Shown: positions 1 through 64,000 of the stretch, one piece after another
Position numbering within the stretch: the first letter of the stretch is position 1
Layout of the letters: every line of letters begins with the position of its first letter
Assembly (NCBI GenBank): GCA_025353765.1
Contig: JANXOD010000008.1
Location: forward strand, 434,001-498,000
Origin: Sphingobacteriales bacterium
Lineage (GTDB): Bacteria; Bacteroidota; Bacteroidia; Sphingobacteriales; Sphingobacteriaceae
Reading direction: 5' to 3'
DNA: 64,000 nt
Notes under the pieces: generated by a model
Told to the model about the DNA's origin: nothing
What the model saw: only the letters and a program-made list of their open reading frames with translations
The model's database searches: none
Program-made: the position numbers and the translations under genes

Positions 1-35
1 TAGCAGCCGGAAAGAAAAATCCAGCTGAAAAATAA
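1..35 (+). CDS. possible 3' end of a gene cut by the window edge
   Basis: Reading from base 3 gives ten codons ending AAGKKNPAEK and then TAA at 33-35. A short Ala/Lys-rich tail like this is common at the C-terminus of bacterial proteins, but ten codons are too few to identify anything, and the other frames cannot be excluded. Confidence 0.25.
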   Translation, partial: AAGKKNPAEK

Positions 36-118
36 TGCTTATCAAAAGGTTTCTCTAATTACTTATCAAAAAACAAACAAAGAATATCAATACTATACCC
101 GAAATTCCATTTTTTTTC

Positions 119-126
119 TACTTTTG
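119..126 (+). promoter_or_regulatory. -7 box of the SRP RNA promoter
   Basis: TACTTTTG fits the Bacteroidota -7 consensus TAnnTTTG and lies 4 bases before the first base of the SRP RNA stem, which is the right spacing for initiation at about 131-133. No convincing -33 TTG was seen. Confidence 0.55.
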
Positions 127-130
127 TCGC

Positions 131-230
131 GGGCAAGTCTTTTACGACCAGCTCCCTTCGAACTCCCCCAGGGTGGGAACGCAGCAAGGGTAGAAGGTTG
201 TAGCGGTGCGATAAAAGGTGCTTGCCCATT
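131..230 (+). ncRNA. ffs: signal recognition particle RNA, small bacterial type
   Basis: This is the 4.5S-type SRP RNA that pairs with Ffh and targets membrane and exported proteins to the translocon. The ends GGGCAAG (131-137) and CTTGCCC (221-227) are complementary and close the hairpin. The apical part carries the conserved symmetric loop and tetraloop region, with GGTGGGAAC followed by GCAGCAAGGG, flanked by pairing arms (CCCTTCG / AGAAGG). A run of eight T at 230-237 supplies the terminator. About 100 nt is the normal size for the small form without an Alu domain. Ends are estimated from the closing stem and not from transcript data. Confidence 0.9.
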
Positions 231-372
231 TTTTTAATTTGCTGATGTGGCTATGAGTTAATGAACTCGACTCTTAACAGCCAGAAAAATTCTCTTCTTT
301 AAAATCGCAAGAATCTTTGAGAATTAAATTATTAGCATATTTTTCACATTATTATATTAACACATTAAAACA

Positions 373-1032
373 ATGAAATTTTTTATAGATACAGCAAATC
401 TTGCACAAATTAAAGAAGCACAGGATTTAGGCGTTTTAGACGGAGTAACCACTAACCCAAGCCTGATGGCTAAGGAAGGAATTACCGGACATAAAAATGT
501 AATAAACCATTATAAAGCCATTTGTGATATTGTTGAAGGCGATGTGAGTGCCGAAGTAATTGCAACTGATTTTGCGGGAATGGTTAAGGAAGGTGAAGAG
601 TTAGCTGCATTAAACCCTAAAATTGTGGTTAAAGTACCCATGATTGCCGAAGGCATTAAAGCCATTAAATATTTTTCTTCTAAAGGCATCAAAACCAATT
701 GTACCCTTGTGTTTTCGGCAGGACAAGCTTTGTTGGCTGCAAAAGTAGGTGCAACTTATGTATCTCCATTTATTGGACGTTTAGATGATGTTTCAACAGA
801 TGGTTTAACACTTATTGAAGACATCCGTTTAATTTATGATAATTACGGATACGAAACTCAAATTCTGGCCGCTTCTGTACGTCACCCAATGCATATTATT
901 AATTGTGCAAAAATTGGAGCTGATGTAATTACAGGGCCATTATCTGCCATGATCGCTTTAATGAAACATCCGCTTACAGACAACGGACTTGCCCAGTTTT
1001 TAGCAGATCATGCTAAAGCTGCAGGCAAATAA
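373..1032 (+). CDS. fsa: transaldolase, fructose-6-phosphate aldolase (TalC/FSA) type
   Basis: Small class I aldolase of the TalC/FSA group, which transfers a dihydroxyacetone unit in the non-oxidative pentose phosphate pathway or cleaves fructose 6-phosphate. The 219 residues match the family's usual 215-220. Visible motifs are FIDTANL at the N-terminus, GVTTNPSL (24-31) and KVPM with the Schiff-base lysine at K87; [12 protein letters not shown] and GADVITGP follow the standard barrel order. In Bacteroidota these short proteins usually work as transaldolases, so the exact substrate is not decided by the sequence. The gene stands alone, convergent with the phosphatase gene downstream. Confidence 0.9.
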
Positions 1033-1060
1033 TCCCCAATCTAATTCTCATAAAAAATAT

Positions 1061-1097
1061 AAAATAAGAGGTTCACGAGAGTAAACCTCTTATTTTA
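1061..1097. terminator. bidirectional terminator between fsa and the gmhB-like gene
   Basis: AAAATAAGAGGTT and AACCTCTTATTTT form a 13-bp stem around a ten-base loop. It sits between two convergent genes and has A/T-rich flanks on both sides. It overlaps the last codons of the minus-strand gene, whose stop is at 1090-1092. Confidence 0.75.
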
Positions 1098-1584
1098 TCA
1101 AATGCAGCACTTCAGTAATCGGCTGATCGCTATCAATTAAGATGCCCTTCACCCCTGCTGCTTCGCCCGCCAATACATCCCGTTCACGATCGCCAATAAA
1201 ATAAGATTTTGCTGCGTCTACCCGGTAACGGGCAATGGCTTTCTCCAACATGATAGAACCCGGTTTCCGGCAAAGACATTTTCCATTATATTCGGGATGA
1301 TGATTGCAATAATATATGTAGGTAAGATGTATTCCCTGTTCAGCATACGTTTTGCGCAGGTGCTGGTGCATTTTTGATAGGTCTACATCGGTATACCAAC
1401 CTTTTGCCAAACCACCCTGATTGGTAATAACAATTAGTAAATAACCCCGCTCCTGAAGCTCTAATAAAGGTTTAAAATTATGCTCCAACACCTTAAAATC
1501 GGCTACACGACAAACATAATCCCCCAGCTCTTTATTTAAAACTCCATCCCTATCTAAAAAAACTGCTTTATTCTGCTTCTCCAT
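1090..1584 (-). CDS. gmhB: D-glycero-D-manno-heptose 1,7-bisphosphate phosphatase-like HAD-IIIA protein
   Basis: HAD-superfamily phosphatase that would remove the C7 phosphate of heptose bisphosphate in lipopolysaccharide core precursor synthesis. The N-terminal motif FLDRDGVLN supplies the nucleophile and acid aspartates D11 and D13. A Cys/His cluster CNHHPEY followed by CLCRKPG matches the zinc-binding loop typical of GmhB. Motif III/IV is seen as YFIGDRERDVLAG. At 164 residues it is slightly shorter than E. coli GmhB (191). Some family members act on other sugar or amino acid phosphates, and no heptose gene lies beside it, so the substrate is inferred. Confidence 0.8.
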   Translation of the reverse strand: MEKQNKAVFLDRDGVLNKELGDYVCRVADFKVLEHNFKPLLELQERGYLLIVITNQGGLAKGWYTDVDLSKMHQHLRKTYAEQGIHLTYIYYCNHHPEYNGKCLCRKPGSIMLEKAIARYRVDAAKSYFIGDRERDVLAGEAAGVKGILIDSDQPITEVLHLIK

Positions 1585-1628
1585 ATTTATAAAACAAATT
1601 TACATTTCTAAAGTAAAGTATTCAGGGC

Positions 1629-1660
1629 TTGCTAACTTATCGTTAAAAAAACTATCTTTA
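1629..1660 (+). promoter_or_regulatory. candidate promoter of the OPT transporter
   Basis: TTG (1629-1631) and TATCTTTA (1653-1660) are separated by 21 bases, inside the 17-23 range usual for Bacteroidota -33/-7 elements; the -7 box has one mismatch to TAnnTTTG. It lies 27 bases before the ATG. Confidence 0.4.
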
Positions 1661-1687
1661 AAATCGCGAAAACTAAAATTAAATTAC

Positions 1688-3745
1688 ATGTCAGAAGTAA
1701 AAACAGAAAAAGAATTTAAACCTTATATCCCTGCGAGTAGTAAAGTAGCAGAATTTACGGTTAAGTCCATTTTATTGGGTGCATTATTTGGAATTATTTT
1801 CGGTGCAGCAACCGTTTATTTAGCTTTAAAAGCTGGTTTAACCGTTTCTGCATCTATTCCAATTGCAGTGTTAGCCATATCTATCGGACGCAAATTTTTT
1901 AAAACTACTATTTTAGAGAACAACATTATTCAAACTACCGGCTCGGCGGGAGAATCTATTGCCGCAGGAGTAGTATTTACCCTTCCGGGATTTCTTTTTC
2001 TTTCGGCAGGAAGTAATGGCGAAGGATTCTTTTCTTATTGGCCGATATTTTTTCTGGCCGCATTAGGTGGAATATTGGGTACCTTGATGATGATCCCACT
2101 ACGTAAATCATTAATTGTAGATGAACATGAGGCACTTCCTTATCCGGAAGGAACAGCCTGTGCAGCCGTATTAATTGCCGGAGAAAAAGGTGGAGATTTC
2201 GCAAAGCCTGCTTACTATGGATTAGCCTTTGCCTTTGCCTACGCTATCCTGCAAAAAGTATTTCATATTATAGCAGAAACCCCGGCCTGGGTAAGTCAGC
2301 AAAGCAATAAATATTTTCCTTCTGCTACTTTAAACGGCGATATCACACCTGAATATTTAGGTGTTGGCTATATTATAGGCCCAAGAATAGCCGGAGTATT
2401 AGTGGCCGGTGGCGTATTAGCCTGGTTAGGATTAATTCCGCTTTTAGCTTCCTTGGTTCCGGCAGATACCACGGCTTTCCAATTGGTTAAATTAGGATAT
2501 TTAAAAGATATATTAACTCCCGGCGGACCGGGCGGCTGGAATCCGGCTACACATTCCTTTGCCGATACTGCTTCAGCCATATACCGGGCCTATGTACGAC
2601 AAATTGGTGCAGGTGCCGTTGCGGCCGGAGGTTTTATTACCTTAGTTAAAACCATCCCAACTATTGTATCTTCTTTCAAATCAAGTTTGGCATCCATCAA
2701 TAAAACAGACGAACAGAAGAAAGCAATAAAACGTACCGATGATGATCTTTCTTTCAAAACCGTGATTTTTGGAAGTATCGCCTTAATCGTTTTAATGGTT
2801 GTATTGCCTCAAATTCCCGGTGACTCTGTGCTTAATAAATTGTTGATCGGTGTATTGGTTATTGTATTTGGTTTTTTCTTCGTTACGGTATCCAGTCGTA
2901 TTGTTGGGCTAATTGGTTCATCGTCTAATCCTATTTCCGGTATGACCATTGCCACCTTAATGGGAACTTGTTTGGTTTTTGTAAGCATCGGCTGGACGGG
3001 GCATTTATACGAACCTATGGCTTTAGTAGTGGGAAGTATGATATGCATCGCGGCTGCCAATGCAGGAGCCACTTCGCAGGATTTAAAAACAGGATATATT
3101 GTAGGTGCTACTCCAAAATACCAGCAAATCGCTTTATTTATAGGTGCTATTGTTTCTGCTGTTGTTATTGGTGTTACCTTGTCTATTTTAGATCGTCCAA
3201 CACAAAGTATGCTTGCCCAGGGAATTCATCATGCAATAGGTACCGATCTTTATCCTGCTCCTCAGGGCACATTAATGGCCACTTTAATAAGAGGCTTATT
3301 ATCCTTTAATCTGGATTGGCAGTTTGTGTTAGTGGGCGTTTTTCTATCCATTACCATGGAACTTTGCGGAGTAAAATCACTTTCATTTGCTGTGGGCGCT
3401 TATTTACCGCTTGCTACAACCTTACCTATTTTTGCCGGTGGTGCTATTAAAGGATTAGTAGACTGGAGAGCAAAAAAGAAAAATGAACAAACGGAGGAGG
3501 ATGAATTAGGGAAAGGAAGTTTATTTGCTACCGGTTTAGTTGCCGGAGGTGCCTTAATGGGCGTAATCTATGCCTTCTTAAAAGCCTTTGAAGTAACTGC
3601 AACTCCGGTTGATAAATTGAATATAGAGGAATCCTTAACTAGCAGCTTAGGTTCAGGAGGATATCAGATCATGGGTTTTATTTTCTTTGTAATTATGGGA
3701 TTGGCACTTTATAAAATTGCGATACAGAAAACGAAAGAAGTTTAG
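1688..3745 (+). CDS. OPT-family oligopeptide transporter
   Basis: Inner-membrane transporter of the OPT superfamily, expected to import small peptides or metal-siderophore-like compounds using the proton gradient. The 685 residues contain at least twelve strongly hydrophobic segments spread along the length. The N-terminal half holds AATVYLALKAGLTVSASIP and NIIQTTGSAGESIAAG, which are hallmark patterns of the bacterial OPT branch, followed by LPYPEGTACAAVL. A cytosolic charged stretch near 590-605 separates the last helices. The ATG is preceded by an A/T-rich leader. It is monocistronic, with a strong terminator after it. Substrate is not predictable from sequence. Confidence 0.9.
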   Translation: MSEVKTEKEFKPYIPASSKVAEFTVKSILLGALFGIIFGAATVYLALKAGLTVSASIPIAVLAISIGRKFFKTTILENNIIQTTGSAGESIAAGVVFTLPGFLFLSAGSNGEGFFSYWPIFFLAALGGILGTLMMIPLRKSLIVDEHEALPYPEGTACAAVLIAGEKGGDFAKPAYYGLAFAFAYAILQKVFHIIAETPAWVSQQSNKYFPSATLNGDITPEYLGVGYIIGPRIAGVLVAGGVLAWLGLIPLLASLVPADTTAFQLVKLGYLKDILTPGGPGGWNPATHSFADTASAIYRAYVRQIGAGAVAAGGFITLVKTIPTIVSSFKSSLASINKTDEQKKAIKRTDDDLSFKTVIFGSIALIVLMVVLPQIPGDSVLNKLLIGVLVIVFGFFFVTVSSRIVGLIGSSSNPISGMTIATLMGTCLVFVSIGWTGHLYEPMALVVGSMICIAAANAGATSQDLKTGYIVGATPKYQQIALFIGAIVSAVVIGVTLSILDRPTQSMLAQGIHHAIGTDLYPAPQGTLMATLIRGLLSFNLDWQFVLVGVFLSITMELCGVKSLSFAVGAYLPLATTLPIFAGGAIKGLVDWRAKKKNEQTEEDELGKGSLFATGLVAGGALMGVIYAFLKAFEVTATPVDKLNIEESLTSSLGSGGYQIMGFIFFVIMGLALYKIAIQKTKEV

Positions 3746-3791
3746 AGGTTTCACAAACTGTTTTATGTCCTGATAATCTCCATCCATTTTG

Positions 3792-3828
3792 AATTAAAAA
3801 AAGCCGGAAGTTCCGGCTTTTTTTAATT
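3792..3828. terminator. bidirectional terminator between OPT gene and 3833 gene
   Basis: AAGCCGGAA-G-TTCCGGCTT is a perfect 9-bp stem flanked by AAAAA upstream and TTTTTT downstream, so it can serve both convergent genes. Confidence 0.9.
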
Positions 3829-3832
3829 CAAT

Positions 3833-4207
3833 CTATGCAACTTTCACCTTTTTAGGGGCGGGCGTATCAAATACATCATAACCCCATTCACCTAATTTTT
3901 GAGGACTTTTGCTGTTAACGCCCTTTAGTAAATCACGGGTTGCCTTAACAATACCTGCAATATCGCCCATAAGCTTATTACGTGTTTCGTAAGCCTCCTT
4001 CATCTTCTTTTCATAACCCTCTGCTTCATCATGCTTCGCTAAGGCTGCTACCAGATTAGGGCCAATAACACTCCAATCATAATCTTGCAGGGTAGTTAAG
4101 GGACTGCTATTTCCATCTGCTACATGTTTTTGATAGATTTTTTCGCCAAGAGTTAATAACTCTTCCACATTTTTGGGTATGTCTACCCTTACACTTTTGT
4201 TTGCCAT
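3833..4207 (-). CDS. conserved hypothetical small helical protein
   Basis: Family not recognised. I chose the ATG that gives MANKSVRVDIP (125 residues); a start ten codons further out is possible but adds a Phe/Ile-rich stretch that is unlikely to be translated. The protein is soluble, without signal peptide or membrane segment, predicted mostly helical, with a charged central part (KHDEAEGYEKKMKEAYETRNK) and a C-terminal Lys/Pro tail ending KKVKVA. It has its own terminator and faces the repeat array at 4.3 kb. Confidence 0.75.
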   Translation of the reverse strand: MANKSVRVDIPKNVEELLTLGEKIYQKHVADGNSSPLTTLQDYDWSVIGPNLVAALAKHDEAEGYEKKMKEAYETRNKLMGDIAGIVKATRDLLKGVNSKSPQKLGEWGYDVFDTPAPKKVKVA

Positions 4208-4322
4208 AAAATTTATGTTTTTGATAAATAAAAACACAAGATATAAAATTAATATTTATAATAAAATATTAATAATTTATATAATTATAGTTTAATTATT
4301 AAAATTTAAAATTGAATTTGGC

Positions 4323-4675
4323 ATGATTAACATGGATATTACTGTTTTCAAAGTTGAATTTGCCGTTTTCAATGTTGATTTTGCCAAAGTCAAAGTTGAT
4401 ATTGCCATTTCCAATGTTGACATTGCCAATGTCAAGGTTGACTTTCCTATTTCCAATATTGATTTTGCTAATGTCAAAGTTGATATTGCCGTTTCCAATG
4501 TTGACATTGCCAATGTCAAGGTTGACTTTCCTGTTTCCAATATTGATTTTACCAATGTCAAAGTTGATATTGCTGTTTTCAATGTTGAATTGTTATTTCC
4601 AATGTTGATTTTGCTGTTTCAACGTTGAATTTTCATTTCCAACGTTAAATTGCTCATGTTAAGGTTGCTTTCTTC
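4323..4675. repeat. tandem array A: 21-bp units, 84-bp higher-order repeat
   Basis: About 17 consecutive units of 21 bp (for instance 4344-4364, 4365-4385, 4386-4406 and so on), with only three units near the right end losing one or two bases. Two unit types alternate, one beginning AATGTCAA and one beginning TTTCCAA, so the array is a 42-bp dimer repeat; 4386-4469 and 4470-4553 are nearly identical 84-bp copies. Because 21 is divisible by three, long open frames appear on both strands (heptads such as NVKVDIA), but these are a by-product of periodicity. No start signal or family supports a protein. Confidence 0.9.
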
Positions 4676-4886
4676 ATCTTTATCTTCCACCGATTAAACC
4701 CGGCTATATTCAGTTCCTGCATTTATGTATAAAAAATCAGATGGATCAGATAAGGCCTGGAGAGGCACAAAGCAAAGGGCACTTAGGCTAAGAAACTTTC
4801 ATATATTTACCGGTTAACAGCAAAAAAATTGTGCTGAAATAGTTTAGAAAACTTACGTGTCATTATATGATAATAAAGAATACCCC

Positions 4887-7292
4887 ATGAGCCTTTATAA
4901 AAAATTGCAGCAAGCCAGTAGTGAAGAAGATGTTAAAGACGCTTATATAAAAGCCCTTAATTTAAAAGAATACCAAAAAAACCTGGTAGACATTCAAACC
5001 AAAGAAATTTGGTTTGAAGCAAAGCATCATGCAAAACTGTCCACTTATGCCATGTTTACCCAGTTAATGCATTATGTGCAGGATGCATTAAATAAAGGGC
5101 AATATATTCCGCCCTTTTTAGCGGTAATTGATACCCAGAAAGCAGCCATTATGAAAAGTGAGGATGTGTTGCCATTCCTTGCTAAAAAAACCATCAAATG
5201 GGGTACATCGGCAAGTGGTTATACACAAGAAGCTTTAGATGCGGTCTCTGCTCATATAGGTACCCATTTTGTCTCTTTCAAAATTGAAACCCATGAAGAT
5301 GAGTTTATCAGCACCATAAAAAATGCCATTAAAAGTGGCGATATTATCAGGACAGCCATTACGCCCGATAATCTGAAACAGGTATTTGATAAATGGGTGG
5401 CCATGATTGGGAGAGAAATTAAAGGCATAGCCGAAGAAGATTATGCACTCTTGTTTTTTGCAGATATTATGCATGATGGCACCCTGTTTACCCATAATGA
5501 TTTACCCGCAGAGTTGATGCACAAAAACGGGGCCCCTGTATTTAGCCTTAGCGGACGAATTTATGAACTGGGCAATAAAGAAGGTTACCGCCAGTTTTGG
5601 GCTATTTATCATAAACCACCCAAAGCAGAATACCGCAACTATTTATTAGAGCGGCGTGATAGTTTAATTCCTTTAGATGAGCGCAGTTTTAAAGGAGCAT
5701 TTTATACGCCTCTAAATGTGGTAGATAAAGCTTATGATAAATTAGCCGAAACGCTGGGCGAAAACTGGCAGAAAGAGTATATCGTTTGGGATATGTGTTG
5801 CGGTGTAGGTAATTTGGAAGTGAAGCATAGCAACCCACGCAATATTTACATGAGCACCTTAGACAGTGCCGATATAGATGTAATGAAAGCCACCAAAACC
5901 TGCGTGGCCGCACAACGTTTTCAATATGATTATTTGAATGACGACATTACGGATGATGGACAAATAGATTATACCCTTACTAACAAAATACCCGATGGTT
6001 TACGCAAAGCGATAGCGGAAGGCAAAAAGATATTGGTATTAATTAATCCGCCTTATGCGGAGGCAACTAGTTCCGAAAATGTAAGTTCAAGTGGAGCAGC
6101 AGAAGGAAGTAAGACAGGAGTAGCAAAAACAAAGCTTGCTGCTACTGCAATGAAAGAGTTTGGAAAAGCAAGTAATGAATTGTTTACACAATTTGTTGCT
6201 AGAGTTGCAAAAGAAATACCTACTGCAACTTTGGCTATGTTTAGTAAATTGAAATATGTAAATTCTCAGACGTTAGATGTCTTTCGTAATAATTGGCATG
6301 CTAAATATTTAGGAGGGTTTGTTGTGCATAGTAAATCCTTCGATGGTTTAAAAGGAGAATTTCCTATTGGTTTTTTAATATGGAATACGAATCAAAATAT
6401 AAAAAAGAAAGAACATATTCTTGAAATTTCAACTGATGTTTTTGATAAAAATGTTCAGCCTATAGGCGAAAAAAGTTTCTATAATTTACCGAATAACCAA
6501 TTGCTTACAAATTGGATTGAAAGACCTAAATCCAATAAAGATGATGTTATTCCATTAAAAAATTGTATTACACCAGCAACAGCTTCAAAAGACTTGAGAG
6601 GGACAAAATGGTCAGACAATGCAATTGCCTATATGTGGTGTAATAGCAATGATGTGCAACAAGCACCAAGAACAGCATTGTTTTCTTCTGGATTTAATGG
6701 AGGGCATGGTATTTTTATTACTTCTGAAAACCTTTGGCAAGCGGCAGTTGTATTTACTGTTCGCAAAATAATAAAACCCACATGGCTCAATGATAGGGAC
6801 CAATTTTTACAACCTACTGAACCATTAACCGAAGAGTTTAAAAATGATTGTCTTGTTTGGATGTTATTTAACGGCAGCAATTTAACCGCCAGCGCTAATG
6901 ATTTGGAATGGAATGATAAAAAATGGAGTATTGTAAATCATTTTATTCCCTTTACAGAAGAAGAAGTGAATGCCCCTGAGCGTTTTGAATCTGATTTTAT
7001 GGTGCAATATCTGGCAGGTAAAACATTTTCAAACGAAGCTAATGAGGTACTAAGGACAGGTAAAGTACTGTGGCAAGCCTATTTTGCACATACCGATGTA
7101 AGAATGGTGAGGGATGAGTTTATGTTAAACCGTGCAGATGTGGGTTGGTACCAAATTAGGAAAGCCCTGCAAACCCGCAATATCAGCGGTGATTTTGCTC
7201 CCGTAAGTTTCAAACCTTTCGAAGAAGCTTATAAAGCCCTGAGCGAGAAATTGCAACCTCAGGTATATGAATTAGGGTTTTTAAGGGTTTAA
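4887..7292 (+). CDS. single-chain restriction-modification enzyme (type IIG-like N6-adenine methyltransferase with nuclease domain)
   Basis: Predicted self-contained restriction-modification protein. A GTG 10 codons upstream (4857) is also open; I prefer the ATG at 4887, and MSLY occurs at both starts. Numbering from the GTG: a PD-(D/E)XK-like nuclease motif with D45, E54 and K56 (VDIQTKEIWFEAK) lies at the N-terminus; the methyltransferase follows with GAFYTP, motif I DMCCGVGNLE from D312 and the amino-methyltransferase motif IV NPPY at 397-400. The C-terminal 350 residues should contain target recognition. About 800 residues suits type IIG enzymes. No separate specificity or endonuclease gene is adjacent. 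Bases 6070-6840 are more A/T-rich than the flanks, which may mark an exchanged recognition region. Confidence 0.8.
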   Translation: MSLYKKLQQASSEEDVKDAYIKALNLKEYQKNLVDIQTKEIWFEAKHHAKLSTYAMFTQLMHYVQDALNKGQYIPPFLAVIDTQKAAIMKSEDVLPFLAKKTIKWGTSASGYTQEALDAVSAHIGTHFVSFKIETHEDEFISTIKNAIKSGDIIRTAITPDNLKQVFDKWVAMIGREIKGIAEEDYALLFFADIMHDGTLFTHNDLPAELMHKNGAPVFSLSGRIYELGNKEGYRQFWAIYHKPPKAEYRNYLLERRDSLIPLDERSFKGAFYTPLNVVDKAYDKLAETLGENWQKEYIVWDMCCGVGNLEVKHSNPRNIYMSTLDSADIDVMKATKTCVAAQRFQYDYLNDDITDDGQIDYTLTNKIPDGLRKAIAEGKKILVLINPPYAEATSSENVSSSGAAEGSKTGVAKTKLAATAMKEFGKASNELFTQFVARVAKEIPTATLAMFSKLKYVNSQTLDVFRNNWHAKYLGGFVVHSKSFDGLKGEFPIGFLIWNTNQNIKKKEHILEISTDVFDKNVQPIGEKSFYNLPNNQLLTNWIERPKSNKDDVIPLKNCITPATASKDLRGTKWSDNAIAYMWCNSNDVQQAPRTALFSSGFNGGHGIFITSENLWQAAVVFTVRKIIKPTWLNDRDQFLQPTEPLTEEFKNDCLVWMLFNGSNLTASANDLEWNDKKWSIVNHFIPFTEEEVNAPERFESDFMVQYLAGKTFSNEANEVLRTGKVLWQAYFAHTDVRMVRDEFMLNRADVGWYQIRKALQTRNISGDFAPVSFKPFEEAYKALSEKLQPQVYELGFLRV

Positions 7293-7342
7293 TAAAAGGA
7301 TGGTTGATAACTGGGTTGGCTTGGTATTTTAATTTTGCTTTA

Positions 7343-7368
7343 GCTGTCAGGTGGAAACACCTGACAGC
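7343..7368. repeat. perfect hairpin, REP-like
   Basis: GCTGTCAGGTG and CACCTGACAGC form an 11-bp perfect stem with a GAAA loop. No T-run follows, so it is more like a repeated extragenic palindrome than a rho-independent terminator. Confidence 0.6.
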
Positions 7369-7392
7369 ATTATAAGTATGCAATGTTAATAT

Positions 7393-7410
7393 GAGTCGGA
7401 GACTCTTTTT
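7393..7410 (+). terminator. weak terminator candidate after the restriction-modification gene
   Basis: GAGTC-GGA-GACTC followed by TTTTT. The stem is only five pairs but the T-run is in place, about 100 bases after the stop of the upstream gene. Confidence 0.45.
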
Positions 7411-7489
7411 ATTTGTTAATCCGTAGCGTCCTGCGGAACTCTACGAACAGCGGGTGTATTAATCATTACAATTAACAGGGTTTCTTCAT

Positions 7490-7948
7490 TTAATAATCAG
7501 AACCCAGATAAGTACTCACCTCTATAACTTTATATTGATTAGTTGATAAATATTCTACAATAAATACTCTCTTGTAGGGAAACCTTTTATAATCAAAAAT
7601 GTCATACCTTATATTTTTTAAAACATCAAATTGTTTAGTATTTTTTTTCATAAAATTGCTGTCTCTAACACAATAATTATCTTTACTAATTGTTTCAAGC
7701 TTATATCTGCGCTTTCTCGTAGTGTCTTGTAAAACATATGTATAGGTATATATATCATATTCATATGCAGGCCTGTTTATTTTTTTATCAGGCCTTATTA
7801 CTGCACTATCCTTATAGGTAGTTTTATACATTCCTTTTAAAGGATTTTCTTTAAAAAAAATATATAAATCCGGCTTTACTTTTTTTTGGCCCAAACAAGT
7901 ATTAAAGCCTAATAACAATCCGGATAAGATTATGAATTTATAAATCAT
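7490..7948 (-). CDS. small secreted protein of unknown function, partner of the zincin lipoprotein
   Basis: Family not recognised. The 152 residues start with a signal peptide (MIYKFIILSGLLLGFNTCLGQ) with likely cleavage before QKK, giving a periplasmic or exported protein rich in Tyr, Lys and Asp. Its start overlaps the end of the lipoprotein gene by 11 bases, so the two are almost certainly translated from one message. Translational coupling of a small secreted protein to a metallopeptidase lipoprotein suggests a dedicated inhibitor, chaperone or immunity-like partner, but nothing in the sequence proves this. Confidence 0.75.
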   Translation of the reverse strand: MIYKFIILSGLLLGFNTCLGQKKVKPDLYIFFKENPLKGMYKTTYKDSAVIRPDKKINRPAYEYDIYTYTYVLQDTTRKRRYKLETISKDNYCVRDSNFMKKNTKQFDVLKNIRYDIFDYKRFPYKRVFIVEYLSTNQYKVIEVSTYLGSDY

Positions 7949-9329
7949 TGCAGTTGGAATTGCTTCTATTTGATAATATTATTCCCATTTTTGATTGTAT
8001 ATCAGCTTTTTTGTTTGCATCAAAGCCGATATATACATCTGTTCCTTCTAAGCCTCTCCAGGCTAAAGCCTTATAATAATCAATATCAAATTTATTATTA
8101 TCATATTGTTTTAATGCATTACCCATAATATCTATGTAATAATTAGCAATAAATTCATGGCTAAATCCATCTGCTAGCTTATATTGAGAATATAAGTTAA
8201 ACATACTTGGAAAATTCATAGTATTAAGATTGTTGGGTCCATGAATACTTAATAACTTTCGATAAATTTCTGCATGCACGCCTTCGTGTAACAATGTCAG
8301 CGCTACTTCAATACTTGGCATATTGTCAATCTTATTTTGATTTAGTGTGAGGTCAATATTATGAGAATTCCAATTAGAAGGCTTTAGCTCTGTTTCACCA
8401 TCAATGAGAGGATCTGCTATGGGTACTATTTTAAAGGTAAGATCAATAGGCTTATTCTCGCCAATAAAATTATTAAGTGCCGTTTTATAATAATTGTTTT
8501 GCATCAATTTGTTTAATGCACACATGGCTTTTTCATTTCGATAAAAGTTTGCTGTCATGGTGGTATCTAAAGCGTTCGGATCTGTCGGTTCTGCTACCGG
8601 CGCAGGATTATAATTCCCACCTCCACCACCACCATGCGAAAATCCAGAATAAGGATCTCCCTCACCAATTGGAAAAGAAGGAAAAGGAATATCAAAACCA
8701 CCACCACCAAAAGAGGGAGAGGGATCCGGGTATCCGGGCGGATCTGCAGGAATGGTAATCGTTATTTCCGGTCCCTGATAACTAAAACCAATCGGGCCAG
8801 GGCCGGGATCTGTTCCGCCACCACTGCCTGGTTCCTCGCCTGGTGCAGGTTCGGGCTCTTGTTCCTTCTCTTTCATCACTTTCATTCCGGGAGGGGCAAT
8901 TGATGTTAATGAGTGGTTTTGCCGATTGTAAGTAGCCCGTGTAATTAATTGACCCTTTCCGCTATAAATGTTTAATTGGTCTTTTTTATCCTTAGTCTCT
9001 ACGTATTTTTTGAATATGCCAAAGGGTTTACCATTAGCAATAACCACATTCAGCTCCAGATATACTTGCGGAGAACGGAATAAGGAAAGTCCGAGTACAT
9101 TTTGCCCTTTACTATTTTTAACGATGCTAGCTTTGCTCCAATCGGGAGTATAAGCTTTTAGATCCAGAGCTCCGGAAGAAGTAGGTAACTTTTGTTGACT
9201 ACTATACCAATCTTTGGCCTGTTGTATTAAATAAGGATCTGCGAGCTGATCTGGTTTTAGAGGTGCGTCTTTGCGACAAGAAACAGAACATACAATAAGT
9301 AATGCTAATAGGTAATAATAAATTTTCAT
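7938..9329 (-). CDS. lipoprotein with Pro/Gly-rich linker and C-terminal HExxH metallopeptidase-like domain
   Basis: The first ATG gives a signal peptide ending in the lipobox VCSVSCRK, so the mature protein is lipid-anchored at Cys and probably exposed at the outer membrane. Residues about 20-150 form a globular domain, 155-250 are a Pro/Gly/Glu-rich linker (PGEEPGSGGGTDPGPGP, later GGGGGG), and the C-terminal 200 residues contain HEGVHAEIYR, a zincin HExxH site, with a downstream SHEFIANYY that may give the third ligand. A TTG two codons upstream is open but unnecessary. The following gene overlaps it by 11 bases. Whether it cuts proteins is inference from the motif. Confidence 0.75.
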   Translation of the reverse strand: MKIYYYLLALLIVCSVSCRKDAPLKPDQLADPYLIQQAKDWYSSQQKLPTSSGALDLKAYTPDWSKASIVKNSKGQNVLGLSLFRSPQVYLELNVVIANGKPFGIFKKYVETKDKKDQLNIYSGKGQLITRATYNRQNHSLTSIAPPGMKVMKEKEQEPEPAPGEEPGSGGGTDPGPGPIGFSYQGPEITITIPADPPGYPDPSPSFGGGGFDIPFPSFPIGEGDPYSGFSHGGGGGGNYNPAPVAEPTDPNALDTTMTANFYRNEKAMCALNKLMQNNYYKTALNNFIGENKPIDLTFKIVPIADPLIDGETELKPSNWNSHNIDLTLNQNKIDNMPSIEVALTLLHEGVHAEIYRKLLSIHGPNNLNTMNFPSMFNLYSQYKLADGFSHEFIANYYIDIMGNALKQYDNNKFDIDYYKALAWRGLEGTDVYIGFDANKKADIQSKMGIILSNRSNSNCNDL

Positions 9330-9461
9330 ATTCAACTTTTTAAACTTGCTTTATAGGCATAACCTGTTTAAAGTTTAAAATGTTTTTAAATTCTAAATTT
9401 ATTTAAAAGAGTCAAGCCTCAGCCAATCGGATGGTAATTAAAGGGCATTATCAATTAGATA

Positions 9462-10730
9462 TTATTTCTTTAACACTTCTCTGGCTAATGATTGATCACC
9501 ATCAATGGGGTCAGTATATGTTAAGTCCAAAATTTGTATTATCATAGGATAAATGTTTATATTCTCAAACGGTTTAATTGTTATATTTTGCTTAAAGGCG
9601 GGCCCCCAGGCATAAAAAGTAGCGTTCATATCTTTCACCAATTTAGGGTCGTATCCATGTGTGCCTGGGTTGAGTTTGTGGCCTTTTACTTCAAATATTT
9701 TAGGCCAGTGCGATACCAGTAAAATATCGCCAATGCGGTTATAACGATCATTAGCCAGACCATAATGCCAATGTGTAGGTGTATTGCTGCGCAGGTATAC
9801 ATCATAATCCTTCGCCTGCTTTTTTAGAATATCATAAGTGCTTTTAATGATGGAAGTATCCCTGGCATATAAATGCACCAAAACATTTTCTTGTGATAGG
9901 ATAAACTTAGAACTGTCTGCGACAGCAGGCAGAGCAATGGGATGCTGGATATCTGCTGCCGTCATACCATGATCTGATACAAATACAAAGTTTACTGGGA
10001 GGCCAGTGGCCTTAACCGCTTTATTCAGTTCATGTACTGCCGAATCAATAAATAGTACCTGTTTGCGGGTTTCTGCTGATTCAGGCCCATATTTATGCCC
10101 GGCTTCGTCTACTTCCGGTAAGTAAAAAGTAATAAGGTGTGGACGTGTTTCGGCGGGTAGTTTTAACCAGTTTACCACCGTTTGTATTCGTTTATGGATG
10201 CCTATGTTTTCATTGTATTTGTAATAGTAGGTTGGAAATATTCCTTTAATATCAGCATCGGAACCTACCCAGTAAAAATTAGCCGAAAGCAGGTGCTGCT
10301 GCTCTGCCAACACCCATAAAGGAGTGCCCTTATACCAGTTACCATCTCTACTGATTTTACCTCTGAATGAATAGGATTGCTTTAAGTTGCGATCATAGAA
10401 ACGGTTACCTACAATTCCATGATGTGTGGGATATAAACCGGTAGCTATGGAATAATGATTAGGAAAAGTAACAGAAGGATAAACCGGGATCATGGATTGG
10501 GCAGAAACACCCTTTTTGCTTAAAGTTAGTAAATGTTCGGCATGGTACTTTTCGGCATAGTCATATCGGAAGCCATCGGCCGAAATTAGGATAACATACG
10601 GCTTTTTTTGCTGTTCAATAGTATTTTTACGGCTCTTTATTACCATTTGAATGGTATCCTCCGCATTCTGACTAAAGGCAGTATATGAATAAAGCAGGCC
10701 GAGTATCAATAAAATCTTTTTTCTCATCAT
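9462..10730 (-). CDS. exported ectonucleotide pyrophosphatase/phosphodiesterase-like enzyme
   Basis: Alkaline-phosphatase-superfamily enzyme of the NPP group, expected to hydrolyse nucleotide or other phosphodiesters in the periplasm using two zinc ions. I chose the ATG giving MMRKKILLILGLLYSYTAFSQ, a signal peptide cleaved after the Ser; an ATG four codons further upstream is open. Metal and nucleophile motifs are in family order: ISADGFRYDY (first Asp), YPSVTFPNHYSIATG (Thr nucleophile), PEVDEAGHKYGP, VSDHGM and NPGTHGYDP. About 422 residues is normal for bacterial members. It is monocistronic and separated from the lipoprotein pair by 132 bases. Confidence 0.9.
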   Translation of the reverse strand: MMRKKILLILGLLYSYTAFSQNAEDTIQMVIKSRKNTIEQQKKPYVILISADGFRYDYAEKYHAEHLLTLSKKGVSAQSMIPVYPSVTFPNHYSIATGLYPTHHGIVGNRFYDRNLKQSYSFRGKISRDGNWYKGTPLWVLAEQQHLLSANFYWVGSDADIKGIFPTYYYKYNENIGIHKRIQTVVNWLKLPAETRPHLITFYLPEVDEAGHKYGPESAETRKQVLFIDSAVHELNKAVKATGLPVNFVFVSDHGMTAADIQHPIALPAVADSSKFILSQENVLVHLYARDTSIIKSTYDILKKQAKDYDVYLRSNTPTHWHYGLANDRYNRIGDILLVSHWPKIFEVKGHKLNPGTHGYDPKLVKDMNATFYAWGPAFKQNITIKPFENINIYPMIIQILDLTYTDPIDGDQSLAREVLKK

Positions 10731-10840
10731 CACAAATAACAAATAGTTTAAATGTATTGAACATCGACCATGAATAATTGTTTCAGCAATGTTTTGATAC
10801 TATAATAGTTTGCCATTTCTTAAACACCTAGAACAGCAAT

Positions 10841-11011
10841 TTGGTATCCTTTGAATTAGCAGCGATATATGAATCAATCAATAAAAATGCTTACCTCATA
10901 GATTTGGTTCGAATTTGGCCAGATTACCCCTCCGAACAATATTGGTATGATAACTGTTATACAATAACCTTAAATGGTTTGTATAATGAAACCATCATGA
11001 GCAGTAGTTAA
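10841..11011 (+). CDS. possible small protein or gene remnant, 56 codons from TTG
   Basis: The 327-base gap before the glycosyltransferase contains an open frame from 10832 to the TAA at 11009-11011 that reads like protein (LIDLVRIWPDYPSEQYWYD, then NCYTITLNGLYNETIMSSS). The only start candidates are TTG 10841 or an internal Met. No family is recognised. It could be a real small protein, the end of a decayed gene, or chance. The rest of the gap shows no repeat or clear promoter. Confidence 0.3.
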   Translation: MVSFELAAIYESINKNAYLIDLVRIWPDYPSEQYWYDNCYTITLNGLYNETIMSSS

Positions 11012-11069
11012 TTAAATTAAACACAGGTTTTTGTTCATGATAGTTTCATCGCTCAAAAATATTGTCAAG

Positions 11070-13352
11070 ATGAAAATAGCTTATCTTTCCACTTACCCGC
11101 CACGCGAATGTGGCATCGCTACCTTTAATTATAATCTGATAAGAGCTATTACCAGCAACTTTAATTCCATTTCACAAGATGGCTTTGTGGTAGCTATGAC
11201 AGATTCTAATAACATAGAAGAATATGAATATCCGGATGAAGTTAAATTTACTATCCGACAGGAATATCAAAAAGATTATATTAAAGCAGCTAATTTCATC
11301 AATATAAGTAATGTAGATGTTTGCATTCTTGAACATGAGTTTGGAATTTTCGGCGGCGAAAGCGGAGTTTATGTCCTTCCTTTACTTCATCATTTAAAAA
11401 AACCTTTAGTTACCATTTTACATACTGTACTTAAGGAACCTTCCTTTATTCAGCAGAGCATCATTAAAGAAATTGCTGCTAAGTCTGCTAAAATAATAGT
11501 CATGAGCAAAAAAGCGGTACGGTTTCTAACAGAGATTTACAAGATCCCGACAGATAGGATACAATATATAGAGCACGGAGTTCCTGATTTGGAAGCCCTA
11601 GATATTAATCCTATTAAAAGTGAGAAGCCTTTTCTTAACAAAAGAGTACTATTTACATTCGGTTTAATAAGTCGTAATAAAGGACTTGAAACTGTAATTC
11701 ATGCCTTGCCTAAAATAGTAAAGAAACATCCTGATGTGATGTATGTAATTTTAGGAAATACTCATCCCGGAGTGAGGAAAAATTCAGGAGAAGAATATCG
11801 CGATAGCTTAAAAAAACTGGCTGTTCAATTAAATGTAGAGAAGCATTTAGTTTTCGTTAATAAGTTCGTTTCAGAAGATGAACTATTTAATTATTTAACA
11901 GCAGCCGAGATTTATATAACACCTTATTTAAACGAAGCTCAAATAACAAGTGGTACATTATCTTATGCTATTGGAGCGGGAGCAGCCGTAATATCTACTC
12001 CATATTGGCATGCACAGGAGCTTTTAGCTGATAACCGTGGAAAATTATTTGATTTTAAAGATTCCGATAGTTTAGCTGAACACACCAATGATCTGCTTAA
12101 CCATGAAGAAAAACTGGCCGAATTAAAAAATAATGCCTATGAATATGGGTTACATTTAAGATGGCCGGTTATTGGGGCAGAATACATCAAAGTTTTGCGG
12201 GCTGCTATTCAGAAATCACTATATGTAAAACATAATGAACGGCGAATTATAGACCCTGAAATGATGCCTGACTTTGATTTAGTACATATAAAACGACTAA
12301 CGGACGATACGGGAATTATACAACATGCTAAATATGGAATACCTAATCTAAAAGAGGGTTATTGTCTGGATGATAATGCCCGGGCTTTAATTATGGCTTT
12401 GATGGCTTATAAACAAAATAAAAGTGAAGAAGCCCTTAAATTATTACCTATTTACCTGAGCTACATTCAATACATGCAGCTTGATGACGGAAATTTCAGA
12501 AATTTTTTAAGTTTTAAACGAGAGTATTTAGATGAAGTAGGTTCTGAAGATTCCTTTGGGCGTACGATTTGGGCTATGGGCTTTATGATCAATCATGCAC
12601 CTAATAATTCCTATCGGGAATTCGCTTCAGAATTATTCTTTAAATCTGTGCCCCATTTTAGGCATCTAAAGCATTTAAGAGGAATAGCAAACACAATAAT
12701 TGGCATTGCTAACTATCTAAAAGTTCATCCGCATGATGATGAAATGCTCACTCAATTGTTAAACTTAACAGAACCTTTAATAACTGCATACAAATTTCGG
12801 AGTGATGATGAATGGCATTGGTTTGAAGAGAAGCTTACGTATGATAATGCCATTTTACCTTTAGCTTTATTGCATTCATACGATATTACAGGTGATGAAA
12901 ACGTTAAAAAAATAGCATTAGAAGCCATTGCTTTTCTGGATGAAGTAACTCTAAGTAAAGGTTATTTAAGTCCGGTTGGTAGTGATGGATGGTATTATCG
13001 CGAAGGTATCATGGCATCATTTGACCAGCAAGCAATAGAAACTATGGCCATGGTATTAATGTACTTCAAGGCTTATCACGTAACGCATCAAAGTGATTAT
13101 ATCCGAAAAATGTATTTAAGTTATCAATGGTTTTTAGGAGAAAATACCTTACGTGTTCCACTTTACGACCATGAAACTAAAGGTTGTTGCGATGGTTTAC
13201 AACCACAAGGAATAAATCGTAATCAGGGAGCAGAAAGTACATTGGCTTATCTTATTTCACATTTAGTGATTTTAAAAGCCCTTGAACTGGAACAAACGTA
13301 TGAACAAGTTGCAACTTCAAAAAAATCTGAAATGAGCATACGAGTTGCCTGA
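11070..13352 (+). CDS. GT4 glycosyltransferase fused to a C-terminal helical (glycosidase-like) domain
   Basis: The protein starts with the GT-B pattern MKIAYLSTYPPRECGIATFN; an ATG 13 codons upstream is open but adds nothing family-like. Residues 1-395 form a GT4 domain: donor-site features are FTFGLISRNKGLETVI and the EAQITSGTLSYAIGAGAAVIST segment. Residues about 420-745 form a second, largely helical domain with repeated helix pairs (YCLDDNARALIMALMAY, DDGNFRNFLSF, GSEDSFGRTIWAMGF, YDNAILPLALLHSYD), resembling an (alpha/alpha) barrel of carbohydrate-active enzymes. The total of 760 residues is about double a plain GT4. The next gene starts 3 bases after the stop, so they are one operon. 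Donor and acceptor are unknown; mannose is suggested by the neighbouring GH130 gene. Confidence 0.85.
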   Translation: MKIAYLSTYPPRECGIATFNYNLIRAITSNFNSISQDGFVVAMTDSNNIEEYEYPDEVKFTIRQEYQKDYIKAANFINISNVDVCILEHEFGIFGGESGVYVLPLLHHLKKPLVTILHTVLKEPSFIQQSIIKEIAAKSAKIIVMSKKAVRFLTEIYKIPTDRIQYIEHGVPDLEALDINPIKSEKPFLNKRVLFTFGLISRNKGLETVIHALPKIVKKHPDVMYVILGNTHPGVRKNSGEEYRDSLKKLAVQLNVEKHLVFVNKFVSEDELFNYLTAAEIYITPYLNEAQITSGTLSYAIGAGAAVISTPYWHAQELLADNRGKLFDFKDSDSLAEHTNDLLNHEEKLAELKNNAYEYGLHLRWPVIGAEYIKVLRAAIQKSLYVKHNERRIIDPEMMPDFDLVHIKRLTDDTGIIQHAKYGIPNLKEGYCLDDNARALIMALMAYKQNKSEEALKLLPIYLSYIQYMQLDDGNFRNFLSFKREYLDEVGSEDSFGRTIWAMGFMINHAPNNSYREFASELFFKSVPHFRHLKHLRGIANTIIGIANYLKVHPHDDEMLTQLLNLTEPLITAYKFRSDDEWHWFEEKLTYDNAILPLALLHSYDITGDENVKKIALEAIAFLDEVTLSKGYLSPVGSDGWYYREGIMASFDQQAIETMAMVLMYFKAYHVTHQSDYIRKMYLSYQWFLGENTLRVPLYDHETKGCCDGLQPQGINRNQGAESTLAYLISHLVILKALELEQTYEQVATSKKSEMSIRVA

Positions 13353-13355
13353 TTT

Positions 13356-14363
13356 ATGAAGATAGCTGTTCTATCTCCCATAGCCTGGCGTACTCCACCA
13401 AGGCATTATGGCCCCTGGGAACAAATAGCATCTAACGTAGCTGAAGGTTTGCATACTGCTGGTTTAGATGTGACACTTTTTGCTAGCGCAGACTCTATTA
13501 CTTCTTGCAAACTGGATGCAGTTATTGATATCGGATATGAGGAAAATGAAAATCAAGATGCGAAAGTAGTTGAATGCTTGCATATCAGTAACCTGATGGA
13601 AAAAGCTACTGATTTCGACCTTATTCATAACCATTTCGATTTTTTACCAATTACTTATTCCCGAATGATTAAAACCCCTATGATTACCACTATTCATGGG
13701 TTTTCATCAGAAAAAATCATCCAGGTTTATAAAAAATATAATTCTAATTCCGGATACGTTTCCATTAGTAACTCAGACCGAAGCCCACAGCTGGATTATT
13801 TAGCTACCGTATATAATGGTCTTAAAATTGAAGATTTTACGTATAACCCAACTCCTGCCAATTATCTGTTGTTTTTAGGGCGTATTCATCCTGATAAAGG
13901 AACCGCAGAAGCGATTGATATTGCCAAACAAAGCAAACGCCAATTATTAATTGCAGGTATTATACAGGATGAAGATTACTTTAAAAATAAAGTAGAACCA
14001 TTTTTAGGCGATGGTATTATTTTTGTAGGTCATGTTGGCCCCGAAAAACGCAATGAGCTTTTAAGTAATGCTTTTGCAATGCTTCATCCCATACAATTTA
14101 ATGAACCATTTGGCTTAAGCGTTGCCGAAGCCATGCTTTGCGGAACACCAGTTATTGCATTTAACAAAGGTTCCATGCCTGAACTAATCAAGCATGAACA
14201 TACCGGCTTTCTGGTTAATAATGTACATGAAGCAGTTGAGGTAATTGGCAATATCACAACCATTAATCGCAACGACTGTAATACCTGGGCTACTATTAAT
14301 TTCTCTCAAGAAAGAATGGTTAGCGATTATATAAATGTTTATAAACAGGTATTAAACTGCTGA
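13356..14363 (+). CDS. GT4 glycosyltransferase
   Basis: A retaining GT-B glycosyltransferase of 335 residues, slightly short for GT4. It shows the N-terminal MKIAVLSPIAWRTPPRHYGPWE loop typical of one GT4 subgroup, FLGRIHPDKGTAEAID in the hinge, and the donor-binding ending NEPFGLSVAEAMLCGTPVIA (E-x7-E pattern). Cytosolic, without membrane segment. It is translated three bases after the fused GT4, and its last 12 bases overlap the end of the convergent GH130 gene, a very compact arrangement. Sugar specificity cannot be read from the sequence. Confidence 0.88.
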   Translation: MKIAVLSPIAWRTPPRHYGPWEQIASNVAEGLHTAGLDVTLFASADSITSCKLDAVIDIGYEENENQDAKVVECLHISNLMEKATDFDLIHNHFDFLPITYSRMIKTPMITTIHGFSSEKIIQVYKKYNSNSGYVSISNSDRSPQLDYLATVYNGLKIEDFTYNPTPANYLLFLGRIHPDKGTAEAIDIAKQSKRQLLIAGIIQDEDYFKNKVEPFLGDGIIFVGHVGPEKRNELLSNAFAMLHPIQFNEPFGLSVAEAMLCGTPVIAFNKGSMPELIKHEHTGFLVNNVHEAVEVIGNITTINRNDCNTWATINFSQERMVSDYINVYKQVLNC

Positions 14364-15824
14364 TGATTTGCTTTTAAGTTTGTTTAACAAAGCAATAATA
14401 TCTACGGTTGCAAAAGATGAACAATAATCTGAAAGGCCGTAAGGAATAATCAGTTTTTCATTGTGGATAATGGAGCCACATGAATACAATACATTTGGTA
14501 CATAACCTTCCCGTTCATCTTTATTTGGGATAAGTAAGGGTTCGTCTAAGCGTCCAATTTCTATAGAAGGATCCTCCAGGTTTAACAAACTCGCACCCAA
14601 ACAATACCGACGCATAGGACCAACGCCATGAGTAATAACAAGCCAGCCATACTCTGTTTCTATTGGCGAACCACAATTACCAATTTGAATATATTCCCAT
14701 GGATATTGTGGTTGTTGCAATAGAACCGGGTTTTCCCAAACATTTATCCGATCTGAATACATGATGTAATTATTCCATCCATCGATACGGGACATCATAG
14801 CATATTTCCCATTTATTTTTCTGGGAAATAAAGCTAGATTTTTATTCTGGGCCCCTGCTCCGTATAATGGGGATATTGTAAAATCATAAAAATCAGTTGT
14901 ACGAAGCAGTTTAGGCATAATCAAAGCTCCATCATAAGCAGTGTAGGTTGCGTAATAAATAGCCGTGCCATCTTCTTTTATAAAACGTACAAAACGGGCA
15001 TCTTCAATTCCCTTACGTTCAAATTCGGAAATTGGGAATATTACCCGGTCTGATATATCCGTATCTTTTGAAAAACTGATATCATGATATGAATCAGACA
15101 ACCACAGCACTTTGTCGAATTCTAATTTTTTCATATTATCATCCTGAAGATTTTTAGAATCCATGATAATTCTACGCAGATTCTGATAATCGAACTTATC
15201 TTCCAGTTTTTCTTTTACTTCTTCTAAAATATGAGCGTCAATTTTACTTTCTATCGCCTTGTCGAAAAAAAGTTTTTTGGTATAAGTGGCATTCCTGATA
15301 ATTTCAGCTTCATCTATGTAATTTCCTGATGGCATGACAGTAATGTTACTATGTTTATCAACCAAAGCTCTTCTAAATACGATAGATGAAATATGCCCTT
15401 CTCCTACCGCTCTAAAACTAATAATCAATCTTTTTTCCCCTTCTTCCAACTCGGTTTGATCCGGATCTTCTACAATAGAAGGATTAAAAAATGCTGCCGA
15501 TTCAATAGAATACTCATGTGTAAAGTATGATCCGATTAATAGTTTGCGATACGATTTTAACTTATCAAAATTAATTTTCTCTTCTACAAAAAGAGGTTTT
15601 AGCTTATCACAATGTCGGTTTAAAATTTTAGTAATATTCCGATGGCGTTTAGAATATTCCTGAAGGATAGGTGATACAATACTGAAAACCTCTTCTTCAG
15701 AAAGTAACATAACACGTTTAATAAGTTCTTTTGCACGACTATCTTCTGTGAAAAAAAAACGGGCAATCACACGTTTTGGGTCAGGGTAAACTTTAACTGG
15801 TTTACGCTCTATGGATAATCTCAT
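14352..15824 (-). CDS. GH130 family beta-mannoside phosphorylase or hydrolase
   Basis: The 490-residue protein fits the five-bladed propeller family GH130, which phosphorolyses or hydrolyses beta-linked mannosides. Visible features are FNPSIVEDPDQ, ISFRAVGEGHISSIVFRR, the GIEDARFVRF region carrying the catalytic Asp of the family, YYATYTAYDG, MSRIDGWNNYIMYSD and the substrate-site GNCGSPIETEYGWLVITHGVG. It has a longer N-terminus (about 100 residues) than the short phosphorylases, which points to a subgroup associated with polysaccharide remodelling. No signal peptide, so cytosolic. It converges on two GT4 genes, suggesting that it trims, primes or recycles the glycan they make. Phosphorylase versus hydrolase is not resolved. 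Confidence 0.85.
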   Translation of the reverse strand: MRLSIERKPVKVYPDPKRVIARFFFTEDSRAKELIKRVMLLSEEEVFSIVSPILQEYSKRHRNITKILNRHCDKLKPLFVEEKINFDKLKSYRKLLIGSYFTHEYSIESAAFFNPSIVEDPDQTELEEGEKRLIISFRAVGEGHISSIVFRRALVDKHSNITVMPSGNYIDEAEIIRNATYTKKLFFDKAIESKIDAHILEEVKEKLEDKFDYQNLRRIIMDSKNLQDDNMKKLEFDKVLWLSDSYHDISFSKDTDISDRVIFPISEFERKGIEDARFVRFIKEDGTAIYYATYTAYDGALIMPKLLRTTDFYDFTISPLYGAGAQNKNLALFPRKINGKYAMMSRIDGWNNYIMYSDRINVWENPVLLQQPQYPWEYIQIGNCGSPIETEYGWLVITHGVGPMRRYCLGASLLNLEDPSIEIGRLDEPLLIPNKDEREGYVPNVLYSCGSIIHNEKLIIPYGLSDYCSSFATVDIIALLNKLKSKSSAV

Positions 15825-15969
15825 ACTATACTAGTTTGGGTTGGATTGGCGAAATTAGCATCTAAATTATAATCTCGTGAAAATTAATTAATATAATATT
15901 ATGTTTAGGATAAACTGAAGTTCCAAAAACTATTCCCATTTTTATATCATTGATAAATGTGTCTATTAG

Positions 15970-16647
15970 ATGAATGTACTTATTATTGAAGATGAAAAAA
16001 GTTTAGCTCTTGAAATAGCCGGCTTTCTGGGAAAAGAAGGGTTTATGATTGACCATGCTTGGAAAAAGTCATCCGCTTCAGAAAAAATATTTGTTAATTC
16101 TTATGATTTTATATTGCTTGATCTTGGTTTACCTGATGGAAATGGCTTTGATTTACTCCATCAATTAAAAAATCTGCCCGGCCGTGAAGATGGAGTGATT
16201 ATTTTAACTGCCCGCAATGCTGTTGATGATCGTATAAAGGGTCTTGAAGAAGGAGCTGACGACTATTTAGCAAAGCCTTTTTCACTTTCTGAGTTGCTTG
16301 CACGTATGCATGCTATTACACGGAGAAAGCATAAACTTGAAAAAAATGAAGTGAATATTCATGGCCTTACATTAGATATAAGAAACAGGACGGTTATTTT
16401 TAACAATGAACGCATTAATCTCACTAAAAAAGAATATGAAATTTTCAATTATTTGGTTCTTAATAAAAACAGAGTAATTTCACGAATGAATTTAACAGAG
16501 CATGTTTGGGGAGATATTCTGGAGATTAATTCTGATTCTAATTTTGTAGATGTTCATGTTAAAAATCTTCGCAAAAAACTGGCTAATTTAATACCCATCG
16601 ACTGGTTTGAAACGGTGAGAAGCATTGGGTACCGGATAAATATATAA
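15970..16647 (+). CDS. OmpR/PhoB-family response regulator
   Basis: Two-domain transcription regulator of 225 residues. The receiver domain has the acidic pair EDE at 7-9, the phosphoacceptor D51 in FILLDLGLPDG, the switch Thr in ILTARN and the conserved Lys in YLAKPFS. The C-terminal winged helix (about 130-225) contains LTKKEYEIFNYLV, the recognition helix region SDSNFVDVHVKNLRKKL and the closing wing RSIGYRI. It is followed after 21 bases by its sensor kinase. The divergent GH130 gene is 145 bases away, so the shared upstream region could hold a control site. Confidence 0.93.
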   Translation: MNVLIIEDEKSLALEIAGFLGKEGFMIDHAWKKSSASEKIFVNSYDFILLDLGLPDGNGFDLLHQLKNLPGREDGVIILTARNAVDDRIKGLEEGADDYLAKPFSLSELLARMHAITRRKHKLEKNEVNIHGLTLDIRNRTVIFNNERINLTKKEYEIFNYLVLNKNRVISRMNLTEHVWGDILEINSDSNFVDVHVKNLRKKLANLIPIDWFETVRSIGYRINI

Positions 16648-16668
16648 ACCTATTTTTAAGATAACACA

Positions 16669-17985
16669 TTGAAACTTCAACTTAAACTTGCTTTATATAA
16701 TACCATTACAAAAATTGCAATTATAGCAGTTTTAGCTTTTTTTATATTGATTTTCATGAATAGCATATCTGTTAACCATATTCAGCAACGGTTAATTGAT
16801 AAAAAGAATAAACTGGTTTCCAATCTCTCTGATATGGAGATAAACGATCTTTTAACCCACCAAAAAACGTTTACTGATTACAACATATTAAAAGAGGAAT
16901 ACATCATACTTAAACAAGCAGAAAATGTAGATACTCTTGGTAAAAAAGAAAGCTTTAGTCAGGAAGAGAGAGAAATTGAAGGTAATACACAAGAGTACCA
17001 GATATTAACCGAAAAATTTGTATTTGAAGACAGAAAATACCAATTAGAAATTGGAGAAACCATGGCTGCAGTTGAACAACTGGAGCACACCATATTATAC
17101 TTCACCCTATTCATTCTTATTGTTTCGGTAGGTTTATCTTTAATTGCAGATTTTGCATTTACTCGTTTTTTACTAGCTCCATTCTATAGAATAATTGATC
17201 AGAAACTAAATAAAGTAGATGATCCAATGCATTATGATTACGAGCCTGTAAAAACATCTACACAGGATTTTCGTGAGCTTGATGCCAGCATAAATTCCCT
17301 TATGGCTAAAATTGCTGATATTTTCCTGATCGAAAAACAGTTTATAGCCAATGTATCACATGAACTTTTAACTCCTATTTCTATTTTAAATACTCGTTTA
17401 GAAAACCTGCTTAATGATGAACAGTTATCCCGTGAAGGAGAGAATAAACTTTTTGCTTCCTTAAAAACGCTTAATCGTTTAAAAGCCATAATTAATAGCC
17501 TCTTATTAATTTCGAGGGTTGAAAATAATCAATTTAGTAAAACTGATGAAATTTCTATTATTAAAATGATAACTGAAGTTCATGAAGAACTGGAAGATCG
17601 TTTGACAGATATGAATTTAAGTTTTGGGATGAATTTATCTGAAGATTTTATATTTACGGGCAATAAATCTTTAATACATATTTTATTGATGAACCTCATA
17701 AACAACGCCATTAAATATAACAGGCAACAGGGTTCCATTCAAATAAGTGGAAAAAAGAATGATGAGCAATTTGAACTCATCATCAGTGATACCGGGCTTG
17801 GTATGAAAACCGAAGAAATAGAAAAAGCATTTAGCCGTTTTGAAAAACTTCAATCCGAAAAAAAGGATAGTTACGGCCTTGGATTAGCTATTGTTAGAAG
17901 TATTGCTGCTTTCCATCAAATCAAAATTGATATTAAATCTGATATTGATAAGGGAACTCGGGTTCATTTGTATTTCAGTTTATAA
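16669..17985 (+). CDS. sensor histidine kinase
   Basis: Membrane sensor kinase partner of the preceding regulator, starting at TTG (MKLQLKL). A first membrane helix lies at about 12-32, a sensor segment of about 110 residues follows, and a second helix lies at about 140-165. The HisKA motif NVSHELLTPIS carries the phosphorylated H231. The ATPase domain shows N-box NLINNAIKYN, DTGLGM and YGLGLAIV. The 438 residues are usual for this class. The periplasmic sensor part is short and has no recognised domain, so the stimulus is unknown; the downstream exported Lys-rich protein is a plausible target or accessory. Confidence 0.93.
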   Translation: MKLQLKLALYNTITKIAIIAVLAFFILIFMNSISVNHIQQRLIDKKNKLVSNLSDMEINDLLTHQKTFTDYNILKEEYIILKQAENVDTLGKKESFSQEEREIEGNTQEYQILTEKFVFEDRKYQLEIGETMAAVEQLEHTILYFTLFILIVSVGLSLIADFAFTRFLLAPFYRIIDQKLNKVDDPMHYDYEPVKTSTQDFRELDASINSLMAKIADIFLIEKQFIANVSHELLTPISILNTRLENLLNDEQLSREGENKLFASLKTLNRLKAIINSLLLISRVENNQFSKTDEISIIKMITEVHEELEDRLTDMNLSFGMNLSEDFIFTGNKSLIHILLMNLINNAIKYNRQQGSIQISGKKNDEQFELIISDTGLGMKTEEIEKAFSRFEKLQSEKKDSYGLGLAIVRSIAAFHQIKIDIKSDIDKGTRVHLYFSL

Positions 17986-18017
17986 AGCACAATCTGAAAC
18001 AATAGACTTATTTTTTC

Positions 18018-18054
18018 TTCACTTAATCTTCATATAGTTAATGCAACTTTGATT
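18018..18054 (+). promoter_or_regulatory. candidate response-regulator site and promoter before the Lys-rich protein
   Basis: TTCA occurs at 18018-18021 and again at 18029-18032, an 11-base step typical of tandem OmpR-family half-sites, followed by CAACTTTG (18047-18054), one mismatch from the -7 consensus. It lies between the kinase stop and the 18086 gene. Binding by the neighbouring regulator is inference. Confidence 0.3.
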
Positions 18055-18085
18055 AACAAATCAAACAAAATTAAATTTTAATATC

Positions 18086-18355
18086 ATGAAAAAAACAATT
18101 TTAGCTCTTGCACTAGTAGCATCTACTATAGGAGCATTTGCAACTCAAGCCCCAAAAACTACTGCTGCTAAACCTAAAATGGAAGCTGCTAAACCTGCTA
18201 CTACCCCAAAACAAAAAATGGAAACTGCAAAACCAGTTGTTGCTGCAAAACCGGTAACTGCTAAAAAAGCAAAAACAACTAAAAAAGTAGAAGCACCAAA
18301 AAGCACTGAAACAAAAAAAGTGACCACTCCAGCGCCAGCTAAAAAGAGTAAATAA
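18086..18355 (+). CDS. small exported Lys/Ala/Thr/Pro-rich protein
   Basis: The 89-residue product begins with a clear signal peptide (MKKTILALALVASTIGAFA), after which nearly every residue is Lys, Ala, Thr, Pro or Val in imperfect repeats such as AAKPKMEAAKPATTPK. It is highly basic and probably unstructured, resembling small periplasmic proteins that bind polyanions. No enzymatic family is recognised. It follows the histidine kinase gene by 100 bases and has its own strong terminator. It may be controlled by that system, as in other loci where a two-component pair drives a small exported protein. Confidence 0.75.
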   Translation: MKKTILALALVASTIGAFATQAPKTTAAKPKMEAAKPATTPKQKMETAKPVVAAKPVTAKKAKTTKKVEAPKSTETKKVTTPAPAKKSK

Positions 18356-18394
18356 TCATTCAGTTTAAGTTTCGGTTAAATTGATTACATAGGA

Positions 18395-18424
18395 GCCGTC
18401 TGTAAATTTACAGGCGGCTTTTGT
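18395..18424. terminator. terminator between Lys-rich protein and DUF58 gene
   Basis: GCCGTCTGTAAA and TTTACAGGCGGC pair over 12 positions with one G-T pair and are followed by TTTTG. It lies between two convergent genes. Confidence 0.85.
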
Positions 18425-18425
18425 A

Positions 18426-19349
18426 TTATGCCATTTTTTGGCGCTTTATTAAGTAAGCCTGCAAAACAGGATAAAACCCCGAATGTATATCAGCATCAAC
18501 CAAATCAATTTTATACTGGGCACATTTTAACTGCAATTCTTTATAGTAAGATTGCACTCCCTGTAAATAGGTTTCTTTTATATTGTTAGGATGCAGTTTT
18601 AGCTCTTCTCCGCTCTCCATATCAATAAAATGATAAGGGCGGTTATCAAAATTAAAATCAAGCTCTTTTTGATAATCAAGCACATTAAAAATAACTATTT
18701 CATGCTTATTATGTTTCAAATGCTGCATAGCAGAAAAAATCTCCGTTAATTGATCTTCCGAAGTTCCTCCTTCCAGCATATCACTAAAAATAATAATCAA
18801 AGACCGTTTATGAATCTGTTCTGCTATTTCATGCAAAGCAGATGCTAATGCTGTACCCTGGCCATGCTTATTTCGCAGCATTAATTTTTCCAGCTCGGCA
18901 AATAAATATTTTTGGTGTACGACCGTAGATTTAGCCGGAGTTGTAAATTCCAGATGATCAGAAAAGCAACTTAATCCAAATGCATCACGCTGCTTTTTTA
19001 ATAAATACATCAGCGAAGCAGCAGAATAAACAGAAAACAAAAGCTTATTAAAATCTTTTTCAGGATAATACATAGATGAAGACACATCTAATACCAACTG
19101 GCATCGCAAATTGGTTTCTTCTTCAAAACGCTTCACAAAAAGCTTATCCGTTTTGCCATATAATTTCCAATCTATATTCTTAACAGATTCGCCATTATTA
19201 TACAGTCGATGCTCAGCAAATTCTACCGAAAATCCATGAAACGGACTTTTATGTAGGCCCGTAATAAAGCCTTCTACCACCTGGCGGGCAAGCAATTCAA
19301 GGTTACCGAAATCCTGCAGATCTTTATAATTATTCAAATTTGCTTGCAT
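18426..19349 (-). CDS. DUF58 domain protein with von Willebrand-like fold
   Basis: Protein of the DUF58 family, usually encoded with MoxR AAA ATPases and von Willebrand A proteins in Bacteroidota. The signature GLHKSPFHGFSVEFAEHRLYNNGE and DIKLYGKTDKLFVKRFEEET are visible, with VNIDWKLY-like wording at 57-63 and the VWA-like strand LVLDVSSSMYYP, which carries the metal-site DxSxS. The 307 residues and absence of a membrane segment fit the soluble subgroup. The expected MoxR gene is not adjacent here, so this copy stands alone. Function in complex maturation is known only by association. Confidence 0.9.
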   Translation of the reverse strand: MQANLNNYKDLQDFGNLELLARQVVEGFITGLHKSPFHGFSVEFAEHRLYNNGESVKNIDWKLYGKTDKLFVKRFEEETNLRCQLVLDVSSSMYYPEKDFNKLLFSVYSAASLMYLLKKQRDAFGLSCFSDHLEFTTPAKSTVVHQKYLFAELEKLMLRNKHGQGTALASALHEIAEQIHKRSLIIIFSDMLEGGTSEDQLTEIFSAMQHLKHNKHEIVIFNVLDYQKELDFNFDNRPYHFIDMESGEELKLHPNNIKETYLQGVQSYYKELQLKCAQYKIDLVDADIHSGFYPVLQAYLIKRQKMA

Positions 19350-19691
19350 GCTTCTAAAATACTAATAATTGTGGATGTAGGAGTAAATGAGAGAAGGATT
19401 GAATGACAGAATGGGAGAATGAAAGAAAGCTATATTTTTAAACTAGTTCCTCAAAACCCATGTCCTTCCGAATGAGTGATAACGAAGAGGAAACATATTT
19501 TATGTTTAAAATAAATTATCGGTAATAACACAAACTAAGTTCTCTCACCTTGCAGGTTCGAGATGACATAATCGAATTAGTGAAGGAAGGAAGGAATTTT
19601 CAAATCTTAACTTTCCAACATTCTGTAATGCGTTGCAAATTATTAAAACAGAATAATTAGTTTTATATCCTAAAACTAACCAAATAAAACC
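19350..19691. other. intergenic region with purine-rich degenerate repeat
   Basis: No gene is supported in these 342 bases. Around 19390-19440 purine-rich eight-base blocks (GATTGAAT, GACAGAAT, GGGAGAAT, GAAAGAAA) follow each other. Further on, fragments such as CTCTCACCTTGCAGGTTCG resemble scattered extragenic repeats. The promoter of the peptidase gene should lie at the right end, but no clear -7 box was seen. Confidence 0.5.
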
Positions 19692-21836
19692 ATGAAGCTA
19701 AATGTTGCTGGAATCGCCTTTTTTGCGGGTGCTCTAACTTTTTCAATGTCGGCCTTAGCGCAGCAAAAGAAAGAGTTAACCTTTAATGAAGTTTTTGTAA
19801 AGGCTCCAAAAGAAATTATTAAGCCCATGCCGATTCAAAAAGGATGGGCAGATAATACACATTACATTGAATATCGTGGTGAAGGGCAAACGAACCCTTT
19901 TACGGTTGATGCTAAAACCGGCAACGCTGTACCTTCTGCACCTGCACAAGTGAATGAAGCGAGCGTAAGTGTAAAGGATAAAAATCTTTTTTACAAAGAT
20001 GCATCCAGTAAAGAAACACAACTGACCAAAGATACGCTGGAAGAAAAAAATCCAACCTTATCGCCGGATTGCAAACAAGTAGCTTTTACACGCAAAAACG
20101 ACCTATATTCTGTGGATATAAACAGCGGGAAGGAAACACGTTATAGTACAGATGGATCTGATGTGGTTTATAACGGTTGGGCTTCATGGGTTTATTATGA
20201 AGAGATCTTAGGCAGACCAACAAAGTATAAAGCATTTTGGTGGAGTCCGGATAGTAAACAAATCGCATTTATGCATTTTGATGATTCGCAGGTTCCTGTT
20301 TTCCCAATATATAATTCTAATGGTCAGCATGGGTTTTTAGAAAATACCCGGTATCCTGAATGTGGTGATAAAAACCCGGAAGTGAAAATGGGCATTGTAA
20401 CCGCAGGCAAAACCGGAACTGTTTGGACAGATTTTAATCCCAAAGACGACCAATATTTTGGAACTCCTTTCTGGATGGCAGATAGCAAAACATTATGGAT
20501 GCAATGGATGAACCGCGATCAAAATGATCTGATCATTTATTCTGTAAAACCTGCCAATGGCAGCAAAAGTATTATTTATGAAGAGAAACAAAAAACCTGG
20601 GTAGACTGGTTTGATGATATGTATTTCCTTAAAAATGGTCAGGGCTTTATTCTTCGCAGTGATAAAACCGGATGGGGCCATTTCTACTATATGGATTTAA
20701 CCGGGAAATTAAAAAAGCAATTAACTTCCGGAAACTGGCGGGTTGCTGATTTGCTCTTAGTAGATGAGAAAGCCCAGAAAATATTCTTCACAGCCCGTAA
20801 AGAAGCTTCTACCCGTTTTGATTTGTATAAAGTGAGTTTAAAAGGCGGAGAACCTAAGCGTTTAACGTTTGGAGATTATGATCATACTGTAAGCCTATCG
20901 CCGGATGGCAGCTATTTTATAACCACGTATTCTAATTTGCACAGTCCCATTAAAACGGCTCTTTTGGATAGAAACGGAAAGCTAATTCGTGAACTGGCCA
21001 GCTCACAAGGTGCTGAATATGCAAATTATAACTTGCCTAAAACAGACTTGGTTTATTACAAAACCCGCGACGGATTAGATTTACCGATGACCGTTACCCT
21101 GCCTTTAAATTTTGATAAGAATAAAAAATATCCCTTATGGATTTCTATTTACGGTGGCCCGGATGCAGGAACGGTTTACGACAGATGGAAAAGTCCGCTT
21201 GGGCAAAATTACTGGTGGGCAAAAGAAGGTATGATTCAAGTGGCTATTGATAATCGCAGTGCCGGACATCTAGGTAAAACTGGCATGAATTACATTTATC
21301 GCCAATTAGGCAAATATGAAATTGATGATTATATAGATGCCGTAAATTCTTTAAAAGCTAAGGGAAACATAGATGAAAATAAGGTTGGCATTACCGGCGG
21401 AAGTTTTGGAGGATATATAACTGCTATGGCTTTAACCTATGGAGCAGATGTATTTACACATGGTATAGCTATGTTTTCTCCTACAGATTGGGCTTTGTAT
21501 GATACGCATTATACAGAAAGATACATGGACAAACCACAAGATAATCCCGAAGGATATAAACTGACTTCACCCCTAACCTATGCTGATAAATTAAAAGGAA
21601 AATTCCGCATTGTACATGGTACGATGGATGATAATGTACATATGCAAAACAGCATCCAACTCGTAAATAAACTGGAAGATTTAAATAAGCATTTTGAATT
21701 TATGCTCTACCCGGGTGAACGTCATGGTTTTAGGGGCCTAAAAGCCCGCCACAGCAGCCAGGAAACCACCCGCTTTTTATATAAAGATTTTCTGGAGAAA
21801 CCTCTTCCGGTGGATTTTTTGGAATATTGGAAGTAA
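19692..21836 (+). CDS. dipeptidyl peptidase IV, S9 family
   Basis: Exported prolyl dipeptidyl peptidase, which removes X-Pro or X-Ala dipeptides from peptides in the periplasm or at the surface. A signal peptide (to ALAQ at about 24) precedes an eight-bladed propeller with VYNGWASWVYYEEILGRP, the double-Glu substrate anchor of DPP IV. The alpha/beta hydrolase domain carries the nucleophile S571 in GGSFGGY, the acid in GTMDDNVH (D646/D647) and H678 in ERHGF. The 714 residues match bacterial DPP IV. It is monocistronic and ends near a hairpin. Confidence 0.93.
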   Translation: MKLNVAGIAFFAGALTFSMSALAQQKKELTFNEVFVKAPKEIIKPMPIQKGWADNTHYIEYRGEGQTNPFTVDAKTGNAVPSAPAQVNEASVSVKDKNLFYKDASSKETQLTKDTLEEKNPTLSPDCKQVAFTRKNDLYSVDINSGKETRYSTDGSDVVYNGWASWVYYEEILGRPTKYKAFWWSPDSKQIAFMHFDDSQVPVFPIYNSNGQHGFLENTRYPECGDKNPEVKMGIVTAGKTGTVWTDFNPKDDQYFGTPFWMADSKTLWMQWMNRDQNDLIIYSVKPANGSKSIIYEEKQKTWVDWFDDMYFLKNGQGFILRSDKTGWGHFYYMDLTGKLKKQLTSGNWRVADLLLVDEKAQKIFFTARKEASTRFDLYKVSLKGGEPKRLTFGDYDHTVSLSPDGSYFITTYSNLHSPIKTALLDRNGKLIRELASSQGAEYANYNLPKTDLVYYKTRDGLDLPMTVTLPLNFDKNKKYPLWISIYGGPDAGTVYDRWKSPLGQNYWWAKEGMIQVAIDNRSAGHLGKTGMNYIYRQLGKYEIDDYIDAVNSLKAKGNIDENKVGITGGSFGGYITAMALTYGADVFTHGIAMFSPTDWALYDTHYTERYMDKPQDNPEGYKLTSPLTYADKLKGKFRIVHGTMDDNVHMQNSIQLVNKLEDLNKHFEFMLYPGERHGFRGLKARHSSQETTRFLYKDFLEKPLPVDFLEYWK

Positions 21837-21850
21837 TATTTATCGTAACT

Positions 21851-21875
21851 CTCGGAGGTTTTTGAAACCTCTGAG
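21851..21875. repeat. hairpin after the DPP IV gene
   Basis: CTCGGAGGTTT and AAACCTCTGAG pair over 11 positions with one G-T pair around a TTG loop. No T-run follows. It resembles the extragenic hairpin at 7343 in shape but not in sequence. Confidence 0.55.
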
Positions 21876-21924
21876 GGTTTACCTTTTGGCTTCAGTTTTC
21901 AAACTAAATTTAACAGATAAATAA

Positions 21925-22164
21925 ATGATAGGTAAAGGCTGGTTTATTTTCATTTTCTCGTTTATAATCTCGTTTATTTGGGGGATTACCTTACTTTATT
22001 TGATTTATACGATTATAATTTTTTTATTCCCGGCGAAAACACCTGATGGGTTACATGGTCTAATGCCTATCGGGCAACTGTTCTTCAGTATTGTTCTAAC
22101 AGTTCCCTTAAGTATCCTGTTTTTAGTTTTTATCTTTAAGAAATTGAAAAGAAAATATCTATAG
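21925..22164 (+). CDS. small membrane protein, unknown function
   Basis: The 79 residues contain two long hydrophobic helices (about 5-37 and 48-70) with a short loop (AKTPDGLHGLMPIGQ) and a basic end KKLKRKYL, so both ends are probably cytosolic. No family is recognised. The start is ATG after an A-rich leader. It opens a stretch of orphan genes separated by repeats. Confidence 0.6.
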   Translation: MIGKGWFIFIFSFIISFIWGITLLYLIYTIIIFLFPAKTPDGLHGLMPIGQLFFSIVLTVPLSILFLVFIFKKLKRKYL

Positions 22165-22185
22165 CTTGCTTAGCCAATTTTGAAT

Positions 22186-22300
22186 TTTCTTGTCCAGATT
22201 TGCAATCGGTGTGCTTGTCTGAATTTGTAACTTGTGTGCTTGTCTAGATTTGTAATCCGAACTTAACATAAAATAAGGATTTGCAATCCGATACTTAATA
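22186..22300. repeat. direct repeats with GGATT-TGC-AATCC mini-hairpins (copy 1)
   Basis: Three steps of about 25 bases beginning CTTGTC are followed by a unit of about 55 bases (22239-22297). The unit contains two versions of GATTTGYAATCCG 31 bases apart. GGATT and AATCC can pair around a three-base loop. The same unit occurs twice at 23713-23829. Confidence 0.75.
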
Positions 22301-22351
22301 TTTATGAGGTATTGCAAATCCCAAACGAACGAATGCAATAATTATGAACAG

Positions 22352-22816
22352 ATGAGAAAATATTTAAGCATGATTAGTTTGGTTTTAACTTTAGCGTCTT
22401 TTAATAGTAAAGCGCAAACTTCAAAAGCTAGTTCTGAACAAAAGGTTTTTCAAGATATACAAGAATCTCATATTGATGCGAATGTGCCAGACTCGGCACA
22501 ATTCAACAGCTTATTAAAAAGAGACCTTCAAAAATACTTTTATCCTGAATATGGGGAAATAACTGTTAAATGGGATTTTTTGCGCAATGGCCCAACTCAA
22601 ACCGGGGTTTCTTATCCTAAATATTATTTATGGGTTAAAATTAGTAAAGAAGAAGAATTAGTAAGCGAGGGCGCAGTTCGTATTGCTGCCATTGAAAAAA
22701 CAAGTTTTGATGTTACCAATTACATTGAGATTGGTGAAATTAGAAATAAGAGTAAGGACATTTATACCATTTTTCCAAAAGCTGTATGTGAAAAAATTGA
22801 AAGCAGATTAAAATAA
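22352..22816 (+). CDS. small secreted protein of unknown function
   Basis: The ATG at 22352 gives a signal peptide (MRKYLSMISLVLTLASFNSKAQ) and a mature protein of about 130 residues; a start 16 codons upstream lies inside a repeat and would hide the signal. The mature part has ITVKWDFLRNGPTQTGVSYPKYYLWVKI, suggesting a small beta-rich domain. No family is recognised. Flanking repeats isolate it from neighbours. Confidence 0.7.
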   Translation: MRKYLSMISLVLTLASFNSKAQTSKASSEQKVFQDIQESHIDANVPDSAQFNSLLKRDLQKYFYPEYGEITVKWDFLRNGPTQTGVSYPKYYLWVKISKEEELVSEGAVRIAAIEKTSFDVTNYIEIGEIRNKSKDIYTIFPKAVCEKIESRLK

Positions 22817-22898
22817 ATGAAGTTACTTGATTAAATCAGAGAAATTCCCACCGAAGCTATAATTTATATTTTATCATTAATGATCTAAATTTAATCTT

Positions 22899-23582
22899 AT
22901 GAGATTATCTGTATTTTTTATACTCTTTACAGCATCACTAAATGTATTCTCTCAATCTGGCTATAGGAAAGAAATTGAAATACGTGAATCACCACTAAAT
23001 ATTCTGGAATATTATCTCATCATTCCGGGTCAACCTTATCATCATTGGCTTCATAAGGAAGATGACGACTTTACGGAATTTGAATTCAGAAAGATGTATT
23101 TGAGACCCATGCCCGGCATGAAAATCAGTATTGATACTAAAAATGCTTTTATGAGTATCATTGATAACACCTCCGAATTGAGTTATCAAATGCAGATATG
23201 CTATTTTAAACAAGCCGATGGAAGTAAAATTATTGGCATTTATGAAGATCAAACGGGTGGGGATTGCGATTCAAGGTCATTAATTTTTTATAGATATATT
23301 CATAAAAAATTTATTGATGTCACTAAAAATGTGATGCCTGAAATAATATTAAAAGACTTTTGCCCTATGGCTTATAATTTACATTACAACATGTTTGAGA
23401 CAGTATATCGTCTTCCAAGAACCGGAACAACCATCAAAGTTAAAGCCCAGCCTCTTTGCGGACAAGATGAACGAATAAGAATGGGAAGCGTTAAATATTA
23501 TGAATATTTTAATAAATTAAAATGTAATTTATTGGAACTGACATGGAATAAGAGAACGGGCACTTTCACCATTAGAAATTAA
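22899..23582 (+). CDS. secreted protein of unknown function
   Basis: The 227-residue product begins with a signal peptide (MRLSVFFILFTASLNVFSQ), then a beta-rich domain with YHHWLHKEDDDFTEFEFRKMY and two cysteines (GGDCDSRS and QPLCGQDE) that could form a disulfide with others. The ending ELTWNKRTGTFTIRN is typical of a final beta hairpin. It lies 82 bases after the previous secreted protein gene in the same direction. No family is recognised. Confidence 0.7.
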   Translation: MRLSVFFILFTASLNVFSQSGYRKEIEIRESPLNILEYYLIIPGQPYHHWLHKEDDDFTEFEFRKMYLRPMPGMKISIDTKNAFMSIIDNTSELSYQMQICYFKQADGSKIIGIYEDQTGGDCDSRSLIFYRYIHKKFIDVTKNVMPEIILKDFCPMAYNLHYNMFETVYRLPRTGTTIKVKAQPLCGQDERIRMGSVKYYEYFNKLKCNLLELTWNKRTGTFTIRN

Positions 23583-23712
23583 TTTTTCTTCTTAGCTGTC
23601 GAGTGTTTCTCATATAATAGCTCTTGGCTTTTAGATTTTAAGGAAGATGGGGGTTGCTAGGAAACTCATTTCAGGACAAGACAGTTCATGCTTGGAGGCT
23701 CCTCATACTTAC

Positions 23713-23829
23713 TTGTTTAAATTTGCAATCCGGACTTAACATAAAGCAAGGATTTGAAATCTAACTTTGCTTGTCCGGATTTGTAATTCGGGCTTAATAT
23801 AAATTAAGGATTTGCAATCCGAATATTAC
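23713..23829. repeat. direct repeats with GGATT-TGC-AATCC mini-hairpins (copies 2 and 3)
   Basis: Two tandem copies (23713-23770 and 23771-23829) of the 55-58-base unit seen at 22239. Each begins CTTGT, contains ATTTGYAATYCGG, CTTAAYATAAA and ends GGATTTG-AAT. The rest of the 389-base gap 23583-23971 shows CTTGGAGGCTCCTC, related to the hairpin at 24463, and no gene. Confidence 0.75.
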
Positions 23830-23971
23830 GGGCATTAAGAATAAAATTAACGAAGGGATTTCTATATTTCCTTACATTAACTGTTGTTGATTGGGTAGAT
23901 ATTTGAGCCCCGATTAAATATAGAAAAGGAATAAATAATTTTACTACGTGTTTTTAACAAAAGTTACCATA

Positions 23972-24343
23972 ATGATGAGTATCAATGCCCAATCACTTAA
24001 ACAACTTCATATGCTAGTATATAATAAGATCTGGATGGAATATGGATTTCTTAGTAAGGAGCAATTAGATGAGCAATATAATAAACATATGGAAGCAAAA
24101 TCATTTCCAGAAAATGATGTATATGGAAATATACATACTGAACATTTAAGACATGAATCGTTTTTAAGAATAGTAAAGGAGCGCCAGTTTTTTACAGATG
24201 AAGAGGTAAGTAGAATAATAGAATTAGTTGAGGTTGATGATGATATCCTTATGGCAAAAAACGTTTTTGTTTATTTAATAGAGGAAAATAAACTTAATCT
24301 AAAACAACTTAAGAAAATAAAAAAAGCACTAGGAGAACTATAG
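23972..24343 (+). CDS. hypothetical soluble protein
   Basis: Family not recognised. I chose the ATG at 23972 (123 residues, MMSINAQSLKQLHMLVYNKIW); a GTG eight codons upstream is open. The protein is soluble, acidic and helical, with a C-terminal stretch (EVDDDILMAKNVFVYLIEENKLNLKQLKKIKKALG) that reads like a helical bundle. Its base composition is lower in GC than the core genes and it is bordered by repeats on both sides, which fits an accessory gene. Confidence 0.65.
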   Translation: MMSINAQSLKQLHMLVYNKIWMEYGFLSKEQLDEQYNKHMEAKSFPENDVYGNIHTEHLRHESFLRIVKERQFFTDEEVSRIIELVEVDDDILMAKNVFVYLIEENKLNLKQLKKIKKALGEL

Positions 24344-24462
24344 GTTCTAAATCATCATCCCTTTTAGCACAAGTTTGCCACTCGTACTCCTTTCTCTTCC
24401 GCTAACTATATGCCAGGCTAATTCTTCAAAACAATTACTTGTCGGGTTACACCTGAGACCTT

Positions 24463-24487
24463 CATGATTGGAAGCTCCTCAATCATG
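24463..24487. repeat. hairpin in the 24344-24667 gap
   Basis: CATGATTG and CAATCATG pair over 8 bases around GAAGCTCCT. The loop motif ATTGGAAGCTCCTC is repeated about 50 bases further on. The rest of the 324-base gap shows no supported gene. Confidence 0.5.
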
Positions 24488-24667
24488 CCTGAGGCCTTAA
24501 TTACTATAATTGGAAGCTCCTCCGGCGATTTTGCAGTGTTAATTTAGATCAATAAACTTTCGTACATTAGGTGTTAGTGGTTTGCTAAAATACACATACA
24601 ATGATGATAAACGATGACATCGAAAATTTTGGTTTTAACACTCAGACAAAAACATCCAGTAAACAAA

Positions 24668-25923
24668 ATGACAAGCGTGAAATTTAAAACAACCGGCGAA
24701 TTGGATATTAGTCCCTCTGCAACTTCTTCAAATAAAGATTTTGATTTTTTAGTGGGCGAATGGAATATTCATAATAAAAAATTAAAATCAAGGTTGAGCA
24801 ATTCTAATGAATGGATTGAATTTGATGCCACTCATGAAATGCGCAAAGTACTTACAGATATCGGAAATGTGGAAAATATTCATACCACTATTGAGGGGGA
24901 GGCATATGAAGGTATGGCGATACGTCTTTTTACCCGGCAACCCAATTATGGAGTATATATTGGGCGGATAACAATTTGGGAACAATGGAAAAGCCGGTGG
25001 TTGGTTCTTTTAATAAAAATATAGGCGTATTTTTTTGCAGGGAAACATTTAAGGATAAAGAAATTATTCTGCAGTTTCAATGGGATGTTTCAAACCCTGA
25101 TAAACCTGTATGGAGCCAGGCATTTTCTCCTGATAATGGTAAAACCTGGGAGTGGAACTGGTATATGTATTTTACAAGAAAAGAAAATAATAGTATTCGA
25201 AGCCTGAATGGAAAGCAAACTTTAAAAGTTATTGAATTGCGTAACTATGTGATAAAACCGGCACAGAGAGACAGGTTTATTGATTTTTTTGAAGACAATT
25301 TCATACAATCTCAAAATGCGTTGGGTGGACATACATTAGGACAGTTTAGGGTTAAAGGCGCAGATGATAATTTCTTCTGGATTCGCGGCTTCCATGACAT
25401 GGCTTCCAGAAATAAATTTCTAAATGATTTTTATTCCGGATCGGTTTGGAAGCAACATAGAAGTGTAGCTAACTCCATGCTTGTTAATAACGATAATGTT
25501 CATCTCTTAAAGCCCTTAGCTATTAGTAATAATCCACATGATTATGCAACTGATTTTAACAGTAATTGGTTTGGAAAAGAAAAAGGCATTACAGTGGTGG
25601 ATTATTATATTGCTAATCAGAAACTAGATAAGTTGATTGATTTTTTTAAGGCTCACTATATTCCAATCTTAAAGAATTCGGGTATAGAAGATATATCTTT
25701 TTGGATAAGCGAAACTAGTCCGAATGACTTTACGCCTTTGCCTGTTTTTCAGGATAAAAATCTTTTGGCAAGTATCAGTTTTTATAAAAATGAGCTGGAA
25801 TATCAATCAAAAATAAAACAAGCGGAAGCTCACATGAGTGAAAATCAAAGAAATGAAATGCTCGATATCATAACAATGCGAAATACCCTAATTATTTATC
25901 CAACAGAAAAGAGTTTCCACTGA
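24668..25923 (+). pseudogene. frameshifted gene: DUF1579-like domain followed by NIPSNAP domains
   Basis: Two overlapping frames form one protein. The first (start at 24668, MTSVKFKTTGELD, or at 24614) covers FDFLVGEWNIHNKK to GMAIRLF; the second resumes as YPATQLWSIYWADNNLGTME and runs to 25923. Inserting one T in the run at 24927-24931 joins them as RLFYPATQLWSIYW, exactly the expected continuation. The N-terminal 150 residues resemble a lipocalin-like DUF1579 domain; the rest has NIPSNAP-type wording (VIELRNYVIKPAQRDRFIDFFE, FWIRGFHDMASRNKFL) and a second weaker copy. The gene is either a recent pseudogene or carries a sequencing error in the homopolymer. Confidence 0.75.
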
Positions 25924-26024
25924 AATAACTAAACACTAAAAGGTGTCATTGAAATAAGTAAAAGCATTAGCCAGTGCATTAAAAGCAAATAAACAAAAAG
26001 CCCATTCTAATCGAAGAAAAAATT

Positions 26025-26852
26025 ATGATTATCAACGATTTGCTTAAAACTTCTGCCGTTTTTTCAAACACCGAAAAAATGCCGGTTTTATTCTTAGGAC
26101 ATGGTAATCCCATGAATGCCATTGAAGAAAATCGATTTGTAGAAGGCTGGCGTAATGTGGCTAAAACTTTACCTAAGCCTCATGCTATTTTATGTATTTC
26201 GGCACATTGGTACACCAAAGGCACTAAAGTTACAGCGATGGAAATGCCGTTTACTATACATGATTTTGGCGGCTTCCCTAAAGAATTGTTTGCGGTACAG
26301 TATCCTGCTAAAGGTGATCCCGAACTGGCTAAAGAAGCTAAAAAATTGCTTGATACCACATCCGTTGAGTTAGATGAAAAATGGGGGCTTGACCACGGGG
26401 CGTGGAGTGTGATTAAACATTTATATCCAAACGCAGATGTTCCGGTCATTCAGTTAAGTATTGATTATACCCAGCCGGCCGATTATCATTATGGACTGGC
26501 TAAAAAACTGAGTTCATTACGCCATAAGGGAATTTTAATTATTGGGAGCGGAAACATTGTTCATAATCTGGGCTTAGTAGATTATCAAAATTTTTATACA
26601 GATAACTATGGCTATGACTGGGCTATAGAAGCCAGGGAAGTAATAAATGATTGGCTTTTAGATGGTGACTACCAACCCATTATTAATTACAATAAACAAA
26701 TTAAAGCCATTCAATTGGCCGTTCCTACGCCTGAACATTACCTGCCCTTAATTTACACGCTAGGACTTAAAGAAAAATCAGAAACAATAACCTTATTTAA
26801 CGATAAATTACTGGCAGGCTCATTAAGCATGACTTCACTAAAAATTGCATAA
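26025..26852 (+). CDS. ygiD: LigB/YgiD-like extradiol dioxygenase (4,5-DOPA dioxygenase type)
   Basis: Class III extradiol dioxygenase homologue of the DODA/YgiD family, which opens catechol rings such as DOPA with an active-site metal. Histidines are in family positions: FLGHGNPMN, CISAHWYT, KWGLDHGAWSV and GSGNIVHNLG. The 275 residues equal the usual 260-275. No signal peptide, so cytosolic. It stands alone between the frameshifted NIPSNAP gene and the DUF4290 gene. The natural substrate of bacterial members is generally uncertain. Confidence 0.9.
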   Translation: MIINDLLKTSAVFSNTEKMPVLFLGHGNPMNAIEENRFVEGWRNVAKTLPKPHAILCISAHWYTKGTKVTAMEMPFTIHDFGGFPKELFAVQYPAKGDPELAKEAKKLLDTTSVELDEKWGLDHGAWSVIKHLYPNADVPVIQLSIDYTQPADYHYGLAKKLSSLRHKGILIIGSGNIVHNLGLVDYQNFYTDNYGYDWAIEAREVINDWLLDGDYQPIINYNKQIKAIQLAVPTPEHYLPLIYTLGLKEKSETITLFNDKLLAGSLSMTSLKIA

Positions 26853-27014
26853 TAAACAGGTGCATTTATTTCAACTAAGTAATTACATCAATGGATTTGT
26901 ATAGGAATAAATATTATTTATTTTTGTTAACTTGGGCCTTGATAAATAATATTCAAATCGCTGCTTAAACACCTAAATCATCTTAATTTTAGCCGGCGAT
27001 ATTAAAAATAAACA

Positions 27015-27695
27015 ATGACATTCGATTATAATACCACTAGGAGGAAACTAATCCTTGCCGAATACGGACGTAACGTGCAAAACATGGTTAAATATATTGT
27101 TGAACTTCCCACCAAAGAAGAGCGCAATCGTTATGCTCAGGTTGTGATAGATCTGATGGGATTTTTAAATCCTCATTTGCGTGATGTAGCAGATTTTAAA
27201 CATAAATTATGGGATCATCTTCATATTATTTCTGATTTTAAAATTGACGTAGATTCCCCCTATCCCAAGCCATCAGAAGATGCTATTCGTTTTAAACCTG
27301 CACCTTTGGCTTATCCCCAACATCGTATCAAATACAAGCATTACGGTAAAACGGTGGAGCTAATGATCAGTAAAGCAAAAGCTACAGAAGAACCCGAGCG
27401 TAAGCAGCACATGGTTCAATCCATTGCTAATTTTATGAAAATGGCATACGTTACCTGGAATAAAGACAGCGTAGCAGATGAAACGATTATCAAAGATCTG
27501 CGTGAAATGTCAAACGGTGCTCTGCAATTAGAGGAAAATGTAAATTTGCAACGTATCGAATACCGTCAGCCTAATCCTGCAAACCGTCAGCGAAATACGA
27601 ATCAAAATAATAAAGGTCGGCAAAACAATAATACGAATCGTAATACCCCGGGAGCAAATCGTCAGCGAGGTGGTACTGGTGGCAAAAGATATTAA
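27015..27695 (+). CDS. DUF4290 domain protein
   Basis: Member of a Bacteroidota-specific family of unknown function. Residues 1-180 carry the family pattern: MTFDYNTTRRKLILAEYGRN, MVDLMGFLNPHLRD-like wording at about 45-60, and KLWDHLHIISDF. The tail of about 40 residues is rich in Asn, Arg, Gln and Gly (RQRNTNQNNKGRQNNN and so on) and is probably disordered and possibly nucleic-acid binding. It is followed by a GNAT gene and murA in the same direction, and DUF4290 next to murA is common in this phylum, which hints at an envelope or cell-cycle role. Confidence 0.9.
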   Translation: MTFDYNTTRRKLILAEYGRNVQNMVKYIVELPTKEERNRYAQVVIDLMGFLNPHLRDVADFKHKLWDHLHIISDFKIDVDSPYPKPSEDAIRFKPAPLAYPQHRIKYKHYGKTVELMISKAKATEEPERKQHMVQSIANFMKMAYVTWNKDSVADETIIKDLREMSNGALQLEENVNLQRIEYRQPNPANRQRNTNQNNKGRQNNNTNRNTPGANRQRGGTGGKRY

Positions 27696-27706
27696 CACTT
27701 TTTGCT

Positions 27707-28228
27707 TTGATTCACATTAGGCCAGCCACTACAAATGATATAAACCTGCTTACTGAACTTGGCCGTAGCACATTTACCGAATCATTTGAACATCTAAATA
27801 ATCCTATTCCTTTTCAAAAATATTTGGATACTCAATTTCAAGCTCAGGTTATTGAACAGGAATATAACACAGATCGTAATCATTTTTTTATAGCAGAAGC
27901 TGATGGGAAAGCTGCCGGGTTTTGCAAATTAGTTAGTGATGAGACTGAAGATCACGCTGATTTATCCGACAAAAAATGTTTACAACTGGAACGTATCTAT
28001 GTGCTGAAAGAGTTTCAAGGCCTGAATATTGGCAGAATGTTTTTAGATAAGGCTTTTGAGTTTGCTAATGAATATCATTTTGCTCTTATTTGGTTGGGGG
28101 TTTGGGAGAAAAATGATAAAGCAATTAAAATTTATGAAAAATGGGGCTTTGAACCTTTTGGATCACACGAGTTTAATTTAGGTGGCGATATTCAAACTGA
28201 TTTTCTCTATAAAAAATTGTTAAGTTAA
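27707..28228 (+). CDS. GNAT-family N-acetyltransferase
   Basis: Single-domain acetyltransferase of 173 residues starting at TTG (MIHIRPATTNDINLL), 11 bases after the DUF4290 stop. The acetyl-CoA loop is seen as LERIYVLKEFQGLNIGRMFLDKAFEFA, and the end NDKAIKIYEKWGFEPFG is the usual last beta-alpha unit. Substrate unknown; the best guess is a small molecule or protein N-terminus. It lies in an operon-like row with murA. Confidence 0.88.
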   Translation: MIHIRPATTNDINLLTELGRSTFTESFEHLNNPIPFQKYLDTQFQAQVIEQEYNTDRNHFFIAEADGKAAGFCKLVSDETEDHADLSDKKCLQLERIYVLKEFQGLNIGRMFLDKAFEFANEYHFALIWLGVWEKNDKAIKIYEKWGFEPFGSHEFNLGGDIQTDFLYKKLLS

Positions 28229-28257
28229 AAGAACATATAATTAAACTATTTCAATAA

Positions 28258-29583
28258 ATGAACGCATTTGAAATTGGTGGTGGAAAACCATTAAAAGGTG
28301 AAATCATCCCGCAAGGAGCAAAAAATGAAGCATTACAAATTATTTCTGCTGTATTGCTCACTAAAGAAAAAATTACCATCAGCAATATTCCGGATATTAA
28401 AGATGTAAATAAGCTCATTGAATTAGTTGGAGATCTGGGTGTAAAAGTGGAACGTTTAAATAAAGACACCTATACTTTTGAAGCCAGTCATATCAATTTG
28501 GATTTTTTCAAATCAGAAACATTCAAAGCAAAAGGTGGCAGCTTACGCGGATCTATTATGATTGTTGGTCCTTTGTTGGCACGTTTTGGAAAAGCAGCTA
28601 TTCCTAAACCTGGCGGCGATAAAATTGGCCGCAGACGTTTAGATACTCACTTTTTAGGGTTTGAAAAATTAGGTGCTCAATTTATTTATGATAGTAAAAC
28701 TAACTTCTTTAATGTTGATGCGAGCAATTTAAAGGGTGCATATATTTTATTGGATGAAGCATCTGTTACCGGCACTGCCAATGTGGTTATGGCAGCCGTT
28801 CTTGCTAAAGGTACTTCTACTATTTATAATGCAGCCTGCGAGCCTTACCTGCAACAATTATGTAAAATGCTCAACAGGATGGGCGCAAAAATATCCGGTA
28901 TTGGCTCTAATTTGTTAACGATAGAAGGTGTAAAAGAACTTGGCGGAACAGAACATCGTTTATTACCCGATATGATAGAAATCGGATCTTTTATTGGTTT
29001 AGCAGCTATGACAGAATCTGAAATTACCATCAAAAACGTAATGTATAACGAATTGGGGATGATTCCTGATGTATTCAAAAAATTTGGTATTCAATTTGAG
29101 TTGAGAGGTGATGATATTTTCATCCCATCGCAAAAACATTATGAAATTGATACTTTCATTGATGGATCAATAATGACTATTTCTGATGCTCCCTGGCCAG
29201 GATTCACTCCCGACTTATTAAGTATTATGCTGGTTGTAGCCACACAGGCAAAAGGAAATGTACTTATTCATCAGAAAATGTTTGAGAGCCGCTTATTTTT
29301 TGTAGATAAGCTGATTGATATGGGAGCACAAATAATTTTATGCGATCCGCATCGTGCGACAGTAATTGGCCTGGATAAAAAAGTTAAACTGAGAGGCATT
29401 TCAATGACTTCACCTGATATTAGGGCAGGAGTTTCTTTACTTATTGCGGCTCTTTCTGCACAAGGCACATCTATTATTCATAATATTGAGCAAATTGAGC
29501 GTGGCTACCAGGATATTGATACTCGCCTTAGAGCTTTAGGGGCAGATATAAAACGTATTGATGCTGCGGCTATAGGGCATTAA
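28258..29583 (+). CDS. murA: UDP-N-acetylglucosamine 1-carboxyvinyltransferase
   Basis: First committed step of peptidoglycan synthesis, transferring enolpyruvate from PEP to UDP-GlcNAc in the cytosol. The 441 residues start with FEIGGGKPLKGEIIPQGAKNEAL (Lys and Asn of the active site) and contain SLRGSIMIVGPLLARFG, and the C-terminal SPDIRAGVSLLIAAL with ERGYQDIDTRLRALGA. The active-site loop reads PGGDKIGRRRLDTH, so the position of the catalytic Cys115 of E. coli is Asp (D121). Asp at this site is known in mycobacteria and chlamydiae to keep activity and prevent alkylation by fosfomycin. A single copy is seen in this window. Confidence 0.95.
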   Translation: MNAFEIGGGKPLKGEIIPQGAKNEALQIISAVLLTKEKITISNIPDIKDVNKLIELVGDLGVKVERLNKDTYTFEASHINLDFFKSETFKAKGGSLRGSIMIVGPLLARFGKAAIPKPGGDKIGRRRLDTHFLGFEKLGAQFIYDSKTNFFNVDASNLKGAYILLDEASVTGTANVVMAAVLAKGTSTIYNAACEPYLQQLCKMLNRMGAKISGIGSNLLTIEGVKELGGTEHRLLPDMIEIGSFIGLAAMTESEITIKNVMYNELGMIPDVFKKFGIQFELRGDDIFIPSQKHYEIDTFIDGSIMTISDAPWPGFTPDLLSIMLVVATQAKGNVLIHQKMFESRLFFVDKLIDMGAQIILCDPHRATVIGLDKKVKLRGISMTSPDIRAGVSLLIAALSAQGTSIIHNIEQIERGYQDIDTRLRALGADIKRIDAAAIGH

Positions 29584-29592
29584 AAAGAGGCT

Positions 29593-31768
<2,176 letters not shown>

Positions 31769-31896
31769 TAATCACAATCTAAAAGCTTTATTGGTGTTCG
31801 TTTTATTCTTAATTAAATACTTAGTTACCAATGCCTGTATAATTTAAGTTTCGGTATTAGCATTAATACCAGAATGTGCATGCTTTCTAACTAACG

Positions 31897-32050
31897 GAGT
31901 TTTCCAAGTTGCAAGAGAAGTTTTCCTTCTCGTATCACGAGTTTTTTAAGTTGCAGGGAGAGTTTTCTCTATCACATCGCTAGTTTTCTAAGTTGCAAGA
32001 AGAGTTTTCTTTCTCACATCGCGAGTTTTCTAAGTTGCAAGAGGAGTTTC
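31897..32050. repeat. tandem array B: 42-bp dimers of 21-bp units
   Basis: Three full 42-bp copies (31897-31938, 31939-31980, 31981-32022) and a partial fourth. Each is two related 21-bp halves that both begin with GAGTTTTCT or TAGTTTTCT; one half continues AAGTTGCAAGA and the other TTCTCACATCGC. The array ends exactly at the stop codon of mgtE (32051-32053). Upstream, GGTATTA-GCAT-TAATACC (31853-31870) is a small stem. Confidence 0.9.
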
Positions 32051-33400
32051 TTAGAGTAATAACCTGCTTGCCAATCCCAGCAAAAGCAAAAATCCGAAAA
32101 CATCTGTAAAGGTGGTAATGATAATAGATGATGCAATTGCGGGATCTATGCCTACCCTTTTAAGCATTAGAGGAATTCCGGCACCAGTGATGCCTGCAAT
32201 AACCAAATTACCAGTCATCGCTAAAAATATGACCAGACCCAACATCGGGTTGCCATCATAAAAAAATGCGAAAAGAAAAACGATTAAACCATTAGCTGCT
32301 CCGTTAATCAGGCCAACGGTAAATTCTTTTAATACAGTACGATAAGCCTGATTATCTGTTAAATCTGTTAAAGAAATACGACGTACAGTTACGGCTAATG
32401 CCTGTGTGGCAGCATTCCCTCCCATTCCGGCAATCATAGTCATGTAACCGGCCAATATGGCCAGCTGCTTGATAGTATCATCAAAATGCCGGATAACCGC
32501 GGCTGCCAGAAACGCGGTTCCTAAATTTAAAACCAACCAGGGCAAACGACTTTTAACGGATTCTTTCCAATTACCGGCGAGCTGCTCATCTTCAGATACA
32601 CCGGATATCTTAAGGATATCTTCTGTGTTCTCTTCCTCCATTACGTCGATCACATCATCAAATGTAATTCGTCCGAGCAAGTGCATTTGATCGTCTACAA
32701 CGGGTATGCTAGTTAAATTATATTGCGATATGAGCTTTGCTACTTCTTCCTGATCTGTTTCGGCTCTTACATATACAAAATCGGGCTTAATTAAATCCCT
32801 TATTTTTACATTATTGCGAGCCTTGATAATATCTTTTAAGGATACGATTCCTTTCAGAATATTATGATCATCTACCACATTAATGGTATAAAACTCCTCC
32901 ATTTCTTCCGATTGCCTGATGATTTCATCTAAAGCCTCCTTTTTAGAAAAGCTTTCGTTGATTTTAATCACCTGAGTGTTCATTAACCCTCCGGCGGTAT
33001 CTTCATCATAGTTTAAAAGATGGCGAATATTAGAAGCATCCTCTTCATCTAATTCTTCTAATATTTCTTTTTGCTGATGTTCCGGTAACTGGCTGATGAT
33101 ATCTGCAGCATCATCATAATCCAGTTCTTCTACAATTTCAGAACGCCTTTCGGGATGAAGATTTTCCAACAATCTTTCCGGATGAAATTCTGCATCCATC
33201 TCAGAAATAACATCCGAAGCCATTTCGGCAGGAAGAAGACTAATGATCCTTTCACGGGCTTCCTGTGGTAAACTTTCAAACAGAATGGCTATTTCAGACG
33301 CATGGTATTCAGCTACCAGCGCTTCTAAAGCAGTATCATCCTCTTCAAGTGCCTGCTTGAATTTTAATACATCCGATTTATCCAGTTCAAAAGATTGCAT
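32051..33400 (-). CDS. mgtE: MgtE-type magnesium transporter
   Basis: Magnesium channel of 449 residues. The N-terminal helical domain (about 15-135) contains repeated LPEHQQKEILEELDEEDAS-like helices, followed by two CBS domains (about 135-260: TAGGLMNTQVIKINES and VDDQMHLLGRITFDDVIDVM), then five membrane helices with the pore motif region GMGGNAATQALAVTVR and TGAGIPLMLKRVGIDPA. The cytosolic domains are the known magnesium sensor that closes the pore. A second magnesium transporter gene lies 75 bases upstream in the same direction. Confidence 0.95.
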   Translation of the reverse strand: MQSFELDKSDVLKFKQALEEDDTALEALVAEYHASEIAILFESLPQEARERIISLLPAEMASDVISEMDAEFHPERLLENLHPERRSEIVEELDYDDAADIISQLPEHQQKEILEELDEEDASNIRHLLNYDEDTAGGLMNTQVIKINESFSKKEALDEIIRQSEEMEEFYTINVVDDHNILKGIVSLKDIIKARNNVKIRDLIKPDFVYVRAETDQEEVAKLISQYNLTSIPVVDDQMHLLGRITFDDVIDVMEEENTEDILKISGVSEDEQLAGNWKESVKSRLPWLVLNLGTAFLAAAVIRHFDDTIKQLAILAGYMTMIAGMGGNAATQALAVTVRRISLTDLTDNQAYRTVLKEFTVGLINGAANGLIVFLFAFFYDGNPMLGLVIFLAMTGNLVIAGITGAGIPLMLKRVGIDPAIASSIIITTFTDVFGFLLLLGLASRLLL

Positions 33401-33475
33401 GGTCTGCTAAAATAACAAATCAAGACGAGAACTGATGGTGTAATTTCTTTTTTATGTTAATTTACAATTTTGCTA

Positions 33476-34600
33476 CTAATTATTACTTAACCAGCCTTTA
33501 CGCCAAAAATAGATGATCTGTAAAATAGCAATTACAAGCATAATAATCATGGTATACACATATCCGTTTTCTGCGTAGAGTTCGGGCATATTTTTATTCA
33601 ATATTTTATGGGTTATAGGATCCTGGTAAGCGAAATTCATCCCATAAATACCCGCTATAAATGTTAAGGGAATAAATATGGATGATATAATGGTTAGCAC
33701 TTTCATAATTTCATTCATGCGGTTGCTGATGAATGATAAGTTCATATCAATTAAACTGGTGGTGATGTCTTTATAACTCTCCACCATATCTACCACCTGC
33801 ATACAATGATCGTAGGCATCACGCAAAAAAGTCTTTGTTCCTTTTGAAATCAATTTTGAATCGCTTCTGATCATATCATTAATCTTATCACGCTCGGGCC
33901 AGGCTGCCCGGCGTATCATGATCATAGCTCTTTTTATGGAGTGGATTTGATGCATCAATGATTTATCGGGCTTTCTGTAAAGCAACTCTTCAAGGGTTTC
34001 CAATTCTTCTCCAAGCTTATAGATTAATGAGAAATAATTATCAATAACGACATCCATTAGGGAATACATCATATAAGAAATATCGCTAATGCGGATATTT
34101 CCTTTCCCTAATTTTAAACGATTAACTACAGGTTCAATGCAATTGTTATAATTCTCCTGAAAACTGATTAATACCTGGGGAAGTAAAATAAATGAAATCT
34201 GCTCGTTTTCAATTTCCAGATCGGCATTTACATATAACATTCTACTTATCGCAAAAAGATAGCCTTCATATTCATCTAACTTGGGGCGTTGTTGTGTATT
34301 TACAATATCCTCAAGTACCAAATTATGAATATTGAACTTTTTGCCTATGTATTCTAAAAGCTCCAAATCACCAAGGCCACGGATGTTAATCCAATGTTTT
34401 AGTAATGAATAGGTATCAAAATGCAGATCAAGTTCTGTCGCATTTGTTATTTCTTCCGAAAAAAAATGATTTGTATCATAAGCATACGCAGTGATTTTAG
34501 GAGGTAATGCACCTTCATAGGATCCGATAGAACCCGGACATGCTCCCGGAATGGGAGCATGTTTTTTCGATTTTATTTTAATGCGCCTTATTTTTGCCAT
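33476..34600 (-). CDS. corA: CorA-family magnesium/cobalt transporter
   Basis: The 374-residue protein has a long cytosolic N-terminus with a long helix region (about 180-290) and two C-terminal membrane helices. The periplasmic loop signature IYGMNFAYQDP holds the family GMN. The end is basic (FWRKGWLSNN), as in CorA. Its start codon overlaps the stop of the WbqC gene by one base, so both are on one transcript. CorA proteins import Mg and Co; exact metal preference is not shown. Confidence 0.92.
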   Translation of the reverse strand: MAKIRRIKIKSKKHAPIPGACPGSIGSYEGALPPKITAYAYDTNHFFSEEITNATELDLHFDTYSLLKHWINIRGLGDLELLEYIGKKFNIHNLVLEDIVNTQQRPKLDEYEGYLFAISRMLYVNADLEIENEQISFILLPQVLISFQENYNNCIEPVVNRLKLGKGNIRISDISYMMYSLMDVVIDNYFSLIYKLGEELETLEELLYRKPDKSLMHQIHSIKRAMIMIRRAAWPERDKINDMIRSDSKLISKGTKTFLRDAYDHCMQVVDMVESYKDITTSLIDMNLSFISNRMNEIMKVLTIISSIFIPLTFIAGIYGMNFAYQDPITHKILNKNMPELYAENGYVYTMIIMLVIAILQIIYFWRKGWLSNN

Positions 34601-35211
34601 TATATCAGAAACTTGTTGCTTTGCGGGCCTTGGTTAAACAGAAGGTCAATAATGCTTAAGTTAGGTAAAAAATCATTCCGTTCTTCAAACACCTGGAAGT
34701 AGATAGGTGCAGAATATCCGGAATTTTGTTTAGGATTTATGCTTTGGCGGTAATCTTCTCTATCAGAGTAATACTTCTCATAATCTTCTGTATATCCATA
34801 GCCAATGTTCAATTTCAATAAGCGTATCAACAATTGCAGTAATTCTTCATTATAATCAAACAAAAAAGTCCATTTTTTTTTATAAAAAGGGGCAAAATCA
34901 TCTTCATAAAATTCAAAATAAGCCGAACTCCTATAGGATGTTTCCATGCTCATCCAATGTATGCGTTGCCAGTCAAAATCATAGCTTATTTTAACATCCT
35001 TAAATGGAGTATGCACCTTAGAGCCCCTAATAACAGGTACAATTAAATCTAATTGGCCGTTTGGAGAGTGTATATTGGCTCTGTTTCTAAACGTTTGTTT
35101 TGGAAAATGCTCGCATTTTTCAATAAGAATATGAGGTTTATGCTCCTGCATTCTAGTAAAAAATTCAACAGGAGGAAGATAAAATAAAGGGAATATTGCG
35201 CCTTTTTCCAT
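34600..35211 (-). CDS. WbqC family protein
   Basis: The 203-residue soluble protein matches the WbqC family: FPLFYLPPVEFFTRM at the N-terminus, FRNRANIHSPNGQLDLIVPV and IHWMSMETSYRSSAYFEFYEDDF. Members are found in O-antigen and other polysaccharide loci, but their biochemical role is not well defined. It is divergent from the acyltransferase gene, 38 bases apart, and overlaps the CorA gene downstream by one base. Confidence 0.88.
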   Translation of the reverse strand: MEKGAIFPLFYLPPVEFFTRMQEHKPHILIEKCEHFPKQTFRNRANIHSPNGQLDLIVPVIRGSKVHTPFKDVKISYDFDWQRIHWMSMETSYRSSAYFEFYEDDFAPFYKKKWTFLFDYNEELLQLLIRLLKLNIGYGYTEDYEKYYSDREDYRQSINPKQNSGYSAPIYFQVFEERNDFLPNLSIIDLLFNQGPQSNKFLI

Positions 35212-35249
35212 CGTATAGGTTAAGTTTGTAATCCAATACGCCGAAATTA

Positions 35250-36134
35250 ATGATTAAAAAAAGTCTTTTCGGGCTTACCGCATGTTTTTTATACCTTTTT
35301 TCTTTGCTTCCATTTTGGGTGCTGTATGCTTTTGCGGATGTAATTTTCTTTCTGTTGTTCTATGTTGTGGGATATCGCCGAAAAGTAATAAGCAGTAACC
35401 TGGCTAATGCCTTTCCTCAAAAATCTGCTTTAGAGAGGTTGGTAATAGAAAAAAAGTACTATGCTTTTTTGGCCGACCTAGTTGTAGAAACTATGAAAAT
35501 GAACTCCATGTCTGAGAAAAGCGTGCGTAAACGATGTGTATTTAATAATCCGGAAGAAGTACAAAGGCATTTTGATAATGGGAAATCTGTTCTTTTAGCA
35601 ACAGGCCATTATGGCAACTGGGAATGGGGAACGCTTATTTTAGCTTTATCATTCAAAGAAAAATTCCTGGTTATTTATAAACCACTATCTGATAAATATT
35701 TTGGCGATTTTATGAATAAGATGCGTTCACGGTTTGGCGCCGTTATGGTTGCCATGAAGTTTACTTTGCGAAAGATCATTGAGCTAAAAAATGAAAAGTA
35801 TATGATTGCTTTTGCAAGTGATCAAACTCCCGCCCCCGTAGAGGCGCAATATTTTACAACATTTCTAAACCAGCCAACAGCTATTTTTTTAGGTTTAGAA
35901 AAAATAGCGAAAATGACTAATAATCCGGTTGTCTTTTGTTATACCAATCGTTTAAAACGAGGATATTATGAAGGAACATTTAAAACATTAATTGAAAATC
36001 CGAAAGATTATAAAGAATATGAAATTACTAATATTCATACCCAGGAATTGGAACAGATTATAAATAAACGCCCGGAATTATGGTTATGGTCGCACAAGCG
36101 CTGGAAATTTAAACCAGAGGATATTGGCAAATGA
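35250..36134 (+). CDS. lipid A biosynthesis acyltransferase (LpxL/HtrB family)
   Basis: Inner-membrane acyltransferase that adds a secondary acyl chain to Kdo-lipid A or a related lipid. An N-terminal membrane helix (about 7-37) anchors the protein; the catalytic H-x4-E motif is seen in TGHYGNWEWG. FASDQTP and the basic end LWLWSHKRWK match the family. The 294 residues fit. The glycosyltransferase gene downstream overlaps it by four bases (ATGA), so they form an operon. Chain length and acceptor cannot be predicted. Confidence 0.9.
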   Translation: MIKKSLFGLTACFLYLFSLLPFWVLYAFADVIFFLLFYVVGYRRKVISSNLANAFPQKSALERLVIEKKYYAFLADLVVETMKMNSMSEKSVRKRCVFNNPEEVQRHFDNGKSVLLATGHYGNWEWGTLILALSFKEKFLVIYKPLSDKYFGDFMNKMRSRFGAVMVAMKFTLRKIIELKNEKYMIAFASDQTPAPVEAQYFTTFLNQPTAIFLGLEKIAKMTNNPVVFCYTNRLKRGYYEGTFKTLIENPKDYKEYEITNIHTQELEQIINKRPELWLWSHKRWKFKPEDIGK

Positions 36135-37156
36135 TAAACTTTCCAAAAGTTGCTATAGTCATTCTAAACTGGAACGGACAAAAATACCTCGAGAAATTTT
36201 TGCCTTCTGTTGTTGCCAGCACATATCCAAACCTGGAGTTAATAGTTGGAGATAATAGTTCAACAGATGACTCAGTTATATATCTGACTGAATATTTTCC
36301 AAATGTAAAAATTATTCAGAACGATAGTAATTATGGATTTGCAGGGGGGTATAATCGCATTTTATCACAGGTTGATGCAGATTATTTTATCCTTTTAAAT
36401 TCTGATGTCGAAGTAACTTCTGACTGGATTGAACCTGTTATCCAACTCATGGAAAGTGATATTAAAATCGCTGCAGCGCAGCCTAAACTACTTTCCTATA
36501 CCGATAAACATCTCTTTGAATATGCAGGCGCCGCAGGTGGTTTTATAGATTTATTGGGTTATCCATTTTGTCGAGGACGAATATTTGATACCATTGAAAT
36601 TGATGAGGGGCAATATGATCAGCCTTCTGAAATATTTTGGGCTTCTGGAGCCGCTTTTTTTATTAAAAAACAGATTTGGGTAGAGGGTGGCGGCCTTGAT
36701 GAATACTTCTTCGCTCACATGGAAGAAATTGACTTATGCTGGCGATTAAAAAACAAAGGGTATAAAATTATGTACTGCCCGGATTCTAAAGTTTATCATG
36801 TAGGAGGTGGTACACTTAGTGCCGAAAGTCCTTTTAAAACGTATCTCAATTTTAGAAATAATCTGGTGATGCTTCTAAAGAATTTACCATTAAAACGTTC
36901 TATACTTATCATTTTCATCCGTTTTTGGCTTGACCTGCTTTCTATTGTAAAATATATTATAGATGGCCGACCAAAAAATGCGTTAGCCATTAGCAAAGCA
37001 CATTATAGCTTTTTAAAGGATCTTATTCAGAATAAAATACATCGTGCTGCAAAAAATTCAACGCCTAGTAAAACCGGATTATTTAAGGGTAGTATTGTTT
37101 GGGCTTATTTTATACGACGTAAAGAGCGGTTTACGGAATTGAGGAATATTTTTTGA
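36131..37156 (+). CDS. GT2 family glycosyltransferase
   Basis: GT-A fold glycosyltransferase of 341 residues. VAIVILNWNGQKYLEKFLPS and VGDNSSTDDS are the nucleotide-sugar binding strands; NSDVEV provides the DxD-type metal site; ASGAAFFIKKQIW and HMEEIDLCWRLKNKGY with KVYHVGGGT match rhamnosyltransferase-like members. The C-terminus (about 250-285) is amphipathic and may touch the membrane. Translationally coupled to the acyltransferase gene, it probably works in lipopolysaccharide or glycolipid assembly. Confidence 0.9.
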   Translation: MINFPKVAIVILNWNGQKYLEKFLPSVVASTYPNLELIVGDNSSTDDSVIYLTEYFPNVKIIQNDSNYGFAGGYNRILSQVDADYFILLNSDVEVTSDWIEPVIQLMESDIKIAAAQPKLLSYTDKHLFEYAGAAGGFIDLLGYPFCRGRIFDTIEIDEGQYDQPSEIFWASGAAFFIKKQIWVEGGGLDEYFFAHMEEIDLCWRLKNKGYKIMYCPDSKVYHVGGGTLSAESPFKTYLNFRNNLVMLLKNLPLKRSILIIFIRFWLDLLSIVKYIIDGRPKNALAISKAHYSFLKDLIQNKIHRAAKNSTPSKTGLFKGSIVWAYFIRRKERFTELRNIF

Positions 37157-37174
37157 AGAGGGGATGGATGGGTT

Positions 37175-37588
37175 CTATAAAAAACTTTCCAAAGCTAAAC
37201 GATATCCATCTAAACCAAATCCTGTTAATACTCCTTTACAATTTTTCCCTGTTAATGATACATGGCGGTATTCTTCGCGGGCATAAATATTGGAGATGTG
37301 AACTTCTACAACCGGGGTGCTTATGGCAGCAATAGCGTCTGCAATAGCAACAGAAGTATGTGTATATCCACCTCCGTTTAAAATAATTCCATCAAAACTA
37401 AAACCTGTTTCATGCAGTTTGTTAATAATTTCTCCTTCTACGTTACTTTGAAAATATTCTAATTTAATAATGCTGTATTTCGTTTTTAATTCATCAAAAA
37501 AAGCTTCAAACCCCGTATTGCCGTAAATGGATTTCTCTCGTACGCCAAGTAAGTTTAAATTTGGGCCATTAATTATCTGTATTTTCAT
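37175..37588 (-). CDS. aroQ: type II 3-dehydroquinate dehydratase
   Basis: Third step of the shikimate pathway, dehydrating 3-dehydroquinate. The 137 residues begin MKIQIINGPNLNLLGVREKSIYG with the catalytic Tyr and Arg, and contain NGGGYTHTSVAIADAI and VEVHISNIYAREEYRH, all standard. It converges closely with the GT2 gene and diverges from xerD, with 21 bases between starts; the aroQ/xerD arrangement is common in Bacteroidota. Confidence 0.95.
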   Translation of the reverse strand: MKIQIINGPNLNLLGVREKSIYGNTGFEAFFDELKTKYSIIKLEYFQSNVEGEIINKLHETGFSFDGIILNGGGYTHTSVAIADAIAAISTPVVEVHISNIYAREEYRHVSLTGKNCKGVLTGFGLDGYRLALESFL

Positions 37589-37609
37589 TAATCAAACTTA
37601 AAAAATAAA

Positions 37610-38506
37610 TTGGATTGGCAATCAGGCATACGCGGTTTTAAATCTTATTTGCGGCTGGAACGATCCCTTTCTGCCAATACGATCGAAGCTTATTTGCGGG
37701 ATGTGGATAAACTTGTACAGTATTCGGATACATTAGGCGGAAAATCGCCCGATAAATTCAGTACAGAAGATCTTAAAAATTTCCTGAAATGGGTAAATGA
37801 ATTAGGAATGCTCCCTCCTACTCAGGCACGTGTTTTATCAGGACTGAAAGCATTTTTTAAATATTTAATGATAGAAGATATTATTCAAAGCAACCCTTCT
37901 GCCCTACTTGAAAGTCCAAAAACTACACGTAAACTGCCGGATACGCTTAGTATTATTGATATCAATAAGTTGATTGATGCTATTGACCTTTCAAAACCGG
38001 AAGGTATGCGTAATAAGGCTATGCTTGAAGTGCTGTATGGCTGCGGCTTGCGGGTTACTGAACTGACGACACTTCGCCTTTCAAACTTATTTTTAGAAAT
38101 AGATTTTTTAAAGATTCTTGGGAAAGGCAATAAAGAACGATTAGTTCCCATTGGTGCTGAAGCTGTTAAATTTCTTAAGATTTTTATTGAAGAAAAAAGG
38201 GTTCACATTAAACCTAAAGCGGGAAGAGAAGATTTTGTATTTCTTAATAATCGTGGAAATCCTATTTCCAGGGTTATGGTATTCCTGATCATTAAAACTT
38301 TGGCAAAGAATATAGATTTAAACAAAAGTATTAGTCCGCATACCTTTAGGCATTCATTTGCCACTCATTTAATCGAGGGTGGTGCTGATTTAAGAGCAGT
38401 ACAAGAAATGTTAGGTCATGAAAGTATTACCACTACCGAAATCTATACTCACCTTGACAGAGATTATTTACGGGATACAATCATTCAATTTCATCCCAGA
38501 AGTTGA
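37610..38506 (+). CDS. xerD: tyrosine recombinase XerD/XerC type
   Basis: Site-specific recombinase that resolves chromosome dimers at dif sites. It starts at TTG (MDWQSGIRGFKSYLRLERSL), 21 bases from aroQ. The N-terminal SAM-like domain is complete, and the catalytic residues are in order: CGLRVTEL (Arg), GKGNKERLV (Lys), HTFRHSFATHL (His-x-x-Arg), MLGHES and the nucleophile in IYTH. The 298 residues match Xer proteins. Its context is chromosomal, and no mobile element features are near it. Confidence 0.93.
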   Translation: MDWQSGIRGFKSYLRLERSLSANTIEAYLRDVDKLVQYSDTLGGKSPDKFSTEDLKNFLKWVNELGMLPPTQARVLSGLKAFFKYLMIEDIIQSNPSALLESPKTTRKLPDTLSIIDINKLIDAIDLSKPEGMRNKAMLEVLYGCGLRVTELTTLRLSNLFLEIDFLKILGKGNKERLVPIGAEAVKFLKIFIEEKRVHIKPKAGREDFVFLNNRGNPISRVMVFLIIKTLAKNIDLNKSISPHTFRHSFATHLIEGGADLRAVQEMLGHESITTTEIYTHLDRDYLRDTIIQFHPRS

Positions 38507-38532
38507 AATCAGCATGTCTGCACATTAAAAAG

Positions 38533-38564
38533 GATAATCGCAGGCATTTCTGTCTGCGATTATC
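38533..38564. terminator. bidirectional terminator after xerD
   Basis: GATAATCGCAG and CTGCGATTATC form an 11-bp perfect stem around a ten-base loop, flanked by A-rich and T-containing sequence. It lies between two convergent genes. Confidence 0.8.
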
Positions 38565-38565
38565 T

Positions 38566-38805
38566 TCAATCATGCCCTTCCAGCTTTACTAGTTTATTAT
38601 AAAGTCCGAGAATTAAAAAAGTTGGCGGCCATTGGCCAACAAAAAGGCTCATATGTTTTTGACCCACAATTCTCAATGCGGCCGATACACCTATTGATGC
38701 CAGTGCTGCCCATAAAAAAATATCTGAAGGTAGCTTTGCAGTTTGCTCTTCAATAGCTTCTGCTACTTTTCCTTCGCTATGCTCCGGATTTAAATTAGTT
38801 TCCAT
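38566..38805 (-). CDS. small membrane protein of unknown function
   Basis: From the ATG giving METNLNPEHSEGK it has 79 residues; eight codons further upstream are open. An acidic N-terminus is followed by helix IFLWAALASIGVSAALRIVG and a shorter hydrophobic stretch PPTFLILGLYNKLV. Family not recognised. The C-terminal end is LEGHD. Confidence 0.65.
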   Translation of the reverse strand: METNLNPEHSEGKVAEAIEEQTAKLPSDIFLWAALASIGVSAALRIVGQKHMSLFVGQWPPTFLILGLYNKLVKLEGHD

Positions 38806-39145
38806 AAATTTCAATTTTATATTTGTCATTTTATTAACAATTGATTTGAATCTTTGTTAGAGAAATAAATATAAAAAGATGAACTACAAAGTGTAATTTC
38901 ATTTTTCAAAACTTTAAGTTAGTGTAATTTGCTTCCTTATTTGCCTTCATTTTAAACTTGTTTTAATTTTTCTATTTTAAATGAAATGAGAGCTATTTTT
39001 CATAAATTAATAGATATCTTAGAATATATTATATTAACATTAAACACTATAAAGCAGAAAATTACAATTTTTATATGATGTGATACAGCATATAATAGTT
39101 TGATAAAATTAAATTCAAAACTAATAATTTTAGTAAGGCTTACAG
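38806..39145. other. A/T-rich intergenic region
   Basis: No gene or repeat was seen in about 340 bases. The sequence is very A/T-rich (for instance around 39000-39060) and probably holds the promoter of the large gene starting at 39146, although no clear -7 box was found. Confidence 0.5.
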
Positions 39146-42004
39146 ATGAACTATATAATAAACTATAAAATCTTATATATCAGTATTTTAATAATAATTA
39201 TATGTTGTATTAATTCATGCTATGCTCAGGCACAGTTTTTTGACAGTGAACAGAACCCTCCAAGTGTAAAATGGCAGCAGATAAACACTGCAAATTTTCA
39301 AATCATCTACCCTACTACTTTTGAAAATGAAGCACAACGAATGGCCAATACTTTGCAAAGCATCATTAGTAAAGTAGGTCAAACTTTGCATAAAGAGCCT
39401 CGTAAAATTTCTATCATTCTACAAAATCAGGGTGTTGAATCTAATGGTTTTGTGCAGCTTGCTCCACGCCGGTCTGAGTTTTTTACCACCCCTTCACAAG
39501 AGTTTGATTACCAGGACTGGCTAAATAGTTTAGCTGTTCATGAGTTGAGGCATGTGGTACAATTTGAAAAACTTACCGGCAATTTAAAAGCTCCTTTTTT
39601 TGAAGAACTGGGTTTAGCCATTTTTGGAATTACATTACCTCCTTGGTTTTATGAAGGAGATGCAGTAGATACAGAAACCACTCTTACAAATGCAGGTCGT
39701 GGCAGGTTGCCTAGCTGGGAACTTACTTTTCGTACCAACACCTTAAATAACCGGTTATATAGTTACTCTAAAGATTATTTTGGCTCAGTTCGCGACCAAA
39801 CTCCCGGTTATTATCAATTGGGATATTTTATGGCCACCAAACTGCGTCGGGATTATGGCAAAAATATAATGGATAGCTTATTTACTCATATGTCGCATAA
39901 CCCTATCAGGCCATATAATTTAAGTCGCTCTATAAAAAAGTATACGGGTCTTAATACCCGACAATTGCATGATTCAACGGTTGCAGAATTAAGCAGGCTT
40001 TGGAAACAACAATTCGCAGAAGTGAAACCCCTTAATTACGCCGCTTTAAATAATAGAAAGAATAAAGTACCCACGGATTATTTATTACCGGTAGCGGTAT
40101 CTCCCACAGAAATATTGGTTCTAAAACAAGGCGTGGCCCAAACTCCGCAATTGATTTTAATGGATACTAATGGTGGAGAACAAAACATTCTTCACATTGG
40201 TTATCAGGAAAATCCTGATTTTAGCTATGCTGATCATAAAATTGTTTGGGATGAATTTCGATTTGATACTCGTTTCCATAAACGTTCTTATAATGTTGTC
40301 AATATTTATGATATGGTTTCTAAAACCTATCATCAGTTAACACACAAAACCAGACTATTCTCTCCTTCCCTGTCTCCCGATGGAAAAACTATTGCAGCTG
40401 TACAAGTTACACTCAGCAATATCATAAACGTAGTTGAATTGGATGCAAAAACGGGTAAAGAATTAAAAATATATCCCAATCCATTAAACTTAATTTTACA
40501 AACTCCGACTTATAATGCAGTTGGTGATAAATTAGTTTTAACCGCAACAAACAAAGAAGGACAAACGATTTGTGAGATCAGCAGGGCGGAATCTAGTTTT
40601 ATACAACTCTTGCCTTTTCAGCAGCAGCAACTTTCTAAACCAACTTATGTATTAGATAAAATTCTATTTAGAGCCCATTATAATGGTTTGGATAATATTT
40701 ATTCCTTCAATAAAATAACTCAGGAAATAAAACAACTTACCTCAGCACAATTTGGAGCTTATAATCCCACATACGATGCTTCAACCCAACGGATCCTATT
40801 TAATAATTACCAGGTTAATGGTTATGATATAGCTTCTGTACCCTATTCGAATGAATTAGGTATAGGTCCAGAAAAATCAAATACATTCATTAACTATTTC
40901 CAGCCATTGATAAATCAGGAAGGAAGTGCTAATGTATTTGCTTCGATAGATACGTTAAAATATAAAAGCAAGTCTTATAAAGAGTTAAATAATTTATTTT
41001 ATTTTCATAGTCTGGTGCCTATTTTAGAGGCCAATGATCTTAATAATGATTTAAATTCAGGTTTAAAAATACAGTCTAACAATAAACTTAACACGTTAGA
41101 TTTCTATACGGGATATCAATTTAATAGTGCACTTAAACGTAGCGAATATCTGGCAGGCTTTACGTATAAGCACTTTTTTCCTATATTGGATGTGAAATAT
41201 ATTAACAGAGCCAAATTAGGATATGCCAAGCAGATAAAGGGAACCCAAACTACTCTAATTCCTATTAATTGGCGTGAAAATTTTACAGACTTAGCTCTAA
41301 CTTTCCCTTTTATTTTTAACCAACGCAATTATACCTATAGTTGCGGTTTACAAACCTCTACCAGTTATACATACATTTATGATACATATCCTTCAAATTA
41401 TAGTATTCAAAAAATAAAATTTCCAATAAAATACCAGGTTTACCTTAATCGTAATAGTAACCGAAGCGCTCGTGACCTCGCAGCTAAATGGGGACAAAAT
41501 ATTACGCTATCGTATCAAAGTTTGCCTTTTGAGAACCAATTAAAGGGAGATCTTTTCACTCTTAAAAGCACATTTTTTGCTCCCGGAATCCTACCTAACC
41601 ATTCAACACAGATCAGATTTAATTATCAGTATACTAATGGCGTTTATAATTATGCTATTGACATCCCACAGGTAAGTGGTTATGCTCATTTAACGCCGCA
41701 TCACGATTTGCAAAATACCCTTCTGCTTAATTATCGTTTTCCTCTTTTTTATCCCGATCTTGAAATTGGCCCCTTAGCTTATGTTAAGAGGTTAAAAGGT
41801 GGTTTTTTTGCTAATTTTGAAAATGTGGGCATAAATAAAGAAAACACGCTTTCGCCAAGAACTTATGGATTTGAATTAAGTGCAGACATGAATTTACTTC
41901 GATTCTATCTTCCTAATTTCGATCTGGGCGGTAAATTGATATTTATCAATGAAAAATCAGCACAAAACCCGATATTCGAGATCGGATTCACCTATAGTTA
42001 CTAA
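39146..42004 (+). CDS. large exported protein with HExxH site, propeller repeats and beta-barrel C-terminus
   Basis: The 952 residues start with a signal peptide (to SCYAQAQ at about 28). Residues 45-290 form a metallopeptidase-like domain with LAVHELRHVVQFEK, a HExxH site, and a later PPWFYEGDAVDTET that may give further ligands; this resembles MA-clan peptidase-like proteins of Bacteroidota. Residues about 310-620 contain TolB-like propeller repeats (LFSPSLSPDGKTIAAVQV). The last 300 residues alternate in a way typical of outer-membrane barrels and end in an aromatic Y (FEIGFTYSY). It may be a surface protease or barrel-anchored sensor; activity is inferred. Confidence 0.78.
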   Translation: MNYIINYKILYISILIIIICCINSCYAQAQFFDSEQNPPSVKWQQINTANFQIIYPTTFENEAQRMANTLQSIISKVGQTLHKEPRKISIILQNQGVESNGFVQLAPRRSEFFTTPSQEFDYQDWLNSLAVHELRHVVQFEKLTGNLKAPFFEELGLAIFGITLPPWFYEGDAVDTETTLTNAGRGRLPSWELTFRTNTLNNRLYSYSKDYFGSVRDQTPGYYQLGYFMATKLRRDYGKNIMDSLFTHMSHNPIRPYNLSRSIKKYTGLNTRQLHDSTVAELSRLWKQQFAEVKPLNYAALNNRKNKVPTDYLLPVAVSPTEILVLKQGVAQTPQLILMDTNGGEQNILHIGYQENPDFSYADHKIVWDEFRFDTRFHKRSYNVVNIYDMVSKTYHQLTHKTRLFSPSLSPDGKTIAAVQVTLSNIINVVELDAKTGKELKIYPNPLNLILQTPTYNAVGDKLVLTATNKEGQTICEISRAESSFIQLLPFQQQQLSKPTYVLDKILFRAHYNGLDNIYSFNKITQEIKQLTSAQFGAYNPTYDASTQRILFNNYQVNGYDIASVPYSNELGIGPEKSNTFINYFQPLINQEGSANVFASIDTLKYKSKSYKELNNLFYFHSLVPILEANDLNNDLNSGLKIQSNNKLNTLDFYTGYQFNSALKRSEYLAGFTYKHFFPILDVKYINRAKLGYAKQIKGTQTTLIPINWRENFTDLALTFPFIFNQRNYTYSCGLQTSTSYTYIYDTYPSNYSIQKIKFPIKYQVYLNRNSNRSARDLAAKWGQNITLSYQSLPFENQLKGDLFTLKSTFFAPGILPNHSTQIRFNYQYTNGVYNYAIDIPQVSGYAHLTPHHDLQNTLLLNYRFPLFYPDLEIGPLAYVKRLKGGFFANFENVGINKENTLSPRTYGFELSADMNLLRFYLPNFDLGGKLIFINEKSAQNPIFEIGFTYSY

Positions 42005-42006
42005 TT

Positions 42007-42303
42007 ATGAGTGCCAAAACTATTTTTATTATTATCATCTCGGTATTGGTTACCATCATTTTGATGAATAATACAGATGAGGTAAATTTCTGGATTTTTG
42101 GAGACGCCCGTGTTCCTAAATTAGCGGTATTAGGTGTAATGTTTGCGTTGGGCTTAATTGTAGGATTTGTAGCAGGCAGGCCACGTAAAAAATCGGATGT
42201 TATTCAAGACAATATAAATTCTCATTCTTACAAAGAAGAGGAAGGAATTAGAAATAGTAATCCAAATTATCTTAGTGATGAAGACCAGGAATATATCAAA
42301 TAA
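42007..42303 (+). CDS. LapA-like (DUF1049) small membrane protein
   Basis: The 98 residues hold two membrane helices (about 4-20 and 39-58) joined by NNTDEVNFWIFGDARVPK, the pattern of the LapA/DUF1049 family, which in E. coli helps lipopolysaccharide assembly. The polar tail (60-98) is charged. It starts 2 bases after the stop of the large surface protein and is probably cotranscribed. Confidence 0.8.
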   Translation: MSAKTIFIIIISVLVTIILMNNTDEVNFWIFGDARVPKLAVLGVMFALGLIVGFVAGRPRKKSDVIQDNINSHSYKEEEGIRNSNPNYLSDEDQEYIK

Positions 42304-42315
42304 AAGCACCGGGAT

Positions 42316-42828
42316 ATGAAATGCATCCTCTTGTTTCTATTATGCAGTATGTTTAGCATATCTTCAAAGGCACAACAACCGCTATTGCCCCTAAATTACA
42401 CATTGGATATTCCTGCAGATTTCAGACAATATGAGAATAATGTTACCAATTGTATTCAATGGTTTGGCGAAACTCCCAGAAATATAGATATTGAAAAACG
42501 AAAGCAAACGGAAGATTTTCTGGTAAAATGGATCTATGGTTGTCCATATATTACAGTTGTGATAGAGCCTTATGTGATGAAACTATCTGCTAAAAATGCA
42601 GATCTGTTACTTAGTTTCATGTTTGGGTATACTGTTTATCAATTACAAAATTTAGGCAATAAAAATCTTCTGCCTGCTAATATAGCTGGCTTAAATCAGC
42701 TTATTAAAGATTATAAACTGAATAACAAGTTGCTAAAGTCAGATTCTTCCATTGATAAAATTATAGAATTACAAGCAAGTGGGAAATTGTCGGATTGGGT
42801 AATGCCTCAACTTGGGCAGGAGTATTAA
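42316..42828 (+). CDS. secreted hypothetical protein
   Basis: Signal peptide (MKCILLFLLCSMFSISSKAQ) followed by about 150 residues with two cysteines (NVTNCIQWFG and YGCPYIT) and helical patterns. No family is recognised. It begins 12 bases after the LapA-like gene in the same direction and ends 27 bases before the asparagine-synthetase-like gene, so all may share a transcript. Confidence 0.72.
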   Translation: MKCILLFLLCSMFSISSKAQQPLLPLNYTLDIPADFRQYENNVTNCIQWFGETPRNIDIEKRKQTEDFLVKWIYGCPYITVVIEPYVMKLSAKNADLLLSFMFGYTVYQLQNLGNKNLLPANIAGLNQLIKDYKLNNKLLKSDSSIDKIIELQASGKLSDWVMPQLGQEY

Positions 42829-42855
42829 TCTAATATCAAACTTTATATTTCATCC

Positions 42856-45048
42856 ATGAATGCTTTTTTTGGCTTTGTTCAATTTCAAAACTCTGAAAGT
42901 CATTCAGAAAAAAATAAATACTTCTCTAATGCTGTATTTTTAGCTTTTCCAACCCGATTTCCTCGCAGAAAGATAATTTCGGAAAATAATATAGCTCTTG
43001 CGGGAGATTTTGAATCATTTTGTACAGAAGGGAAGTCATTATTTTTTAACGGTGAAATTTATAACAGGCAGGAAATAGAAAAGGTTCTGGGTATTTCATC
43101 TTCCTTGCACAAAAGTAACGCTGCTCTGGTTTGTGAATTAATTCTGCAAAAAGGTTTAGAAGCTGTACAGATCATAAACGGACAATTCTTAATTATTTAT
43201 GTTAATAAGCAGGACCAGAAAGTTCATCTTATAAATGATCATATGGGCATCAGGCAGTTGTATTATTATCATGATAAAAATATCCTGCTCTTTGGCTCTG
43301 AAATAAAATTTCTGCTCGTTCACCCAGATTGTTCTAAAGACATAGATTGGGAAACTTCCCTAAAGCGCCCTCATCCAAGCAATGTATTAAGCTGTTTCAA
43401 AAGTTACAAAACATGGTTCAATGGAGTTAATCTTCTTCCTGAAGCATCTATCATACATTCAGATTCTAAAAAGAAAGAAATAAAAATCAGTACCTATTGG
43501 AATCATACGGAAAGAACAAATTACGATTATAAGGATGACAGAAGAACTGCCAAAGACGTAATGGAAGAATATATTAGTTTGCTAGATGATTCTATCAAAA
43601 TCAGGATAAATAATCAGTCTACCAATTACTCCTTGCTTAGTGGTGGCTTAGATTCATCTGCTATTGTTGCTCTCGGTGCCAAATACAGCCCATTAGAAAC
43701 TTTTTCTATTATTACCCAAACTACTTATTTAGAAGATACAACTAGTATTTGTACGAATTTGGCTAATGATCTTCACATTAAAAATTCGCAATTTCTTATT
43801 CCAATACATGAAATTTCTTTCAATACTAATTTATGGAAGCAATGGATATGGCGGATGGAATCACCTGTAAATCATACAGACTCACTTACTAAAACGCTTT
43901 TGCATTATGCTATTAGGAAAAAATATCCGGATGTAAAATCGGTTTTAACCGGTACCGGCAGTGACCAGTTGAACGGAGGCCTTGTAAGATGGATTGTAAA
44001 TGATAACGGAAATGAAGAGGAAAACTGGGAAAATTTCCACCGTGAAATACAGGACAGGGAAAATCATAAAATAATAACCCAAAAAGATGATGATTTATGG
44101 AATTGCAGGAACCTTATCAATCGTGAATATCTGGTATCAATTTCAGAAAATGCAATTGAAAACAATTCATGGATGCATTATGTAAATAGTACACTTCACT
44201 CTGAACTATTTAGTCTTCGTTGGGATGAAGTACGGGCATCCAATTATCATGGGCATGAAACCAGGTTTCCTTTTTTAGATTTCCGTTTTATAGATTTTAT
44301 TGCAAAAATTCCTCCAAAGCTCCATAAAGAGCTGTTTTTCGACAAACCCATTCTGCGAATTCCATTAAAAAAAATACTTCCTGAGTATGTTTTGAACAAG
44401 CCTAAGGTGCCAGCATATATTCCTGATTATGACTACCGTTTTAAACTCTATAATTTCCTTACAAGTAACAAGAATCTGATGGAAGAAGCATTAGATGCTA
44501 TAGATCAGTCGCATCCGGTTATCAATAAACCAGCTTTTTTTAAAAGAATTAAACTATTGCAGGAAAACCCCAATATTTTTGAATGGAATAACATTATGAA
44601 AATACTGAACATAGGATTACTTGAAAAACTTGTCGGTAAAAATGAAAAAGAAATGGATATCGAATCATTGATAGAGGAGCCAATAGAAATTGATTTTAAT
44701 GAAAGCAGAAAAACAAAAATATTTTTAGAGACCAAACTATCTATAAAAAACAAGAATAGTGCAGAAATAGATTTGCAAAAACCCTTATTTTTTAGAGAAA
44801 ACTGCGCCTTACTCTTTAACAGCATGAATAATAAATTCTTCCTCTCTAAAGGGAATGAATTGGCCTTTGAGATTGAAGATCAATATACAGACTGGAAGAA
44901 TTTTTTAATAAAAATTGATAATAAACAAAGCATTCAACAATTATTAGATGATTTGTCAATTTCATACCATATCATCGAAGGATTTCTAAAAATAGCTTTA
45001 GAAGAAAAAATACTTTGTGTTGCCAGAGCAATTACTAACAAAGTATAG
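42856..45048 (+). CDS. asparagine-synthetase-like ATP-dependent amide-forming enzyme with C-terminal winged-helix-like tail
   Basis: The 730 residues contain an Ntn-glutaminase-like N-domain (about 1-185: FFNGEIYNRQEI and NDHMGIRQLYYY) and an asparagine-synthase ATP-pyrophosphatase domain (about 230-530) with the P-loop SLLSGGLDSSAIVALG and VLTGTGSDQLNGG. The N-terminus is MNAFFGF and lacks the Cys2 of true glutaminases, so ammonia from glutamine is unlikely; this is the situation in lasso cyclases and beta-lactam synthetases, which join an internal amine. The last 90 residues (about 640-730: DWKNFLIKIDNKQSIQQLLDD and so on) resemble a winged-helix or PqqD-like peptide-binding tail. A 47-residue GG-leader gene converges with it. 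Role in peptide modification is inference. Confidence 0.8.
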   Translation: MNAFFGFVQFQNSESHSEKNKYFSNAVFLAFPTRFPRRKIISENNIALAGDFESFCTEGKSLFFNGEIYNRQEIEKVLGISSSLHKSNAALVCELILQKGLEAVQIINGQFLIIYVNKQDQKVHLINDHMGIRQLYYYHDKNILLFGSEIKFLLVHPDCSKDIDWETSLKRPHPSNVLSCFKSYKTWFNGVNLLPEASIIHSDSKKKEIKISTYWNHTERTNYDYKDDRRTAKDVMEEYISLLDDSIKIRINNQSTNYSLLSGGLDSSAIVALGAKYSPLETFSIITQTTYLEDTTSICTNLANDLHIKNSQFLIPIHEISFNTNLWKQWIWRMESPVNHTDSLTKTLLHYAIRKKYPDVKSVLTGTGSDQLNGGLVRWIVNDNGNEEENWENFHREIQDRENHKIITQKDDDLWNCRNLINREYLVSISENAIENNSWMHYVNSTLHSELFSLRWDEVRASNYHGHETRFPFLDFRFIDFIAKIPPKLHKELFFDKPILRIPLKKILPEYVLNKPKVPAYIPDYDYRFKLYNFLTSNKNLMEEALDAIDQSHPVINKPAFFKRIKLLQENPNIFEWNNIMKILNIGLLEKLVGKNEKEMDIESLIEEPIEIDFNESRKTKIFLETKLSIKNKNSAEIDLQKPLFFRENCALLFNSMNNKFFLSKGNELAFEIEDQYTDWKNFLIKIDNKQSIQQLLDDLSISYHIIEGFLKIALEEKILCVARAITNKV

Positions 45049-45098
45049 TGACTTTATCTTATTCTGATCCCAAGCAAATGCTAAAATACAATAAAAAA

Positions 45099-45123
45099 GC
45101 AAGAATAAATTAATTACTCTTGC
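45099..45123. terminator. imperfect bidirectional terminator
   Basis: GCAAGA and TCTTGC at the two ends of a 25-base near-palindrome with A/T-rich centre, preceded by AAAAAA. It lies between the enzyme gene and the small peptide gene, which converge. Confidence 0.5.
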
Positions 45124-45150
45124 TCCTTAAATTGTAAGTTTTAATAATTT

Positions 45151-45294
45151 TTAATTAACACTCAAAGCACCACAGTTTACTAATGGGTTATTAACCACAG
45201 TACCTACACTTATAGGGTTAGTAGTTACAGAAGTTGCTGTTGTTCCATTTCCACCGTTTACGGTTTGCATTTGGGATGTTGTTAATTTTTTCAT
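45151..45294 (-). CDS. 47-residue double-glycine leader peptide (bacteriocin/RiPP-like precursor)
   Basis: ATG at 45292-45294, TAA at 45151-45153. The product starts MKKLTTSQMQTVNGG, the bacteriocin-type leader with a double glycine after which C39-type peptidases cut, and continues with a 32-residue core rich in Thr, Val, Asn and Ser (NGTTATSVTTNPISVG, then TVVNNPLVNCGALSVN) with a single Cys and no Asp, Glu, Lys or Arg. Charge-free composition, length and leader fit secreted peptides common in this phylum. A -7 box lies 30 bases upstream. No transporter or C39 peptidase is in this window. It is shorter than usual gene-calling limits and easily missed. Confidence 0.75.
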   Translation of the reverse strand: MKKLTTSQMQTVNGGNGTTATSVTTNPISVGTVVNNPLVNCGALSVN

Positions 45295-45323
45295 TTTTTT
45301 AAGTTTAAGTGAAGAATAATTTG

Positions 45324-45331
45324 CAAACTTA
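45324..45331 (-). promoter_or_regulatory. -7 box of the GG-leader peptide gene
   Basis: On the minus strand TAAGTTTG matches TAnnTTTG exactly, leaving a leader of about 20-25 bases to the ATG at 45294. A TTG lies further upstream but with shorter spacing than usual. Confidence 0.45.
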
Positions 45332-45602
45332 AAAAAAAATGGAACAACCTAACTAGAAGTCGAAAAAAACTTTCAAATAACCCCTCCCTCATAATGATTT
45401 ATTGAAATACTATATAATTAGTTAAAATTTCTATAAGATTCCCATCACCTAATCTATTTGCTTTTGAGATGCTATTAATTTTTTCCTGAGTGAGTTTTAT
45501 AAAAAAACAAATGGATTAAAATGGTTATAAAAACAAAAAATTGATAATCATAATATCAGATATCTTCATTATCAACAAAATAAAGCTTAAAAATGTTTTT
45601 TA

Positions 45603-45627
45603 TTGAAAATGTATTTTTCTACCTTTG
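45603..45627 (+). promoter_or_regulatory. rpsA promoter
   Basis: TACCTTTG (45620-45627) matches TAnnTTTG exactly, 41 bases before the rpsA ATG; TTG at 45603-45605 may be the -33 element but its spacing is short. The remaining bases of the 373-base gap 45295-45667 are A/T-rich and show no further gene. Confidence 0.55.
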
Positions 45628-45667
45628 CAGTCCGATTTAAATTGGAACAAAGGAGATAAATTAATTA

Positions 45668-47683
45668 ATGGCCAAAAAATTAGAAGCTGAAAAGGAGTTA
45701 ATAGCTAAAGAAGCAGAACTTTCTATCGAAGAAACCACTACGGTTAAAGAAAAAGAAAACATTGAATCAGAGGCTGACTCAATGTCCATCGAAGAGATCA
45801 AATCTAAAACGATGATTACCCCTTCCGGCGATTTTGACTGGGATGCAGATGACAAAGGTTTCGGAAACTACAGTACTGCAGATCGTGAAAAATTTGAAGA
45901 AATGTACGCCGGAACATTCAGTTCAATTACAAAAGGAGAAATTATTCCTGGTATTGTGGTATCAATCAACAACAAGGATGTAGTATTAAACGTAGGCTTT
46001 AAGTCTGATGGTTTAGTATCATCCTCAGAATTTCGCGATATGCCGGATCTTAAAATTGGTGATTCGGTTGACGTGTTTGTAGAATCACAGGAAGATGCTA
46101 ACGGACAATTAGTATTATCTCGTAAACGTGCTAAAACCCAACGTTCATGGGAAACCATTAATGAAGCTTTAGATCAGGATAAAATCATCACAGGTTTTGT
46201 AAAGAGCCGTACTAAAGGTGGTTTAATTGTAGATATTATGGGTGTTGAAGCTTTCTTACCCGGATCTCAGATCGATATTAAACCAATTCGTGACTATGAT
46301 ATCTACGTTGGTAAAACAATGGAATTTAAAGTGGTTAAGATTAATCACGAATTTAAAAACGTAGTCGTATCACACAAAGTTCTGATCGAAGACGATTTGG
46401 AAAATCAAAAAACAGAAATAGTTGCAAAACTAGAAAAAGGCCAGGTGCTTGAAGGTACTGTTAAAAACATCACAGATTTCGGTGTGTTTATTGACCTTGG
46501 CGGTGTAGATGGTTTATTACACATAACCGATATTTCATGGGGCCGTATAGAACATCCGCGTGAAGTGTTAAACTTAGACCAAAAAATTAATGTTGTAGTT
46601 TTAGATTTTGATGACGAGAAAAAACGTATCGCATTAGGTTTAAAACAATTATCTGCTCATCCTTGGGAAGCTTTAGATACCACCTTAGAAATTGGTTCTA
46701 AAGTGAAAGGTAAGATTGTAACTGTAGCTGATTATGGCGCATTCTTAGAAATTACTCCGGGAGTAGAAGGACTTATCCACGTTTCTGAAATGTCATGGTC
46801 TCAAAACTTACGTAATCCACAAGAATTCTTAAAAGTTGGTGATGAAGTTGAAGCCCAGGTATTGACATTAGATCGTACGGAACGTAAAATGAGCTTAGGT
46901 ATTAAGCAATTAACTCCAGATCCTTGGAAAAATATTGGTGAGCGTTATCCTATTGGAAGCAAATACAAAGCGGTAGTTAAAAACATGACTAATTTCGGTG
47001 TATTTGTTGAAATTGAAGACGGAATTGACGGTTTAATCCATATTTCTGATCTGTCATGGTCTAAAAAAGTCAATCATCCTAATGAATTTACTAAAGTTGG
47101 GGAAGAATTAGATGTAGTTGTTTTAGAACTTGATGAGGAAAATCGCAAACTTAGCCTTGGACATAAACAATTAGAAGAAAATCCTTGGGAAACTTTCGAA
47201 ACAATCTTCACTGTGGATTCTGTTCATGAAGGAACTGTGTTGAAAGTTACAGACAAAGGTGCTATTATAGCTTTACCATACGGTGTAGAGGGATTTGCTC
47301 CAACTAAACACATGGTTAAGCAAGATGGAACTTCTGTTAAGGCTGAAGAAGCTGCCGAATTCAGAATTATTGAATTTAACAAAGATTCTAAACGCATAGT
47401 TGTTTCTCACGCCCGTATTTGGGAAGAGGCTAAAGCAGAAGAGCGTAAAGAAGAGATGACCCAAAAGAAGAAAGACGCTAAAGCAACAGTAAGTGCTGTT
47501 AAAAAAGTGAAAGATTCTGTTGAGAAATCTACTCTAGGTGATTTAGGCGTATTGGCACAATTAAAAGAGAAGATGGAAGGTGCAGAAAGCAAAGCCAAAA
47601 AAACTAAAAAAGCCGAAGATGAAACTGCTGCTGTTCCTAAAGCTAAAAAGGCTGAAGAGAAAACAGAAGAAAAAGCTGAATAA
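45668..47683 (+). CDS. rpsA: 30S ribosomal protein S1
   Basis: Ribosomal protein that binds mRNA near the platform of the small subunit. The 671 residues hold six S1 (OB-fold) repeats, visible as KGEIIPGIVVSINNKDVVLN, GFVKSRTKGGLIVDI, GTVKNITDFGVFIDLGG, GKIVTVADYGAFLEI, AVVKNMTNFGVFVEIEDG and GTVLKVTDKGAIIALPYG. The N-terminal 75 residues are a charged extension and the last 60 are Lys/Ala/Glu-rich, both longer than in E. coli S1 (557), as usual in Bacteroidota. A terminator follows; pyrR comes next. Confidence 0.96.
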   Translation: MAKKLEAEKELIAKEAELSIEETTTVKEKENIESEADSMSIEEIKSKTMITPSGDFDWDADDKGFGNYSTADREKFEEMYAGTFSSITKGEIIPGIVVSINNKDVVLNVGFKSDGLVSSSEFRDMPDLKIGDSVDVFVESQEDANGQLVLSRKRAKTQRSWETINEALDQDKIITGFVKSRTKGGLIVDIMGVEAFLPGSQIDIKPIRDYDIYVGKTMEFKVVKINHEFKNVVVSHKVLIEDDLENQKTEIVAKLEKGQVLEGTVKNITDFGVFIDLGGVDGLLHITDISWGRIEHPREVLNLDQKINVVVLDFDDEKKRIALGLKQLSAHPWEALDTTLEIGSKVKGKIVTVADYGAFLEITPGVEGLIHVSEMSWSQNLRNPQEFLKVGDEVEAQVLTLDRTERKMSLGIKQLTPDPWKNIGERYPIGSKYKAVVKNMTNFGVFVEIEDGIDGLIHISDLSWSKKVNHPNEFTKVGEELDVVVLELDEENRKLSLGHKQLEENPWETFETIFTVDSVHEGTVLKVTDKGAIIALPYGVEGFAPTKHMVKQDGTSVKAEEAAEFRIIEFNKDSKRIVVSHARIWEEAKAEERKEEMTQKKKDAKATVSAVKKVKDSVEKSTLGDLGVLAQLKEKMEGAESKAKKTKKAEDETAAVPKAKKAEEKTEEKAE

Positions 47684-47706
47684 GTTTTAGTTTAATATTT
47701 ATTATC

Positions 47707-47735
47707 AAGCCTTCCTAATTAGGGAAGGCTTTTTT
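47707..47735 (+). terminator. rpsA terminator
   Basis: AAGCCTTCC and GGAAGGCTT form a 9-bp stem with a short loop followed by TTTTT. Confidence 0.9.
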
Positions 47736-47800
47736 GTTGCGTTAGATTCTAAAACAGAAAACTCTCCCATTAAGTTAGTATAAGGTTTAATTTATTTTTC

Positions 47801-47808
47801 TATTTTTG
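47801..47808 (+). promoter_or_regulatory. -7 box of the pyrR-pyrB operon
   Basis: TATTTTTG matches TAnnTTTG exactly, 17 bases before the pyrR ATG. The leader is short, too short for a PyrR-type attenuator. Confidence 0.5.
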
Positions 47809-47825
47809 CTCAAATCCAACCACTG

Positions 47826-48368
47826 ATGCAAAACCTGATCTTGCTAGACGGTAAAAAATTCCAAATTACTATACAACGCCTCTGCCATCAGTTAATTGAA
47901 AACCACGATCATTTTACTAATTCTGTCATTATTGGTATTCAGCCACGTGGAGTATTTTTAGCTCAACGTATTACCGAAGAACTAAGAAAGGTATTGCCCA
48001 AGGCCAACATTCAAAATGGAAATTTGGATATTACCTTTTTCAGAGATGATTTCCGCAGAAAAGAAGGATTATTATTACCAAGCAGTACAGAAATAGATTT
48101 TATTATTGAAGGTAAAAAAGTCATTTTGGTAGATGACGTGCTTTGGACAGGACGAACCATCAGAGCAGCCTTAGATGCAATACAGTCATTTGGCCGCCCG
48201 GAAAAAGTGGAACTACTTGTGTTAGTTGACAGACGCTACTCTAGGCATTTACCCATTGAAGCAGATTATATTGGTATAAAAGTAGATACATTCAATTCCC
48301 AAAAAGTAATCGTGAGTTGGAAAGAAACTGATCAGGAAGATAAAGTTACCTTGTTATCAGAAAGATAA
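47826..48368 (+). CDS. pyrR: PyrR-like phosphoribosyltransferase
   Basis: PRTase-fold protein of 180 residues with the PRPP loop VILVDDVLWTGRTIRAALDAI and the flanking sequence GRPEKVELLVLVDRRYSRHLPI, diagnostic for PyrR, which binds pyr mRNA and UMP and has weak uracil phosphoribosyltransferase activity. Its stop overlaps the pyrB start by one base. The leader before pyrR is too short to hold a classic attenuator, so regulation in this organism may act elsewhere or the protein may act mainly as an enzyme. Confidence 0.92.
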   Translation: MQNLILLDGKKFQITIQRLCHQLIENHDHFTNSVIIGIQPRGVFLAQRITEELRKVLPKANIQNGNLDITFFRDDFRRKEGLLLPSSTEIDFIIEGKKVILVDDVLWTGRTIRAALDAIQSFGRPEKVELLVLVDRRYSRHLPIEADYIGIKVDTFNSQKVIVSWKETDQEDKVTLLSER

Positions 48369-49306
48369 TGGCAGAACAAGTTCAAACGCTAAGTACAAAA
48401 CATCTCTTAGGCATAAAAGATCTGACTATAAGAGATATCGAACTGATTTTTGAAACTGCAGATACTTTTAAAGATGTTTTAAACCGTCCTATCAAAAAAG
48501 TTCCCTCCTTAAGAGATATAACTATTGCTAACATTTTTTTTGAAAACTCTACACGAACCAGATTATCTTTTGAGCTGGCGCAAAAGCGCCTTTCGGCGGA
48601 TGTAGTTAATTTTTCTGCCTCCTCCTCCTCTGTTAGCAAAGGCGAAACACTTATCGACACCGTAAATAATATCTTAGCGATGAAGGTAGATATGGTCGTT
48701 ATGCGGCATCCCTATGCCGGTGCAGGAGTTTTTTTGAGTAAACATATAAACGCACAAATCATAAATGCGGGAGATGGTGCCCACGAACATCCAACCCAGG
48801 CTTTATTGGATGCCTTCTCAATCCGTGAAAAATACGGCGAAGTTAACGGTAAAAAAGTGGCCATTATTGGCGATGTACTTCATTCGCGTGTGGCTTTATC
48901 TAATATCCTTTGCTTGCATAAGTTGGGAGCAGAAGTAATGGTTTGTGGGCCCACAACGCTTATCCCAAAATACATTCAAACCCTAGGTGTAAAAGTAGAG
49001 CACGATTTATTAAAAGCACTAAATTGGTGTGATATTGCCAATATGCTTCGTATACAGTTGGAAAGACAAGAAATAAAATATTTCCCTTCCTTAAGAGAAT
49101 ATTCTATGATGTATGGACTGAATAAACAGATTTTAAATTCATTAAATAAAGAAATTACAGTAATGCACCCCGGTCCAATAAATCGCGGAGTTGAAATTAC
49201 CAGTGATGTAGCAGATAGTAAGCAATCCATTATACTAGATCAGGTTGAAAATGGAGTGGCTATACGCATGGCAGTTTTATACCTTTTGGCTAACCAACGA
49301 AATTAA
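48368..49306 (+). CDS. pyrB: aspartate carbamoyltransferase catalytic chain
   Basis: Transfers the carbamoyl group to aspartate in pyrimidine synthesis. The carbamoyl-phosphate motif FENSTRTRLSFELA, GDGAHEHPTQALLDAFSI and HPGPINRGVE are all intact, and SSSSSVSKGETL is the flexible catalytic loop. The 312 residues match. Coupled to pyrR by a one-base overlap. No pyrI is present, as usual in this phylum. Confidence 0.95.
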   Translation: MAEQVQTLSTKHLLGIKDLTIRDIELIFETADTFKDVLNRPIKKVPSLRDITIANIFFENSTRTRLSFELAQKRLSADVVNFSASSSSVSKGETLIDTVNNILAMKVDMVVMRHPYAGAGVFLSKHINAQIINAGDGAHEHPTQALLDAFSIREKYGEVNGKKVAIIGDVLHSRVALSNILCLHKLGAEVMVCGPTTLIPKYIQTLGVKVEHDLLKALNWCDIANMLRIQLERQEIKYFPSLREYSMMYGLNKQILNSLNKEITVMHPGPINRGVEITSDVADSKQSIILDQVENGVAIRMAVLYLLANQRN

Positions 49307-49440
49307 TTACAACTTCATCTGCAATTTGCTATTAAAGATTAGTTTTTCAATAATTCATAACATCTTTATAATCTTACCGTTTTAATTGCTGTTTTCAACA
49401 GATGTTAATTATTTATGTGAATTTCTACAGCAATTTCTAT

Positions 49441-49448
49441 TACTTTCG
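49441..49448 (+). promoter_or_regulatory. -7 box of the TPR/envelope operon
   Basis: TACTTTCG, one mismatch from TAnnTTTG, lies 24 bases before the ATG at 49473 and supports this start over the upstream frame. Confidence 0.4.
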
Positions 49449-49472
49449 CGTTTAATCAGTTTTTGGATACTT

Positions 49473-52400
49473 ATGTTCAGACAATACACTTGCATCACCC
49501 TATTTCTTTCCTTATTTTTTGTTTCAGCTTTGGCTCAACAAACAGCCTGGTTTGAGCTTAATCAGTCGTATAAAAGCGGACTGGAATTATTGGAAAAAGG
49601 CAAGTATGCGGCTGCATCCGAGCAATTTAGTCAGGTTGAACAATCTAAGCTACTTCCCCCTTCGGCTTCTCAAAATAACATGAGTTTAAGCCTGTTAAAG
49701 GAAAATGCGATGTATTATCAGGCATTGTGTGCATTAGAGCTTGGAAATCAAGACGCAGAAGAGCTATTTTTAAAATTCATTGCAGAACATCCTACAAACA
49801 GCAATACGAGAATGGCTTATTACCAGGTAGGCCGCTCCTACTTTGCCAGGAAAGACTACCCGAAAACCATTGAATGGCTAAAAAAAATTGATCAAAATAC
49901 TTTATCACCTAAAGAGAGTGCAGATTACCGTTTTAAATTAGCCTATTCCTATTTTGAAACAAAAGACTATGCAAATGCAAAACCTTTATTTGGCAAACTT
50001 AAGGATGAAAATAATATCTACCGTGAATCATCTATTTACTATTATGCCTACATCAACTATTTATTGGCTGATTATAAAACTGCCTTACATGAATTTGAAC
50101 GTTTAAGGGGATCAAAAACCTACGAAAATAGTTATCCATATTATATCTCTGCTTTGTATTTTTTAGATAAGCGATATGATGATGCAATTAGCTATGCTGT
50201 GCCTATACTTAAAAGCACAAGTCAGCTTTATGAAACTGAAATGCTTCGAATTATTGGTGCCTCTTATTTTGCAAAATCAGATTATACAAATGCAGGATTG
50301 TATTATCAAAAATTTCAGAAAAGAGATCAGGGTAAAACCCAAAATAACCAGGACAACTATCAGATTGGATATACCTGGTATAAATTGGAAGATTATCCCA
50401 AAGCAATTGCTGAATTAGAAAAATTAGAAACTACAGATGAATATTTTCAAAGTGGAATGATCGCTTTAGGCGAATCTTTCCTTAAAACGGGGGATAAGCA
50501 ATCGGCACGTAACGCCTTTTTTAAAGCATCAAAATTAAGTTTTGACAAAGATTTACAGGCAGAAGGTTTGTTTAATTATGCCAAACTATCTTATGAGCTT
50601 GAATTTCATCAGGTGGCTTTAGATGCAACTCAGGAGTTTATAAAAGCATACCCTTATTCTAAACGTACGGATGAAGCAAAAACCTTACTTGGCGAAGTTT
50701 TATTAACTACCAAAAATTATAAAGACGCAATAGATATTTTAGAAAGCATTCCCAATAAAAACCAGGATGCAAAAGAAGCCTATCAAAAAGTAACTTATTA
50801 TAGAGGATTAGAGTTTTATAATGAACGTGCTTTTCAAAATGCAATATCTATGTTTCTGCGGTCCATCAATAACCCGATAGATAATGATATTTATTCCTTA
50901 TCAACTTATTGGATGGCCGAGGCAATGTATGAAGTACGGAAACTTGGTGAGTCGGTTGCTAATTTTGAGAAATTCCTCTCCATGCCTGCTTCGCGTAAAA
51001 CAGATGTATATAATTTTGCTAATTATGCGCTTGCTTATGCTGCATTTGAAGATGAAGATTATAAAAAAGCAGTAATCTATTTTAATCGATTTTTACAAGG
51101 CAATGAAAGTGATCAAAATACTTTAAATGATGCTGAATTACGTTTAGCAGACTCTTATTTTGTTTTAAAAGATTACAATTTGGCATTAACAAATTATAAT
51201 AAAATAATTGCAGGAAATGTAGCTGGTGAAGATTATGCCTTATTTCAACGAGGTGTGATACAAGGTTTACAAAATCAGAACGATGCTAAGATTGCTACAC
51301 TTCAATCGCTACTACAACAATATCCTAAATCAAATTATGCAGATGATGCAGGTTTTGAAACTGCCTATACTTATTTTGTAAAAGGCGATTTTGATAAATC
51401 AAAGGCTGATTTAAGCTCCTTGATAGAGAAATATCCACGAAGTAGTTATGTTCCAAAAGCATTAGTAACCATTGGTTTAGTTCAATATAATCAGGATCAG
51501 GATGATGCGGCACTGGAAACTTTTAAACGTGTAGTAAAAGAATACCCAACTACAGATGAGGCTAAACAAGCGTTAGAATCTATTAAAAATATTTACTTAG
51601 ATAAATCTGATGCTGATGGCTTTCTGGCATATGCTAACGGAACAAACATTGGCAATTTGAGTAATGCAGAACAGGATAATATTACATTTCAGGCTGTTAA
51701 TAATCGCTTTCTAAAAGGAGATTATCAAGGATCTTTTGATGCAATAAATGCCTATTTCGATAAATTTCCAAAATCTATACATGAAAAGCAGGCTAAATTT
51801 ATAAGAGCAGAAAGTCTAGTAAAACTTAATCGCCCGGATGATGCCATACCAGATTACGAATTTATATTGAACGACTGGACAAGTGATTATACCGAACGGG
51901 CTTTAGTTAATATTTCAAAAATATACCTCGCTGAAAAAAAATATAATGAAGCTATAGCGCATCTTAAAAAATTAGAATTGACATCAGAATATAAATCTGA
52001 TTATGGTTTTGCCATAAATAATTTAGTGGAAGCATACGCTAATATGCAAATGCCGGAAGAGACTTTAAAATACGTTGATCTGATAAAAGCTTCTGAAAAA
52101 TCTTCTGATGAAGAAAAATTCAGAGCTGATTTATACGCTGGTAAAGCTTATCTGGCAAAAGGTGATACAACTACTGCCCTAAAAAAATTCAATTATGTGG
52201 TAGATAAAACCCAAACTATTTCTGCAGCAGAAGCGAAATATAATATGGCCAACCTTAGCTATATAAAAGGTGATTATAAGGCCTCACAAAAAACCGCCTT
52301 TGATTTGATAAACAAAATGCCTTCTTATGATTATTGGGTAGCAAAAAGTTTCATTTTACTGGCTGATAATTATTTGGCATTGAAAGATGAATTCCAGGCA

Positions 52401-52502
52401 AAAAGCACATTGCAAAGCATTCTGGATAATTATGATAATAAGAATGATGACATTATTCCAACAGCCAAAGAGAAACTGGAGAAACTGAATAATAAGAAAT
52501 AA
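49473..52502 (+). CDS. large exported tetratricopeptide repeat protein
   Basis: From the ATG at 49473 (MFRQYTCITLFLSLFFVSALAQ) the protein has a signal peptide and about 990 mature residues made of roughly 20 or more TPR-like helix pairs, with wording such as YYQVGRSYFARKDYPKTIEWLKKI and AIIYFNRFLQGNESDQNTLNDAELRLADSYFVLKDY. An upstream start 29 codons away would bury the signal peptide. Such periplasmic TPR scaffolds are found next to outer-membrane barrel and TonB-system genes in this phylum. The barrel gene begins 4 bases after the stop, so they are co-translated. Confidence 0.88.
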   Translation: MFRQYTCITLFLSLFFVSALAQQTAWFELNQSYKSGLELLEKGKYAAASEQFSQVEQSKLLPPSASQNNMSLSLLKENAMYYQALCALELGNQDAEELFLKFIAEHPTNSNTRMAYYQVGRSYFARKDYPKTIEWLKKIDQNTLSPKESADYRFKLAYSYFETKDYANAKPLFGKLKDENNIYRESSIYYYAYINYLLADYKTALHEFERLRGSKTYENSYPYYISALYFLDKRYDDAISYAVPILKSTSQLYETEMLRIIGASYFAKSDYTNAGLYYQKFQKRDQGKTQNNQDNYQIGYTWYKLEDYPKAIAELEKLETTDEYFQSGMIALGESFLKTGDKQSARNAFFKASKLSFDKDLQAEGLFNYAKLSYELEFHQVALDATQEFIKAYPYSKRTDEAKTLLGEVLLTTKNYKDAIDILESIPNKNQDAKEAYQKVTYYRGLEFYNERAFQNAISMFLRSINNPIDNDIYSLSTYWMAEAMYEVRKLGESVANFEKFLSMPASRKTDVYNFANYALAYAAFEDEDYKKAVIYFNRFLQGNESDQNTLNDAELRLADSYFVLKDYNLALTNYNKIIAGNVAGEDYALFQRGVIQGLQNQNDAKIATLQSLLQQYPKSNYADDAGFETAYTYFVKGDFDKSKADLSSLIEKYPRSSYVPKALVTIGLVQYNQDQDDAALETFKRVVKEYPTTDEAKQALESIKNIYLDKSDADGFLAYANGTNIGNLSNAEQDNITFQAVNNRFLKGDYQGSFDAINAYFDKFPKSIHEKQAKFIRAESLVKLNRPDDAIPDYEFILNDWTSDYTERALVNISKIYLAEKKYNEAIAHLKKLELTSEYKSDYGFAINNLVEAYANMQMPEETLKYVDLIKASEKSSDEEKFRADLYAGKAYLAKGDTTTALKKFNYVVDKTQTISAAEAKYNMANLSYIKGDYKASQKTAFDLINKMPSYDYWVAKSFILLADNYLALKDEFQAKSTLQSILDNYDNKNDDIIPTAKEKLEKLNNKK

Positions 52503-52506
52503 GCTG

Positions 52507-54186
52507 ATGAAGATTCCATTTTTAAAATATACGTTTATATTCAGTTTACTAATAGCTGGAAGTTCAGTTTTAGCGCAGGACAAAAAAGATGATTCTAAAC
52601 AAAATCCCCCAAAAGGAACTATTACTGAAGAAATTGAAGTAGTAAGGCCTTACAAACCTGTTCTCGCTGATGCTGTAAAAATTCGCCGTAATCCGGATTT
52701 AAATAACAATGCACCTTTTAAACCGATACTTACTTACCGTATTTTGGATAAAAAATTGGAGCTTAACTCTAATATTAAAGAATTACAAGCTCAGAAATTA
52801 ATAGATGAGCAGCAAGCTGTACTTAAAAATAATTACGTAAAAATAGGTGCCGGAAACTTTAATACAGGTTTGGCAGAACTCTATTTAAATTCCGGTCAGG
52901 ATGAGGCTTTACAAGCTGGCTTATTCATTAAGCACCTTTCCCAACATGGCAGCATCAATAAACAACAACTTTCTAATCAACAAATAGGCATTTTTGCAAA
53001 AAGTGTGGGAGATCAGCTTACCTTATCAGGCAAAGTTAGTTATGATCGTAAATCTTCTTTCTTTTATGGTTTTAATCCTGCTCTCGCTCCTCCTTCTGTC
53101 GATCCTGATAAACTGCAGTCCAATCTATTTGAGGCACAGGGCGAGTTAATGAATAATACTTCTTCTCAAGATGAAAGCCCCTTTAATTTCGCAACTAAAT
53201 TAAATGCTTATCTTTTTAACACCGCTTTAAATGGACGGGAGAACTCAGTGATTTTAAGTGGATACTTTAATAAAGCAGCAGATAATTTCCATTTTGGCAC
53301 AAATACTTCCGTAGACTTTACAGCTACAAAAGAGCCATCCTATAGTATTAGCAATAATATTTTAAGAGTCAATCCTTACGTAAAATATCAGGGCAGTGGC
53401 TTCTCATTAAACCTGGGGTTAAACCTTGTTCAGGAATTTGGCGATAATCAACGACTAAATATTCTACCCGCAGTTTCGGCAGAAATTCCCATTGCTGCAG
53501 AATACGCTACTTTATTTGCCGGACTGAACGGCGATGTAATTAAAACTTCTCTAAAGGATCTTTCATCAGAAAATCAGTATTTAAACAACAATATACTGAT
53601 TAAAAATTCTGTAGAAAAGATGAATATTTATGGTGGTATTAAAGGAAATGCAGGCTCAGTCTTTGGATTTAAAGCAATGGCTTATTATAAAACAGTGGAT
53701 GATTTGCCTCTCTTTGTAAATAACCCCTCCAATGTAAGTCGCTTTGATGTTATTTACGATAATGGAAAAAGTAATATAACGGGTTTTGAAGGGGAAATTG
53801 ACATCAAAGCTTCTGATGTTTTGAGTCTTACAGGTAAAGCACAAACTATCAGTTATAAATTAGCGACAGAAAAAGAAGCCTGGTTTAAACCGGCAATCCG
53901 CTTAATATCCAACGCCAGAGGACAAATTAATAAAAAATTCTCTTTAGATACGGAAGTTATTTTTAATGGTGAAAGCAAGGCAAAAACTTTTAATCTGCAA
54001 CAACAGCAACAAATTGTAACAGTAAAAAGCTATGTTGATTTTAGCGCCGGAGCAGAATATAAATTCAATGAAAAATTAGGCTTATACCTGCGTGTTAATA
54101 ATATTTTGGGCGATAAATACCAACACTACTTGTATTATCCAAAATTAGGGTTAAATGTATTAGGTGGTTTCAATTTCTCGTTCTAA
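52507..54186 (+). CDS. outer-membrane beta-barrel protein (TonB-dependent receptor-like)
   Basis: The 559 residues start with a signal peptide (to LAQ at about 23) and the conserved short segment EEIEVVRPYKPVLADAVKIRRNPDL. From about 110 to the end the sequence alternates polar and hydrophobic residues, with many Asn/Gly turns, and ends in GGFNFSF with a C-terminal aromatic, as outer-membrane barrels do. The plug domain of true TonB receptors is not visible. It probably works with the TPR protein upstream and the TonB system downstream in the same operon. Confidence 0.8.
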   Translation: MKIPFLKYTFIFSLLIAGSSVLAQDKKDDSKQNPPKGTITEEIEVVRPYKPVLADAVKIRRNPDLNNNAPFKPILTYRILDKKLELNSNIKELQAQKLIDEQQAVLKNNYVKIGAGNFNTGLAELYLNSGQDEALQAGLFIKHLSQHGSINKQQLSNQQIGIFAKSVGDQLTLSGKVSYDRKSSFFYGFNPALAPPSVDPDKLQSNLFEAQGELMNNTSSQDESPFNFATKLNAYLFNTALNGRENSVILSGYFNKAADNFHFGTNTSVDFTATKEPSYSISNNILRVNPYVKYQGSGFSLNLGLNLVQEFGDNQRLNILPAVSAEIPIAAEYATLFAGLNGDVIKTSLKDLSSENQYLNNNILIKNSVEKMNIYGGIKGNAGSVFGFKAMAYYKTVDDLPLFVNNPSNVSRFDVIYDNGKSNITGFEGEIDIKASDVLSLTGKAQTISYKLATEKEAWFKPAIRLISNARGQINKKFSLDTEVIFNGESKAKTFNLQQQQQIVTVKSYVDFSAGAEYKFNEKLGLYLRVNNILGDKYQHYLYYPKLGLNVLGGFNFSF

Positions 54187-54231
54187 TGGTTTCTTTTTGT
54201 CTATATAGAATTAAAAATTAACTTTACCTGA

Positions 54232-55290
54232 ATGGATATTGCCTTTTATATTGCAGAATTATTGCAACAGCATAATGAGGTTAATGTACCCGGATTAGGC
54301 ACATTTTCAAAGCTCGGGATGGCGGGGTTCCATGATCAGGACAAAGATGTTTTTTACCCCCCATCCCAACGTTTGGAATTTAAAGCAAACGTTGGGAGTA
54401 ATCCCATTTTGGCAGAATACATCAGTTTTAAAAAGAATATATTAACCGCTTCCGCGGATTATTTTATTGAGAACTTCGTTTCCACTATTCACAATTTATT
54501 GGAAACATCTCAATATGCCGATATCATGCCACTCGGTACTTTGCAGAAAAAAGATCAATTTTTTAAATTTAAATCATACGAATCTTTTAATGAGCAGAAT
54601 GATTTTTATGGATTAAAACCAATAGCAGAGCAAAAAAGGGAAGTTGTAAAAATAGAGAAGCCTATAATTTATTCTACAGAAAAGATTGAAATTCCTGATG
54701 AAAATAGTGATACGCTATTTGAGGATGAAACAGAACAGGATGAACCCCGGAAGATGGGTTTTATATCTAAAATAGCTATCGTATTTGCAGTCCTTATTTT
54801 AATAACTGGAGTGGTATACTTTTTTTATCCTAAAGCGTTTAACCTATTGTTAAAATCTGATACAACCGTTAAGCAAAAATCAACGATTATACCAGTAAAA
54901 AAAGAAGGACCCAAAAGTTTTGCAGATTCTATGGCTAAGGCCGATACTATTTATGCCGCATTAAAAAAACAAGGGTTTGATGTAGAAAAACCAAGGGATA
55001 CAATTGAAGTTAGTACAAAAAAAGCTGTACCTAATAAACCTGGAGGATTACGATTTGAAATTATTGGCGCTGCTTTCAATAGTAGAACAGAGGCAGATGA
55101 TTATATAAAATCTATGAAACTGAAGGGTATAGAAGCAAAAATTGCAGATGAAATGCCGGGGCCAATGATAAAAATCAGCCTGGGGACCTTTAATGATAGA
55201 ATCTCAGCCGATAAAGAGTTAATACGTATAAAAAAAGATATAAACCAAGAAGCCTGGATTGCCAGGGTTAAACCAAAGAAAACCAATTAG
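54232..55290 (+). CDS. HU/CCDC81-like N-domain, membrane helix and C-terminal SPOR domain protein
   Basis: The first 130 residues (MDIAFYIAELLQQHNEVNVPGLGTFSK, YFIENFVSTIHNLLETSQYADI) resemble the HU-like CCDC81 domain seen in Bacteroidota cell-division proteins. A membrane helix lies at about 178-200 (KIAIVFAVLILITGVVYFFYP). The C-terminal 75 residues form a SPOR domain (FEIIGAAFNSRTEADDYIKSM), which binds peptidoglycan stripped of peptides at the septum. This orientation puts the HU-like domain in the cytosol and SPOR in the periplasm. Sits directly before exbB. Confidence 0.85.
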   Translation: MDIAFYIAELLQQHNEVNVPGLGTFSKLGMAGFHDQDKDVFYPPSQRLEFKANVGSNPILAEYISFKKNILTASADYFIENFVSTIHNLLETSQYADIMPLGTLQKKDQFFKFKSYESFNEQNDFYGLKPIAEQKREVVKIEKPIIYSTEKIEIPDENSDTLFEDETEQDEPRKMGFISKIAIVFAVLILITGVVYFFYPKAFNLLLKSDTTVKQKSTIIPVKKEGPKSFADSMAKADTIYAALKKQGFDVEKPRDTIEVSTKKAVPNKPGGLRFEIIGAAFNSRTEADDYIKSMKLKGIEAKIADEMPGPMIKISLGTFNDRISADKELIRIKKDINQEAWIARVKPKKTN

Positions 55291-55291
55291 A

Positions 55292-55987
55292 ATGATGCTA
55301 TTACTTCAGGTCGACTCAATGACGACAGATACAGCGGTTGCTGTTACACAAGCCGTACAAAAAACGCAGCAGTTACGATTTATTGATTTGCTTTTTAAAG
55401 GCGGATGGGTTATGGTTCCGCTCCTTATTCTAGCTTTTTTAGGCCTCGTTATTTTCATTGAGCGGTATTTAACTATCCGCAGAGCCTCACGTGATGAATC
55501 TAATTTAATGCAACAGGTAAAGCAAAGCATTATTACAGGTAAACTGGATTCGGCTATAGCTATTTGTAAAAATAGCAACACACCTTTAGGCCGTATGCTG
55601 CAAAAAGGATTGCTGCGTATTGGTCGCCCGGTAAAAGATATTGAAGGTGCTATTGAGAATATTGGCAAACTGGAAGTTTCTAAGCTTGAAAAGAATATCA
55701 GCATACTCGGAATTATTGCCGGTATTGCACCCATGGTTGGTTTCGTTGGGACAATTGCCGGTGTGATCCAGATTTTTTATAATATCTCTTTAACAGATAA
55801 TATTAGTATGGGTATTATTGCCGGCGGTTTATATGTTAAAATGATTACTTCCGCAAGCGGTTTAATTATTGGTATTATAACCTATGTAGGTTATCATATT
55901 TTAAATATTATGGTTGATCGTATTATTTTAAAGATGGAAACAGATGCTATTGAGTTTATTGATCTGTTAGAAGAGCCCGGAAGATGA
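55292..55987 (+). CDS. exbB: ExbB/TolQ-family proton channel
   Basis: Inner-membrane proton channel subunit that energises TonB. The ATG at 55292, one base after the SPOR gene stop, is preferred over an upstream start that overlaps it. Helix 1 is at about 38-60 (WVMVPLLILAFLGLVIFIERYL); helices 2 and 3 hold LGIIAGIAPMVGFVGTIAGVIQIF and MITSASGLIIGIITYVGYH, the MotA/TolQ signature. At 231 residues it is normal in size. Followed by exbD with a four-base overlap. Confidence 0.9.
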   Translation: MMLLLQVDSMTTDTAVAVTQAVQKTQQLRFIDLLFKGGWVMVPLLILAFLGLVIFIERYLTIRRASRDESNLMQQVKQSIITGKLDSAIAICKNSNTPLGRMLQKGLLRIGRPVKDIEGAIENIGKLEVSKLEKNISILGIIAGIAPMVGFVGTIAGVIQIFYNISLTDNISMGIIAGGLYVKMITSASGLIIGIITYVGYHILNIMVDRIILKMETDAIEFIDLLEEPGR

Positions 55988-56382
55988 ATTTAAGAGGAAG
56001 AAAACGAGCAACCGCAGAGGTTCACACTTCGGCCATGAATGACATCATGTTTTTCCTGATGTTATTTTTTCTTATTGCCTCAACAATTACTAATCCTAAC
56101 GTGGTTAAACTGTTGTTGCCACGATCAGATTCCGGACAATCCGTTTCTAAAAAAACGATAGTGGTATCTATCACTAAAGATTTAGAATATTCCATAGAGA
56201 AAAAACCGGTACCTGTTGAAGAATTGCAGGCTCGTATAGAAACTTACATGAAAGAAGCTAAAGAAATAACTATCGTTCTTTATGTAGACCGTACCGTTGC
56301 CATTGAAGATGTGGTTAAGGTATTAGATGTAGCCAATAAATTAAAAATTAAACTCGTGCTTGCTACAGAACCAAAAGCATAA
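55984..56382 (+). CDS. exbD: ExbD/TolR-family transport protein
   Basis: Short partner of ExbB with one N-terminal membrane helix (MNDIMFFLMLFFLIASTI, containing the conserved Asp near the start) and a periplasmic domain with VPVEELQARIETYMKE and VDRTVAIEDVVKVLDVANKLKIKLVLATEP, typical of TolR/ExbD. The 132 residues match. Start overlaps the exbB end by four bases (ATGA). Confidence 0.92.
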   Translation: MNLRGRKRATAEVHTSAMNDIMFFLMLFFLIASTITNPNVVKLLLPRSDSGQSVSKKTIVVSITKDLEYSIEKKPVPVEELQARIETYMKEAKEITIVLYVDRTVAIEDVVKVLDVANKLKIKLVLATEPKA

Positions 56383-56422
56383 AATAATGTTTTTAAAATA
56401 GTTCCTTACGGGAATTAAGAAT

Positions 56423-57226
56423 ATGCAATATCAACAAGAAAATAATTATCCTAAAGCACTCATAGTTTCCTCCCTAATGATCGGGATTCTATTGCTTATT
56501 AGTTACTTTATTGTGATAGGGATGCCATTTAAACAGGAGGATGTTGGAACCGGAGGTATTATTGTAAATTATGGCACAGCCGATTCTGGTATGGGCGAAG
56601 ATTACCTGAGCACAGAAGAACCTTCTGCAGATCCAAATGCAAATAAAGCATTGCCAGATAAAGTAGTTAACACAGCTATAAAAGATCCATCTGCAGAAAC
56701 CAGCGATAAAGCAGTTGTAACCCAGGATGCGGAAGATGCTCCAAGTGTAGTCACAAATGACAAAAATTCCACAACTGATCCATCAATAAGTCCCACAAAT
56801 AAAAATAGCAGGCCGGTTACAAATGCAAATGCATTATACAAAGGCAAAAAAAATGACGGAACAGGTAAGGGTGATGGAACAGGAAGTATGCCCGGAAACC
56901 AGGGAAGTAGAGATGGAGATCCTTTATCGCCGGATTATGGAGAAGGAGGCTCTGGTAATGGAAGTTTAAATTTGCCTTTCAGGAAGTTTCTTTCAATTCC
57001 TAAAATTGAAGATAGCAGCCAAATAACTGGAATAGTGGTCGTGGAGATAAAAGTGGATAAATCCGGTAATATTTTAGATGCCAGAGCCGGAAAAGGAACT
57101 ACAATCAGCGATCTTAACCTGCGTCATAAATGTGAAGAAGCTGTTAGAAGATCTCATTTAAATCAAACAGAAAAGGGCGAAGAAATTCAAACCGGTAAAG
57201 TTGTTTTCAAGTTTAAAGTTAGTTAG
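56423..57226 (+). CDS. TonB-like energy transducer
   Basis: The 267 residues have one N-terminal membrane helix (ALIVSSLMIGILLLISYFIVIG), a long acidic and Asn/Ser/Gly-rich linker (about 45-185, including GTGKGDGTGSMPGNQGSRDGD) in place of the usual Pro-rich spacer, and a C-terminal TonB-like domain (ITGIVVVEIKVDKSGNILDARAGKGT and AVRRSHLNQTEKGEEIQTGKVVFKFKV). It should span the periplasm to reach the outer-membrane barrel encoded earlier in the operon. Confidence 0.85.
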   Translation: MQYQQENNYPKALIVSSLMIGILLLISYFIVIGMPFKQEDVGTGGIIVNYGTADSGMGEDYLSTEEPSADPNANKALPDKVVNTAIKDPSAETSDKAVVTQDAEDAPSVVTNDKNSTTDPSISPTNKNSRPVTNANALYKGKKNDGTGKGDGTGSMPGNQGSRDGDPLSPDYGEGGSGNGSLNLPFRKFLSIPKIEDSSQITGIVVVEIKVDKSGNILDARAGKGTTISDLNLRHKCEEAVRRSHLNQTEKGEEIQTGKVVFKFKVS

Positions 57227-57248
57227 GGCTTAATATCAAGCTATTTTA

Positions 57249-58670
57249 ATGAACTATCGGCAAACCCTCGATTATCTTTATTCCCGTCTGCCCATGTTTA
57301 CACGGGTAGGCAGTGCGGCGTATAAAGCAGATTTAAGCAATACCATAGAGCTTTGCCGTATTCTGCATAATCCACATCAAAAATTTAAAAGCATCCATGT
57401 GGGAGGCACAAATGGCAAGGGTTCTACATCCCACATGCTTGCCGCGATATTACAAATTGCAGGTTACAAAACCGGCTTGTACACTTCCCCCCATTTAAAA
57501 GACTTTCGTGAGCGTATTCGTATAAATGGAGAAATGATCAGCGAAGAAGAAGTGATACAGTTTGTAAGCGATCATAAAATGGACATTGAAACTATTGAGC
57601 CTTCTTTTTTTGAAGCAACTGTAGCGATGGCATTTAATCATTTTGCTAATCAGAAAGTTGACATCGCAGTTATTGAAGTAGGCTTAGGCGGAAGGTTGGA
57701 TTCTACTAATATTATTTCTCCCCTTCTGTCTGTAATCACCAACATTAGCTATGATCACATGAATATTTTAGGCGATACACTTTGGGAAATAGCTACAGAA
57801 AAAGCCGGCATCATTAAGTCCCAAACACCTGTTATAATTGGCCAGAAACAGGATGAAGTAAGTGATATATTTGTTCAAAAATCAAATGAAGCTCATTCTC
57901 AAATCCGTTTTTCCAATGAGGAATGGGTAATTGAAAAGTCGGGAAGTCGGGAAGTCGGGAAGTCGGGAAAGACCGAAAAGTCAGAAAGTTTAGAGTTTTT
58001 AGAAGTAATCATTAAGCCTAACACGACTCAACAACTCAACAACTCAACAACTCAACAACATTCCAACGTTCCAATTTTTCAACGTTCCAACTCATTAACT
58101 TCCAGACTTTCGGACTTTCGGACTTCCGGACTTCATAAACTTAAACTCGACCTTACCGGCTCCTACCAGTTAAAAAATCTGGCAACAGTACTAACTGCGG
58201 TTGATGAATTATGCAAGCAGGGATTTAATATCACGGATGAGCATATTAAAACTGCTTTAAAACAAGTTAAAAACCTTACAGGCTTAATGGGTCGCTGGCA
58301 AACTCTAAGTATAAAGCCATTGGTTATTTGTGATACCGGTCACAATGAAGATGGAATACGCGAAGTTTTAAAAAATATTGAAGCTACTCCGCATAAAAAT
58401 CTTCACATCGTAATGGGTATGGTAAAAGATAAAGATATTTCTAAAATTCTGAGTTTATTACCTCAAAACGCCCAATATTATTTCTGTCAGCCGGATATTC
58501 CCAGAGCTAAATCTGCAAATGAACTAAAAACAGAAGCTCTGGCATTTAAACTTGAGGGAGAAAGTTATGGCACTATTCAACTGGCATTAAAAGCAGCAAA
58601 AAAACAGGCAGCAAAAAATGACTTAATCTTTGTGGGTGGAAGTACATTTGTGGTGGCAGAGGTGGTTTAA
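57249..58670 (+). CDS. folC: folylpolyglutamate/dihydrofolate synthase with in-frame repeat insertion
   Basis: Mur-ligase-family enzyme that adds glutamate to folate (and often makes dihydrofolate). The P-loop GGTNGKGSTSHMLAAIL lies at about 50-65; YTSPHLKDFRERI, EVGLGGRLDSTN and ISYDHMNILGDTLWEIATEKAGIIK are normal folC motifs, and LMGRWQTLSIKPLVICDTGHNEDG starts the C-terminal domain. Residues about 229-296 are a foreign-looking insertion of Ser/Thr/Asn/Gln-rich repeats (see the repeat feature), so the protein is 473 residues instead of about 420-430. The frame is intact, so the enzyme is probably still active with an extra surface loop. Confidence 0.93.
   Translation: MNYRQTLDYLYSRLPMFTRVGSAAYKADLSNTIELCRILHNPHQKFKSIHVGGTNGKGSTSHMLAAILQIAGYKTGLYTSPHLKDFRERIRINGEMISEEEVIQFVSDHKMDIETIEPSFFEATVAMAFNHFANQKVDIAVIEVGLGGRLDSTNIISPLLSVITNISYDHMNILGDTLWEIATEKAGIIKSQTPVIIGQKQDEVSDIFVQKSNEAHSQIRFSNEEWVIEKSGSREVGKSGKTEKSESLEFLEVIIKPNTTQQLNNSTTQQHSNVPIFQRSNSLTSRLSDFRTSGLHKLKLDLTGSYQLKNLATVLTAVDELCKQGFNITDEHIKTALKQVKNLTGLMGRWQTLSIKPLVICDTGHNEDGIREVLKNIEATPHKNLHIVMGMVKDKDISKILSLLPQNAQYYFCQPDIPRAKSANELKTEALAFKLEGESYGTIQLALKAAKKQAAKNDLIFVGGSTFVVAEVV
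57938..58134 (+). repeat. octamer repeats with complementary arms inside folC
   Basis: Four perfect copies of GTCGGGAA (57938-57969), four of CTCAACAA (58027-58058), and about three and a half copies of GACTTTCG/GACTTCCG (58104-58134). The last block is largely complementary to the first, so the region can fold as a long hairpin. It adds about 68 codons to folC without breaking its frame. Confidence 0.85.
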
Positions 58671-58930
58671 GAAAGGGAAGATTAAATAAGTGGAATGAAA
58701 GATATTAAAACTGGAAAGGAAGATTGAATAAGTGGAATGCAAGATGTTAAAATTGGAAAAAAAGATTAAATAAGTGGAATGACAGATTTTAAAAATGGAA
58801 AGAAAGATTGAATAAGTGGAATGCAAGATGTTAAAATTGGAAATAAAAATTGAATAAGTGGACAGATAGATGTTAAAACTGGAAATAAAGATTAAATAAG
58901 TGGAAGCCTAAATGCTAAAATTGGAATGAT
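58671..58930. repeat. tandem array C: 42-bp dimers of 21-bp units after folC
   Basis: Begins at the base after the folC stop. Dimers of exactly 42 bp start at 58686, 58728, 58770, 58812, 58854 and 58896. Each consists of one 21-bp half with ATAAGTGGAA and one with AAATTGGAAA. The minus strand stays open (HSTY...), but only because the unit length is a multiple of three. The rest of the gap up to 58987 shows nothing else. Confidence 0.92.
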
Positions 58931-58987
58931 ATACACTTGAGAGAGTACATGTATAAATATTTGTACAAACAGAATAAACTTCCTAAA

Positions 58988-60070
58988 CTAAACAGCCGGC
59001 TCCTGCTGACTTAAACAATGAAAACTTCCCAAACCCCAAATAATATCGGTTGAATCAATACCCACTACTTCCCTACTTTTAAAACTTTGAGAAATGATAT
59101 CCAAAGCAATATCATCTTTATCACAACGGTATGTGGGCACGCTCACATGTTTATTGCTAATGTAAAAATTAGCATAGGATGCAGGTAAGCGGATACCATC
59201 ATACACAACTGCGTCAGGCATTGGGAGTTCAATTACATTTAGTTGTTTGCCGCTCAATAATCTCATTTTGCTTAATGCTTTTAGGTTTGTTTGAAGCAAT
59301 TTGTAATTATCATCCTTCACATCAGTTTCAACAACGGTTAAAACAGTGTCTTCATTTACAAAACGAATCGTATCATCAATATGTCCGTCTGTATCATCAC
59401 CAATAATTCCTTCATCAATCCATAAAATCTGCTCAACGCCGTAATAATCTGACAGATACTTTTCAATTTGCTGCTGGTTCAAATGCGGATTTCGATTTTC
59501 ATTCAGTAAACAACAGGTTGATGTTAATACCGTACCCTTCCCGTTAAATTCAACCGAGCCTCCTTCCATAATAATGCCCGGGTGAAACACAGGAATATTA
59601 AATTCTTTACCAATCAACGTAGGAATTACGTCATCTAAATCAAACGGAGGATATTTACTTCCCCATGCATTAAAGCCCCAATCTACAATCACTTTTTTGT
59701 ACTCTGCATTTGGGTTAATTAAAAATGCCGGACCATGATCACGGCACCAAGCATCATTGGTAGGATGAAAATAAAATTCAACCTGATTTAAATTTACTTC
59801 TGCATTTTGTAGATGCTCTATCGCAAAATGTTTTAGCGTTTCATCTGCAACATTAATTCGTATTTTTTCACTTTCAGTCAATAGCTTTATAAACTCACAA
59901 TACGGCTTATAAATCATATTAATTTTGCCAGGCCAGCTTTCTTCTTTATGTGGCCAGCTCAACCAAGTAGCTTCGTGTTTTTCCCATTCTGCGGGGAAAC
60001 GATAACCTAATTGTTTTGGAGTTTTTAAGTCTGGGAGCTCGGAAGCATTTGAGGTTTTAATCATAGTCAT
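58988..60070 (-). CDS. aguA: agmatine deiminase
   Basis: Converts agmatine to N-carbamoylputrescine. The 360-residue protein has the guanidino-group modifying fold: WEKHEATWLSWPHKEESWPGK, NDAWCRDHGPAFLIN, MEGGSVEFNGKGTVLTSTCCLLNENRN, GDDTDGHIDDTIRFV, and the catalytic Cys near the end in WGLGSFHCLSQQEP. The gene follows aguB by 12 bases on the minus strand. The start may be ATG at 60070 or two codons further in. No agmatine-producing gene is in this window. Confidence 0.95.
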   Translation of the reverse strand: MTMIKTSNASELPDLKTPKQLGYRFPAEWEKHEATWLSWPHKEESWPGKINMIYKPYCEFIKLLTESEKIRINVADETLKHFAIEHLQNAEVNLNQVEFYFHPTNDAWCRDHGPAFLINPNAEYKKVIVDWGFNAWGSKYPPFDLDDVIPTLIGKEFNIPVFHPGIIMEGGSVEFNGKGTVLTSTCCLLNENRNPHLNQQQIEKYLSDYYGVEQILWIDEGIIGDDTDGHIDDTIRFVNEDTVLTVVETDVKDDNYKLLQTNLKALSKMRLLSGKQLNVIELPMPDAVVYDGIRLPASYANFYISNKHVSVPTYRCDKDDIALDIISQSFKSREVVGIDSTDIIWGLGSFHCLSQQEPAV

Positions 60071-60082
60071 TAATCTTTTAAA

Positions 60083-60955
60083 CTACTCCTCATCCAAATA
60101 TCTTTTAGTAATTGGCTGGTAAGAATCTATTCTTCTATCGCGTAAAAAGGGCCAGTGTGTACGATAACTATCTGTTTTTGCGAGATCAATTTCCTGAACT
60201 ATTACCTCTTCTTCTTTATGTGAGGCCTGATGCAAAATCGTTCCGAATGGATTAGATATAAATGACCCACCCCAAAAATTTACTCCGGCTTCATTTCCAA
60301 CACGATTAACGCTTACCACATGAACCCCGTTTGCTATAGCATGACTACGCTGAATAGTTTGCCAGGCATTATATTGCTCCGTATTAGTGGTTTCGTTTTG
60401 GGTATGTGCCCAGCCAATTGCTGTTGGATAAAATAATATTTCTGCACCCATCAAAGAAGTAATACGGGCAGCTTCTGGATACCACTGATCCCAGCAAATT
60501 AAAACTCCGATGGTAGCGAATTTTGTTTTAAAAACTTTATATCCCAAATCACCAGGGGTAAAGTAAAATTTTTCATAAAATCCGGGGTCATCCGGAATAT
60601 GCATCTTTCTGTATTTTCCTAAATAAGTTCCGTCAGCATCTAAAACAGCAGTAGTATTATGGTAAATTCCCTGAGTTCTTTTTTCAAATAAAGAAGCAAT
60701 GATCACCACATTTAATTCCTTTGCCAGTTCGCTTAAATGATTAGAAGATGGACCTGGAATGCTTTCCGCTAATAAAAAGTGATCATAATCTTCCACATCA
60801 CAGAAGTATAAAGAAGTGAATAGTTCCTGCAGACAAATGATCTGCGCTCCCTTTGCAGCCGCAGACTTTATTTTAGCAATTGCTTTTTCTAAATTCTTGC
60901 CTTTATCATCAGTACAACTCATTTGTACCAAACCAATATTAACTTTCTGTGTCAT
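60083..60955 (-). CDS. aguB: N-carbamoylputrescine amidase
   Basis: Nitrilase-family amidase that yields putrescine, carbon dioxide and ammonia. The catalytic triad is clear: LQELFTSLYF (Glu), YRKMHIPDDPGFYEKFYF (Lys) and GVLICWDQWYPEAAR (Cys). I chose ATG (MTQKVNIGLVQMSC); two codons upstream a TTG is open. The 290 residues match plant and bacterial AguB. It is first in the operon with aguA and has an exact -7 box 20 bases upstream. Confidence 0.95.
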   Translation of the reverse strand: MTQKVNIGLVQMSCTDDKGKNLEKAIAKIKSAAAKGAQIICLQELFTSLYFCDVEDYDHFLLAESIPGPSSNHLSELAKELNVVIIASLFEKRTQGIYHNTTAVLDADGTYLGKYRKMHIPDDPGFYEKFYFTPGDLGYKVFKTKFATIGVLICWDQWYPEAARITSLMGAEILFYPTAIGWAHTQNETTNTEQYNAWQTIQRSHAIANGVHVVSVNRVGNEAGVNFWGGSFISNPFGTILHQASHKEEEVIVQEIDLAKTDSYRTHWPFLRDRRIDSYQPITKRYLDEE

Positions 60956-60974
60956 GTACAATTAGTATGAGGGG

Positions 60975-60982
60975 CAAAAGTA
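60975..60982 (-). promoter_or_regulatory. -7 box of the aguB-aguA operon
   Basis: On the minus strand TACTTTTG matches TAnnTTTG exactly, about 20 bases before the aguB ATG. Upstream of it begins repeat array D, which occupies the -33 position and beyond. Confidence 0.6.
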
Positions 60983-60994
60983 GCTATTCAGGTT

Positions 60995-61133
60995 GGAAAT
61001 TGGAAGTCAGTAATAGCAATCTAGGAGCCAGAATTAGCAAATCCAAACCTAGAATTGGCAATCCGAAAGCTAGAAAATGCAAACCTGAAGTCAGAAATGG
61101 TAATTCAAAAGTTAGAAACGGTAATATTAAAAG
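60995..61133. repeat. tandem array D: diverged 21-bp units
   Basis: Six full 21-bp units (60995-61015, 61016-61036, 61037-61057, 61058-61078, 61079-61099, 61100-61120) and a partial seventh. Most begin GCAA or GTAA and share AG(A)A near the end, but sequence identity between units is moderate while spacing is exact. It lies between the divergent aguB and 61176 genes. The plus-strand frame through it is open, but no start or family supports a protein. Confidence 0.85.
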
Positions 61134-61175
61134 TATTACTTTAGATTTTTATTAACATATTTTAATTTTTTGATT

Positions 61176-61952
61176 ATGAAAATGGGTTTAAGTATCTGGA
61201 TAGCATTTCTGGGAGGCTTTATAGGTATCATAGTTGCAATTAATAGTTTATTAAAAATTGGCTCTTTAGGTATTTACATTGCCGCAGGGCTGTTATTTAT
61301 TTTTGGAGGAACTTTTATTATTATATATAAATTTCTTCTTGGGCCCTCTTTATTAATAAGCCGCCTGGAAAAAAATGGTATTCCTGCAAAAGCCACCATT
61401 AAATCCGTTCAGGATACGGGGATTACTATCAATCAAAACCCGGAAGTAAAGTTAGTTGTGGAAATAAAAAATACCTTGGGACAAACTTACACTACCACTG
61501 TTCTTGCCATGGTATCACGCATACAACCAAACGCATATCAAGCTGGTATGGTAATACCTGTAAAAATAGATCCTAATAATGAAAAAAAGGCAATTATTGA
61601 CATGAGTAAACAAGCAGAAAGTCCCGCTCCTACAAAACCTACCCAGGCTCAAACGGATGCCATTACAAAAGAGTTAAATAAACTGGAACTGGAGCAAAAT
61701 GAAATCAGAAATACCGGGGCATCTGCCAGAGCTATTATAAAAACATATAATTGGCTGGGAATAAATGTAAATGGCAATAACCCTTATGTTGAATTGGATT
61801 TGGAAGTATTGCCAGATGATAAGCCTGCTTTCCAGGGCAAAACAAAATGTGCAATAGGCGAATTAAATGTAAGTAAATACCAACCCGGGCAGCAAATAAC
61901 TGTAAAGTACGATCCGAATGATTTAAGTAAAATAGCAGTTTTTATTACTTAA
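61176..61952 (+). CDS. membrane protein with two repeated beta domains
   Basis: The ATG at 61176 gives MKMGLSIWIAFLGGFIGIIVA; a TTG two codons upstream is open. Two membrane helices (about 5-25 and 32-53) are followed by two copies of a domain of about 75 residues that begins AKATIKSVQDTGI or ARAIIKTYNWLGI and ends with VIPVKIDPNNEKKAIID or ITVKYDPNDLSKIAVF, similar to DUF3592-like membrane-anchored domains. A linker of Pro, Thr and Gln joins them. Function is unknown. Confidence 0.8.
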   Translation: MKMGLSIWIAFLGGFIGIIVAINSLLKIGSLGIYIAAGLLFIFGGTFIIIYKFLLGPSLLISRLEKNGIPAKATIKSVQDTGITINQNPEVKLVVEIKNTLGQTYTTTVLAMVSRIQPNAYQAGMVIPVKIDPNNEKKAIIDMSKQAESPAPTKPTQAQTDAITKELNKLELEQNEIRNTGASARAIIKTYNWLGINVNGNNPYVELDLEVLPDDKPAFQGKTKCAIGELNVSKYQPGQQITVKYDPNDLSKIAVFIT

Positions 61953-62077
61953 AACTCTTTTTTATTAAAAATTTTAGAGTAAATATTTTTTATATAAAAC
62001 TTTTAGCCTTTTATATACATATATTTTTAATTATAAAGCTTAAATTTGCTTAAGCATTTACTAAATTAAGTTAAATT

Positions 62078-62485
62078 ATGAAAATAAAACTTTTTGTCTT
62101 TATATTAATTTCTAGCACAGCATTACTTGTTACTTCATGTAAGAAAACTACTACTGTTGTTGCTGTTCCAGTTCGTCCTATTACAGGTCTTTGGGTTGGT
62201 AAATATTCCGGTCTCACAGGTGCTCAGGATGCTAGATTTGCTATTAAATCAGATAAATCAACTTACGTAGAGTTTCATGATCCTGCAAATCCAACCAGGT
62301 ATACTGGCACATATACATTAAATGGGGATATTTTTACCACCAAAATCACTGATATTTCTAATGCTAATAATACTTATACATTTGTTGGGACTTTTAAAAA
62401 TGACGGTACATTAACAGGTGGTACTTGGGGATCTGCAAGTTCATCTACAGACGGCGGTACATGGAATGCCAATAGAATAAATTAA
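62078..62485 (+). CDS. small lipoprotein (paralogue 1)
   Basis: A lipobox LLVTSCKK after a 20-residue signal peptide marks a lipoprotein. The mature 115 residues begin with a short Val/Thr/Pro segment and form a beta-sandwich-like domain with GLWVGKYSGL, TYTLNGDIFTTKITD and GTFKNDGTLTGGTWG. The next gene encodes a clear paralogue. No named family is recognised with confidence. Confidence 0.78.
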   Translation: MKIKLFVFILISSTALLVTSCKKTTTVVAVPVRPITGLWVGKYSGLTGAQDARFAIKSDKSTYVEFHDPANPTRYTGTYTLNGDIFTTKITDISNANNTYTFVGTFKNDGTLTGGTWGSASSSTDGGTWNANRIN

Positions 62486-62521
62486 CAGTATTATTTTTCA
62501 ATTTTAATAAAACCAAAAGCT

Positions 62522-62923
62522 ATGAAATTTAAGTTATTAATCTTCACATATATATTTAGTAGCGCATTATTGATTACCTCTTCCTGTAAAAAAGAAGCTG
62601 TTGTTGCTACCCCAATTTATCCTATAGAGGGAGTATGGAATTTGCAATATGATTCTAAAGATCCAAACGCTCCCGTTGGTCCATTTTATGCTAATTTAAT
62701 TCTTGAACCAGGAGGTACTCTATATGCAGAGTTTCCAGCAGCAGCCAAATTTAAGGGTACATATACTTTAAATAATACTCATTTAACCATGAATCTTATT
62801 AATCTAGATGATCCTAGCAATCATTTAGTTTTTCAAGGTGAATTTAACAATAGTGGTAAATTAACAAATGGCACTGTGCAGGAAGACGGAAATATATTTT
62901 GGTCTGCTACTAGGGAGAACTAA
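62522..62923 (+). CDS. small lipoprotein (paralogue 2)
   Basis: Lipobox ITSSCKKE after the signal peptide. The mature domain repeats the pattern of the preceding gene: GVWNLQYDS, GTYTLNNTHLTMNLINL and GEFNNSGKLTNGTVQ. The two genes are 36 bases apart in the same direction and arose by tandem duplication. They may form a pair of surface lipoproteins of unknown function. Confidence 0.78.
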   Translation: MKFKLLIFTYIFSSALLITSSCKKEAVVATPIYPIEGVWNLQYDSKDPNAPVGPFYANLILEPGGTLYAEFPAAAKFKGTYTLNNTHLTMNLINLDDPSNHLVFQGEFNNSGKLTNGTVQEDGNIFWSATREN

Positions 62924-62989
62924 ATGCAAAAACTATCCACATTTTTGTAAATTTCTATTAAAAAAAATTCAATAATTGTATTATAGATT

Positions 62990-64000
62990 TTAATTTACCT
63001 GATGTATAATCAATCCAGCCTGAAATTTGGGTTCAAACCAGGTAGATTTAGGAGGCATTACTTCACCGGCATCTGCTACGCGGATTAATTGTTCAATAGA
63101 AGTGGGAAATAATGTAAAAGCAACCGCATAATTCCCTTCATCAACTTGTTTAACCAGTTCTTCAACCGGGGTTACTCCACCTACAAAACTTAAGCGGGCG
63201 TCTATACGCGGATCGGATATATCCATGATTGGCGAAAGTACATATTCCTGCAAAATAGTTACATCCAGCTCAGCTACAGGGTTATTCTGCTGATATGTTT
63301 TCACTTTTGCTGTTAATTTATACCAGGTTTTATCCAGATACATTCCAAACTGGTGCAATTTTTGGGGTTTAAATACTTTGGAATCTTTTAAAACTTCGAT
63401 CTCAAAGTGTGTTTCTATTTTACTCAGAAAACCAGCTGTTGACAAGCCATTCAAATCTTTTAAAAGACGATGAAATTCGAATATCCGCAATTGATCTGTA
63501 GCCATATATACCGAAGTAAAGAAATTATATTCCTCCTCCCCTGTATGTTTTAAATTTTGTTTACGCCGTTCTATTCCTAGTAATGAAGCTGCTGCTGCAC
63601 GATGATGGCCATCAGCAATATAAGATACCGGCAGATTTGCAAAGGCTCGACGCAATGCATTAACATCATCCAAATGATCTATCTTCCATAATTGATGTTC
63701 TGCATTTTCCTTATTAAATTTTAAATCAGGAACAGCTTTACATGTTTTAGATATGATCCGCTCAATATCAGTAACAGATGGATAAGTAATTAAGACAGGG
63801 TTCGCATCGATACCTGTTTGCTGTAAATAATCAATCAGCGCTAACTCACGGTCGGCACGTGTTAGTTCATGCTTTTTTATAGTATTGTTCAGGTAATCGT
63901 CTATTGCCGTAACGGTCCAGATGCCTGTTTGAAGAATGCCTCGATGACTAATTTGATAAACATATAAAGCTGGTTTTTCATCACGGGTTAGAACACCTTT
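62990..64000 (-). CDS. DUF1015 family protein, 5' end beyond the window
   Basis: The frame is open from the stop at 62990 to the window edge at 64000, so the visible 336 codons are the C-terminal part. An internal TTG at 63671-63673 is not the start: upstream codons encode LTRDEKPALYVYQISHRGIL and HELTRADRELALIDYLQQTG, typical DUF1015 wording. The DUF1015 signature YIADGHHRAAAASLLG follows. Family members occur beside serine biosynthesis genes in Bacteroidota, but those would lie outside this window. Function is not firmly known. Confidence 0.9.
   Translation of the reverse strand, partial: KGVLTRDEKPALYVYQISHRGILQTGIWTVTAIDDYLNNTIKKHELTRADRELALIDYLQQTGIDANPVLITYPSVTDIERIISKTCKAVPDLKFNKENAEHQLWKIDHLDDVNALRRAFANLPVSYIADGHHRAAAASLLGIERRKQNLKHTGEEEYNFFTSVYMATDQLRIFEFHRLLKDLNGLSTAGFLSKIETHFEIEVLKDSKVFKPQKLHQFGMYLDKTWYKLTAKVKTYQQNNPVAELDVTILQEYVLSPIMDISDPRIDARLSFVGGVTPVEELVKQVDEGNYAVAFTLFPTSIEQLIRVADAGEVMPPKSTWFEPKFQAGLIIHQVN

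Follow-up and report, generated by a model that had tools for sequence, protein, structure and literature searches.

The window, a 64,000-nucleotide stretch of a Sphingobacteriales genome, carries two convergent genes upstream of rpsA. One encodes an enzyme of the asparagine synthetase superfamily (P0001), and the other encodes a short peptide with a double-glycine (GG) leader. Their positions and those of the associated features are collected in Table 1. The initial annotation had described a short minus-strand GG-leader ORF with an uncharged 32-residue core and one Cys, and an asparagine-synthetase-like enzyme ending 103 bases away. The ORF was found as described, the composition of the core was confirmed by residue count, and the identity of the neighbouring enzyme was borne out by its profile scores. 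The two genes are indeed adjacent, with a measured gap of 102 bases.

Table 1. The convergent gene pair and its features (positions are those of the window).
Feature	Position	Strand	Basis
Asparagine-synthetase-superfamily enzyme (P0001), 730 aa, glutaminase residues lost	42856..45048	+	PF00733 113.3 bits, GATase_7 65.1 bits
Degenerate glutamine-amidotransferase half	42856..43320	+	Alignments
Synthetase (adenylating) domain	43576..44445	+	PF00733 over residues 241-530
C-terminal domain, ~residues 640-730	44773..45045	+	Alignment to three Streptomyces enzymes
21-codon GTG ORF overlapping the enzyme stop, YSDP (YxxP)	45048..45113	+	ORF reading
Terminator-like hairpin 3' of the peptide gene	45094..45128	-	Hairpin scan
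GG-leader peptide gene, 47 codons	45151..45294	-	ORF and translation
32-residue core, C-terminal Asn, one Cys, uncharged	45154..45249	-	Sequence
Leader MKKLTTSQMQTVNGG	45250..45294	-	Sequence
-7 box TAAGTTTG, Bacteroidota type	45324..45331	-	Sequence

The peptide gene and its surroundings

The core contains no Asp, Glu, Lys, Arg or His, has a single Cys (Cys41), and ends in Asn47. In the leader, Leu is at position -12, Met at -7, Val at -4 and Gly at both -2 and -1. Curated leader models scored just under their cut-offs on the 47-mer (NF047798, 17.6 bits with a cut-off of 23.5; TIGR01847, 14.6 with a cut-off of 15.7). Upstream, the box TAAGTTTG has what we take to be the Bacteroidota -7 consensus pattern. 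It lies 29 bases before the ATG, one base closer than originally noted. The hairpin downstream of the gene is a weak signal, with three terminator-like sites in a 3.1-kb stretch compared with 1.6 expected.

To gauge how rare such ORFs are, we used a regular expression for GG leaders that was composed after sight of this leader. Applied to 464 kb of the same genome (the window plus 20 contiguous-type stretches from two contigs), it matched 3 ORFs, against a mean of 0.0 in three dinucleotide-shuffled passes. None of 4000 shuffles of positions 45049-45667 contained a GG-leader ORF. Because matching ORFs are rare in the genome and absent from the shuffles, the peptide gene is not a chance frame. 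In 531 kb of the genome, a set that includes four stretches picked for their C39 domains, four matching ORFs lay outside larger genes, this one included. That density is a lower bound, since the expression misses at least one GG-leader ORF (2308..2559 of stretch L030). With about four GG ORFs per 531 kb, the occurrence of one within ~250 bases of a given gene would be roughly a 1% event. This figure is a guide and not a test, because the pair was chosen by eye.

Other GG-leader peptides are encoded in the same genome. Stretch L078 carries two in tandem (9194-9358 and 9393-9563), followed by genes for membrane-type proteins, one of which we labelled CPBP-like. The second peptide scored 18.7 bits with TIGR03949 (cut-off 21.5) and 15.8 with TIGR01847 (cut-off 15.7), and the locus resembles that of a class IIb-like two-peptide bacteriocin. 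Stretch L033, picked for its two C39-type domains, encodes a GG-leader peptide of 58 residues with many Gly and Cys (15805-15981). There was no AsnB-like motif near the tandem peptides or the L033 peptide in the stretches read.

No exporter, protease, PqqD or immunity gene adjoining the pair was recognised among the neighbouring ORFs. Five C39-type domains (PF03412) were over cut-off in the genome as a whole. Two of these lie within long ABC-type frames of 743 and 788 residues (at L030 and L031), neither of which adjoins the pair. Curated exporter models cover most of the length of both frames at scores under cut-off (TIGR01193, 446 and 390 of 523.85), and each frame is followed by a gene that we labelled HlyD-like. 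A C39 exporter at a distant locus could cleave the GG peptide and export it in trans. A grasp-with-SPASM RiPP cluster with a C39-ABC exporter and an HlyD-like protein occupies positions 2308-10083 of L030. Its ATP-grasp and SPASM maturases were over cut-off (TIGR04192, TIGR04193), and its GG peptide reached 24.6 of 25 with TIGR04149.

Of 19 same-genus relatives, 18 offered a complete 1.5 kb upstream of rpsA. The enzyme and the peptide were both missing there in 18 of 18, and 16 relatives had a gene there instead that we labelled cytidylate-kinase-like. The 170-aa protein preceding the enzyme was present in only 2 of the 19 (G014 and G015), where the same three genes occur together and are then followed by a different gene. 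Taken together, the absence of both genes before rpsA and the gene order in G014 and G015 mean that the enzyme and the peptide share a segment (~42829-45550) that, of the genomes read, belongs to this one alone. The end of the segment is slightly low in G+C (0.28-0.31).

The initial annotation had named a lack of conservation of the 47-codon frame among relatives as telling against its reading. The frame was not conserved: it was found in 1 of 170 genomes, its own, with an E value of 0.01. Because the enzyme is equally absent elsewhere, this result fits a genome-specific pair and an unrelated peptide equally well. A plasmid search with the peptide gave two weak matches only (E 4 and E 6), which we disregarded.

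Active sites and nearest relatives of the enzyme

The glutaminase half of the enzyme looks dead from its alignments. Asn2 replaces the Cys2 that is a feature of glutamine-dependent asparagine synthetases, the HRGPD motif is missing, and the SD of relatives has become SN. The TIGR01536 score was 192.7 bits compared with a cut-off of 267.1. The adenylation half retains the SGGLDSS loop, Asp370, Lys497 and Lys517, and an alignment of 26 rows has 17 invariant columns, which include all of these residues except where the loop varies. The enzyme does not carry the Glu-Tyr dyad of AS-like amidation and nitrilation enzymes. The corresponding positions are Gln371 (the Glu of the DE motif) and Leu376 (the Tyr of GGY), mapped by motif spacing with PesC itself outside the alignment. 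The changes in the glutaminase half and the dyad would favour an acceptor other than ammonia, and they would also match expectation for a decaying enzyme.

A fold model of the enzyme matched E. coli AsnB, beta-lactam synthetase (1mbz and 1jgt, 17-19% identity), TsnB9 and carbapenam synthetase. Beta-lactam synthetase is a glutamine-independent, amide-forming enzyme with a small-molecule substrate. The whole-enzyme model, made with 25 AsnB-like rows, had a mean pLDDT of 68.6 and is good only within parts of the two main domains. It is poor at residues 377-437 and over most of 548-678, and the last 50 residues scored 61-77.

The genomes searched by profile or tblastn for the enzyme or its parts numbered at most some 1,200 of 97,973. 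Fifteen of 100 relatives, the genome itself included, matched the enzyme at 1e-20. The non-self matches among them were AsnB-like proteins with 25-32% identity (best 1.4e-29). In 395 genomes of the phylum, with two candidates scored per genome among the matches listed, only the genome itself matched at 1e-30. Six exact 8-residue patterns from the enzyme found one AsnB-like protein only in the genome contigs, and the pattern search of viral contigs gave no match to the enzyme. A nine-row alignment search of the viral contigs returned 80 AsnB-like loci, and the C-terminal extension was found in none of their filtered ORFs, the longest of which was 663 aa. PADLOC gave no match, and Rfam gave one match below its gathering score. 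We observed no close relative of the enzyme or the peptide within the genomes searched.

The nearest relatives that we did find are on plasmids, where 17 records matched at E <= 1e-18. The best seven were from Streptomyces (three, 148-167 bits), Rahnella (134 bits) and Cronobacter (three, 117-119 bits), and the other ten were from Rhizobium or Ensifer (107-109 bits). Five neighbourhoods were read among the best seven records, and all five contained a PqqD family gene, an MFS transporter gene, and an ORF of 22 codons that has a YxKP motif and is preceded by a purine-rich, ribosome-binding-like stretch. These small ORFs were first seen by eye in four loci before the motif was searched for, and the count is not blind. 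On the enzyme's side, the initial annotation is supported in that the closest relatives found sit in RiPP-like clusters.

The five 22-codon Y(T/I/A)KP ORFs are absent from the annotation of their plasmids (L044 7625-7693, L045 7608-7676, L047 7827-7895, L046 4137-4205 and L050 1143-1211). Three of the clusters are from Streptomyces, one is from Rahnella and one from Cronobacter. In those from Streptomyces a diiron oxygenase is annotated as well, and the one compared with Pfam matched AurF. The clusters are possibly an undescribed RiPP or peptide-scaffold type, and no paper describing this combination was found, judged from titles and abstract openings. A likeness between GTVVNN in our peptide and GTVVKNN in a Streptomyces 22-mer was given no weight, because the peptide is rich in those residues and the spacing to Pro differs.

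The AsnB-like enzymes of these plasmids (NZ_CP108839, NZ_CP109092, NZ_CP107864, CP042360 and NZ_CP049262) group in the same clade as P0001, with ~23-27% identity in aligned parts. They retain Cys2, HRGPD and SD, whereas P0001 has lost all three. Their clusters include a discrete PqqD, an MFS gene and the 22-codon ORF; no MFS gene was recognised by eye among the ORFs neighbouring P0001, and no discrete PqqD (B1-like) was over cut-off in its genome. A strict GG-leader ORF was present in 0 of the 5 plasmid loci, with five loose matches in all, which speaks against GG leaders as the usual substrate of the clade.

The three Streptomyces enzymes can be aligned, with 13-15% identity, to approximately 90 residues that lie past the synthetase domain of P0001. 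This part is missing from the Rahnella and Cronobacter relatives (615 and 617 residues). When the four C-terminal sequences were made into a profile and compared with the PqqD proteins of the clusters, the match had a probability of 65% over the helical part. When these four enzymes were scanned in 36 windows, the last three matched PqqD at 64-71% and the other 33 at no more than 5.2%. Compared separately, P0001 alone gave 2.3% and the three Streptomyces sequences 29.6%. A fused RRE-like peptide-recognition domain, a PqqD-like winged helix, is plausible at the C-terminus on these profile comparisons. Its fold stays putative because model quality is low there, and the model of the domain folded alone (mean pLDDT 32.5) carries no weight. 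A search of 395 class genomes with the C-terminal part returned itself and two weak matches in unrelated-looking ORFs. The four-row profile found only its own genome among 395 phylum genomes, and itself plus one peptidase-like ORF among 301 family genomes.

Placement apart from the lasso cyclases

In a tree of 36 rows, from which the C-terminal columns were dropped because too few rows fill them, P0001 and the five PqqD-associated AsnB-like proteins fell on one side of a branch with support of 100/100. This group was apart from both the lasso-type cyclases and the other AsnB-like proteins. SH-aLRT support for the same grouping was 99 when five long rows were removed, again 99 when only the synthetase domain was used, and 100 in a 43-row tree that took in all 12 lasso-type loci. 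The rows labelled EPS are 22 loci (L003-L024), with the label drawn from one neighbourhood (L024). The placement of P0001 appears well supported, yet not beyond artefact, because its branch is very long.

Identity as a lasso cyclase was rejected by score (NF033535, 96.8 bits compared with a cut-off of 525) and by the trees, and no lasso cyclase match at 1e-100 was found in the genome. A clade uniting P0001 with the lasso-type cyclases was rejected with a p-AU of 0.0024 when five lasso-type loci were used, and the rejection weakened to 0.0248 with 12. The loci over the NF033535 cut-off were 2 of 5 in the first tree and 8 of 12 in the 43-row tree. The first five were those of the 12 that passed the ORF filter, and some start codons in the larger set were guessed.

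Lasso cyclases belong to the same superfamily as P0001 and are active enzymes that close rings in an ATP-dependent manner. The five lasso-type cyclases compared have also lost Cys2, with Ser in its place in all five, and likewise lack the dyad Glu, while the Tyr is present in three. Given their separate clades, the loss of the glutaminase Cys in P0001 and in these cyclases appears to be parallel. The 32-residue core of our peptide contains no Asp or Glu that could serve as ring acceptor. Because of this, and because the enzyme is no lasso cyclase by score or tree, any chemistry must differ from that of known lasso peptides, as the initial annotation had argued.

Elsewhere in the window, a protein encoded at 19692-21836(+) is peptidase-like with a weak likeness to lasso isopeptidases (NF033523, 51.5 of 400 bits; Dpp5, 89.1 of 900 bits). 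It is ordinary as far as tested.

What the pair may do

A preprint (PMC13060819) counts ~3,800 AS-family proteins near RiPP elements, of which some 3,500 are lasso and about 300 are uncharacterised. Besides lasso cyclases, the characterised AS-like RiPP enzymes that it names comprise two C-terminal amidases and a single nitrile synthetase. Three of the enzymes described there, TsrC, ScdTA and PesC, act on the C-terminal carboxylate of a peptide, as we propose for P0001. PesC uses glutamine or ammonia, and its substrate also ends in Asn. Its dyad (Glu363/Tyr368) is reported as conserved in five AS-like enzymes compared, and changing Tyr368 to Phe abolishes activity (PMC13060819). PesC thus needs Tyr368, whereas P0001 has Leu at that position and no glutaminase Cys. 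We found no GG-leader peptide with an AS-like enzyme in the literature, judged from titles and abstract openings.

Our preferred reading, held tentatively and at somewhat less than even confidence, is that the two genes make up a minimal unit for peptide modification, in which the enzyme acts as a glutamine-independent, ATP-dependent peptide synthetase on the C-terminus of the peptide. That the 47-mer is its substrate is suggested by adjacency within a genome-specific segment, and we give this step much the same guarded credence. The enzyme would use ATP to adenylate a carboxylate, which would be limited to that of the C-terminal Asn47 because the core has no other, and this carboxylate would then most probably be joined to an amine. 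Since the enzyme lacks the residues for glutamine hydrolysis, the attacking group would not be glutamine-derived ammonia. Candidate acceptors are the peptide's own N-terminus, giving a head-to-tail ring, Cys41, giving a thiolactone, free ammonia, or a small amine. Removal of the GG leader would fall to a C39 exporter whose gene lies elsewhere in the genome. Formation of a ring seems unlikely to us when taken as a specific claim, and by analogy it would be the reading closest to the behaviour of glutaminase-dead relatives.

Several points count against the pairing. The genes are convergent and form no operon, close relatives of either gene are lacking in the genomes searched, and the dyad is changed. 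There is also no discrete PqqD over cut-off, and the peptides of the relatives are of another kind (YxKP).

The strongest rival is that the peptide acts alone, as a class II bacteriocin-like or signal peptide that is cut and exported without modification by a C39 exporter encoded elsewhere, and that the enzyme is unrelated to it. We rank it first among the rivals because the genome has such peptides elsewhere, at L078 (9194..9563) and L033 (15805), and no AsnB-like motif accompanies those within the stretch read. The leader begins with MKKLT, as in the tandem pair, the genome encodes two C39-ABC exporters, the gene has its own -7 box and terminator-like site, and the loci of the enzyme's relatives are without a strict GG leader. 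Bacteroidetocins, which are class II GG-leader peptides of Bacteroidota, have the GG leader in common with our peptide, with C39 export assumed, in a comparison that took in the leader. However, the L078 pair has possible immunity genes downstream (our label) and this peptide has none, both genes lie within one genome-specific segment, and the enzyme's relatives are RiPP-like. An unmodified peptide is a serious possibility that we still consider on the doubtful side.

There is only a slim chance that the enzyme modifies a non-peptide substrate, such as an exopolysaccharide or a small metabolite. The AsnB-like proteins from the Bacteroidota searches are probably of that type, judged from one neighbourhood (L024), but the trees set P0001 apart from them and no sugar or metabolite genes directly adjoin it.

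We give similarly little credence to the enzyme acting on another tiny peptide, either the 21-codon ORF that overlaps its stop or one encoded elsewhere. Such a substrate would be consistent with the YSDP of the 21-codon ORF, and with the presence in all five relatives' loci of a 22-codon YxKP ORF preceded by a ribosome-binding-like stretch. However, that ORF starts with GTG, has no ribosome-binding site by eye, and ends inside the terminator-like hairpin, and the genome has no discrete PqqD over cut-off. Within 42300-45700, Y.{1,2}P is found in six short ORFs, and the motif is therefore common by chance.

That the enzyme is decaying or non-catalytic, merely binding peptide or ATP, is very improbable: the changes in both the glutaminase (Cys2, HRGPD, Asp) and the Glu/Tyr dyad and the very long branch would fit, but all 730 codons are intact, the ATP loop and two lysines are retained, and the five lasso-type cyclases compared are also without Cys2 and the dyad Glu, while lasso cyclases are active.

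Returning to the pair as a modification unit, a more far-reaching version is that it represents a new RiPP class, which we regard as improbable. In such a class, a glutaminase-dead asparagine synthetase relative would close GG-leader peptides through their C-terminal carboxylate in a two-gene unit. The ring would be closed head to tail or at the lone Cys, the recognition domain would be fused to the enzyme, and the enzyme would have left ammonia chemistry independently of the lasso cyclases. If true, an enzyme that lost its glutaminase outside the lasso clade, and whose neighbouring peptide has only one carboxylate, would offer a compact example of a new type of bond. The work also points, on plasmids from three genera, to a cluster type that combines PqqD, an AsnB-like enzyme and a 22-codon ORF.
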